A DNA stretch of 37,767 nt. Origin: Synergistaceae bacterium. Lineage in GTDB: Bacteria; Synergistota; Synergistia; Synergistales; Aminobacteriaceae. Below are positions 1 to 37,767 of this stretch, one piece after another; the stretch's first letter is position 1, and each line of letters begins with the position of its first letter. Location of the stretch: contig JAISUO010000092.1 of the NCBI GenBank assembly GCA_031272035.1, forward strand, positions 1-37,767. Direction: 5' to 3'. The notes beneath the pieces were generated by a model. It was not told the origin of the DNA. It saw only the letters and a program-made list of their open reading frames with translations, and made no database searches. Position numbers and translations under genes: made by a program.

Positions 1-232
1 ACTCCATTCTCGATTCCGCCAATTGAAGCTGCAACGCTTTGTTTTCCTCTTCCAGCGTCGCGTAACGGCTCCTGTCGCCGTCGGATGTGTAGAGCCTGCG
101 CCACCTGTAAAGCATCGTCTCGCTGATCCCCAGATCTGAAGCCACTTCTTTCGCCGTCTTTGGGCTTGCGTGGCTCAGTTTCATCGCATTCTTCCTGAAC
201 TCCTCGTTAAACTTCCGTCTGATTTCCAACAC
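1..232 (-). CDS. IS3-family transposase OrfA (partial, cut by window edge)
   Basis: The reverse-strand frame encodes a helix-turn-helix protein typical of IS3/IS150-group OrfA. It begins LEIRRKFNEEFRK, continues with KTAKEVASDLGISETMLYRWRR (about residues 25-45), the recognition helix-turn-helix, and then enters a leucine/glutamate-rich segment (about residues 60-75) that would start the leucine zipper. The GTG at 232-230 is chosen as start because an AGGAGG lies 12 bases upstream; the TTG next to it is the alternative. Only about 77 codons are inside the window. In this family OrfA binds the IS ends and is joined by frameshifting to the DDE catalytic OrfB. Confidence 0.8.
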   Translation of the reverse strand, partial: MLEIRRKFNEEFRKNAMKLSHASPKTAKEVASDLGISETMLYRWRRLYTSDGDRSRYATLEEENKALQLQLAESRME

Positions 233-300
233 AGTTACAGGTCGCCTCCTCTTTAGTCTGGCTTCCTTAACTTACTGTCCGATATTTTAACGTACTCCCA
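1..300 (-). mobile_element. Left end of an IS3-family insertion sequence
   Basis: The stretch carries the 5' part of an OrfA-type transposase on the minus strand, preceded by about 70 non-coding bases as expected at an IS end. Read on the minus strand, the likely terminus begins TGGGAGTACG at about position 300. IS3-family ends usually start with TG. The rest of the element, including OrfB and the other inverted repeat, lies outside the window, so the boundary and any target duplication cannot be checked. Confidence 0.55.
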
Positions 301-327
301 CCCTTCGACAACTCAAAATCAATACTC

Positions 328-336
328 TGATATAAT
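328..336 (+). promoter_or_regulatory. Extended -10 promoter for the DUF3798 gene
   Basis: TGATATAAT forms an extended -10 (TG-n-TATAAT). A poor -35 match, TCGACA at 305-310, sits 20 bases upstream, so the extended motif would have to carry recognition. The gene's AAGGAG Shine-Dalgarno is at 379-384. The promoter lies just outside the predicted IS end. Confidence 0.5.
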
Positions 337-392
337 TTCGTAAATATTATTCAAAATAAAATATCAATATAATTTAAAAAGGAGCAACAATC

Positions 393-2834
393 ATGAACAA
401 GAAAATAATAGTCGCCATTGCTGTAGTGATGGCAGTTTTTTTAATTTACTTCTTCACCGGAAATTTACAAAACAACCTTCGAGAAGAAAAGGAAAGGCAA
501 AGCACAGCGGGTGTTTCGGGGCCGGCGGTGGCGTCCCCCGATGTTCCACGGGCTGAAGCTCCCTTCCACATCGGTGTTATGACCGGCGGCGGAGCCCAGA
601 GCCTGGACAATCTGCTGGGGGCGAAGGAGGCCCTGAAGCTTTACGGCGACGCGGCGAAAGGCGGCATGATACGCCATGTGACCTACCCGGACAACTTCAT
701 GACGGATATGGAAACCACGATAAATCGACTTGAAGAGCTTGCCGGCGACCCTCTGATGAAGGTGATCGTGGTGAATCAGGCCGTACAGGGCACGGCTGAG
801 GCCTTCAGGACGATTCGCCGAAAACGCCCGGACATCCTGTGTCTGGCGGCTGAAAACCACGAAGATCTCAACGTGATAAGTTCGGTCGCCGACCTCGTTA
901 CCGGAACCGAATTTCTGGCGCGGGGATATGTCATTCCTCTCGCGGCAAAAGAACTGGGAGCGAAAACGCTGGTGCATATTTCCTTTCCGCGTCACATGAT
1001 GTACGAAAACCTCAAACTCAAGCGCGACATCATGGAAGAAGCCTGCAACGACCTGGGGCTGAAGTTTATTTTCGAAAACGTTCCCGATCCACTGGGCGAC
1101 AGCGGCGTCGAAGGCGCGCGCCGGTACATCGTTGACACTTTCCCGAAATGGATTGAAAAATACGGGCCGGATACGGCGTTCTTCTGCACGAACGACAGTC
1201 AGACACTGCCCCTGCTCACTGAAGTCGCCAAGGTGGGGGGATTTTTTGTGGAAGCCGATGTTCCTTCGCCTCTCATGGGCTATCCGGAGGCTTTTGGAGT
1301 GGACGTCAACGGCGATATCGGGAACTGGTCGACCATCATCAGAAAACTGGAGGACGCCGTGGTGAAGGCGGGCGCGGGAGGACGGATGGGAACCTGGGCT
1401 TACTCCACAGGCTATTGCACGACGATGGCTCTGGTGGAATTTGGGAAGCTCGTGACGGAAGGAAAAGTTTCGCTGAAGGACACGAACACATTGCTTCAAT
1501 GCCTCAAAAAATTCTCGTCGGGCGCCGAGTGGAGCGGAAACCATTACTATGCCCCGCCCGCCGGAAAACGCATGGATAACGTGTTCTTCGTTTATCAGGA
1601 CATCTATATATTCGGTAAGGGGTATATGGGGACCACCAGTATATCGGTTCCTGAAAAATATTATAAAAAGGGCGTCGCACAGGAGTCCGCCGAAAAAACG
1701 GCGACAAAAGAGGAAACGGGGATTCACATCGGCATCGTTACCGGCGATTCGTCTCAGAGCGTGGACGACTGGCTGGGAGGACTGGAATTTGTCAGACGGT
1801 ACGGCAGCGTGGAGGAGGGCGGTCTCGTGCGTCATTTGATCTACGCGAACGATTTCATGGAGAAAAAAGACAACACGACCGCGCTGATTGCGGGTCTGGC
1901 CGACGATCCGCTGATGAAGGTCATCGTCATCAATCAGGCCGTTCCGGGAACCGCCGAGGCCCTGAAGCTCATCAAATCGCGCCGTCCCGACATCGTCTGC
2001 CTCGCGGGAGAGATACACGAGAGTCTGGATGAGGTTGCGCCCTTCGCGGACCTGGTTCTCACCAGCGACAACATCTCCCGGGGATACCTCATCCCGTACA
2101 TGGCGAAGTCGCTGGGCGCAAAAACCTTTGTGCATATCTCCTTTTCCCGTCACATGGGTTACGCGCATCTGAAGCGAGGGTTCAATATCATGCAAACCGC
2201 CTGCGAGGAATTGGGGATAAGTTTCGTCCCGGAGGAGGCGCCGGATCCCACGGGACCGGAGGGTATAGAGGGCGCGGCAGAATTTATTCTGAACATCTTT
2301 CCGGAATGGGCCCAAAAATACGGTCCTGACACGGTTTATTTCTGTACCAACGACGCCCATACCGCGCCTGTTCTTCAGGGCGTGGCGAAGTGGGGCGGTT
2401 ATTTCGTGGAGGCGGAGCTTCCCTCTCCTCTCATGGGATATCCGGAGGCCTTCAATGTGGACGTTTCGGACGACATGGGAGACTGGCCCGGGATTCTGAG
2501 CCGGGTGGAAAAAGCCGTTTTGACCGCGGGAGGCGGCGGGCGCATGGGAACCTGGACGTACTCCCTGGGGTACTGCCAGACGGCGGGCCTGGCGGAGTTT
2601 GGCAAACGCATCGTGGAGGGGAGCGCGAATATTGCCGATACCCGGATGCTGCTGGATTGTTTCGAGATTTATTCGCCCGGAGCGAAGTGGAACGGGACGT
2701 ATTATACGGACTCCATCACCGGAAAACCCATGAGGAACTATTTTCTCGTTTATCAGGACACTTACATTTTTGGAAAAGGTTACATGAACGCCACAAGCGT
2801 AGCGATTCCGGAAAAATTTCTTTTTGTCCAATAG
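393..2834 (+). CDS. Exported protein with two fused DUF3798 domains
   Basis: This 813-residue protein has an N-terminal hydrophobic segment (about residues 5-22) that acts as signal peptide or membrane anchor; no lipobox cysteine is seen. Two homologous halves follow, at residues 58 to about 425 and 444-813, joined by a charged linker. Each half opens with HIG-V-TG and repeats PLMKVIV-NQAV, GAKT-VHISF-RHM, KYGPDT-FCTND and PSPLMGYPEAF. The fold resembles a periplasmic binding protein, which agrees with the DUF3798 family, whose members are exported and of unknown ligand. Single-domain proteins of about 400 residues are the usual form, so this looks like an internal gene duplication. Start: ATG with AAGGAG eight bases upstream. 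It is monocistronic and ends at a strong hairpin. Function is unknown; ligand binding outside the cytoplasm is inferred. Confidence 0.8.
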   Translation: MNKKIIVAIAVVMAVFLIYFFTGNLQNNLREEKERQSTAGVSGPAVASPDVPRAEAPFHIGVMTGGGAQSLDNLLGAKEALKLYGDAAKGGMIRHVTYPDNFMTDMETTINRLEELAGDPLMKVIVVNQAVQGTAEAFRTIRRKRPDILCLAAENHEDLNVISSVADLVTGTEFLARGYVIPLAAKELGAKTLVHISFPRHMMYENLKLKRDIMEEACNDLGLKFIFENVPDPLGDSGVEGARRYIVDTFPKWIEKYGPDTAFFCTNDSQTLPLLTEVAKVGGFFVEADVPSPLMGYPEAFGVDVNGDIGNWSTIIRKLEDAVVKAGAGGRMGTWAYSTGYCTTMALVEFGKLVTEGKVSLKDTNTLLQCLKKFSSGAEWSGNHYYAPPAGKRMDNVFFVYQDIYIFGKGYMGTTSISVPEKYYKKGVAQESAEKTATKEETGIHIGIVTGDSSQSVDDWLGGLEFVRRYGSVEEGGLVRHLIYANDFMEKKDNTTALIAGLADDPLMKVIVINQAVPGTAEALKLIKSRRPDIVCLAGEIHESLDEVAPFADLVLTSDNISRGYLIPYMAKSLGAKTFVHISFSRHMGYAHLKRGFNIMQTACEELGISFVPEEAPDPTGPEGIEGAAEFILNIFPEWAQKYGPDTVYFCTNDAHTAPVLQGVAKWGGYFVEAELPSPLMGYPEAFNVDVSDDMGDWPGILSRVEKAVLTAGGGGRMGTWTYSLGYCQTAGLAEFGKRIVEGSANIADTRMLLDCFEIYSPGAKWNGTYYTDSITGKPMRNYFLVYQDTYIFGKGYMNATSVAIPEKFLFVQ

Positions 2835-2861
2835 AACGGCGGCGTCTCGCCGGAGCAGTTG

Positions 2862-2900
2862 CAATCCCCCTCCTGAATTTCGCGGGAGGGGGTTGTTTTT
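2862..2900 (+). terminator. Intrinsic terminator after the DUF3798 gene
   Basis: CCCCCTCC pairs with GGAGGGGG around a ten-base loop and is followed by a run of T at about 2895-2900. It lies between the stop of the DUF3798 gene and the stop of the convergent tyrosine phenol-lyase gene. The T tract favours the plus direction. Confidence 0.8.
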
Positions 2901-2910
2901 TCTGAGTTTA

Positions 2911-4359
2911 TTACAGGCTGTCGCCCAGGTCCTGGCGGAATTTTCGAGCCAGTTTTTCGGGCCAGTCGCTGACGGCGGTCAATTTCCCGCTGAAGAAACG
3001 AAGTATTTTCGGCTCGTTGACCCACTTCAGCCCGCCGACCAGGTTTCTGTTCTCGAAAAGCCAGTGGATGCGGTCGACGGCGTATTTGACCTGAGAAAGA
3101 GTGAAGACCCGTCGAGGCAGGGCCAGCCTCAGGAGTTCCACATCACAGAGGTGCTCCGAGCCGTCGGAGTTGCGTTCCTCCGACAGAGTGCCCCGCTCCA
3201 TGCCCCTCATCCCTCCGGCCAGGAAAACCGCCGCCGCCAGAGACCCCGCAGTAAATTCCTCCTGGGACACGTGCGGCAGAAATTCCCTGGCGTTCAGATG
3301 GCACCCCAGACCGCCGGCCGGCGTGACCACAGGGATTTTGCGGGCGATGAGCTCGGCCGCCATAAAACCGATGAACTCCGGTCCGTGACGGATCATGTCG
3401 AAGTCCATGGTCTCCTCCAGCCCCACCGCGATGGCCTCGATTTCCCGCACCGACATGCCGCCGTAGGTGAGGAACCCCTCGTACAGGGGAACGAACTCCA
3501 GCATGGCCTCGTACAGTTTCGCATCGCCGGTAAGGATCGCCCCGCCCCGGGCACAGCCCAGCTTGCGGGCGGAAAAGTAGACAATGTCGGCGGCGTCCGC
3601 TATGCTGCGGGTGATTTCACGTATGGACCTGTTTTTCTGAGATTCCTCACGGGTCTTTATGAAGTAGAGGTTATCCGCCAAAAGAGAGGCGTCCAGAACC
3701 AGCGGGATTTTGTGGGCCCTGCAAAGTTCGCTGGTCTCCTTCAGGTTGGCCAGGGACCAGGGTTGGCCTCCGATCAGGTTCGTTCCCGCTTCCATGCGGA
3801 CAAAGGGGATGTTGCCGGCAGATTTTTCAAGGATTTTTTTTAGCCCGGGGATGTTCATGTTGCCCTTGAAAGGCTCTGTGCTGGACAGGTTCATGGCCTC
3901 CGGAAGGAAACACTCCGCCACCGTCCCGCCCCGAAGTCCGATGTGGGCTTTTGTGGTGGTGAAATGGTAATTCATGGGCACGACGCTGCCTTTTGTAACA
4001 AAGGCGCTGGCGAGAATATTTTCCGCCGCGCGACCCTGGTGGGCCGGGAGGATGAACTCCTTGCCGAAAATCGAGCGCGTGGCCTCACTCAGACGCTCGA
4101 AACTCATGGATCCGGCGTAACTGTCGTCCGCGGTCATCATGGACGCCAGCTGTCTGTCGCTCATAGCGTTGACGCCGCTGTCCGTCAGCATGTCCAGGAA
4201 GACGGATTTGTTTTTCAGCAAAAACGTGTTGAACCCGGCTTCCCGTATCGCCGTAACCCGTTCTTCGATCGGGATGAGGTCCAGCTTCTGTATGATGCGC
4301 ACCTTGTGCATCTCCAGGGGAAAATTCTCGCCGCCAAAAAAATGGATAACCTGATTCAC
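2911..4359 (-). CDS. tpl: Tyrosine phenol-lyase (PLP beta-eliminating lyase)
   Basis: The 482-residue protein matches the tyrosine phenol-lyase/tryptophanase family along its length (usual length 455-475). The family splits L-Tyr into phenol, pyruvate and ammonia, or Trp into indole. Residues that favour tyrosine are present: Thr134 in YHFTTT, where tryptophanase has Asp, and Arg389 in MERG, where tryptophanase has Ile; in Citrobacter TPL these are Thr124 and Arg381 and contact the phenol. The PLP lysine is Lys266 in SARKLG, Asp223 would pair with the pyridine nitrogen, and Arg411 is the carboxylate-binding arginine. Two oddities: the family DATR motif is DASL here (Arg to Leu226), and the SGKKD/SAKKD motif reads SARKL. 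The GTG start has AAGGAG nine bases upstream. Expression appears to be governed by a leader peptide and attenuator upstream. The cytosolic role is tyrosine catabolism; specificity is inferred. Confidence 0.85.
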   Translation of the reverse strand: MNQVIHFFGGENFPLEMHKVRIIQKLDLIPIEERVTAIREAGFNTFLLKNKSVFLDMLTDSGVNAMSDRQLASMMTADDSYAGSMSFERLSEATRSIFGKEFILPAHQGRAAENILASAFVTKGSVVPMNYHFTTTKAHIGLRGGTVAECFLPEAMNLSSTEPFKGNMNIPGLKKILEKSAGNIPFVRMEAGTNLIGGQPWSLANLKETSELCRAHKIPLVLDASLLADNLYFIKTREESQKNRSIREITRSIADAADIVYFSARKLGCARGGAILTGDAKLYEAMLEFVPLYEGFLTYGGMSVREIEAIAVGLEETMDFDMIRHGPEFIGFMAAELIARKIPVVTPAGGLGCHLNAREFLPHVSQEEFTAGSLAAAVFLAGGMRGMERGTLSEERNSDGSEHLCDVELLRLALPRRVFTLSQVKYAVDRIHWLFENRNLVGGLKWVNEPKILRFFSGKLTAVSDWPEKLARKFRQDLGDSL

Positions 4360-4393
4360 TTCTGATCACTCCTTTGTAATTTGTGCAAACCAT

Positions 4394-4438
4394 AAAAAAA
4401 CGAGGGTCCTTCCCCCTTGTTTCGGTGAAGGACCCTCG
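4394..4438 (-). terminator. Intrinsic terminator in the tpl leader (attenuator)
   Basis: On the minus strand CGAGGGTCCTTC (4438-4427) pairs perfectly over 12 bp with GAAGGACCCTCG (4412-4401) around a 14-base loop. Seven consecutive T (4400-4394) follow. It lies 42 bases after the stop of the Tyr-rich leader peptide and 34 bases before the tpl start. It therefore sits inside the transcript of tpl and not after a gene, as expected for an attenuator. Confidence 0.85.
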
Positions 4439-4479
4439 TGAGAACCGCACAGTCTGTCGTTCTGTGTACAGGCCAAAAG

Positions 4480-4563
4480 TTACAAGCCCGGCATCCTCAC
4501 TGGTCCAGACTCGTAATAATAGTAATAAGCGTACACAAAACCGGCAACAAACGACTTTAGCAT
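4480..4563 (-). CDS. Tyrosine-rich leader peptide of tpl (27 residues)
   Basis: A short frame opens with ATG at 4563-4561. It encodes MLKSFVAGFV, then YAYYYYY, then a tail ending in MPGL and a TAA stop at 4482-4480. Six of seven consecutive codons at 4533-4513 except one Ala are Tyr (TAC/TAT). A GAGGAG Shine-Dalgarno (4582-4577) lies 13 bases upstream, somewhat far. The frame starts about 30 bases downstream of the predicted transcription start and is followed by an intrinsic terminator and then tpl. This is the arrangement of amino-acid leader peptides that control attenuation, here matching the substrate of the downstream enzyme. It could work by stalling at uncharged tRNA-Tyr or by a TnaC-like response to free tyrosine; the sequence does not decide which. 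Confidence 0.8.
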   Translation of the reverse strand: MLKSFVAGFVYAYYYYYESGPVRMPGL

Positions 4564-4599
4564 CCTGACACACTGTCTCCTCAAAAAATGATTTCGGAA

Positions 4600-4628
4600 A
4601 GGATAGCACACCTTTTTTCCACTGTCAA
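4600..4628 (-). promoter_or_regulatory. Sigma70-type promoter of the tpl leader
   Basis: On the minus strand a perfect TTGACA (-35, 4628-4623) is separated by 17 bases from TATCCT (-10, 4605-4600). Transcription would start near 4593, just ahead of the leader peptide's Shine-Dalgarno. Confidence 0.75.
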
Positions 4629-4641
4629 ATTGCTTTTGACA
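4623..4641. promoter_or_regulatory. 19-bp inverted repeat over the tpl -35 box
   Basis: TGTCAAA, a five-base spacer and TTTGACA form a perfect inverted repeat with 7-bp arms. The left arm contains the -35 hexamer of the tpl promoter (minus strand). The shape recalls TyrR boxes (TGTAAA-N6-TTTACA) but differs in sequence and spacing. It is a candidate operator; the binding protein is unknown and none is encoded nearby. Confidence 0.45.
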
Positions 4642-4697
4642 AATGCATGTTTACGCCTGGCGACGCCGTTTTTGAAGTGAATCGGGATATGCGGACG

Positions 4698-4706
4698 TGT
4701 TAAGAT
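4698..4706 (+). promoter_or_regulatory. Possible extended -10 promoter for msrB
   Basis: TGTTAAGAT reads as TG-n-TAAGAT, about 45 bases before the msrB start. No convincing -35 at 17 bases was found; the plus-strand TTGACA at 4636-4641 is too far away and is explained by the inverted repeat. Confidence 0.3.
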
Positions 4707-4750
4707 AGGGCGGTATAACGTTTTTGCCGAAGGAGGGCCTGTGTAAAAAT

Positions 4751-5233
4751 ATGCGAAATGAAAAAGAGGCGCAAGTGGAAGTCGATCCCGGGGGCTACCA
4801 GCGGCCTTCGGAGGAAGAGCTTCGAAAGACTCTCACGGACATGCAGTATCGCGTCACGCAGAACTCCGCCACGGAGCCTCCCTTTGCCAATGAATTTTAC
4901 GCTCAGAAGGATGCGGGGCTCTACGTGGACGTGGTGACGGGAGAACCGCTGTTCTCGTCTCTGGATAAATACGACTCCGGCTGCGGCTGGCCCAGCTTCA
5001 CCCGTCCGATAGACTCGCAGGTGATAAGAGAACGAACGGACACCAGCCATGGCATGATTCGCTCGGAGGTTCGCAGCCGCGTCGGCGATTCCCACCTTGG
5101 GCACGTTTTCGGGGACGGCCCTCTGGATAAGGGCGGGATGCGGTATTGCATCAACAGCGCCGCCCTTCGTTTTATTCCCGTCGGAGACCTCGAAAAGGAA
5201 GGCTACGGAGCGTTCAAAAAATTGTTTGAGTAA
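4751..5233 (+). CDS. msrB: Peptide-methionine (R)-S-oxide reductase MsrB
   Basis: The protein of about 160 residues is a single-domain MsrB, which reduces the R epimer of methionine sulfoxide in oxidised proteins using thioredoxin. Family motifs are in order: [13 protein letters not shown], the SGCGWPSF segment, [11 protein letters not shown], and [13 protein letters not shown], which carries the catalytic cysteine. No MsrA domain is fused and no msrA is adjacent. The ATG at 4751 is chosen because an AAGGAGG lies at 4730-4736, though at 14 bases it is distant; an upstream in-frame TTG at 4724 lacks a ribosome site. It is divergent from tpl and shares its promoter region. The end of the gene shows a 15-bp duplication that copies the last four codons and the stop. 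Confidence 0.9.
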
Positions 5234-5248
5234 AAATTGTTTGAATAA
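5219..5248 (+). repeat. 15-bp tandem duplication of the msrB 3' end and stop
   Basis: AAATTGTTTGAGTAA is followed directly by AAATTGTTTGAATAA. Each unit reads Lys-Leu-Phe-Glu-stop in the msrB frame with one silent difference (GAG/GAA). The second copy gives a back-up stop. The rest of the gap to 5422 holds no gene or clear terminator that I could see. Confidence 0.8.
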
Positions 5249-5422
5249 AGACGTTTACGCGTCGGACCGGCGGGAGAAATCGAATTTTGGCGTTTGATAC
5301 CAATTTGAAGTAAAAGGCCTGATGAAAAAACTAAGCGACTCACGCGGCTCATACTTCACCGGTTCGCTGCTTATAAAGTTAGAATAGCTAAAAGCAATGA
5401 TATTCAAACATTAGCTTCTTCA

Positions 5423-6778
5423 TTAACGCTCGATTGAAAGCAAATTGGTATGAACCTCGAAAACGTACCAGAGCGTGATCCAGATTCCCCGGGCCGCCGC
5501 CCCCAGGGTGATTCCCCACCAGATGCCCTCCGCGCCCCAGCCGGCGTTGTGAGCCAGAAAGTACCCCAAAAGGACGCGAAGGCCGTTGCAGACGGTGGTG
5601 ACAATGGAGGGAGGGAGCGTTTTGCCCAGTCCTCTGAAGGACCCGGCTGCCGTGCACTCAAAACAGCTCAGGATCTGGGAGACGGCCATGATGCGAAGGA
5701 AAACGCCTCCCATTTTCACCAGGGCGGGGTCGGGCAGGAACAGTCCGAAAAGCGTCGAGCCGAAAAAAAAGAGAACGACGGTGACCAGAAGCCCCCAGAG
5801 TGACGTACAGAGAAGGGCGATCCGGAAACAGCTCCGTATCCGCGCCCATTCGCCCGCCCCGCAGTTTTGTCCGACGAAGGCGGTAATCGCCGAGGCGAAC
5901 CCGACACAGGCAAGCCAGCACATGGCCTCCAGCTGACTGCCCAGCCGGTAGACGGCGATGGCCGGAGCCCCGAACCCGGCGACGAAACGGGAGAGAATCA
6001 TGGAAAAGAAGGCGAAAAGATTGCTTTCCAGTCCCACGGGAAGGCTCCATTTTAAAATTTGCAGAAGGCGGCGGGCTTCTATTTTTCCGTTGAAGGGATA
6101 ACGCTGGAAGGGACGATCCTTTTTTCGGGCGAGAGCGGCCAGAGACAGAGTTCCGGCCAGGATCTGGGCGACGACCGTGGCCTGAGCGGCTCCTGTGACG
6201 CCCATCCCGAAAGTGAAGATGAACAGCGGATCGAGAACGACGTTGCACAATAGGCCTGCCAGGTTGATCAGAAAGGGAACTCTGGAGTTTCCGGACCCGT
6301 TGAACGTTCCCGCCGCGGTGGCCGTTATGAAGGCGAAGGGCATACCGACGGCGGCTGTGGCCAGGTAACAAACCGCGTCCGCGGCCACGGAAATTTCCCG
6401 AATCCTGAAAAATCCAATGAGGGGCGCGGCGAGAAAATAACAGATCAGGGCGTAAGACAGGCCGATTATGCCGGCGAGACAAAGGGAGTTCTGCGAATAT
6501 TTCCCGGCCTCTTCCGGCTCCCCTCTGCCGAAACTCTGAGCCACGCCGATTTCGGCGCCCATCCTCCCCAGGTACATGAGGCCGTTCGCCAGCCACATAT
6601 ACATCCCCGCCGCTCCGGCGGAGGCCACGGCGTCGCTTCCAATCCTGCCGAGCATGAACATGTCCACCAGATTGTAGCTGAACAGAAGAAACTGTGTTCC
6701 GATGATGGGGGTCGCGATCATCAGCAGCTTTCCGACGATGCTGCCCTGGGTCAGGTCGTATTTTTGATCTCTCGTCAC
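5423..6778 (-). CDS. MATE-family multidrug/metabolite exporter
   Basis: The 451-residue integral membrane protein has about twelve hydrophobic segments in two pseudo-symmetric halves, the MATE (MatE) architecture. MATE proteins expel cationic or other small molecules in exchange for Na+ or H+. Family features include the N-terminal GSIVGKLLMIATPIIG segment, LVDMFMLGRIGSDAVAS in the first helix pair, and the matching FVAGFGAPAIAVYRLGSQLEAM in the second half. The GTG at 6778 is the first usable start; the Shine-Dalgarno is weak. It stands alone between msrB and the diguanylate cyclase gene, so its substrate cannot be inferred from context. Confidence 0.88.
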   Translation of the reverse strand: MTRDQKYDLTQGSIVGKLLMIATPIIGTQFLLFSYNLVDMFMLGRIGSDAVASAGAAGMYMWLANGLMYLGRMGAEIGVAQSFGRGEPEEAGKYSQNSLCLAGIIGLSYALICYFLAAPLIGFFRIREISVAADAVCYLATAAVGMPFAFITATAAGTFNGSGNSRVPFLINLAGLLCNVVLDPLFIFTFGMGVTGAAQATVVAQILAGTLSLAALARKKDRPFQRYPFNGKIEARRLLQILKWSLPVGLESNLFAFFSMILSRFVAGFGAPAIAVYRLGSQLEAMCWLACVGFASAITAFVGQNCGAGEWARIRSCFRIALLCTSLWGLLVTVVLFFFGSTLFGLFLPDPALVKMGGVFLRIMAVSQILSCFECTAAGSFRGLGKTLPPSIVTTVCNGLRVLLGYFLAHNAGWGAEGIWWGITLGAAARGIWITLWYVFEVHTNLLSIER

Positions 6779-6915
6779 GCTTTCACATCGCCGTTCATCA
6801 TTGCCGTATTTTTAAAAGGTTATAATATCATAATGGGCGTCTCCAGGTTATTATTAAAAAAAGAAGTGCCCGATGAGGTGTGTTTCGCAGAACGTGGGAG
6901 AGGGAGTGTTGTGCC

Positions 6916-7833
6916 TTGTTCAATTCGCTTCCGTTGTCGGCGGAGGAAAAAGACATTCTGAACAATTTGCTGAACGGGGTCTGTGTGGTGGACCGGGCGA
7001 GACGGATTCAGTACTGGAATGAATCGGCTCTGTCCATCACCGGCTATACCGCCGAAGATGTGGTGGGAAAAACCTGCGCGAAAGACGTGGTGGCTCATAC
7101 GATGGGGTCCGAGAGTCACTGCGACGCGCTCTGCCCCATGCTGGCGGGAGAGTCTTCTCCGGTGCTCACCGTGGATATGCGACTGCGTCACAGAAACGGC
7201 TACACTCTGCCGGGAAAGATCCGATGCGTACCTCTGAGGGACGAGGCCGACCGGGTTATCGGAGCCCTTGAGATTTTCGAGCGTACCTACGTGGAGCGGG
7301 ATATTCTCAACCGCCTGGAGGACATGGGGCAAAAAGCCTATATCGACCTTCTGACGGGGATTCCCAACCGGCGCTACGCCGAGGAGGCTCTGGGGGACTA
7401 TCTGGACATCTACGAGAAAAGAGGGCGGAACCTCTCCGTTCTCCTGGCGGACGTCGATTTTTTCAAGAAAGTGAACGACACCTGGGGGCACGATACGGGA
7501 GACACGGTTCTCCGGGCTACGGCCGAAGCGCTTCGCGCCAGCGTGCGTTCCGTGGACCTGGTGAGTCGCTGGGGAGGGGAAGAATTTCTGATTATCCTGA
7601 GAGACGTCAACTCCAGGACGCTGTTTGAGAGAGCCGAAGCCCTTCGGGCGCAGATCGACGGGCGCAGGATGGAATGCGGCAAAAACGAGGTGGCCGTCAC
7701 GATGTCCTTCGGCGGCGCGGCGGCGAAAAAGGGCGACTCCATCGAATCTCTGGTGGGCCGAGCCGACGCCTGCCTCTACAAAAGCAAACGGAACGGCAGA
7801 AACTGCGTCACCGTCGAGTCGGATGAGGAATAA
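6916..7833 (+). CDS. PAS-GGDEF diguanylate cyclase
   Basis: A PAS sensor domain (about residues 10-120) precedes a GGDEF domain (about 140-300). GGEEF, the active site that makes cyclic di-GMP from two GTP, is at residues 220-224. An RSVD (RxxD) inhibitory site stands five residues before it, so product feedback should be retained. The PAS part has cysteines in the stretch CDALCPM, but the bound ligand or cofactor is not evident. No membrane segment is seen, so it is cytosolic. TTG 6916 is preferred because GAGGGAG lies nine bases upstream; the frame stays open to a GTG at 6880, which would add 12 residues. A TATAAT at 6821-6826 may be the -10. The target process is unknown. Confidence 0.85.
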   Translation: MFNSLPLSAEEKDILNNLLNGVCVVDRARRIQYWNESALSITGYTAEDVVGKTCAKDVVAHTMGSESHCDALCPMLAGESSPVLTVDMRLRHRNGYTLPGKIRCVPLRDEADRVIGALEIFERTYVERDILNRLEDMGQKAYIDLLTGIPNRRYAEEALGDYLDIYEKRGRNLSVLLADVDFFKKVNDTWGHDTGDTVLRATAEALRASVRSVDLVSRWGGEEFLIILRDVNSRTLFERAEALRAQIDGRRMECGKNEVAVTMSFGGAAAKKGDSIESLVGRADACLYKSKRNGRNCVTVESDEE

Positions 7834-7860
7834 CCGGGTCGAGGGGGTCGGATCTCTCCC

Positions 7861-8778
7861 TTAAATTTTGATTTGCTCCTGCCCCAGATATTTCAAATTC
7901 GCCGACAGGGTTTCGTCCAGCGTGGGCACCGACGACGACGCGCCCTTGCGCGAGACGGCCAGCGACGACGCGACGGACGCTCGGCGAAGCGCCTCTTCCA
8001 CCGGCTGGCCGTCGACCAGCGAGCTGAGGAAATAACCGGTGAACGTGTCGCCTGCCGCCGTCGTATCGACCACCGGCACGTCGTAAATGCCGTGAATCAG
8101 CGTCGCTTTCGCGTCGCGGTAGACGACCCCTTCGCGGCCTATCGTCAAAACCACCGACGACGAGGGGAACATGCGCAGAATCTCGTTCACGATATCCTCC
8201 GGCGCGTCTTTCCCCGAAAGCCCCCTGCCCTCGACTTCATTCACGAGAAAATAATCTACAAGGTCAAGCGGATAGCCTTTGATCTCCGGCCCGAAAGGCG
8301 CGAGGTTGAAAGCGATGCGGAGTTTTTTTTCGCGAGCGCGTTTCATCATGCAGGGGATGCCGTTCACTTCGTTTTGCAGGACGAGAAAATCGCCCTCGCC
8401 GAAACCGCCGAGCGCCCGGTCGATGAGCGCTTCGTCGAGCTCGCTGTTGGCCCCGGCGTGGAGGATGATGCAGTTCTCGCCCGCGGAGTTGACCTGTATT
8501 ATCGCGTGTCCCGTCGTGCTCCCCGACGAATCAACAAAGCTGACGTCAACTCCGGCGTCCCGCATTATATCGATCATGCCGCGCCCGTCCGCGCCCGTTT
8601 TGCCCGCGTGAGAGACGCGGCCTCCGGCTTTCGCCAGGGCGATGGACTGGTTCAGCCCCTTGCCTCCGGGAAACCTGTTGAGGGCCAGCGACGGAATCGT
8701 CTCGCCCGGTTTGACGAAATCCTTCACGTCGTATACGTAATCGATATTTATCGAGCCGATGTTCAGTATCTTCTTCAC
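7861..8778 (-). CDS. rbsK: PfkB-family sugar kinase, ribokinase-like
   Basis: The 305-residue protein is a PfkB carbohydrate kinase. It shows the N-terminal IGSINIDYVYDV substrate strand, FPGGKGLNQSIALAKAGG (signature 1, about residues 37-54) and DTTAAGDTFTGYF near residue 240 (signature 2, with the catalytic Asp). Ribokinases usually have GKGANQ and DTTGAGD, so both motifs are slightly off, and another pentose or nucleoside is possible. It is the last gene of the ABC sugar operon, 30 bases after the permease gene, and would phosphorylate the imported sugar. No rbsD mutarotase gene is present. It converges on the diguanylate cyclase gene. Confidence 0.8.
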   Translation of the reverse strand: MKKILNIGSINIDYVYDVKDFVKPGETIPSLALNRFPGGKGLNQSIALAKAGGRVSHAGKTGADGRGMIDIMRDAGVDVSFVDSSGSTTGHAIIQVNSAGENCIILHAGANSELDEALIDRALGGFGEGDFLVLQNEVNGIPCMMKRAREKKLRIAFNLAPFGPEIKGYPLDLVDYFLVNEVEGRGLSGKDAPEDIVNEILRMFPSSSVVLTIGREGVVYRDAKATLIHGIYDVPVVDTTAAGDTFTGYFLSSLVDGQPVEEALRRASVASSLAVSRKGASSSVPTLDETLSANLKYLGQEQIKI

Positions 8779-8808
8779 AAAAAGGCACGCCCTTTCGTAT
8801 CCGTTTCG

Positions 8809-9780
8809 TCATCTCAGCATGAGGGAAATTTTCGCCCTGTACGTGTCGAGCACCACCGCGAAAACGATGATCGCGCCCGTCACGATCTGGCGGGCGAAGT
8901 CGCTCATGCCCAAAAGCAGGAGGCCGTTGTTGAGCACGCCGATTATCGCCGCGCCGAACAGCGTCCCTATGAGGCTGCCCTTGCCGCCGCTCATGCTCGT
9001 GCCGCCTATCACCACCGCCGCTATCGCGTTGAGCTCGAAGCCGTTTCCGAGGATGGGCGAGGCGATGTTGAGGCGGAGCATGTAAAGTATCGCCGCCATA
9101 CCCACCGTCGCGCCGCATATCACGTAGGCCGCGACCTTGTAGATTTTGGTGTTGTGGCCGGAGAGCCGGACCGCCTCTTCGTTGTTGCCTATCGCGTAAA
9201 TCATCCGGCCGAAGACGGTCTTTTTGAGAATGAAGTGGGCTGCCAGCACAAGGATTATCGCCATGATGAAGATGACGGGGATGCCGAAATACGAGAGCGA
9301 CCCGAACGCGTTGAACGCCTTCGGGAACGAGAAGATCGTACGCGAGTTGCTGACCTGGAGGGCCGCGCCGCGCGCCATGTTGAGCATACCCAGCGTCACG
9401 ACGAACGAGTGAATCTTCCAGTTCTCGCTGACCCACCCGTTGAAGAGCCCGCACGCCATGCCCGCCGCCATCGATGCGAGCAGGGCGAGGGAAATCGCCG
9501 TACCGACGGAGAGCGACTTGTCCGTTATCGTCAGTCCGGCCAGAATCGTGCAGAGCGCGAGCACCGAGCCGACGGAGAGGTCGATCCCCCCGAGGAGGAT
9601 GACGAACGTCATGCCCACGGATATGACCGTGTTGATGCTTATCTGCGTGAAGATGTTCGATATGTTCATCATCGTTGCGAAGTTCGGCGCCCTGAAAGAA
9701 AACAGCAGGCACAATATGACGAGGATCACGCCGATTCCCGCTTCGTTGAGCAGCAAATACATTATTTTTTTGGTATTCAT
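8809..9780 (-). CDS. rbsC: Sugar ABC transporter permease (RbsC type)
   Basis: The 323-residue membrane protein belongs to the BPD_transp_2 permeases of ribose/xylose/galactose-type importers. About eight to ten hydrophobic segments are visible, and GGIDLSVGSVLALC (about residues 65-78) is the family signature. The cytoplasmic loop around GNNEEAVRLSGHNTK corresponds to the ATPase-contacting region. It lies 13 bases after the ATPase gene and 30 bases before the kinase gene, clearly within one transcript. Confidence 0.88.
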   Translation of the reverse strand: MNTKKIMYLLLNEAGIGVILVILCLLFSFRAPNFATMMNISNIFTQISINTVISVGMTFVILLGGIDLSVGSVLALCTILAGLTITDKSLSVGTAISLALLASMAAGMACGLFNGWVSENWKIHSFVVTLGMLNMARGAALQVSNSRTIFSFPKAFNAFGSLSYFGIPVIFIMAIILVLAAHFILKKTVFGRMIYAIGNNEEAVRLSGHNTKIYKVAAYVICGATVGMAAILYMLRLNIASPILGNGFELNAIAAVVIGGTSMSGGKGSLIGTLFGAAIIGVLNNGLLLLGMSDFARQIVTGAIIVFAVVLDTYRAKISLMLR

Positions 9781-9793
9781 ACCGTGTCCCTTC

Positions 9794-11287
9794 CTACGAA
9801 ACCTGATACGCGTATTTCAAAATGCGTTCCTGCTCGAAGTCGGGACGAAGAACTTCACCCGACACCTGACCGTTGGAGAATACGATTATCCTGTGACAAA
9901 TCCCGATGAGCTCGCTCAAATCCGACGAGACTATCATAATGCCCTTGCCCTCAGCAAGCAGCCGCCACAGCAGCATATAAATCTCATACTTCGCGCCCAC
10001 GTCGATGCCGCGCGTGGGTTCGTCGAAGATAAACACGCGGGCGTTGCGCATCATCCATTTGGCGAGGACGACTTTCTGCTGGTTCCCGCCCGACAGGTTA
10101 CGGACGAGTTGCGCTGTCGACGGCGTTTTGATGGACAGACCGGCGACGAGGGATTCGGCATGTTCGCGTTCGGCGCGCCTGTCGATGAGGCCGCCGCGGG
10201 AGAGCTTATCGAGCGCCGCAAGGGATATGTTGGCGTCGAGCTGCATGTCGAGCACGAGCCCCTGGGATTTTCTGTCCTCGGTCAACAGACAGATTCCCTC
10301 CCTCACCGCGTCGCGCGGAGACCTGATGGCGAGTTCGCGCCCTTTCAGCAGGACGCTGCCGCCGAGCTTCCGGTCGGCCCCGAAAATCGCGCGCACCGTC
10401 TCGGTCCGTTTCGAGCCGACGAGGCCGGACAAACCCAATATCTCGCCGCGCCTCAAGGCGAACGATATTTCGTGCGGGCTTGACGCGATACGAAGGTTGC
10501 GGACTTCGAGAAGGGAGACGTCCTCGGGGGCGGGCTCGTCCATAAAAGGATACTCGGAGCTCATCCTGCGCCCGACCATCATGGACACTATCTCGGGTAT
10601 CTTTATCCCGTCCACGCCGCGCGTATCGACGAGTTCGCCGTTGCGCAGGACGGTCACCCTGTCGCCTGTTTCGTAAATTTCTTTAAGGTGATGCGAAATG
10701 TAAATGACCGTCAAACCCTGTTGTTTTTCGATTCTTATGATGTCAAAAAGCCGCGATATTTCGCCGGGCGAGAGGGTGGCCGTCGGTTCGTCCAGCACCA
10801 GCACGCGGCACTTCGACGATATTGCCTTCGCTATCTCGACGAGTTGCATCTGCGCGATGCCCAGGAGTTCGACGGGCGTCGCCGGGTCTATGTCAAGCCC
10901 GACGCGGCGCAAAACCTCCGACGCGTCCGAGTGAAGTTTTTTGCTGTCCACGACGCAGCCTTTGCGGGGCAGACGGTCGAAAAAAATATTTTCAGCGACG
11001 GACAGGTAAGAAAGGAGGTTAAATTCCTGATAAACGACCCTGATGCCGGCGTCCATCGCCTCGCGGGGCGTACGCGGCGCGTAGGGCGCGCCGTCGAGCG
11101 TCATCTCGCCGCTGTCGGGCGGGTATATGCCGCAGATTATTTTGATGAGCGTCGATTTGCCCGCGCCGTTCTCTCCGACCATGGCATGAACCTCGCCGCG
11201 CCGGATGGTCAGGGTCACGTCGGACAACGCCCTCACTCCGGGGAAACTCTTGGAAACGTTTTTTATGGACAGAATATCCTGTTCCAT
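9794..11287 (-). CDS. rbsA: Sugar ABC transporter ATP-binding protein (RbsA type)
   Basis: The 497-residue protein contains two ABC ATPase domains in tandem, as in RbsA, MglA and XylG. Domain one has Walker A GENGAGKST (about residues 38-46) and Walker B LVLDEPTA. Domain two has a degenerate Walker A region (GLVGSKRTE), the signature LSGGNQQKV and Walker B FIFDEPTRG. The degenerate second site is normal in this family. It powers uptake through the adjacent permease. A 12-bp hairpin separates it from the binding-protein gene. Confidence 0.9.
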   Translation of the reverse strand: MEQDILSIKNVSKSFPGVRALSDVTLTIRRGEVHAMVGENGAGKSTLIKIICGIYPPDSGEMTLDGAPYAPRTPREAMDAGIRVVYQEFNLLSYLSVAENIFFDRLPRKGCVVDSKKLHSDASEVLRRVGLDIDPATPVELLGIAQMQLVEIAKAISSKCRVLVLDEPTATLSPGEISRLFDIIRIEKQQGLTVIYISHHLKEIYETGDRVTVLRNGELVDTRGVDGIKIPEIVSMMVGRRMSSEYPFMDEPAPEDVSLLEVRNLRIASSPHEISFALRRGEILGLSGLVGSKRTETVRAIFGADRKLGGSVLLKGRELAIRSPRDAVREGICLLTEDRKSQGLVLDMQLDANISLAALDKLSRGGLIDRRAEREHAESLVAGLSIKTPSTAQLVRNLSGGNQQKVVLAKWMMRNARVFIFDEPTRGIDVGAKYEIYMLLWRLLAEGKGIMIVSSDLSELIGICHRIIVFSNGQVSGEVLRPDFEQERILKYAYQVS

Positions 11288-11302
11288 TATATTTTTCTGA
11301 CG

Positions 11303-11340
11303 TTCGGACGCGGCCCGAAACTTCGCGAGCCGCGCCCGAA
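11303..11340 (-). other. 12-bp stem-loop between rbsB and rbsA
   Basis: On the minus strand TTCGGGCGCGGC and GCCGCGTCCGAA pair over 12 bp with one G-U, around a 14-base loop. No T tract follows, so it is not a classical terminator. Such hairpins after binding-protein genes often stabilise the upstream mRNA segment and raise its level relative to the ATPase and permease; that role is inferred here. Confidence 0.6.
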
Positions 11341-11353
11341 TTTGTCCGTTGAA

Positions 11354-12301
11354 TTACTTCAGGTCCGCCGCGGCGACGACTTTGACGTCCGTCTTGTACC
11401 AGCCGGAGGTCTGCGCGCCCGCTTCTTTTCTCAGGATAGCGAGCCCCGCTTTGATCCCGCTTGCGGCAAGCTCCGGGCCGAACTGGTCGACCGTCGCCAG
11501 CATCTTGCCCTCTTTGATCAGCTCCTGGCAGGCGCCGATGTTGTCGAAACCGACGAGTTCGATTTTGCCGACTTTGCCGGCGGCTTCGATTGCGCGGGCT
11601 GCCCCCAGAGCCATCGAGTCGTTGGCGCACAGAACGCCCTGCACGTCGGGGTACTTCGTGAGCAGGTTCGTCACTACGGTGTTCGCTTCCTCAGTCTCCC
11701 AGTGGGCGGTGGTGGATTCGAGCGTCGTCATCCCGGTCTCCGCGATGGCTTTGTCGAAGCCGTCCTTGCGCTGTTTCGCGTTGTCCGCGCCGGGGTTGCC
11801 CTCAATGATGATGACCTTCGCGCCCTTGCCGAGTTTTCCGCCGAGGAATTTGCCGACGAGGTAGGATCCCTCTTCGTTATCGGGGCCGACAAAGAGGAAG
11901 TCTTCGGGCAGCCCGTTGTCTTTGAGGGCCTGCTTATCGAGTGTGACGTCGAAGTTGACGACGATAATGCCGGCGTCCACGGCCTTTTTGACGGAGGGAA
12001 CGAGTCCGACGGAGTCCGCGGGGGCGAGCACTATGACGTCAACCTTCTGGGAGATGAAGTTCTCGACCGCGTTGATCTGCGTGTCGATGTCCGTCTCGGA
12101 GTTCATGCCGACGGCGATGAGCTCGAACGTTCCGTCTTCTTTCGCGAACTTCTGAGCGCCTTCTTCCATCGTCTTGAAGAACTCGTTCGCCAGCGATTTC
12201 ATCACGAGGCCGACCACCGGCTTCCTGTCGGCGGCGAATACCGCCGTACAACAGGCGACAAGCACAAAGGCCGTCAATGCCGCAACAAGTATTCTTTTCA
12301 T
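11354..12301 (-). CDS. rbsB: Periplasmic sugar-binding protein (RbsB type)
   Basis: The 315-residue protein is a type I periplasmic binding protein (Peripla_BP_4). It has an N-terminal export signal, MKRILVAALTAFVLVACC and following residues, with a likely signal peptidase I site after VFA; an LVAC lipobox at residue 17 makes a lipoprotein an alternative. Recognisable parts are VVGLVMKSLANEFF, QKVDVIVLAPADSVGL, NDSMALGAARAIEAAG and ELVGFDN. ATG 12301 is chosen because GAGGAGG precedes it closely; a TTG upstream would overlap that ribosome site. It heads the operon binding protein, ATPase, permease, kinase. Ribose is the default guess, but the sugar is unproven. Confidence 0.88.
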   Translation of the reverse strand: MKRILVAALTAFVLVACCTAVFAADRKPVVGLVMKSLANEFFKTMEEGAQKFAKEDGTFELIAVGMNSETDIDTQINAVENFISQKVDVIVLAPADSVGLVPSVKKAVDAGIIVVNFDVTLDKQALKDNGLPEDFLFVGPDNEEGSYLVGKFLGGKLGKGAKVIIIEGNPGADNAKQRKDGFDKAIAETGMTTLESTTAHWETEEANTVVTNLLTKYPDVQGVLCANDSMALGAARAIEAAGKVGKIELVGFDNIGACQELIKEGKMLATVDQFGPELAASGIKAGLAILRKEAGAQTSGWYKTDVKVVAAADLK

Positions 12302-12437
12302 ATTTTTCTTCCTCCTCAATGAAATAATACGTTAACCGGAACACACCAACGGGACACGCAGTCGTCACTCCACCATGCAAAGCCCCCTCTCCATTCCAGA
12401 ACGCCGTTCGACGAGTTTTTCGGAATTTATAAAAATA

Positions 12438-12461
12438 TTTACGAAAATGTTTTACGAAAAT
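12438..12461. repeat. Two direct copies of TTTACGAAAAT, 13-bp period
   Basis: TTTACGAAAAT occurs at 12438-12448 and 12451-12461 in the AT-rich region upstream of rbsB. It may be a regulator site or a chance duplication. A minus-strand TATAAT at 12477-12472 is a possible -10 for the sugar operon, without a convincing -35. Confidence 0.45.
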
Positions 12462-12575
12462 CTTTTCTTTAATTATATCGTTTGCCCGCGCGACGGCGTC
12501 CACAATATCTATTTTTTTGTTGAGACAGACGGCGAGGGCGCTGATAAACGCGTCCGCTCCGCCGCTCGGGCCCCG
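12450..12575 (-). pseudogene. Remnant of a second PfkB-family sugar kinase
   Basis: A minus-strand frame without its own gene reads GPSGGADAFISALAVCL, then NKKIDIVDAVARAND, before becoming unrelated, lysine/phenylalanine-rich sequence. GGADAFISALA is the C-terminal signature of PfkB carbohydrate kinases, where the Asp is catalytic, and the following helix (DAV-RAN) also fits. Neither the N-terminal 230 residues nor the C-terminal tail is found. It is distinct from the intact kinase at the operon's other end. It is best read as a decayed gene fragment left when the operon was inserted or rearranged. The rest of the 12302-12844 gap holds no other gene I can support. Confidence 0.6.
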
Positions 12576-12844
12576 CTCCTGAAACGATATGAGGGACCCT
12601 GTTATTTATAAATGATTCGGCGATTTATTACAAGTTTCCGATACGAACCTGTTTCTGAATTTTAAACTTCCGGATACAAACTTCATTATTTTTTGAAGAA
12701 GTGCTTTTTACCCGGTCGACATTTTTGAAATCTGCATTAAACTATATCCGAATTTTCGGGGTCTGCCCGGGGCAGGCCCTATCAATTTGCAGGGGGAATG
12801 CGACGGTGCATGTGTTTGACTATTCTTTCGAACTGGAGAATTAC

Positions 12845-13981
12845 ATGACGAGGGAAAGGTTTGAGAAGATCAGGGAATTTGCATCGACAAAGCAGACGCC
12901 GTTCCTGGTCACCTCCCTGGGGGTTATCGACAGAAAATATGACGAATTGAAAAAAGCTATGCCCTACGCCAAAGTTTACTACGCGATCAAAGCGAACCCC
13001 GAAGAAAAAGTTCTGCGGCTTTTGCTGGACAAGGGAAGCTGTTTCGACATCGCCTCCGTTTATGAACTGGATCTCATGCTGAAACTGGGAGCGACGCCGG
13101 ACCGCCTGAGTTATGGCAACACCATCAAAAAAAGCCGGGACATCAAATACGCCTATGAAAAAGGGCTGCGTCTTTTCGCCTCGGACTCCGAAAGCGACGT
13201 CCGGAAGCTGGCGGAGAACGCGCCGGGAAGCAGCGTATTTTTCCGCATTCTGGCGAACGGAGTGGGGGCGGACTGGCCTCTGTCCCGCAAATTTGGGGCG
13301 CAGCCCGACGTGATTTTCGAGAACGTCCTTCTGGCGAAGCGGCTGGGGCTGAACCCCCGGGGAATTTCCTTTCACGTGGGATCCCAGCAGCACGACGTCA
13401 CCCAGTGGCGTATCGCGCTGAATACCTGCAGGGAGCTTTTCGACGCTCTGAGGCAGCATGGAATCCGGCTTGATCTCATCAATATGGGAGGGGGATTTCC
13501 CGCCCACTACGTACATCCCGTTGAGGAGACCTACGTTTACGCGGCGGAAATCACGGACTACATGCGCGAGTTTTTCGGCGATGAGTTTCCCCAGGTGATC
13601 GTGGAACCCGGGCGTTATATGGCCGGCGACGCGGGAGTGCTTGTGTCGGAGGTCGTTATGATCTCCAACAAGGAGCGCGAAAGCGGAATCCCCTGGCTTT
13701 ACATCGACGCGGGCAAATTCGGGGGACTCATCGAGACGATGGACGAATGCATCCGGTATCCCGTTTATTCCGAACGGGTCGGAGAGGCCAACGACTACGT
13801 TCTTGCGGGACCTACCTGTGACAGCATGGATGTTCTCTACGAAAAAACTCCCTGCCGGCTTCCCAGCAACCTGCAGGAAGGAGACAGGCTTTATCTCTTT
13901 ACGGCGGGAGCCTACACCCAAACCTACAGCGCGGTTTTTTTCAACGGTTTTCCCCCTCTGCGGTCCTATGTCATCGAGTGA
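12845..13981 (+). CDS. Ornithine/lysine decarboxylase-like PLP enzyme (alanine-racemase fold)
   Basis: The 378-residue protein belongs to the Orn/Dap/Arg decarboxylase 2 family, which removes the alpha-carboxyl of basic amino acids to give polyamines. PLP would bind Lys49 in VYYAIKANP; other motifs are HVGSQ, NMGGGFP, VEPGRYM and GPTCDSMDVLY, with Cys325-Asp in the position of the catalytic Cys-Asp of eukaryotic-type ODC. The length is like the bifunctional lysine/ornithine decarboxylase of Selenomonas (about 393). The CDSMD motif argues against diaminopimelate or carboxynorspermidine decarboxylase. ATG 12845 begins MTRERFEKIREF; the frame is open further upstream to 12701 but without family homology. 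It is probably monocistronic. Substrate choice is inferred. Confidence 0.82.
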   Translation: MTRERFEKIREFASTKQTPFLVTSLGVIDRKYDELKKAMPYAKVYYAIKANPEEKVLRLLLDKGSCFDIASVYELDLMLKLGATPDRLSYGNTIKKSRDIKYAYEKGLRLFASDSESDVRKLAENAPGSSVFFRILANGVGADWPLSRKFGAQPDVIFENVLLAKRLGLNPRGISFHVGSQQHDVTQWRIALNTCRELFDALRQHGIRLDLINMGGGFPAHYVHPVEETYVYAAEITDYMREFFGDEFPQVIVEPGRYMAGDAGVLVSEVVMISNKERESGIPWLYIDAGKFGGLIETMDECIRYPVYSERVGEANDYVLAGPTCDSMDVLYEKTPCRLPSNLQEGDRLYLFTAGAYTQTYSAVFFNGFPPLRSYVIE

Positions 13982-14003
13982 AAGAGAAAAACGATTCAGG
14001 AAC

Positions 14004-14040
14004 GGGGCGGGGTCGAGAGGGAACTCGCCTCGCCCTTTCA
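14004..14040 (+). terminator. Possible terminator after the decarboxylase gene
   Basis: GGGCGGGGTCGAG pairs imperfectly with CTCGCCTCGCCC and is followed by only TTTCAG. The stem is GC-rich but the T tract is poor. Confidence 0.4.
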
Positions 14041-14072
14041 GACTGTTTGGAGTTATAATAAATTCGTATGAA

Positions 14073-14078
14073 TATAAT
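14073..14078 (+). promoter_or_regulatory. -10 box ahead of queD
   Basis: TATAAT at 14073-14078, with a second TATAAT at 14054-14059. A weak -35 candidate is TTGGAG at 14047-14052, 20 bases from the downstream -10. It would give a 5' leader of about 130 bases before queD. Confidence 0.4.
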
Positions 14079-14096
14079 GTAACGTAAAATTGCAAA

Positions 14097-14199
14097 AGGC
14101 AGGGGCTTCGTCGTCGAGGAAAAATCGTTTCCCACGGGAGTCCCCCGATAAAAAGTATCGAGTTTGCCTCGCCCGGCGCGCGGCTTTCGTTCGGGCGAG
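14097..14199 (+). promoter_or_regulatory. Structured 5' leader of queD-folE2
   Basis: The leader can form a closing stem AGGCA (14097-14101) with TGCCT (14165-14169), enclosing GGGGCT/AGTCCCC (bulged, 14102-14145) and CGATA/TATCG (14146-14160). A strong alternative hairpin, CTCGCCCG (14168-14175) with CGGGCGAG (14192-14199), shares two bases with the closing stem and ends four bases before the Shine-Dalgarno. The mutually exclusive stems resemble a riboswitch or translational switch. I could not match it to preQ1 or tetrahydrofolate classes, and it may be chance GC-rich pairing. Confidence 0.35.
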
Positions 14200-14213
14200 A
14201 GTCAGGAGAAGGA

Positions 14214-14594
14214 ATGTTACTTCGTAAGGAATTTGTTTTTGACGCGGCTCATAATCTGATCCATTATCATGGAAAGTGCGAGGCTCTTCACGGGCATACC
14301 TACCGGCTGGCGGTGATTTTGGAGGGAACTCCGGGTGAAGAGGGCATGATCCTTGATTTCTGCGAACTTTCCGCCATTGTAAAAGAGCGCGTGGTGTCCC
14401 GGCTGGATCACGCCTATATCAATGACGTCATTGAGCAGCCCTCGGCCGAAAATATTGCCGCCTGGGTGTGGGATCAGATTGAAAGCGAGGTTTTGCGGGA
14501 CAACTGCAGACTGTCCTCCGTGGAGGTCTGGGAGACTGCCACCAGCTGCGCCGTTCTCACGGCCGGAGACCGGGCAAAGGAGCCGAAACGGTGA
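14214..14594 (+). CDS. queD: 6-carboxytetrahydropterin synthase QueD
   Basis: The 126-residue enzyme belongs to the 6-pyruvoyltetrahydropterin synthase family. QueD converts dihydroneopterin triphosphate to 6-carboxy-5,6,7,8-tetrahydropterin, the second step of queuosine synthesis. Zinc ligands are His13, His26 and His28 (FDAAH and HGHTY) and the catalytic cysteine is Cys22 in CEALHGH, the spacing typical of QueD and not of eukaryotic PTPS. The ATG has AGGAG five bases upstream. Its stop overlaps the folE2 start by four bases, which ties it to the enzyme that makes its substrate. Other queuosine genes are not in the window. Confidence 0.9.
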   Translation: MLLRKEFVFDAAHNLIHYHGKCEALHGHTYRLAVILEGTPGEEGMILDFCELSAIVKERVVSRLDHAYINDVIEQPSAENIAAWVWDQIESEVLRDNCRLSSVEVWETATSCAVLTAGDRAKEPKR

Positions 14595-15370
14595 AAGACG
14601 TACAGAAGGAAAGAGACTCTCGAAATGTGGCGATCGACCGGGTGGGGGTCTGCAACGTCAGTTATCCGATTGTCGTCATGGACCGGAACAGCGGCACCCA
14701 GAACACGGTGGCGCAGGTTTCAATGTCCGTGCTGCTTCCCCACGAATATCGCGGGACCCACATGAGCCGCTTCATTGAAACTTTGGAGGAATACCGAAGC
14801 AACAGGGTCGGGCCCGCAACTCTCGAAACCCTGACGAACCACCTGTGCGCGAAGCTGGATGCCACGGCGGCCGACATTGAATTCAGATTTCCCTATTTCA
14901 TGCGAAAAAAAGCGCCGGTGTCCGGTCTGACGAGCTGGATGCGCTACGAGGCCAGTCTGTTCGGTTCCCTGAGAGAGGGCGTTTTCGACATGATTTCCGG
15001 AGTGGAGGTTCAGGTTCAGACTCTGTGTCCCTGTTCCAAAGAGATTTCGGACGAGGGCGCTCACAACCAGCGGACGAAGGTGGGCCTCAGGGTTCGCATG
15101 GACGAGCTGGTCTGGTTCGAGGAAATGATCCAGATGGTGGAGCGGTCCTCCTCCATGTCGCTTTATACGCTGCTTAAACGGGAAGATGAAAAATACGTCA
15201 CGGAACAGGCCTACGCTCATCCTCATTTCGTGGAGGATGTGGTGCGGGATCTTGCCGTGGAGCTGAACGGAGACCGGAGAATCTCGTGGTACGATATATC
15301 CGTCCGAAGCGCCGAAAGTATTCATAATCATGACGCTTTTGCGGAACTCTCCCGCAGGAGGAAAGACTGA
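14591..15370 (+). CDS. folE2: GTP cyclohydrolase FolE2 (type IB)
   Basis: The 259-residue protein is a full-length FolE2/MptA-type GTP cyclohydrolase, which opens and rearranges GTP to 7,8-dihydroneopterin triphosphate for folate and queuosine. It uses various divalent metals, unlike zinc-dependent FolE. Key parts are VGVCNVSYPI at the N-terminus, LPHEYRGTHMSRF, the catalytic-cysteine segment LCPCSKEIS (about residues 140-148) and GAHNQR. The GTG start overlaps the queD stop (GTGA), so the two are translated together. The hydroxyacid dehydrogenase gene follows after 36 bases. Confidence 0.92.
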   Translation: MKDVQKERDSRNVAIDRVGVCNVSYPIVVMDRNSGTQNTVAQVSMSVLLPHEYRGTHMSRFIETLEEYRSNRVGPATLETLTNHLCAKLDATAADIEFRFPYFMRKKAPVSGLTSWMRYEASLFGSLREGVFDMISGVEVQVQTLCPCSKEISDEGAHNQRTKVGLRVRMDELVWFEEMIQMVERSSSMSLYTLLKREDEKYVTEQAYAHPHFVEDVVRDLAVELNGDRRISWYDISVRSAESIHNHDAFAELSRRRKD

Positions 15371-15406
15371 TATACAAAAAAACAGAGCGAAGGGCGTAAT
15401 GCGATT

Positions 15407-16369
15407 ATGAAAGTTTTGTTTTACAGCAATGAATTTTGTCGTATACATGATCTCATACTCGAAAGCATAAAAGGACACGATGTGGATACGGCCAACGGGG
15501 AAACGGTGAGGGATAAAATCGTTTCCGCCGATGTGCTGGTCACCCGTCCCGGCGCGCCGGTGAGCGAAGAACTGCTTCGCGGAGGCGTCCGTTTGAAGCT
15601 GCAGCAGCAGTGGGGGACGGGCCTTGATGGCATCGACCGGAAGGCCTGCAGGGATCTGGGGATTGCCGTCTGCAACACCCCCTCCCGGGGCACGGGAAAT
15701 GCCGAAGGGGTGACGGAGATCGCGATTCTGCACATGCTGCTTCTGTGCCGAAAATACGCCTTTGCCGCTGAAAACGCGCGGGAGGGGAGGCTGTTTTCGC
15801 CCCGGGGCGTTTCCCTCTGGAGAAAGAAAGCCTGTATCGTGGGTCTGGGCAACCTGGGGGAGACCATCGCCGAGCGTCTGGCGGCTCTGGGGATGACCCT
15901 GAGGGGAGTCAACCGCAGTCCTGCAGCTCCCTCCCGGCTTGAAAGCATGAAAGTGAAGGAGTTTTTCCCTCTGGATCGCCTGAAGGAAGCGGTGAAGGGA
16001 TGCCGTTTTGTGGTGGCGGCGCTGGCTCACGGGCCGGAGACCCACGAAATCTTTGACGAGGCGTTTTTCCAGTCCATGGAGGAGGGGTCTTTTTTCATCA
16101 ACGTGGCCCGAGGAGGGCTGGTGAAGGAACCGGCGCTTCTTCAGGCTCTGGAGAGCGGCCGTCTGGCGGGAGCGGGGCTGGATGTCCTGGCGGAGGAACC
16201 CACCCGGCCCGACAATCCGCTGCTCACGCATCCCAAAGTGACTCTGACTCCCCACATCGGCGGAAACACGGACGAGTCGGCGAAGGGGATTCTGGAGTTC
16301 ATTCAGAAGAATATCGATCGTCTGGGCCGGGGAGAATCTCTGCTTTCCCGGGTGGATTTGCCGGAATGA
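15407..16369 (+). CDS. D-isomer-specific 2-hydroxyacid dehydrogenase
   Basis: The 320-residue NAD(P)-dependent enzyme has the two-domain fold of D-lactate, phosphoglycerate and glyoxylate/hydroxypyruvate dehydrogenases. The dinucleotide-binding motif is GLGNLGE (about residues 148-154). The catalytic triad is visible as Arg in VARGGLV, Glu in AEEPTRPDNPL and His in LTPHIGGN. The shortish N-terminal domain and absence of an ACT domain make regulated SerA unlikely. It may reduce a 2-oxoacid from amino-acid fermentation; the substrate cannot be read from the sequence. It may be co-transcribed with queD-folE2 (36-base gap). Confidence 0.87.
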   Translation: MKVLFYSNEFCRIHDLILESIKGHDVDTANGETVRDKIVSADVLVTRPGAPVSEELLRGGVRLKLQQQWGTGLDGIDRKACRDLGIAVCNTPSRGTGNAEGVTEIAILHMLLLCRKYAFAAENAREGRLFSPRGVSLWRKKACIVGLGNLGETIAERLAALGMTLRGVNRSPAAPSRLESMKVKEFFPLDRLKEAVKGCRFVVAALAHGPETHEIFDEAFFQSMEEGSFFINVARGGLVKEPALLQALESGRLAGAGLDVLAEEPTRPDNPLLTHPKVTLTPHIGGNTDESAKGILEFIQKNIDRLGRGESLLSRVDLPE

Positions 16370-16406
16370 GGCTCCTGAGAAGTCCCGGGGCTGACGTGTG
16401 GTATCG

Positions 16407-17339
16407 ATGAAGACCCGTCGTCCGCAGCGAGAATCCGGAGGGCTGCTGAGAAGACTGCTTTATTACCTGCTGATCGTCACCGTTCTGGGAGGCGCCGCCC
16501 GAATTTATTTTTGGTGGCTGGATTACTACAACACGCTTCATCCGGAGGTCATTCAGGCGGTGGCCATGGGGTATGTGGAAGAATTGCCCCTCAACGGAAT
16601 TCTGGTGTGGGATGAACAGGTGGTCACGATCCCCCGGGAGGGTGTTTTGACCTATCCGTCGTCGAGACCGAGACGGGTGGCGAAGGGAGAGACCATTGCG
16701 GCCGTCGACGGCCAGGCGATCAAAGTGGAGACGGCGGGATATTTTTTCCCGGCGCTGGACGATATGGAGGGCAGTTGGGTGTATTCGAGGCTGTGGCCCG
16801 GTATTTCCGATTTCCCCGTCGTCCATCCAGCGAGGTTTGTGGAAAATGGAACGTACCTGCGCCGGGGCGAGCCCATCGGGAAACTCGTCCCCCAGCCGCA
16901 GGATCTGCGCTGCATTGCGTATCTCGACAGAACTCCGGCGCTGGAGAACGACATAAAACTCGGATTCATTGATGTGAAGACGGAGCCCCACGGCAAAAAC
17001 CGGAGGGCCGAGGTGCGGGCATCCCTCAACGCGGGACAGAAGATCAAGGTGTACGTGACGCTGCCGTTTTTCGAGCCTGATCTGCTGTTCTCCCGCAACT
17101 TCTCCTGCAGCGTGGTGACGGGGGACAGCGAGGGGGTTCTTTTGCCCGATACCTCCGTCGTGCTGCGGGATGGACGAATGGGGGTCCTCCTGGTCAGGGG
17201 AAGCGTGACGAAGTTTACGGAAATCGAGGGGTTCCCGGCGGACGAGCACAATTTCTTCATCACGAAGGGCATTCTGCCGGGCAATCTCGTCGTTTTGCAC
17301 GCGGACAGGTTTAAAGAGGGCCTTGTGCACCTGTGGTAG
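16407..17339 (+). CDS. HlyD-like membrane-anchored protein in the division cluster
   Basis: The protein of about 310 residues starts with a basic segment and one transmembrane helix (about residues 15-38, LLYYLLIVTVLGGAARIYFWW), then an extracytoplasmic part with features of HlyD/biotinyl-lipoyl folds: GILVWDEQVVTIPREGVLTY, RRVAKGETIAAVDG and a C-terminal beta domain with ADEHNFFITKGILPGNLVV. No ABC exporter gene is nearby. Similar HlyD-like proteins are found next to yggS and sepF in many Firmicutes, so a role at the envelope during division is possible. ATG 16407 is preferred over an in-frame GTG at 16398; neither has a good ribosome site. Function is unknown. Confidence 0.65.
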   Translation: MKTRRPQRESGGLLRRLLYYLLIVTVLGGAARIYFWWLDYYNTLHPEVIQAVAMGYVEELPLNGILVWDEQVVTIPREGVLTYPSSRPRRVAKGETIAAVDGQAIKVETAGYFFPALDDMEGSWVYSRLWPGISDFPVVHPARFVENGTYLRRGEPIGKLVPQPQDLRCIAYLDRTPALENDIKLGFIDVKTEPHGKNRRAEVRASLNAGQKIKVYVTLPFFEPDLLFSRNFSCSVVTGDSEGVLLPDTSVVLRDGRMGVLLVRGSVTKFTEIEGFPADEHNFFITKGILPGNLVVLHADRFKEGLVHLW

Positions 17340-17373
17340 AGAACCGCCAGTCTTCGGGAGAAGGAAGGAGAGC

Positions 17374-18105
17374 ATGGAGAAGGAGAACGATGCGGTGAAA
17401 GGGACGATACGGCAGCGTGTTCAGGCCGTAAGGGCAAAAATTTCGGAAAGCGCCGGCCGGGCCGGACGGTCTGCCGGAGAGATTCGCCTGGTGGGAGTCA
17501 CAAAGACCCGGACGGTGGAGGAAATGCAGGAGGCCGTTCCCCTGGTGGATGCGCTTGGAGAAAATCGGGTTCAGGAGGCCCTTTCCAAGAAGGAATCCTG
17601 GCCTTCCGAGGTGAAGGCGGAATGGCGTCTGATCGGCCATCTGCAGAGCAACAAGGTGCGCCGGGCGGTGACCCTGTTCGACTCCCTGGACTCTCTGGAC
17701 TCCGTATCTCTGGTTCGCGCGGTGGAAAGGGCGGCGTCGGAAGAAGGGCGTCTCGTGCCCGTTCTCATCGAGGTGAACACCGCGGAGGAAGACAGCAAGA
17801 CGGGAGCTTTGCCGGAAGATTTTCCGGAAATTCTGGACTGTATTTTGGAGTCTTCTCATCTGAACCTGCAGGGTTTGATGACGATAGGCCCTTTGACGGA
17901 GGAAGAAACACGGGTGCGAAGGGCTTTTGCCCGCCTGCGGGAAATGGCGTCGGAGGCGCGGCGAAGGTCCGGTCTGCCGCTTCCGGTGCTTTCGATGGGG
18001 ATGAGTTCGGATTTCCAGTGGGCGATTCTGGAGGGCAGCACGATGGTGAGAATCGGCGCCCTGCTGTTTGGTCCGAGAGCGGTTCGAAATGTGAATGTAA
18101 ACTAA
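17374..18105 (+). CDS. yggS: PLP homeostasis protein YggS/YlmE
   Basis: The 243-residue protein is a COG0325 alanine-racemase-fold PLP carrier. PLP is expected on Lys44 in VGVTKTRT; further family motifs are GENRVQEA, WRLIGHLQSNK, LIEVNTAEE, LQGLMTIGPL, LSMGMSSDFQWAI and GSTMVRIGALLFG. Family members keep free PLP and amino-acid pools balanced and have no known catalytic reaction. ATG 17374 has GGAAGGAG close upstream. In monoderms and in this window the gene sits just before sepF. It follows the HlyD-like gene after 34 bases. Confidence 0.93.
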   Translation: MEKENDAVKGTIRQRVQAVRAKISESAGRAGRSAGEIRLVGVTKTRTVEEMQEAVPLVDALGENRVQEALSKKESWPSEVKAEWRLIGHLQSNKVRRAVTLFDSLDSLDSVSLVRAVERAASEEGRLVPVLIEVNTAEEDSKTGALPEDFPEILDCILESSHLNLQGLMTIGPLTEEETRVRRAFARLREMASEARRRSGLPLPVLSMGMSSDFQWAILEGSTMVRIGALLFGPRAVRNVNVN

Positions 18106-18148
18106 GGGTAACAAAATAAAGTGAAAGGAGCCGCAGAGGAACCTCCAT

Positions 18149-18168
18149 TGTAATATATGTAATATAAT
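18149..18168 (+). promoter_or_regulatory. -10 region for sepF-divIVA, with a 9-bp tandem repeat
   Basis: TGTAATATA is repeated twice in tandem (18149-18166) and yields a TATAAT at 18163-18168, 44 bases before the sepF start. No good -35 was found. Confidence 0.4.
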
Positions 18169-18211
18169 CAATCGGGTCAGGACTCCCTGGTTTGTGAGGA
18201 GGAGTGGTCGG

Positions 18212-18619
18212 GTGCGAAAATTGTTACAGTTTCTTGGATTTTACGGGGATGAATACGAAGACGAAACCGATGATTACCCGGAGTATGAGGAAGAACAGCC
18301 CAGAGTTTCCCCAAAAAACAGATCGGGAAAGAGCGAGGCCCGCGGGAAGCCGGTTTTCCCTCGTCTGGTTTTTTTCAGGGGAGTGCCGTCGGAAGGAATG
18401 AAGCTGCGACTGCGCGATGCGTTGCTGGAGGGCTCCATGGTTCTGCTGGATCTTCAGGGGCTGGAGTCGGAACGCATAGAGGAAGGGCGTAACTTTATCA
18501 ATTTTATGGGAGGAGTTGCGTTTGCGCACAAGGGAGTTATGGAACGCATAGGGCCTTCCCTTTTTGTCATCACCCCGCATGAAAACATGCTCCAGTGGTG
18601 GGCCGAGGAGGAGGAGTAG
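18212..18619 (+). CDS. sepF: Cell division protein SepF
   Basis: SepF binds FtsZ and anchors the division ring to the membrane. The 135-residue protein begins with an amphipathic membrane-binding stretch (RKLLQFLGFYGDEY), has an acidic linker (about residues 14-50) and a C-terminal DUF552 domain with RDALLEGSMVLLDLQGLE, RNFINFMGGVAFA and FVITPHEN. GTG 18212 is chosen because GAGGAGGAG lies about eight bases upstream and it places the amphipathic helix at the very N-terminus. divIVA follows after three bases. A SepF-DivIVA pair is usual in Gram-positive bacteria and also fits Synergistota. Confidence 0.92.
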   Translation: MRKLLQFLGFYGDEYEDETDDYPEYEEEQPRVSPKNRSGKSEARGKPVFPRLVFFRGVPSEGMKLRLRDALLEGSMVLLDLQGLESERIEEGRNFINFMGGVAFAHKGVMERIGPSLFVITPHENMLQWWAEEEE

Positions 18620-18622
18620 GCG

Positions 18623-19426
18623 ATGCCGGAACTGTTGACAGCTAAGGATGTAGAACTGAAAATTTTCAGAAAGTCTTCCTTCGGAGGATACGCGATTCCC
18701 GACGTTGAGGAATTTCTAAACCAGATCGCAGAGGACCTCGAAGCTTACGTTTTGCGTTTGAACGAGCAGCAGCGTCGGATTCTCGAACTGGAAGAAGCCC
18801 TGAAAAAGCACGAAGCGATGAAGGACACGATTAAGGACGCTCTCATTCTGGCTCAGAAAAGCGCAAAGGATAAAGAAGATGAAGCCCGGCATCAGGCCGA
18901 ACTGATCGTCGCCAAGGCCGAGTCGAAAATGGGAGAGATCAACGTGGAGGCCCGCCGTCGCCTGGACGAGGCCGAGAGCGCCGCGGACGACATTGTGACC
19001 GCGGCCCGGACCGCGGCGGCTCAGATCATCCGCAGCGCCGAGGAAACCCGGGAAGAAGCTCAAAAGCGCTTCAATGGGCTGGACGAGGAAATCGCCCGAC
19101 GGATGAACGAAGCCAACGAGCGGGCCAGCGAAATCACCACTACTGCCCGAATCGAAGCCCGGCGCATTTCCGGCAGGGTGCGCCATGAGATCGAGGAAAG
19201 CAAACGAGAGCTGAACGCCTCCCGGGCGGAAAGGCTCCGTTTCCTGAAGGAGTCCTCCGAACTCCTGGCGACCTTCGAGCAGATTATAGAGGAATCGAGG
19301 CAAAAACTCGAAAGAACCGTGCCAAACCTGGAAAACCTGGAAAATGTGAGGCAGGAAAAGACCCCGCTGTCCTTTTATCCCGTTTCCGATAACGAGGAAG
19401 GGGAGGAGGTTCCGGCTTCTCTGTGA
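18623..19426 (+). CDS. divIVA: DivIVA-family polar/septal scaffold protein
   Basis: The 267-residue protein has the DivIVA N-terminal lipid-binding domain, with KSSFGGYAIPDVEEFLNQI at about residues 12-31 (family pattern F-GY---EVD-FL). A long coiled coil rich in Glu, Ala and Arg follows (about residues 35-230) and a short acidic tail. DivIVA proteins sense negative membrane curvature and recruit division or growth factors at septa and poles. It is longer than Bacillus DivIVA (164 residues) because of the extended coil. It lies directly after sepF and overlaps the recG start by four bases (GTGA). Confidence 0.9.
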   Translation: MPELLTAKDVELKIFRKSSFGGYAIPDVEEFLNQIAEDLEAYVLRLNEQQRRILELEEALKKHEAMKDTIKDALILAQKSAKDKEDEARHQAELIVAKAESKMGEINVEARRRLDEAESAADDIVTAARTAAAQIIRSAEETREEAQKRFNGLDEEIARRMNEANERASEITTTARIEARRISGRVRHEIEESKRELNASRAERLRFLKESSELLATFEQIIEESRQKLERTVPNLENLENVRQEKTPLSFYPVSDNEEGEEVPASL

Positions 19427-21480
19427 CCCTCTCCCGCTCAGTGAGATTTGTCAAAGGAGTCGGAGAAGCGAGAGAACGGGCGCTTTCGCGTTTGGGAATC
19501 AAAACGGTGGAGGATTTGCTGTTTTTTTTCCCGCGCCGGTATGAAGACCGTCGGAATCTGACCCGTTTGTCGGCGCTGACTCCGGGGACGATGGCGGCAG
19601 TGGTGGCGACGGTGGTTCTTTTTCAGAAACGTCCCCGGTCTCATCGAGGACTGGAAATTGCCACGGCCGTCCTGAGCGATGGACAGGACGCCGTGCGGGC
19701 CGTGTGGTTCAATATGCCCCGCATCGGAGACGCCATGGTTCCAGGCCGGAAGGTGGCGCTTTACGGCAGGGTGGAAAGACGGGGAGAACTTCAGTTTACA
19801 AGCCCGGAATTTGAGGTTTTGGATGAAGAGGATCCCCAATCGGTGGGGAGAGTGGTTCCGATTTATCCGACGACGGCGGGGCTTTCCGCCAAATGGGTCC
19901 GGCGTATTGTGGGCTCGGTGGTGGAAACCTGTCTTTCGGAGCTGGAGGACTTCGTCCCCCCGGTCATACGTCAGAGGCATGGATTTGCGGATCTGGCGGC
20001 TTCGGTAAAGGAACTCCATTTTCCACAGGAGAGAAAAACCTGGCTGGCGGCCCGCAATCGACTGGCCTTCGATGAGCTCTTTCTTTTGCAGACGGGGCTC
20101 TTTTTACGTCGGCAGAGGCGTTCTGTGGCGTCTTCAAAAGCGTCCGCCCAAATTCTTCGCGAGGGCGAAAAATTTCGTTCCTTCATGCGTTCCCTTCCTT
20201 TTCAGCCCACGGCCGCCCAAACTCGGGTCATAAGAGAAATAGCGGAAGACCTGGCCTCCTCCGTTCCCATGAATCGCCTGCTTCAGGGAGATGTAGGATC
20301 CGGCAAAACAGCGGTTGCCGCGGCGTCGCTGATGATTGCCGCGGATGGCGGAGTGCAGTCGGCTTTCATGGCTCCCACGGAGATTCTGGCGCGGCAGCAT
20401 TTTTTTCGACTGGAGGAGATGCTGCGTCCCCTTAGAATTTCAGTGGAGCTTCTGACGGGTTCTCTGACCGCCGGAGAGAGAAAAAACGTCCTCAGCGCCG
20501 TTTCTTCCGGTTCGGCTCAGATCGTCGTCGGAACCCACGCTCTTTTTGGAGAAAAAGTGGCTTTCAAACATCTGGGGCTGGTCGTGGTGGATGAGCAGCA
20601 TCGTTTCGGCGTGCTGCAAAAAAACGCGCTTCGGGCCAAGGGAGATCAGACTCACGTGCTGGTGATGACGGCGACGCCCATTCCCCGCACTCTTACCCTT
20701 TCCATTTACGGCGATCTCGACGTTTCGGTTCTGGACGAACTGCCTCCGGGACGGAAACCCGTGAAAACGATTCATCTGCGAGGGCAGAAAAAGCGGCTGC
20801 TGCAGTTTCTCAGAAAGACGGCGGACGAGGGGCGGCAGGCGTACTGGGTCTGCCCTCTGATCGAGGAAAACGAGGACATGGACCTCACCGCCGCGGTCTC
20901 CCGGTTCCGGACCCTGAAGGAGGAGCTTCCCGAACTGCGGATTGCCCTGATCCACGGGCAGCTTCCCGATACCGAAAAAGATTCCGCGATGCAAAGCTTT
21001 GCACGGGGAGAAATCGACCTTCTGGTGGCCACCTCCGTCATCGAGGTGGGCGTGGACGTTCCCAATGCCGTCGTCATGGTGATCGAGGACGCGACGCGCT
21101 TCGGCGTGGCCCAGCTCCATCAGCTTCGGGGCCGGGTCGGGCGGGGAAGCGGGGAGAGCCTCTGCATTCTTCTGACGGGAACTCCGACGCCTGAGGGCGC
21201 GGCGCGAATCGACGCGATGCTTTCCACCTCCGACGGATTCAAAATCGCGGAGCTGGATTTGCGGCAGAGAGGTCCGGGAGAAGTCTGCGGCGTCCGGCAG
21301 CACGGCGTTACCGATTTTCGCGTGGCCGATCTTGTCCGTGACCGCAAACTTCTGGAGCTGGCCCGACAGGACGCGGAGCTCCTTCTCAGGGAGGACCCGG
21401 AGCTGCGGGGGGAACCTCTGCTGCTTCAAACCCTGACGAGCCGTCTGGGAGAAACCCTTGAACTGGCGGGGACGGCCTGA
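19423..21480 (+). CDS. recG: ATP-dependent DNA helicase RecG
   Basis: The 685-residue protein matches RecG along its length (E. coli 693). RecG remodels stalled forks and Holliday junctions. The wedge/OB domain occupies about residues 1-180. Helicase motifs include Walker A GDVGSGKTA (about 289-297), DEQHRFGV (about 390-397, motif II), TATPIPRTL (motif III), VATSVIEVGVDVPNA and the QLRGRVGRG motif VI. The GTG start overlaps the divIVA stop, and the recX ATG overlaps the recG stop, so the three are translationally coupled. Confidence 0.95.
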   Translation: MTLSRSVRFVKGVGEARERALSRLGIKTVEDLLFFFPRRYEDRRNLTRLSALTPGTMAAVVATVVLFQKRPRSHRGLEIATAVLSDGQDAVRAVWFNMPRIGDAMVPGRKVALYGRVERRGELQFTSPEFEVLDEEDPQSVGRVVPIYPTTAGLSAKWVRRIVGSVVETCLSELEDFVPPVIRQRHGFADLAASVKELHFPQERKTWLAARNRLAFDELFLLQTGLFLRRQRRSVASSKASAQILREGEKFRSFMRSLPFQPTAAQTRVIREIAEDLASSVPMNRLLQGDVGSGKTAVAAASLMIAADGGVQSAFMAPTEILARQHFFRLEEMLRPLRISVELLTGSLTAGERKNVLSAVSSGSAQIVVGTHALFGEKVAFKHLGLVVVDEQHRFGVLQKNALRAKGDQTHVLVMTATPIPRTLTLSIYGDLDVSVLDELPPGRKPVKTIHLRGQKKRLLQFLRKTADEGRQAYWVCPLIEENEDMDLTAAVSRFRTLKEELPELRIALIHGQLPDTEKDSAMQSFARGEIDLLVATSVIEVGVDVPNAVVMVIEDATRFGVAQLHQLRGRVGRGSGESLCILLTGTPTPEGAARIDAMLSTSDGFKIAELDLRQRGPGEVCGVRQHGVTDFRVADLVRDRKLLELARQDAELLLREDPELRGEPLLLQTLTSRLGETLELAGTA

Positions 21481-21995
21481 TGGGACGAATGGCGGCCCGA
21501 CCGGAAGGTGAAGGTCGGGAGTCACTTCGGACGTATCTGTATCGTCTTCTCCTGCGTCATCCCTGCACCAGGAAGGAAGCGGCAGATCGTCTTGCCGGAC
21601 GGGGCGGCGACCCGAATGATGTGCGCCGTCTCGTCACGGAGTTTGAGGAGATGGGCCTGATCGACGATGAAAACTGGGCGCGGCTTTACGTGGAGGGACA
21701 CTCCGACCGGGGCGCCGCCCGCCTGCGCCATGAACTGAGACAGCGGGGCGTGGCGGAAAACACGATCGACCAGGTTCTGGAGGAGGGGGATGACCAGGCA
21801 AAAGCCGAAGACCTTGCGGCGGAATGGTCCGCCCGTGGGCTGGAATGGAAAAAGATTGCGGCCCGCCTGGTTCGCAGAGGATTTTCGTCCCGTACGGTCT
21901 CACGGATTCTCCGAAACACCCAAAATTTCGAGGAGTTCGAGGAATTTGAGGAATTTGAGAAGGAGGAAAGCTTTCCCCCCCTGCGCGAAGATTAG
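21480..21995 (+). CDS. recX: Regulatory protein RecX
   Basis: RecX modulates RecA filaments. The 171-residue protein is built of three-helix repeats: LLRHPCTRKEAADRLAGRG, MGLIDDENWARLYVEGHSDRGAARLRHELRQRGV and WKKIAARLVRRGFSSRTVSRIL. LIDDE-WA and the LRQRGV segment are typical of the family. The start ATG overlaps the recG TGA by one base. The last about 20 residues are a low-complexity acidic tail with repeated Glu-Glu-Phe units encoded by 9-bp near-repeats, not usual in RecX. recA is not in the window. Confidence 0.88.
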   Translation: MGRMAARPEGEGRESLRTYLYRLLLRHPCTRKEAADRLAGRGGDPNDVRRLVTEFEEMGLIDDENWARLYVEGHSDRGAARLRHELRQRGVAENTIDQVLEEGDDQAKAEDLAAEWSARGLEWKKIAARLVRRGFSSRTVSRILRNTQNFEEFEEFEEFEKEESFPPLRED

Positions 21996-22021
21996 CGCGG
22001 GGGAGGTCGCTGACCTTTTTC
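21975..22021 (+). terminator. Terminator after recX
   Basis: Two nested signals are seen: a GC-rich stem of CGCG/CGCG extended by C/G pairs around the stop codon, then AGGTC-GCT-GACCT (22004-22016) with a run of five T. They end the sepF-recX transcript before the convergent glpX. Confidence 0.6.
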
Positions 22022-22025
22022 CGCT

Positions 22026-23036
22026 TCACATCGCGTGACGAGGGCCGTAGTCGATGGAGCTGCCCAGCTGCGCGAGCTTTTTGGGAGAATGGATGGCCTC
22101 GATGTAGCGGACGGTTCCGCTTTTTCCCCTCATGCAGAGGGACCAGGTGTGCATATGTTCTCCGTCGTAGGCCACGCCTTTCAGAAGATCTCCGTCCGAT
22201 GCGCCGGTTGCCGCAAAAAAGACATTTTCTCCCCTGACCAGATCGTCCAGGAGCAGAACGGTGTGTCTCTCGATGCCGCGTTCTTTGGCGATCGCCTCGT
22301 CGGATTCGTTGCGGAAGAAGGGGCGGCACTGCATGTTTCCCCCCAGGCATTTCACGGCGCAGGCCGTAATGACGGCCTCGGGCGACCCTCCGGCCCCCAG
22401 CAGCAGGTCGGCGCTTCTGCCCGCGTCCCAGCAGGTGGAGAGGGCGGCGCTGATGTCTCCGTCCGGAATGAGTCGGATTCGAGCCCCCAGTTTGCAGACT
22501 TCCTCGCGTATCGCGTCGTTGCGCGGACGGTCCAGCATGATGACGGTCACGTCTTCGACGGCTTTCCGTTTGGCCTTCGCCACGCGCCGGATGTTGACGT
22601 GGATCGGCGCTTCGATGTCGATAAAATCCGCGGCGTCCGGTCCCGTTACAATTTTGTCCAGATAAAAGAGGTTTTTCGGGCTGAACATGGCCCCCCGCTC
22701 CGCAGCCGCCACCACGCTCATCGCTCCGCCCAGTCCATGAGCCATCAGCCTTGTTCCGTCGATGGGATCCACGGCGATGTCGACCTCGGGTCCGTCTCCC
22801 GTGCCCAGCTTCTCGCCGTTGGCAAGCATGGGGGCCTCGTCTTTTTCTCCTTCTCCGATGACGACGATTCCGTCCATGCTGACGGAGTTCAGCATATAGC
22901 GCATGGCCTCCACCGCGGCGCGGTCCACCTCGTTTTTATTGCCGCGCCCCATCCATCGTCCCGATGCCATCACGGCGGCTTCTGTTCCCCGTACCAGCTC
23001 CAACGCGAGGTTCTTGTCCGAAGAGAAAAGAGTCAT
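22026..23036 (-). CDS. glpX: Fructose-1,6-bisphosphatase class II (GlpX)
   Basis: The 336-residue enzyme dephosphorylates fructose 1,6-bisphosphate in gluconeogenesis. Metal- and substrate-binding motifs are present: GEGEKDEAPM (residues 61-70), DPIDGT (90-95) and the C-terminal HTWSLCMRGKSGTVR stretch. Lengths of 320-340 are usual. The ATG start has AAGGAGGG ten bases upstream. For a bacterium living on amino acids this is a key step to hexoses. It is monocistronic, convergent with recX, and its upstream region holds a palindrome at a predicted -10 box and a direct repeat. Confidence 0.93.
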   Translation of the reverse strand: MTLFSSDKNLALELVRGTEAAVMASGRWMGRGNKNEVDRAAVEAMRYMLNSVSMDGIVVIGEGEKDEAPMLANGEKLGTGDGPEVDIAVDPIDGTRLMAHGLGGAMSVVAAAERGAMFSPKNLFYLDKIVTGPDAADFIDIEAPIHVNIRRVAKAKRKAVEDVTVIMLDRPRNDAIREEVCKLGARIRLIPDGDISAALSTCWDAGRSADLLLGAGGSPEAVITACAVKCLGGNMQCRPFFRNESDEAIAKERGIERHTVLLLDDLVRGENVFFAATGASDGDLLKGVAYDGEHMHTWSLCMRGKSGTVRYIEAIHSPKKLAQLGSSIDYGPRHAM

Positions 23037-23060
23037 TGTTCAAAAGTCCCTCCTTATTTG

Positions 23061-23090
23061 GTTTCACATCGTTCAGTTTCACATCGAATG
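23061..23090. repeat. 15-bp-period direct repeat in the glpX leader
   Basis: GTTTCACATCG occurs at 23061-23071 and 23076-23086. The 9-base core TTCACATCG also appears near the glpX stop (about 22024-22032) and beside the MATE gene start (6782-6790). This may be a coincidence or a shared protein site. Confidence 0.45.
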
Positions 23091-23140
23091 CCCGTTGAGC
23101 GCGAACCGTTTCCGGTCCGCCGCACGCAGAATAAAGTTTT

Positions 23141-23181
23141 CGATAACAATTATTATCGCCTTGCAGGTATCTTCAGCGCAA
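23141..23181 (-). promoter_or_regulatory. glpX promoter with an overlapping 18-bp palindrome
   Basis: On the minus strand TTGCGC (-35, 23181-23176) and GATAAT (-10, 23157-23152) are 18 bases apart. The -10 lies inside CGATAACAATTATTATCG (23141-23158), an inverted repeat with eight of nine pairs matched, which could be an operator. The remaining bases up to 23270 hold no gene. Confidence 0.45.
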
Positions 23182-23267
23182 GTCTTGAATTAAAATACAA
23201 CTGCAGAACAGATTGAAAAGGCGGATATCCCTGTCGAAACGGCGGATACCGGAGAGAAACGACGCCT

Positions 23268-23276
23268 TGTTATAAT
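23268..23276 (+). promoter_or_regulatory. Extended -10 promoter for the small membrane protein gene
   Basis: TGTTATAAT reads as TG-n-TATAAT, 22 bases before the GTG start, so the leader would be very short. No -35 was recognised. Confidence 0.45.
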
Positions 23277-23297
23277 TGTCGGGAGGGGGGTATCATC

Positions 23298-23528
23298 GTG
23301 TCAGATGTGTTTAAAGCGATCGGCGGTTCTCTGCCGCAGGGCAACATTTATGCTTTGATGGCGCTCGGTTCTTTCGGCCTGACGCTTCTGGTTTCGAGGC
23401 TGGTGGTGCGAATTCAGAAAGGAGAGCTTCCCGGCGGCGCCATGTGGGTGATGTATCTGCGTACTCTGGTGGGTTTTTTGTTTGCCGCCGCCATCGTTTT
23501 CGGGTATCGGGCCTTTGCGCTCTCGTAA
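23298..23528 (+). CDS. Small two-helix membrane protein, function unknown
   Basis: The 76-residue protein has two hydrophobic segments (about residues 17-37 and 50-73) joined by a short basic loop (VVRIQKGELPG), consistent with an inner-membrane hairpin. No family is recognised. The GTG start has a GGGAGGGG ribosome site. It precedes the exported TPR-like protein gene by 71 bases on the same strand, so the two may be functionally linked, but no shared transcript can be proved. Confidence 0.6.
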   Translation: MSDVFKAIGGSLPQGNIYALMALGSFGLTLLVSRLVVRIQKGELPGGAMWVMYLRTLVGFLFAAAIVFGYRAFALS

Positions 23529-23599
23529 ATGTTATCCTGTAACTTATGTAATTTTATGATTCAGATTTTATAAATTTCTCATATGTATTTGGAGCGGAT

Positions 23600-25495
23600 A
23601 TGAAAGCGAGAATGAGTTTTTTCGTGCGGCTTTTGATTCTTGTTTTGCTGATCTGCGGGGGAGGGCGGGCCTTCTCCGCGGAGGTTCCCCGTATTCGGCT
23701 GGACGAGTCCGAGCGCCAGTTCATGCGGGCTTACGCCTGTTTTCTGAACAGAGATTACTGGAGCGCTCTGGATTACCTTGATCGTGCCCTGAAGGTCAAC
23801 ACCTATATGGTCGATTACTATTTGCTGAGAGGGCTGATCATGGACAGGATCGGCGAACTTTCGGAGGGCCGGAAAAGCCTGTCCTATTATCTGGAGGTGC
23901 GTCCCAGAGATGCCGCCATGCCGAGAATCCTGTCTCACGTCATCGGGCTGGAACGCGACAGCCGGGCCCTGATCGGCATGACGCCGCTGCCTGTGAGGTG
24001 GCGCGTGGTTCCCCTGGACCTGCAAAACGAAATGAAGCTGGGGTCTTTCCGGCCCTTCAGCGTCGCCGGTCTCGGCAAGGCGGACTCCTTCGGCGACTCT
24101 CTGTTCCTGTCGGATACCCTGGGGGATCGGGTATACTTCGTCAAAATTTCCGACGGCGACGAACGGGAGCGGATAAGGCGAATCTCCGTGCAAAGTCCCG
24201 TTGCGGTGCTTCCCATGGGAGACGGGTCTTTCCGTATCGTTTCCGACAGGGGAGATGTTCATTCCTTCACCGATTCGTCCTCGGGTCCTCTGTCTCCGGA
24301 CGTCGTGGGAAACGTCGACCGTACGGTCACGGACGCGACTCTGCTGTCGGGGCGGCTCTTTGCCGCGGCGGATCCCGTCCGGCGTGAAGTGGGGTTTTAT
24401 TCTCCCGTGACCCTGGAGGATTCCGGCTCCTGGGCGCCGCCGGAACAGGTCATGCTTTTCGAGCCGGTGGCCCTGTCGGCCTACGGTTCCTGGCTGGCCG
24501 TGGCGGATCGTGGCAACGAGAGAATCTTTTTCGTCAACGTCGCCGAGAGGGGAGACTTTTTCTCCCTGGATATTCCTCGCCCCAGGGATGTTGTCTGGTC
24601 TCCCCTGGGAGAGCTTTTTGTGGTGAGCGAAAACGAGTCACTTTACAGAGTTCTCGTGAACTTCCGCGACCGGCAGGCAGAGGTGTCGGATGGAGTGGAG
24701 AAGGGGATTGCCGGGGGCTGGACGCTTTTCGGCTCTCCGGGGGGCGACGTGTACTGTCTGGACATTACGGGATCCAGACTCTGGAAGGCCCTTCCGGCCC
24801 CGGGAGTGGACGCCGCGCCGGGTTTTTTGAGTGTTTTCCGTCCGATGGTGCTGCACGAAAAGGACAGAGAGAGTTTCGTTCTGGAGGCGACTCTGATGTC
24901 TCCTTTCGCCTCCGCGCTGGAGGACGCGGTTCCGGTGGTTCATGCCGTCTGGAACAACAGGCTGATCTCTTCTTCCGCCATCTGGAAAAAGTCGGGCAAA
25001 GGAGAGGAAAAGGGAGAGATCTTCGTTTTTCATCGTCCGGGGGCGGTCGGTGAAATCAATCCCGCTCTGGGAAACATGGTGGTTGAAAACGGTACGGACA
25101 TCCGTATCGCGCTGCCTTCGGTATGGGCCGCCGGAAAAGAAACACTGACCAATATCGTGATCGACTCCACCATCGATTTTTCTCAGGAGGAACTGGACGC
25201 GGCGGTGTTTTTCTGTCTGAACAACGGAATTCAGCTGGACCTCTGGGCCCGTGCCCTGCCGGAGGTGGAGATGGTCCGGGCGGCCGCTCTGTCGGGGGGA
25301 AGGGTTTTGTTTTCCCTGGCCGGTGCGCCGGATCTGAATCCGCCCCGCAGCAAAATGCAGGTTTTCATCCCGCTGCCGGCGGATCTCGCTTCGTCGGGAT
25401 ACCCCGGGCGTTCAATGCTGACCGTTTATCTGGACATCGGTCTGATGCAAACCAGAGACTGGATTCCGCTGTGGGCGGACCTGCTGGATCAGTGA
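23600..25495 (+). CDS. Exported TPR-like protein with a probable beta-propeller, function unknown
   Basis: The 631-residue protein has a signal peptide (MKARMSFFVRLLILVLLICG, cleavage likely after FSA at residue 27). A TPR-like helical repeat follows (about residues 33-105: YACFLNRDYWSALDYLDRALKVN and the paired ISGEL-type helix with EGRKSLSYYLEVRP). The remaining residues, from about 140 to 480, are beta-rich with repeated hydrophobic-Gly-Asp segments (VAVADRGNERIFFV, GSPGGDVYCLD), which suggests an NHL/YncE-like propeller. A C-terminal domain of about 130 residues is not recognised. The ATG has GGAG five bases upstream. It may act as an envelope scaffold; I assign no function. Confidence 0.6.
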   Translation: MKARMSFFVRLLILVLLICGGGRAFSAEVPRIRLDESERQFMRAYACFLNRDYWSALDYLDRALKVNTYMVDYYLLRGLIMDRIGELSEGRKSLSYYLEVRPRDAAMPRILSHVIGLERDSRALIGMTPLPVRWRVVPLDLQNEMKLGSFRPFSVAGLGKADSFGDSLFLSDTLGDRVYFVKISDGDERERIRRISVQSPVAVLPMGDGSFRIVSDRGDVHSFTDSSSGPLSPDVVGNVDRTVTDATLLSGRLFAAADPVRREVGFYSPVTLEDSGSWAPPEQVMLFEPVALSAYGSWLAVADRGNERIFFVNVAERGDFFSLDIPRPRDVVWSPLGELFVVSENESLYRVLVNFRDRQAEVSDGVEKGIAGGWTLFGSPGGDVYCLDITGSRLWKALPAPGVDAAPGFLSVFRPMVLHEKDRESFVLEATLMSPFASALEDAVPVVHAVWNNRLISSSAIWKKSGKGEEKGEIFVFHRPGAVGEINPALGNMVVENGTDIRIALPSVWAAGKETLTNIVIDSTIDFSQEELDAAVFFCLNNGIQLDLWARALPEVEMVRAAALSGGRVLFSLAGAPDLNPPRSKMQVFIPLPADLASSGYPGRSMLTVYLDIGLMQTRDWIPLWADLLDQ

Positions 25496-25560
25496 AGCGA
25501 AGGGAGAAGGCTTCTTCGGAGGTCTTTTCTTTACAGGCAAAGCGCCGTTTTTTTGAAAAT

Positions 25561-25587
25561 CGCCGGAGACCTTTCGCAGCTCCGGCG
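25561..25587 (+). other. Perfect 8-bp hairpin upstream of ybaK
   Basis: CGCCGGAG and CTCCGGCG enclose an 11-base loop. No T tract follows on either strand, so termination is unlikely. It lies 40 bases before the ybaK start and may be part of the leader. Confidence 0.35.
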
Positions 25588-25627
25588 ACATCATATAAAT
25601 ATTCTTTGTGGCGGGGGGAGTTTAACG

Positions 25628-26158
25628 GTGTACGAAAATGATGAATCTGTCCGCAGGGTGCGAGCCGCTCTGGATGCCCTGGACTGCGCGGACATTGCGA
25701 TAAAAGTGACGGAGAATACAATTTTCACGGTCGAGGATGCCGCTAAAGCCGTGGGCGTTCCCCCGGAGGAAATTCTGAAAAGCCTTGTGTTTATGGTGGA
25801 AGAAGTCCCCGTGCTCGTTCTCATGAGCGGCGCGAATCGGGTGAATCTTCACGCGGTTGCCTCCGCCCGGGGCGCGAACGTGAGAAAGGTCAAAATGGCG
25901 TCGGCGGAATACGTGTTTGAAAACTTTGGCTTCAGGGTCGGAGGAGTGCCGCCTCTGGGCTATCCGGAGCGTCTGCCGGCGCTGTTGGACGAGGACCTGT
26001 TTCTCTATCCCGTGGTATGGTCCGCCGCCGGGACAGATCACGCCTTTTTCCCCATAGCGCCGGAGCGCCTTCTGGAAATCACGGAAGGCAGAAAAATTTC
26101 CCTGAAAAAGGAGGACAAAAAAGAAGAAGCGAAGGAGCTGCGAGGGAACGTTGGCTGA
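25628..26158 (+). CDS. YbaK/ProX-type aminoacyl-tRNA deacylase
   Basis: The 176-residue protein is a YbaK/EbsC-domain hydrolase of the type that removes mischarged amino acids from tRNA (for example Cys or Ala on tRNA-Pro). Typical features are the N-terminal helix, VPPEEILKSLVFMV with the conserved Lys, LMSGANRVNLHAVA, and the VGGVPPLGYPERLPALLDEDL loop, close to the family VGG-SP-G pattern. The C-terminal about 20 residues are Lys/Glu-rich. GTG 25628 is chosen because a GGGGGGAG lies just upstream; the frame is open for 25 more codons. It overlaps rsmA by eight bases. Confidence 0.82.
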   Translation: MYENDESVRRVRAALDALDCADIAIKVTENTIFTVEDAAKAVGVPPEEILKSLVFMVEEVPVLVLMSGANRVNLHAVASARGANVRKVKMASAEYVFENFGFRVGGVPPLGYPERLPALLDEDLFLYPVVWSAAGTDHAFFPIAPERLLEITEGRKISLKKEDKKEEAKELRGNVG

Positions 26159-26966
26159 AGCTGCCGGTTTTTTTCGCGCCAAAAAACGGCTGGGGCAAAA
26201 TTTTCTGGCGGACCGCAACGTCCTTTTGGAAATTGTGAAGCGCGCTTCCATTGAGGGGGAAGACGTGGTGCTGGAGGTGGGACCGGGACGGGGCGTGCTG
26301 ACCCGGGAACTGCTCTCCGAAGGGTGTGTTCGTCTTTACGCCGTGGAGCTGGACAGGCGTCTTGCGAGCGAACTGGAGCCGCTCTGTGAGGAGGAGCCCC
26401 GGCTGCACCTGATCTGGGGGGACGCGATGAAGGTCGATTACGGCGCTTTGTCCCCGTTTCCCAACAAAATCGTGGCGAACATTCCCTATAACATCACGAC
26501 GCCTCTGATTTGGAAGATGCTTGAGTTCGCCCCCCGGGGTCTGACTTACCATCTTTATATGGTGCAGAAGGAAGCGGCGGACCGTCTTCTGGCGCCCCGG
26601 GACACGAAAGACCGTTATCCCCTGGGGGTGACGCTGGAGGCCATGGGAACCGTGACGCTGGTTCGGCATGTGCCGGCTTCCTGTTTTCGTCCGATGCCGC
26701 GGGTGGAGTCCGCCCTGGTGGAAATCACGCTGGTCGAAAATTTTCACCTGATGCACAATACTCTGTGGAGCGACCTTCTCCATGGGGCGTTTCGGCAGCG
26801 CCGCAAAACTTTGGTCAACAATCTGAAAGGGTTCGCGGGCATCGAGGACTGGCGTCCCGTTCTCGAAGAGGTTCAGATAGAAGAAAAAATACGGGCGGAG
26901 GATTTGAGTACAGAAGAATGGCTGAAGCTGTATTCCCGTCTGCCTGGTGACAGGGATATTTTTTAA
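26151..26966 (+). CDS. rsmA: 16S rRNA dimethyladenosine transferase RsmA (KsgA)
   Basis: RsmA dimethylates A1518 and A1519 of 16S rRNA with S-adenosylmethionine. The 271-residue protein has KKRLGQNFLADRNVL at the N-terminus, the SAM-binding motif VLEVGPGRGVLTREL (about residues 40-54), the catalytic NIPYNIT (about 110-116) and FRQRRKTLVNNL near the C-terminus. TTG 26151 is the start that gives the family N-terminus; it overlaps the ybaK stop. The last three codons and stop are tandemly copied in a 14-bp duplication. Confidence 0.93.
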   Translation: MAEAAGFFRAKKRLGQNFLADRNVLLEIVKRASIEGEDVVLEVGPGRGVLTRELLSEGCVRLYAVELDRRLASELEPLCEEEPRLHLIWGDAMKVDYGALSPFPNKIVANIPYNITTPLIWKMLEFAPRGLTYHLYMVQKEAADRLLAPRDTKDRYPLGVTLEAMGTVTLVRHVPASCFRPMPRVESALVEITLVENFHLMHNTLWSDLLHGAFRQRRKTLVNNLKGFAGIEDWRPVLEEVQIEEKIRAEDLSTEEWLKLYSRLPGDRDIF

Positions 26967-26982
26967 CAGATATTTTTTAACC
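26955..26982 (+). repeat. 14-bp tandem duplication of the rsmA 3' end and stop
   Basis: GATATTTTTTAACA is followed directly by GATATTTTTTAACC, 13 of 14 bases identical. The first copy encodes Asp-Ile-Phe-stop of rsmA. Confidence 0.8.
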
Positions 26983-27005
26983 GCAGTTTGTCGGAGGTCA
27001 TCGCA

Positions 27006-27034
27006 TTTACAAAAAGTGTCGGACGGATTAGTAT
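27006..27034 (+). promoter_or_regulatory. Predicted promoter of the mbh operon
   Basis: TTTACA (27006-27011) and TAGTAT (27029-27034) are separated by 17 bases. Transcription would start near 27041, about 35 bases before mbhA. No operator-like palindrome was noticed. Confidence 0.5.
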
Positions 27035-27075
27035 TGAGTGAACTTAAACATCTGGCCCAGACGGGAGGGAAAAGC

Positions 27076-27558
27076 ATGTTTGTGTTTGTAGTCTCGTTTA
27101 TCACATATCTGCTCCTTTCCTGGTCCGGTGAGTTGAGCATACAGGAAATCACTATTGCGTTTTTTCTGGCAATAACTGTGTCTCTTGTTGTTTCGACTTC
27201 GTCCCGGTCCGGTTTTTGGAGTACGAAAGGGCTAAGCCCGCAAAGGTGGTGGCATTTTCTGCAGTATATTTTCGGTCCTTTCGCCGTGGGGCTCGGCCAT
27301 GCCAATATCGACGTGGCGAAGCGGGTCATCTCGGGGAAAATCAACCCGGGTATCGTAAAATTCAACCCTCGCCTCAAAACCGACATCGGGCGCATGATGC
27401 TGGCGAATTCGATCACTCTGACTCCGGGGACTCTCACGGTGGACATCGACGACGATGGAACGTTTTACGTTCACACGATCTGGCTGGATACGCCCACGCC
27501 TTCGGAGGAGGACATATGCGGATCATTCGGCAAATGGGTCAGGAGGATAGTGGAATGA
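27076..27558 (+). CDS. mbhA: Membrane-bound hydrogenase subunit MbhA (MrpE-like)
   Basis: The 160-residue protein is homologous to MrpE/MnhE. Two N-terminal hydrophobic segments (about residues 1-20 and 24-42) are followed by the family region NPGIVKFNPRLKTDIGRMMLANSITLTPGTL and VHTIWLDTP. MrpE-like subunits are part of the ion-translocating module. ATG 27076 is chosen because GGAGGGAAAAG precedes it; the frame is open upstream without homology. First gene of a fourteen-gene operon; its stop overlaps mbhB (ATGA). Confidence 0.88.
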   Translation: MFVFVVSFITYLLLSWSGELSIQEITIAFFLAITVSLVVSTSSRSGFWSTKGLSPQRWWHFLQYIFGPFAVGLGHANIDVAKRVISGKINPGIVKFNPRLKTDIGRMMLANSITLTPGTLTVDIDDDGTFYVHTIWLDTPTPSEEDICGSFGKWVRRIVE

Positions 27559-27821
27559 GCGCCAGTCAGTATCTTTTTTCAGGTGTAGCCCTGCTTATGG
27601 GTCTGTTGATCGTTCTGGTCTCCGGACGGCTCATCGCCGGCCCCACCACGGCCGACCGGCTGATCGCTCTGGACACGATCAACACGCTGGTTTCCGGAAT
27701 TATGCTCCTTCTGGGAGCGGTGTACGATTCCGTGGTAATGGTGGATGTGGCCATCGTTTATATGGCGCTTTCTTTCGTGAGCACTCTTTATTTTGCCCGG
27801 CATCTCGAAGGGGGAATGTAG
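27555..27821 (+). CDS. mbhB: Hydrogenase subunit MbhB (MrpF-like)
   Basis: The 88-residue, three-helix protein matches MrpF/MnhF: VSGRLIAGPTTADRLIALDTINTL is the family signature. It contributes to the Na+/H+ pathway of the Mrp module. The ATG overlaps the mbhA stop and has an AGGAGG upstream; mbhC begins directly after its stop. Confidence 0.88.
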   Translation: MSASQYLFSGVALLMGLLIVLVSGRLIAGPTTADRLIALDTINTLVSGIMLLLGAVYDSVVMVDVAIVYMALSFVSTLYFARHLEGGM

Positions 27822-28214
27822 ATGATTCTGGCCATCGGCGTGGGGCTCCTTCTTCTTGTCAGCCTCGTTTTCAACTGTCTGGGAACCCTGGCCCTCTATC
27901 GTTTTCCTGACGTTTATACCCGTCTTCACGGGGCGACGAAGTGCACCACCTTCGGGACGCTTTTTGCCGTTTTTGCCCTGTTGCTGTACTCCATTGTGCG
28001 TTTTATGGCGGTGGAGGGAGAGGATCGTTTTCTGGTCCTGTTTATCCACGTCGTGATCGCGGGAATCGTCCTTCTGCTTTCGAATCCGGCCGGGGCGCAC
28101 GCTGTGGCGAGAGCCGCTCACCGCAGCGGAATTCTGCCGGAACCGGCCATCGTGGACTCACTGGAGGAGATGGAAAGAGAAATGAAAAAACGAAAAGGAG
28201 GAGTGGCGCAGTGA
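27822..28214 (+). CDS. mbhC: Hydrogenase subunit MbhC (MrpG-like)
   Basis: The 130-residue protein matches MrpG/MnhG, with three hydrophobic helices and the signature LYRFPDVYTRLHGATKCTTFG (about residues 26-46). A charged C-terminal tail (about 110-130) extends beyond the usual length. It is abutted by mbhB and overlaps mbhD by four bases. Confidence 0.88.
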   Translation: MILAIGVGLLLLVSLVFNCLGTLALYRFPDVYTRLHGATKCTTFGTLFAVFALLLYSIVRFMAVEGEDRFLVLFIHVVIAGIVLLLSNPAGAHAVARAAHRSGILPEPAIVDSLEEMEREMKKRKGGVAQ

Positions 28215-28465
28215 ACCCGTCGTTGCATGTGCCTGTTCTCATCACGTTGCTTGTTTCGGCCTTTATGGCGCTCTGGTTCAGAAATCTTCTGCATTCCGTC
28301 ATCGCGCTGGGCGTGTTCAGCCTTGTGCTCGCTCTTGAGTTCTATATTCTGCGGGCCCCTGACGTGGCCATAGCGGAGGCCTCCATCGGAGCCGGCCTTT
28401 CGACCACCATTTTCGTCATCACGCTTCGCGCTGTTCGGGACCGCAACAGGAGGGAAAAACCATGA
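28211..28465 (+). CDS. mbhD: Hydrogenase subunit MbhD (DUF4040, MrpA C-terminal part)
   Basis: The 84-residue protein has three hydrophobic helices and the motif APDVAIAEASIGAGLSTTIF, typical of MbhD/DUF4040 and of the corresponding region of MrpA. GTG 28211 overlaps the mbhC stop (GTGA). In Pyrococcus MBH this region belongs to the Na+/H+ exchange module. Confidence 0.85.
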   Translation: MNPSLHVPVLITLLVSAFMALWFRNLLHSVIALGVFSLVLALEFYILRAPDVAIAEASIGAGLSTTIFVITLRAVRDRNRREKP

Positions 28466-28734
28466 GAAAAGCGGTATATCTTGTGGCGGTTGTGGTGCTG
28501 GCCGGTTTGCTGAGCGGCATGTTCGGGGAACTGCACGTTTTCGGAGTTCCTCAGGCCACGGAGATGGACGACTATTTTCTCGCCCGCGCCCCTCTCGATC
28601 GATCGGCTCAAAATGTGGTGACCTCGCTGGTTTTCGACTTCAGAGGCTTCGACACGCTGGGAGAGGCGGGAGTGCTTTTCACCGCGCTCTGTTCTATCGG
28701 AGCGCTCTTCCGGGAGGGGGGGAAACGGGAATGA
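28462..28734 (+). CDS. mbhE: Hydrogenase subunit MbhE (MrpA C-terminal part)
   Basis: The 90-residue protein has an N-terminal and a C-terminal hydrophobic helix around an extracytoplasmic loop, with NVVTSLVFDFRGFDTLGEAGVLF, the feature of MbhE and of the MrpA end. It overlaps mbhD by four bases and mbhF by four bases, so translation is coupled. Confidence 0.82.
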   Translation: MRKAVYLVAVVVLAGLLSGMFGELHVFGVPQATEMDDYFLARAPLDRSAQNVVTSLVFDFRGFDTLGEAGVLFTALCSIGALFREGGKRE

Positions 28735-29219
28735 AACCTCTGTCCGTAATCGTGACGTCGGTGTGCGACATTTTCGCCTGGTTCATGATCGTTTTCGGCG
28801 TCTACGTCATCAATAACGGCCATAATACGCCGGGAGGCGGTTTCCAGGGAGGAGCCATCACCGCCACGTTTTTAAGCCTCGTCCTGGTGGCCCGGGGCGG
28901 AAAGAAATTTTACGCCTGGGTTCGGGAGGGAATATACGGTCTCTTCGAATTTATAGGGCTGATGGCCTTTTTTATCTTTGGCTGTATGGGCTTTCCCCAT
29001 TCTTTCTTCTTCAATTCCCTGGCCATTCCTCAGGGAGGGAAGGCTCTCTCCAACTGGATCCCCTGGAGCGGGACCATCGCACTGATGAACGTGTCCGTCG
29101 GCCTTGAGGTCATCGGAGCGCTGTCGCTGGTGATCGTCTACATGTACGGCAGTATCCGGATGGTCGAGACGGGCGCCGGAATGGGAGGAGAACGCGGTCA
29201 TGACCGATTCGATCGATAA
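28731..29219 (+). CDS. mbhF: Hydrogenase subunit MbhF (MrpB-like)
   Basis: The 162-residue membrane protein matches MrpB/MnhB: four hydrophobic segments and the signature NGHNTPGGGFQGGAITATFL (about residues 29-48). GTIALMNVSVGLEV follows in the third helix. The C-terminal about 15 residues are hydrophilic and overlap the mbhG start by 20 bases. Confidence 0.87.
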   Translation: MKPLSVIVTSVCDIFAWFMIVFGVYVINNGHNTPGGGFQGGAITATFLSLVLVARGGKKFYAWVREGIYGLFEFIGLMAFFIFGCMGFPHSFFFNSLAIPQGGKALSNWIPWSGTIALMNVSVGLEVIGALSLVIVYMYGSIRMVETGAGMGGERGHDRFDR

Positions 29220-29577
29220 AACGCTGGATTGCCTGGGCAACGCGTCCTACGTGGTGGTTGCCCTGCTGGTGCTGATGGCTCTGTACGCGATTCTGACTCA
29301 GAAAAACCTGATCAAAATCTGTATCGCCGTGGCGATTCTCGGTTCTTCCGCCAATTTGTTTCTCGTTTTGCTGGGATATCGGGATGGAGGGAACATTCCC
29401 ATTTATTATTTGAAAGGCGCGGAGGAAAGCATGGTTTTGCCCACTCCCCAGTGTCTGACGCTGACGGCGATCGTTATCGCTCTTGCCACCACGGCGCTGA
29501 TGCTCTCTCTGATCATCCTGATTCACAAGCATTATGGAACGCTGAACATCGATGAAATCAGGAGGTTACGGGGATGA
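29200..29577 (+). CDS. mbhG: Hydrogenase subunit MbhG (MrpC/NuoK-like)
   Basis: The 125-residue protein has three hydrophobic helices and matches MrpC/NuoK. The family segments are LIKICIAVAILGSSANLFLV and the PTPQCLTLTAIVIALATTALML helix. The ATG has GGAGGAG upstream inside mbhF; the stop overlaps mbhH by four bases. Confidence 0.87.
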   Translation: MTDSIDKTLDCLGNASYVVVALLVLMALYAILTQKNLIKICIAVAILGSSANLFLVLLGYRDGGNIPIYYLKGAEESMVLPTPQCLTLTAIVIALATTALMLSLIILIHKHYGTLNIDEIRRLRG

Positions 29578-31121
29578 GATTCTCTGAGCATCTGCCGGCT
29601 TTTCTCGTGATGGTTCCCCTGTTGGGGGCGTTTGCGACTCCGCTGGCGACATGTTTCGGCCGAAGGGTCAGCAACGTGTTTTTCCTTCTCTTTACGCTGC
29701 TGACTTTAATCATCGGCATTTCTGTCGGAACCGCCGCATTTGCCGGAAACACGCTGATCTACGTCATGGGCGGAGAGCATTTCGCGCTGACTCTTCCCTC
29801 CGGTATGACCTATCCCGTGCGTATCCTCTTTCAGATCGACGCGGCGGGCGCGATGATGATCCTCTGCGTTTGCCTGGCGGCCTTTGCCGGATCCCTTTTC
29901 TCGATCCACTACATGGAGCGCTTTTCCGGGTGGAAGCGTTTCCTGTCGCTGTATTTCCTGATGATGGCCGGGGCTTTGGGCATGTGCGCCACGGGGGACC
30001 TGTTCAACTTTTTCGTTTTTGTGGAAATATCTTCCATCGCCTCTTTCGGGCTGGTGGCTTTTTGGAGGGACAAGCCGGAGGCCATCGAGGCCAGTTACAA
30101 ATATATGCTGATTTCTCAGATAGCGGCGCTGCTGCTTCTGATTGCCATCGGTACGCTTTACGGGAAGTATGACGCGCTGAATATGGCGGCTCTGGCCTCA
30201 AAGCTGCGTCCCGGTGTGCTGGAGAGGATTGCTCTGGCCCTGATTATCGCTGTTCTGGCCTTCAAGTGCGGCGCGTTTCCCATGCACGCCTGGATGCCCG
30301 ATGCCTACGCCGAAGCTCCCGCGGGAGTGACCTGTCTTCTGGTGACGGTGAGCCAGGCCTCTTTTTATGGGCTGATTCGTGTTTGTTACTCCATTTTCCC
30401 CGGAGTTGCGCGCAGTGGCACGGTGGGGTGGATTTTGATCACTTTTGGCTGCATGTCCATGTTCTTCGGCGTGATGATGGCGGTTGTCCAGCACGAAATC
30501 AAGCGCCTCATGGGATACCATTCGATTTCCCAGGTGGGTTATATGCTGCTGGCCATGGGAGTGGGGCTTCTGGCGATAAACGGCGGAGACGGTCTGACCG
30601 CCGTGGAAGGCGGGCTTTTCCACGCCATGAACTACTCCATCTACAAGGCGCTGCTTTTTCTGTGCGCGGGGGCGCTCTATTACGCGACGGGCACCCGCGA
30701 CCTGGACAAAATGGGAGGGCTGGCCCGCAACATGCCCTGGACGGCGGGAATGTTCGTCGTGGCTGCCGCGGCCATTTCCGGACTGCCGCCTTTCAATGGG
30801 TTCGTCTCCAAGTGGCTGATTTACGAATCGAGTTTCAGAGTGCATCCCTTTCTGCCGGCTGTCGCCATGATTACCTCTGTTCTGACTCTGGCCTCCTTTG
30901 TCAAGGTTTTTCAGGCCGCGTTTCTGGGTCCGGCAAAGACGAAATTCCTGGCGGTGCGTGAAGTTCCCTCCGGAATGGTGGCGGGAATGATGATTTTGAC
31001 GGTGATGACTCTGCTGCTCTCTTTGTTCCCGGGCTGGTTCATGGACAATATTTTCACGAATGCGGCTCACGCCCTTTTGAATCAGCAGGGGTATATTCGC
31101 GCCGTTATGGGAGGAATGTAA
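29574..31121 (+). CDS. mbhH: Hydrogenase subunit MbhH (MrpD/NuoN-like antiporter)
   Basis: The 515-residue protein is the large antiporter-like subunit (Proton_antipo_M), with about fourteen hydrophobic helices. Conserved elements include Glu about 150 in FNFFVFVEISS, the Lys in FKCGAFPMHAWMPDAYAEAP, and HSISQVGYMLLAMG. It is the main candidate for Na+ or H+ translocation in the complex. It is in frame and full length, overlapping mbhG and ending one base before mbhI. Confidence 0.92.
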   Translation: MRFSEHLPAFLVMVPLLGAFATPLATCFGRRVSNVFFLLFTLLTLIIGISVGTAAFAGNTLIYVMGGEHFALTLPSGMTYPVRILFQIDAAGAMMILCVCLAAFAGSLFSIHYMERFSGWKRFLSLYFLMMAGALGMCATGDLFNFFVFVEISSIASFGLVAFWRDKPEAIEASYKYMLISQIAALLLLIAIGTLYGKYDALNMAALASKLRPGVLERIALALIIAVLAFKCGAFPMHAWMPDAYAEAPAGVTCLLVTVSQASFYGLIRVCYSIFPGVARSGTVGWILITFGCMSMFFGVMMAVVQHEIKRLMGYHSISQVGYMLLAMGVGLLAINGGDGLTAVEGGLFHAMNYSIYKALLFLCAGALYYATGTRDLDKMGGLARNMPWTAGMFVVAAAAISGLPPFNGFVSKWLIYESSFRVHPFLPAVAMITSVLTLASFVKVFQAAFLGPAKTKFLAVREVPSGMVAGMMILTVMTLLLSLFPGWFMDNIFTNAAHALLNQQGYIRAVMGGM

Positions 31122-31122
31122 A

Positions 31123-31461
31123 ATGTGGGGGCAGATCAACTCCGGGTGGGGATACTGGAACGTCTTCATCTGGCTTTTCTTCTTCGTTTTAATTTCCTTT
31201 TTCGTCCTGTGGGTTCGTTCGATGGGAAGGATGGACTACAAAAGAAATACCGATCAGGACGAAATTTACTGGTCCGGTAACGACGTTCCCGAGGACGGAG
31301 CCGACATATCGGTGCCCGCGTCGTCGTCGTACTGGGGTTTTCGAGTTGCCATGGAGCCGCTGTATCGTTTTTTGAATTCCTTTCACAGCGGAAACGCCTC
31401 CGATTATGCGGGGTATTTTGTTGTGACGACGGCGCTGGTCGGGATTCTTATTCTGTTTTAA
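31123..31461 (+). CDS. mbhI: Hydrogenase linker subunit MbhI
   Basis: The 112-residue protein has an N-terminal transmembrane helix (about residues 13-31), a polar middle part and a C-terminal helix (about 95-112). It matches in position and form MbhI, which links the Mrp module to the hydrogenase module in the Pyrococcus structure. Sequence motifs are weak, so the call leans on gene order. Confidence 0.7.
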   Translation: MWGQINSGWGYWNVFIWLFFFVLISFFVLWVRSMGRMDYKRNTDQDEIYWSGNDVPEDGADISVPASSSYWGFRVAMEPLYRFLNSFHSGNASDYAGYFVVTTALVGILILF

Positions 31462-31482
31462 GCGCCGGTGCAGAGGAGGCGA

Positions 31483-31986
31483 ATGAAAATGAAACCGTTG
31501 GATATTCTCGAAGTGCTGCCGCGTTCTTTGTGGGTTACGACGTGCAACTCCGGTTCCTGCAACGGCTGCGATATTGAAGTCGTGGCCACGCTGGGTCCTC
31601 GTTACGACATCGAGCGATTCGGTATGAAACTGGTGGGGACGCCGCGCCACGCGGATGTTATGATCGTCACCGGCCCCGTGACGCGATTCATGCGGGAGAA
31701 GGTGAAGCGTATCTACAGTCAGATGCCGGACCCCAAAGTGGTGATCGTAGTGGGCAACTGCGGCTGTTCCGGCGATGTTTTCTATAAATCCTACAACCTG
31801 GTGGGGCCGGTGGATAACATCATTCCGGTGGATGTTTACGTCCACGGATGCGCCCCGCGTCCGGAAGCCATCATCGAGGGCGTGACCAAAGCCGTGCTGA
31901 AACTGGAAAGCCTGCGTAAGAAAGAACCTGTAAGCAACGTTGTCGAAACCGTCGGCGAGCCGGTTGCCGGGGAGGTGGCACTGTGA
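31483..31986 (+). CDS. mbhJ: [NiFe]-hydrogenase small subunit MbhJ (NuoB-like)
   Basis: The 167-residue protein holds the proximal [4Fe-4S] cluster next to the catalytic subunit. Cysteines are in the NuoB/Mbh arrangement: Cys26 and Cys29 (SCNGC), Cys93 (GNCGCSG) and Cys123 (HGCAPRPE). No N-terminal Tat signal is present, as expected for a group 4 cytoplasm-facing enzyme. ATG 31483 is chosen because GAGGAGG precedes it; the frame is open five codons more upstream. The stop overlaps mbhK. Confidence 0.92.
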   Translation: MKMKPLDILEVLPRSLWVTTCNSGSCNGCDIEVVATLGPRYDIERFGMKLVGTPRHADVMIVTGPVTRFMREKVKRIYSQMPDPKVVIVVGNCGCSGDVFYKSYNLVGPVDNIIPVDVYVHGCAPRPEAIIEGVTKAVLKLESLRKKEPVSNVVETVGEPVAGEVAL

Positions 31987-32549
31987 CCTCCGCGTTCAAA
32001 AAGGGAACCATGGATTTTCAGGTTTTGATCGATGCGCTGCGGGTGAAATTCGATCCCGAGATTCTCAAACTGGAGGTTCACGAGCATCGGGGAGGCAGTC
32101 TTGGTGAAGTTCAGAGCCGCGACCTGTGGATTGAAATTTCCCGGAACGTGTTCCGTTCTTTTGTGGAAACGCTTTTCGAGTACGATTTCGTGAATTTTCA
32201 CGTGATTTCCGGCGACGATGTGGGTGTGACGGGAGAGGGAGACTCTCAGGAGGACTCCATCGTTCTTTATTATCACCTGTCTCTTTTTCAGCGTTCCCGC
32301 TGCGGGCGCATCGGTGTGACTTTGTCCATACGGGTACCGAAGAGCGACCTTTACGTTCCCTCTCTGTTCGACCTGCTTCCCGGGTCGGAATACAGCGAGC
32401 GGGAAATAAGGGAAATGTTTGGCGTCGAGTTCATCGGACTTCCGACCAACGCAATGGTCTTTTTACCGGAGGACTGGAACGAGAAAATCAAGCCCTGGCG
32501 CCGCGACGGCGTCGGCCCGACTCCCGAAGTGGTTCGGGAGTTGAGCTGA
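31983..32549 (+). CDS. mbhK: Hydrogenase subunit MbhK (NuoC-like)
   Basis: The 188-residue protein matches the 30-kDa NuoC family: VTLSIRVPKSDLYVPSLFDLLPGSEYSEREIREMFGVEF corresponds to the conserved core (pieces DLYVPSLFDL and EREIREMFG). It supports the catalytic subunit and has no cofactor. The GTG at 31983 overlaps the mbhJ stop and has a GGGGAGG upstream; an ATG nine codons later is an alternative. Confidence 0.87.
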   Translation: MTSAFKKGTMDFQVLIDALRVKFDPEILKLEVHEHRGGSLGEVQSRDLWIEISRNVFRSFVETLFEYDFVNFHVISGDDVGVTGEGDSQEDSIVLYYHLSLFQRSRCGRIGVTLSIRVPKSDLYVPSLFDLLPGSEYSEREIREMFGVEFIGLPTNAMVFLPEDWNEKIKPWRRDGVGPTPEVVRELS

Positions 32550-32583
32550 CCTGCGATTTTCGAACCTGCAGGAGGAATCTCAA

Positions 32584-33846
32584 ATGTCGACAACCTATAC
32601 AATACCGGTCGGGCCGGTGCATGTGGGTCTCAAGGAACCGGTGACCGCGTGGCTTGAACTGGAGGGCGAAAGGATCGTCGGTGCGCGGGTGCGGCCAGGG
32701 GCGATTCACCGCGGCATCGAATTCATGGCCCGGGAGCGTAATCCCATTCAGGTCATCTATCTTTCGGAACGAATCTGCGGAATCTGCTCCTTCAGTCACG
32801 TCCTGTGTTTCATTCGTGCGATAGAGGACCTGGCGAAAATGGAAGTCCCCATCCGCGGCCAGTATATTCGCAGCCTGGTGCTGGAGCTGGAGCGCATACA
32901 TTCCCATATTTTGTGGGCTGGAGTCGCCTGTTACACCATCGGTTTCGATTCCGCCTTCCACCTCGGTATGCAGCTGCGGGAACGCGTCATGGACATGCTG
33001 GAGCTGCTTTCGGGGAACCGCGTCAACTACGGCGTGGCCACCTTCGGCGGGGTGCGCTGGGATCTCACCTCCGAACTGGATAAGGCCCTGCGCGAAATGC
33101 TGCGTTACTACCGACGGGAGTTCGATCCTTTCAGAGAGATCGTCATGGAGGATCCCGTAGCTCAGGCGCGCATGAGAAACGTGGGTGTTCTGACGCGGGA
33201 TAACGCGGTCCGTTACAGCGCCGTGGGCCCCACGGCCCGGGCCAGCGGGCTGAGAGTCGATCTGCGCAAAAGCTCTCCCTACGAGGCATACGCGGATTTC
33301 GACGTGGAGCCCGTGGTGCCTCAGGATTATTTTGGCTCGGCCCACGGCGACGTGCTCGACCGGTTTGCCGTCCGGGTCATGGAGGTCTATCAGTCCCTGG
33401 AGATTATCGAGAACATTCTCGACGGACTTCCCGAAGGGCCTTTCGTTGCCGAATCCAATCTCAATAAAGTCCTGGCATCCCTTAAAAAAGCCGACGGCGT
33501 GGGGTGGGGGATCATCGAAGCGCCTCGGGGCGACGATACTCATATCGTCAGTCTTAAAGGCGGCGAGGATAACGTGTTCTGGTGGAAGGTTCGGGCGCCC
33601 ACCTACGCCAACGCGGTTTCATGGCCCATCATGTTTCAGGGCAACGAACTGGCCGACGCGCCCCTGATCATCAACAGCATCGACCCCTGCATCTCCTGCA
33701 TGGAGCGGATGCTGGTGGTGAACGAGCGGGGAGCTTCTGAAGTGGTCGAGAAAGCCGACCTGGTAAAGCGTTCGCGCCAAAAGACTTTCGAGCTTCGGTC
33801 CAGACTCGGTTCAAAATATGCCGGCGGAGGAGGTACGGGAAAGTGA
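32584..33846 (+). CDS. mbhL: [NiFe]-hydrogenase catalytic large subunit MbhL
   Basis: The 420-residue protein is a group 4 [NiFe]-hydrogenase large subunit, which reduces protons to H2 with electrons from ferredoxin. Both metal-binding motifs are complete: RICGICSFSH with Cys65 and Cys68, and DPCISCMER with Cys369 and Cys372. All four Cys are present, unlike the related Mbx/Mbs sulfane reductase, which lacks part of the set. About 47 residues follow the second motif, so a maturation protease would be expected to cleave there. No hyp maturation genes are in the window. The ATG has an AGGAGGAA upstream. It is transcribed after mbhK and overlaps mbhM. Confidence 0.94.
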   Translation: MSTTYTIPVGPVHVGLKEPVTAWLELEGERIVGARVRPGAIHRGIEFMARERNPIQVIYLSERICGICSFSHVLCFIRAIEDLAKMEVPIRGQYIRSLVLELERIHSHILWAGVACYTIGFDSAFHLGMQLRERVMDMLELLSGNRVNYGVATFGGVRWDLTSELDKALREMLRYYRREFDPFREIVMEDPVAQARMRNVGVLTRDNAVRYSAVGPTARASGLRVDLRKSSPYEAYADFDVEPVVPQDYFGSAHGDVLDRFAVRVMEVYQSLEIIENILDGLPEGPFVAESNLNKVLASLKKADGVGWGIIEAPRGDDTHIVSLKGGEDNVFWWKVRAPTYANAVSWPIMFQGNELADAPLIINSIDPCISCMERMLVVNERGASEVVEKADLVKRSRQKTFELRSRLGSKYAGGGGTGK

Positions 33847-34847
33847 TTCCTGTGTTTACGCTGTTTCTGAAAATTTTTGCGGGTATGGCGCTGCTGGCAC
33901 TGATCGTGGTTCTGGCTCTCCTGTTTGATGGCTTCGATCGCATCCTCCACGCGAGAATGCAGCGTCGCTACGGGCCTCCGCTGTTGCAGCCGGTGTATGA
34001 CATTCTGAAGCTGCTGGGCAAGGAAAACATCGTTCCCCGACGTGCTGTCCGCCTGATTTTTATGGCGTCGCCCTGGCTGACCCTTGTCACCACGCTCATG
34101 GTTTTTCTTTATCTTCCGGCGGGATCTTTCCCGGCAGTTTTGGGAACGGAAGGGGATATGGTGCTCATTGTGTATCTTTTGGCGATGAGCGGTCTTCTCA
34201 TGGCGATGGGAGGATTCGCCAGCGGGAACCCCATCGCAGCCATCGGCGCGGGGCGGGAAATCACGCTGATGATGAGTTATGAATTTCCTCTGGCGATCGT
34301 GGTCTGCAGTATGGCTTGGACGGCTTATCGTTTGGGAATGCCCGGCGAGCCCTTCAATCTGGAGACCTTTGCCGCTATATCGATTTGGTCGCTTGTGGGA
34401 AAGGCGGGCTTTATCGGGCTGCTCTGCCTCTTTCTGTCGCTGATACTGGTCGTTCCCGGCGAGGTGGGAAAGGGTCCCATGGACATTCCCGAGGCGAAGA
34501 CGGAGATCCTGGACGGTCTCATCATTGAATACAGCGGTGTCAACCTCGCCATGTTCAAACTGACTTTCGCTCTGCGTTCCTTTGCGATAGCGACTTTTGT
34601 GACCTGTCTGTTCGTTCCCCTGTCTCTGAGGAGCCTTTTCGGCATTGGCGGGTTCGTGGTGGCGGTCTTCGATTTTGTGTTTTTCTGGGTGAAGGTTTTC
34701 GTTGTGCAGATGCTTTTTGTAACGGTCATGCGCACGGCCTTCGGACGTCTCAAAATAGCTCAGGCTTCGCGTTTCTACACCCTGAACGTGGCGGGACTGT
34801 CCATTGCGGGAATGCTTCTGCTTTCCGTCGACGTCCTCATGAGATAG
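33843..34847 (+). CDS. mbhM: Hydrogenase membrane subunit MbhM (NuoH-like)
   Basis: The 334-residue protein has about eight hydrophobic helices and anchors the hydrogenase module. NuoH features are RRYGPPLLQPVYDILKLLGKENI (about residues 40-62), EITLMMSYEFPL and GKGPMDIPEAKTEI with EYSGVN (about 209-235). It is fused in position to mbhL by a four-base overlap. In complex I this subunit lines the quinone chamber; here it connects to proton reduction. Confidence 0.92.
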   Translation: MIPVFTLFLKIFAGMALLALIVVLALLFDGFDRILHARMQRRYGPPLLQPVYDILKLLGKENIVPRRAVRLIFMASPWLTLVTTLMVFLYLPAGSFPAVLGTEGDMVLIVYLLAMSGLLMAMGGFASGNPIAAIGAGREITLMMSYEFPLAIVVCSMAWTAYRLGMPGEPFNLETFAAISIWSLVGKAGFIGLLCLFLSLILVVPGEVGKGPMDIPEAKTEILDGLIIEYSGVNLAMFKLTFALRSFAIATFVTCLFVPLSLRSLFGIGGFVVAVFDFVFFWVKVFVVQMLFVTVMRTAFGRLKIAQASRFYTLNVAGLSIAGMLLLSVDVLMR

Positions 34848-34860
34848 AGGAGGGATTGTA

Positions 34861-35274
34861 TTGATCACACGCGTATTGATTCAGATTGTCAAACAGTTTT
34901 TTTCGCGAGTCGCGACCAATCCTTTTCCGGCCAGGAACATGCCTCCGTCTCTGATGGACGTGCTGAACAACCCTGAGGCGCAGCTCAATCCGCCTGTGCC
35001 GGTGGGGAAACGCTTTCGAGGCAGGCTCAGCTACGACAAAAAGAAGTGCATCGGCTGCAGGCTCTGCACGAAGGTCTGTCCGGCGAACGCCACGGAGTAT
35101 CTTCCGAGCGAAAAGAAGATTGTCATCCATAACGATCGATGCTGTTTCTGCGCTCAGTGCACGGAAATCTGCCCGGTGAAATGTCTGTCCATGTCGAAGG
35201 AATATATGATCTCGTCCTACGAACGCAAGACGAACCTCGTCATCGACAGCGGCCCTGTGCCCAAACCGGAATAG
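34861..35274 (+). CDS. mbhN: Hydrogenase ferredoxin-like subunit MbhN (NuoI-like)
   Basis: The 137-residue protein has two CxxCxxCxxxCP cluster motifs: Cys63/66/69/73 and Cys94/97/100/104, binding two [4Fe-4S] clusters that carry electrons from ferredoxin to MbhJ. An extra Cys95 stands beside Cys94. The N-terminal about 50 residues are family-typical. TTG 34861 is the start, with GAGGAGGG upstream. It is the last gene of the operon; a strong terminator follows. Confidence 0.92.
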   Translation: MITRVLIQIVKQFFSRVATNPFPARNMPPSLMDVLNNPEAQLNPPVPVGKRFRGRLSYDKKKCIGCRLCTKVCPANATEYLPSEKKIVIHNDRCCFCAQCTEICPVKCLSMSKEYMISSYERKTNLVIDSGPVPKPE

Positions 35275-35294
35275 CGGCGACGGTATTTTATACG

Positions 35295-35334
35295 ACGGGG
35301 AACGCCGGTTGCAGGACGGTGTTCCCCGTTTTTT
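35295..35334 (+). terminator. Terminator of the mbh operon
   Basis: ACGGGGAAC (35295-35303) pairs with GTTCCCCGT (35321-35329), extended inside by CCG/CGG, and a run of six T follows (35329-35334). It reaches the stop codon of the convergent regulator gene. Confidence 0.85.
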
Positions 35335-35992
35335 ACAGCAGCTCGAAGTGACTGCGTCGGCAGCGCAGGATATTTTCGTTCCGCATTTTCGACAGTTCGG
35401 CGGAGAGGGCGCTTCTGTCCACAGAAAGATAATCGGCCAGTTCCTGTCGGCTGAAGGGAATGTCAAAGGCGCTGCCACCCGCCTGCAGAGCCTGACCGGA
35501 GAGATAAGACAGCAGTTTTTCTCTTGTGGTCCGCCGGGTGATGTGTCTTATTTTCTGCGTCAGCAGGATATTTTTCCCCGCCAGTATTCTCATCATGTTT
35601 TTGATCAGCTGAGCATGGAACGCGCAGGCCGAACCGCAGGGCGCGGCGATGTGTTTACAGTCCATGAGAAGCACTACGGATTCTTCCGCGGCCACGACGC
35701 TGACCGGCAGTTTCTCGACCTCAGCGAAGGCAAAGGCTTCACCAAAAAGTCCTCCCGGCTCGATTCGAGTCAAGATCACGCGGTTGCCCCAGAAATCCTC
35801 CTGCAGAACGTGAACGGCGCCGGAGAGCACGATGCCCACCGAGATCACCCTTTCATCTGCGGTGAAAATGAAACTGTTTTTTCCGACGCGGCTCTCAATG
35901 GCCGCGAGGCAGTGCAACAGCTTCTGCAGGTCGTTGTTTTCGATTCCGGCAAACAGCGGGCAGGTTTTCAGCAGAGGAAGGAATTTATCCAT
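35333..35992 (-). CDS. Crp/Fnr-family transcriptional regulator
   Basis: The 219-residue protein has a cyclic-nucleotide-binding-type beta domain (about residues 10-120), a long dimer helix and a C-terminal helix-turn-helix (about 180-205, FSRQELADYLSVDRSALSAEL). Six cysteines are present: 11, 28, 112, 119, 123 and 211. The cluster DCKHIAAPCGSAC is at the end of the sensor domain, where a haem, Fe-S or NO-sensing cofactor could sit; the cAMP-binding RxS signature is not clear. It is divergent from a cysteine-rich ferredoxin gene and likely controls it through the palindrome between them. Regulators of this form often accompany hybrid cluster protein genes, but none is in the window. Signal unknown. 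Confidence 0.85.
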   Translation of the reverse strand: MDKFLPLLKTCPLFAGIENNDLQKLLHCLAAIESRVGKNSFIFTADERVISVGIVLSGAVHVLQEDFWGNRVILTRIEPGGLFGEAFAFAEVEKLPVSVVAAEESVVLLMDCKHIAAPCGSACAFHAQLIKNMMRILAGKNILLTQKIRHITRRTTREKLLSYLSGQALQAGGSAFDIPFSRQELADYLSVDRSALSAELSKMRNENILRCRRSHFELL

Positions 35993-36016
35993 GATTTTAA
36001 AACATCACCTTTTTTT

Positions 36017-36030
36017 GTTGTAAATACAAC
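36017..36030. promoter_or_regulatory. Palindrome GTTGTAAATACAAC, likely operator
   Basis: Two perfect 6-bp arms, GTTGTA and TACAAC, are separated by AA. The centre is at 36023.5. It lies just downstream of the regulator's own predicted start (minus strand, about 36038) and about 41.5 bases upstream of the predicted ferredoxin start. Confidence 0.6.
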
Positions 36031-36044
36031 TGTCATTTGGAGTC

Positions 36045-36074
36045 AGTATAGATAGGATAAGGTCATCGAGTCAA
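36045..36074 (-). promoter_or_regulatory. Promoter of the Crp/Fnr regulator
   Basis: On the minus strand TTGACT (36074-36069) and TATACT (36050-36045) are 18 bases apart. The predicted start is near 36038, upstream of the palindrome. Confidence 0.5.
36053..36058 (+). promoter_or_regulatory. -10 box of the ferredoxin gene promoter
   Basis: TAGGAT at 36053-36058 places a start at about 36065. There is no matching -35, which is what an activator-dependent promoter would show, given the palindrome centred about 41.5 bases upstream. Confidence 0.4.
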
Positions 36075-36124
36075 GCGTCGAGGTCATGACGGTGAAAATA
36101 AAATATTTATGGAGGAAGAGTACA

Positions 36125-36850
36125 ATGATACGAAAAATTATTCACATTGATGAAGACAGGTGCGACGGTTGCGGCCTTTGTGCGAGCGCCTGCCACGAGG
36201 GAGCCATCGGAATGGTCGACGGCAGGGCCAGACTGCTGCGGGACGATTACTGCGACGGGCTCGGCAACTGTCTGCCGGCCTGTCCGAGAGGAGCCATCAC
36301 GTTCATTGAGCGGGAAGCGGCGGAATACGACGAGGCAGCCGTTCAAAAACATCTTGCCGGCGTAAAGGAAAAAACCTCTCATCAGGAGAACCGTGACTGT
36401 CATCAGGGAGGCTGCCCCGGTTCGAAAGCGCAGCTTTTCGTTCGCCAGGCTCCGGCGGCCGCGATGGAGATGGAGGAAGCTGTCAGTCAGTTGCGTCAAT
36501 GGCCGGTTCAGATAAAACTCGTGGCGGTAAACGCTCCCTGTTTCGAAAATACGAATCTGCTCGTGTCCGCCGACTGCGCCGCGTATGCCCATGGAAATTT
36601 TCACAAGACATTCATGCGGAACAGGGTTACATTAATAGGGTGTCCCAAACTGGACGAGGTGGATTACGGCGAGAAGCTCACCGAAATTATCAAACGAAAC
36701 AACATCCGGTCCGTGACGGTGGTTCGCATGGAGGTTCCCTGCTGCGCCGGCATCGAAAACGCCGTGAAAACCGCGCTGCAAAACTCCGGTAAAATGATCC
36801 CCTGGCGGGTGGTCACCCTCTCCCGGGAAGGAGAGATTCTGGAGGACTGA
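36125..36850 (+). CDS. Cysteine-rich ferredoxin-domain protein paired with the Crp/Fnr regulator
   Basis: The 241-residue protein begins with a CxxCxxCxxxC cluster motif (Cys13/16/19/23) and a second motif that lacks one cysteine (Cys43, Gly46, Cys49, Cys53), so the second cluster may be [3Fe-4S] or have another ligand. A GGCPG segment follows (Cys92 and Cys97). The C-terminal half has further Cys and His at 139, 151, 160, 173, 206 and 207 (GCPKLD, VPCCAG), which suggests a second metal site. Similar proteins are found next to Crp/Fnr genes and hybrid cluster proteins in anaerobes. It is probably an electron carrier of a redox or nitrosative-stress module. ATG 36125 follows GGAGGAAG. Confidence 0.75.
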   Translation: MIRKIIHIDEDRCDGCGLCASACHEGAIGMVDGRARLLRDDYCDGLGNCLPACPRGAITFIEREAAEYDEAAVQKHLAGVKEKTSHQENRDCHQGGCPGSKAQLFVRQAPAAAMEMEEAVSQLRQWPVQIKLVAVNAPCFENTNLLVSADCAAYAHGNFHKTFMRNRVTLIGCPKLDEVDYGEKLTEIIKRNNIRSVTVVRMEVPCCAGIENAVKTALQNSGKMIPWRVVTLSREGEILED

Positions 36851-36948
36851 TGAAGCGGAGCCCGCAGAAAAATTGTAGTAATATAAACAACATACCTGAA
36901 ATAATCGCCACTTTTTATATTCTGTGTCTCTGTAAGGAGGGGACTGCG

Positions 36949-37746
36949 GTGAAAATTGCGATGGCCCAGATGAAAATGAGCGCGTCGCCGGAAGAGAATT
37001 TTGAGAAGTCTCTTTCGATGATCGAAGAGGCGGCCGCCGGGAGCGCGGATCTTATTTTTTTCCCCGAGGTACAGCTGTACCCCTTTTTTCCGCAGTACGA
37101 GGGGCGCAATGTGGAGCGGTATGCCCTGACCGCGGATCACAGGTATATCCGTCAAATGATGGAGCTCTGCGGGAAACGGCATATTATGGCGTCACCCAAC
37201 GTCTACCTCAAAGAGGGGGACGCCTGTTACGACGCCTCTTTGTTCATCAGCGGGGAGGGGAAACTTCTGGGCATCTCGAAAATGGTTCACATCATGCAGT
37301 GTCCCCTCTTTTACGAGCAGGACTATTATTCGCCCTCCGACGACGGATTCAAAGTCTATGAGACGCCTTTCGGGCGGGTGGGGATCGTGATCTGCTTCGA
37401 CCGCCATCTGCCGGAAAGCATCCGGACCTGCGCTGTTTCAGGTGCGGATCTCGTTTTGATTCCAACGGCCAACACCGAAGGGGAGCCCCTGGAGCTCTTC
37501 CAGTGGGAAATCCGCGTGCAGGCGATGCACAGCAGCGTCTACGTCGCGATGTGCAACCGTGTCGGGCGGGAGGACGCGATGACTTTTGCCGGGCAGTCTC
37601 TGGTCTCGGATTTTCGAGGCGGGCTGGTTGTTCGGGCGGACGAGCATGAGGCGCTGATTTATGCGGATGTGGACCTTGCAGAAAGCCGTAAAGCTCGCGA
37701 GGCGAGCCCATATTTCAGGCTGCGGCGTCCTCAGTTTTACAGATAG
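36949..37746 (+). CDS. Carbon-nitrogen hydrolase (nitrilase superfamily)
   Basis: The 265-residue protein is a nitrilase-fold amidohydrolase. The catalytic triad is Glu40 (FFPEVQLYP), Lys111 (ISKMVH) and Cys149 (IVICFDRHLPE). The CFDRHLPE form points to N-carbamoyl or omega-amidase type substrates and not to nitriles. It starts at GTG 36949, with AAGGAGG upstream; a frame open to 36850 is untranslated. Gene order does not reveal the substrate. A -10-like TATATT lies at 36916-36921. Cytosolic, hydrolysing a C-N bond in amino-acid or polyamine breakdown is inferred. Confidence 0.85.
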   Translation: MKIAMAQMKMSASPEENFEKSLSMIEEAAAGSADLIFFPEVQLYPFFPQYEGRNVERYALTADHRYIRQMMELCGKRHIMASPNVYLKEGDACYDASLFISGEGKLLGISKMVHIMQCPLFYEQDYYSPSDDGFKVYETPFGRVGIVICFDRHLPESIRTCAVSGADLVLIPTANTEGEPLELFQWEIRVQAMHSSVYVAMCNRVGREDAMTFAGQSLVSDFRGGLVVRADEHEALIYADVDLAESRKAREASPYFRLRRPQFYR

Positions 37747-37767
37747 ATATCACTTTTCTGACGATAC

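Follow-up and report, generated by a model that had tools for sequence, protein, structure and literature searches.

A predicted tyrosine-codon attenuator precedes a tyrosine phenol-lyase-like gene in Synergistota

The stretch of DNA considered here, referred to as a whole as the window, comprises 37,767 nucleotides of the draft genome of a Synergistaceae bacterium (G000, 98% complete). All elements of the candidate regulatory switch, together with the lyase gene that follows them, lie on its minus strand. A predicted sigma-70 type promoter (TTGACA-17-TATCCT, 4600-4628), recognized by its consensus match only, consists of a -35 box TTGACA at 4628-4623, a 17 bp spacer and a -10 box TATCCT at 4605-4600. 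Ten of its 12 positions agree with the consensus, and TG precedes the -10 box. An SD-like GGAG at 4580 is followed by an open reading frame of 27 codons plus a TAA stop (MLKSFVAGFVYAYYYYYESGPVRMPGL*, 4480-4563), which begins with ATG at 4563 and ends with TAA at 4480. Tyrosine occupies codons 11 and 13-17 of this leader, and thus six of the seven positions of the sequence YAYYYYY, and we consider the corresponding codons (TAC GCT TAT TAC TAT TAT TAC, 4513-4533) to be the regulatory ones. Beyond the leader is a predicted intrinsic terminator (4394-4438), whose stem at 4438-4401 is formed by CGAGGGUCCUUC and GAAGGACCCUCG (12 bp and 2 more) and is followed by seven U residues, corresponding to seven T at 4400-4394. 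Exactly 34 bases past the T run, a GTG codon at 4359 starts the gene for a 482-amino-acid beta-eliminating lyase (2911-4359; PF01212, PRK13238). The promoter, the 27-codon Tyr leader, its stop, the terminator, the 34-base gap and the lyase gene had all been described in a sequence-only reading of this DNA and were confirmed; the interval given there begins at the -10 box and omits the -35 box.

A 246 nt stretch of this locus has a predicted folding energy of -83.2 kcal/mol, compared with -65.2 +/- 4.2 kcal/mol for shuffled sequences (z -4.3). When 4227 Rfam families were searched, no match at gathering score was found in the window, and an examination of the other TAY runs of G000 revealed no second Tyr leader in that genome. 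A sequence near 1050-1250 of L097 (G000:C69), downstream of a chance Tyr-codon run, resembles by eye the core of a cobalamin riboswitch. Elsewhere in the window, a gene on the plus strand (393-2834), convergent with the lyase gene, encodes an 813-amino-acid protein with two DUF3798 (PF12683) domains, and the plus-strand region 26947-35274 looks, from the list of open reading frames only, like a Mrp-type antiporter set with a group 4 NiFe-hydrogenase/NADH dehydrogenase-like cluster.

The leader and terminator appear to be parts of a more elaborate structure, in which three helices compete. A predicted sequestering hairpin of the 1:2 type, P1 (4480-4516), pairs UUACGAGUCUGG with CCGGGCUUGUAA and thereby connects the last Tyr codons with the region of the stop codon; it is present in the minimum free energy fold and in the pairing of 15 aligned copies of the motif, where the outer helix is formed in 100% and the inner helix in 80% of cells. 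Segment 2, the putative 5' arm of an antiterminator (GGACCAGUGAG, GGACC..., 4496-4506), begins 6 nt past the last Tyr codon and is proposed on comparative and folding evidence. Its partner, segment 3 (CUCACGAGGGUCC, 4430-4442), overlaps the 5' arm of the terminator. Covariation within the helices was examined on the first seven copies and subsequently on 15. In the larger set the 5 bp core of the antiterminator is 98.7% paired, with eight cells changed on both sides, and none of 500 shuffles was as good, while slid controls gave 5-77%. P1 and the terminator together are 92% paired in the 15 copies with 11 pairs changed on both sides (0 of 500 shuffles as good; slid controls 30-60%), and the terminator helix by itself is 97.6% paired. 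All three mutually exclusive helices have therefore been maintained by compensatory changes. In the window by itself, the segment 2/3 duplex has an unremarkable energy, matched by 103 of 500 shuffles, and the argument for the antiterminator is therefore comparative and rests on the set of copies. The sequence-only reading had found the leader and the terminator but overlooked the antiterminator and the sequestering hairpin, as well as a second set of genes, described below, that lies under the same switch.

Folding was also simulated for 16 leaders with a ribosome placed on each. For a stall that puts the A site early in the Tyr run, with the RNA available for pairing from 13 nt downstream, segment 2 is predicted to pair with the terminator's 5' arm in every one of the 16. 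When the ribosome is placed at the stop codon instead, this arm pairs elsewhere or is left unpaired. The features of trp- or phe-type attenuators (a leader with tandem codons, an intrinsic terminator, an antiterminator and a 1:2 hairpin) are thus all represented, on comparative and folding evidence. Comparison establishes the predicted anatomy of the switch, the mutual exclusion of its helices and its link with tyrosine codons, and we infer from these a response of the cell to tyrosine. Very probably, the switch works by ribosome-mediated transcription attenuation of the classical kind, with tyrosine as the amino acid that is sensed, and is turned on by a shortage of charged tRNA-Tyr. When charged tRNA-Tyr is ample, the ribosome would pass the Tyr codons and reach the stop codon, where it covers segment 2, or would leave, so that P1 forms. 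Segment 3 would thereby be free to pair with segment 4 in the terminator (3:4), and transcription would stop at 4394. With charged tRNA-Tyr in short supply, the ribosome would wait within the Tyr run and block P1; segment 2 (GGACCAGUGAG) would then pair with segment 3, the terminator would be prevented from forming, and the lyase gene would be transcribed. The lyase, or the proteins encoded behind the switch in relatives, would then restore tyrosine.

To define the distribution of the switch, a covariance model made from the first seven copies was used to search 183 genomes of the order. This yielded 16 convincing copies. A larger model recovered these copies and, as its one addition, an Ile leader in G022, and weak matches of the first model in G020, G026, G027, G133, G004 and G178 were absent with the larger one and were discarded. 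Two further, diverged copies in G166 and G167 (MMGKAFINNRYYYCYYAYPRMYNAPGLFAVSLK), both upstream of a symporter gene, were recognized by eye, the copy in G167 (L156) having a weak model score. The diverged Tyr leader at L156 (G167) and L168 (G166) reads RYYYCYYAYPRMY, with a weak or no covariance-model score. Equivalent leaders with three to six clustered Tyr codons in the same place thus occur at 17 loci besides that of the window. The closest lyase genes of the order (72-81% identity) share the leader arrangement, with the leaders MSSVISVISIVFVYVYYYESGPLRVPGL, MACVFSFDFANAYYYYETGSFRRPGL, MKWSFFDMSSAFRAIPSGLYYYYRYRKLDL, MFTCFGTCVVLNAYYYYGSEPFARRLEP, MMHVSGISFVILNAYYYYGTRPFARRLEP, LLKNFVNAVFTYYYYYYERGFFFERTVL (which has a TTG start) and MRRTGTAFVAAAYYYYRTEPFARRSEL; L001 and G155 refer to the same contig. 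A plain terminator next to a small frame that arose by chance, without regulation by tyrosine, might have been suspected, given that the antiterminator of the window alone is no better than that of shuffled sequence. That explanation is barely credible, however, since the Tyr run and the hairpins, with their spacing, are conserved at 18 loci of the order and precede gene sets of two unrelated kinds. Because these features recur before the lyase in seven other genomes, the arrangement is not a product of chance. The sequence-only reading had proposed that the Tyr leader and the intrinsic terminator set transcription of the lyase gene, to be abandoned if frame, Tyr run and hairpin proved not to be conserved in relatives; conservation of all three was found and supports the proposal.

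The second gene set offers information on the sign of control. Among the 18 genomes with the switch, the lyase gene is downstream in eight and a gene for a sodium:solute symporter in 10. Nine copies, seven of them strong and two diverged (G166, G167), precede one symporter group, whose members are 65-82% identical to the G153 protein, and a looser copy in G028 precedes another symporter. At all four loci that were read further (L134:2869-6105; also L135, L136 and L137) the symporter gene is followed by a gene for an AMP-forming acyl-CoA ligase, giving a putative operon behind the Tyr switch. No genome in the order has both a switch-controlled lyase and that symporter, and in genus g43 the switch precedes the lyase gene in one species and the symporter gene in another. 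The symporter family of genus g11 lacks an upstream Tyr leader. The fact that the switch also precedes a symporter gene favours a response to shortage. The closest solved relatives of the ligase include FadD13, feruloyl-CoA synthetase and 4-coumarate-CoA ligase, and indolepyruvate oxidoreductase is encoded (E <= 1e-50) in 11 of 16 switch genomes. An aryl-acid route to tyrosine in methanogens is cited in PMC4162585, and an acyl-CoA ligase and indolepyruvate oxidoreductase may correspond to the needs of such a route.

A different mechanism is suggested by tryptophanase, another PLP-dependent beta-eliminating lyase for an aromatic amino acid that is preceded by a leader peptide. TnaC, the leader of tryptophanase, is a conserved arrest peptide that acts through Rho-dependent termination and turns expression on when free Trp is abundant. 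By analogy, the nascent Tyr-rich peptide might arrest the ribosome when free tyrosine is abundant, such that the substrate induces a catabolic lyase. Such a response would suit an enzyme of degradation. Segment 2 would likewise be freed by a ribosome stalled within the Tyr run for whatever cause, and a short peptide motif, (A/V)-YYYY-(E/R/G)-(S/T)-G-P, does recur among the leaders. However, the peptides are conserved only in the Tyr run and its immediate context, and their N-terminal halves have no residues in common. The residues shared after the run (E/R-T/S-G-P, then P-x-L) are those whose codons make up segment 2 and the arms of P1, and they are therefore dictated by RNA pairing. In G155 the leader terminates inside segment 2, and in G148 it crosses the 3' arm of P1 in another frame, yet both loci retain P1, the antiterminator and the terminator, which makes a TnaC-like arrest peptide unlikely. 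Assembly errors could have produced the two shifted frames, but this is improbable for two independent cases. A stall at the stop codon, as in TnaC, loses the antiterminator in the folding simulations. In contrast to the TnaC system, no conserved arrest peptide is found here, an antiterminator is present, and the terminator is intrinsic with a U tract and not Rho-dependent. Control of an uptake gene as the alternative target, and the opposite sign implied for the same enzyme subfamily by T-boxes of Bacillota (see below), also speak against arrest by free tyrosine, which we regard as very unlikely. The sequence-only reading had left the sign open, noting that a catabolic gene favours a TnaC-like system; the evidence points instead to the classical attenuator, on when charged tRNA-Tyr is scarce.

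The identity of the lyase bears on what such control would accomplish. The protein matches PRK13238 of NCBIfam (563 bits) and PF01212 of Pfam (160.4 bits, above the 27-bit gathering cut-off), and aligns over its full length with tyrosine phenol-lyase (TPL) structures at 39% identity. Because of this identity to solved TPL, a TPL-type fold is nearly certain for the predicted protein. Three cut-offs are missed, with scores of 406 against 720.7 bits for the TPL equivalog model (TIGR02618), 397 against 750 for TnaA-pg1401 and 313 against 825.8 for TnaA, and in the tree the lyase belongs to a subfamily that is the sister of TPL and set apart from it by a long branch. The name tyrosine phenol-lyase, used in the sequence-only reading, is accordingly not confirmed, and we describe the enzyme as a member of a TPL-like sister subfamily with putative activity. 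Residues of the TPL phenol site are retained (Tyr71, Thr124, Met379, Arg381, Phe448 and Phe449), as are the PLP contacts Asp214 and Lys257. Arg217, a further PLP contact, is replaced by Leu in 67 of 69 members, and the subfamily also differs from TPL by Phe for Met288 and Arg for Lys256. The literature searched reported no activity for any subfamily member. Likewise, no recurrent partner gene was found in the neighbourhood of 80 lyase relatives, which therefore gives no hint of function.

Additional information comes from relatives of the lyase outside Synergistota. Of 41 loci of the subfamily that were scanned, 16 have a T-box on the strand of the lyase gene, with its end 60-200 nt upstream of that gene (L011, L016, L020, L022, L037, L039, L046, L048, L049, L050, L053, L058, L062, L064, L066 and L067). 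According to their records, 15 of these loci are from Bacillota and one, L058, is from Mycoplasmatota. The specifier is the Tyr codon UAC in 15 of the 16, that of L053 being read one base along, and UGC in L066. The T-box sequence is UGGUACC or UGGUAAC, which fits a tRNA with A73. T-boxes turn genes on with uncharged tRNA, and the attenuator and the T-box are thus both predicted to be on when charged tRNA-Tyr is scarce. In the lyase tree the T-box loci are scattered, and the loci with a leader form one clade with two further rows. A simple scan of small reading frames found no Tyr leader in relatives outside Synergistota; a frame at L016 that begins MVSMDYYYYSN was considered as a Tyr leader and rejected as a chance occurrence, since a T-box stands at this locus. 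Counting against the proposed explanation, no Tyr sensor was found before most lyase relatives, and many of their genomes have prephenate dehydrogenase (TyrA). The presence of the same enzyme family behind different sensors of tyrosine shortage in unrelated bacteria suggests that it is used to make tyrosine and not to destroy it.

We also considered whether the genomes concerned encode the usual route to tyrosine. TyrA scores above the cut-off in 77 of the 183 genomes of the order, most of which are draft assemblies, but in just two of the 18 switch genomes (G088 and G148). It is missing from 16 of 18 switch genomes compared with 90 of the 165 others (Fisher p 0.005, relatedness ignored). Similarly, TyrA is missing from eight of 16 genomes with a T-box before the lyase and from none of 17 lyase genomes without one (p 0.0009, a value that ignores relatedness and refers to genomes whose completeness is not known). 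Chorismate synthase is missing from 13 of 18 genomes checked, including 12 of the 16 switch carriers found by the model. TyrA is lacking in G090 and G153, although both genomes encode chorismate synthase and prephenate dehydratase. In G000 the genes trpE-trpG-aroF-pheA, assigned by eye, reach the contig end directly after pheA (L127), and because the contig ends there the missing tyrA and aroC could reflect a gap. Among the lyase genomes of the clade, TyrA is retained in G088 alone, where the tyrA gene (L128, G088:C47:36502-37360) and the switch-controlled lyase gene are about 1.3 kb apart.

The lyase most likely supplies tyrosine, and for the direction of its reaction in the cell we infer synthesis. 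The simplest route would be the reverse of the TPL reaction, in which phenol, pyruvate and NH3 yield tyrosine. We lean somewhat towards a broader reading in which the lyase is a tyrosine synthase that uses phenol, with pyruvate and ammonia or with serine, in bacteria without TyrA. Its control by starvation would have been acquired separately in two phyla, as a Tyr-codon attenuator in Synergistota and as Tyr T-boxes in Bacillota, and in Synergistota it would alternate with the symporter/acyl-CoA ligase operon, which may import 4-hydroxyphenylacetate for an aryl-acid route. A less probable, though serious, alternative is that the starvation-responsive switch is real and the lyase acts on another beta-substituted amino acid or serves a role other than supply. 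The distance of the subfamily from TPL in the tree, the failed TPL cut-off, the Leu at position 217 in 67 of 69 members, the Phe in place of Met288 and the lack of a reported activity in the literature searched are compatible with such a role. Retention of the six phenol-site residues weighs against it, as does the convergence of two unrelated Tyr sensors on this lyase, preferentially in genomes without TyrA.

The proposed switch resembles the trp, his and phe attenuators of enterobacteria (TrpL, PheL) in its codon run, three competing helices, intrinsic terminator and activation on starvation. It differs from TrpL and PheL in that the regulatory residue is Tyr and the host belongs to Synergistota, and its target is not a standard biosynthetic operon but either a lyase with a degradative annotation or a transport/ligase operon. 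Enterobacterial TPL (Citrobacter, Erwinia/Pantoea) is controlled by TyrR. That enzyme shares the PLP fold family and residues Tyr71, Thr124, Arg381 and Phe448 with the lyase, which is however 39% identical, scores below the TPL cut-off, has Leu for Arg217, and has a different regulation of opposite predicted sign. Tyr T-boxes of Bacillota respond likewise to tRNA-Tyr charging and precede the same lyase subfamily, but there the RNA reads the tRNA directly, without leader peptide or ribosome. The AroR leader of Corynebacterium glutamicum aroF is similar in having aromatic codons (Phe-Tyr-Phe) and ribosome-mediated attenuation; it is reported to respond to the availability of Phe, not Tyr, and controls a DAHP synthase (PMC11802643). 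The uORFC-13-1 motif likewise combines a uORF with a terminator before an aromatic pathway gene but differs in the gene, having been found solely before aroF (PMC8632094). In Actinobacteria, a survey detected no RNA structures upstream of tyrosine operons; it lists control by Tyr T-boxes elsewhere (PMC1262725).

No Tyr leader or T-box linked to TPL was found in the open-licence literature searched, in agreement with the sequence-only reading, which knew of no described Tyr leader for this enzyme. As far as we could find, the proposed switch would thus be the first Tyr-codon attenuator tied to this lyase subfamily and one of the earliest attenuators to be described in Synergistota, and the sign expected for a lyase of the TPL/tryptophanase family would be reversed. 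If the lyase makes tyrosine from phenol, this would constitute an unrecognized route, and apparent tyrosine auxotrophs would be prototrophic when given phenol. Automatic annotations as 'tryptophanase' or 'tyrosine phenol-lyase', and predictions of auxotrophy for gut and anaerobic bacteria, would then require correction.

The additional match of the larger covariance model, in G022, was rejected as a Tyr leader; it is an Ile/Val leader, MNKLAVSALTSRAVSIIIAIIIIRCGAPPGALLVV, with the Ile run SIIIAIIII, and it stands with a terminator before ilvN-ilvC (L151:1445-1640; G022:C174 near 2654). As a positive control, this leader indicates that codon-run attenuators do occur upstream of biosynthetic genes in this order. 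A member of the lyase subfamily with 64.7% identity, annotated as tryptophanase, is encoded on a large plasmid of Rhodobacter sp. CZR27 (NZ_CP023549.1:232895-234331).
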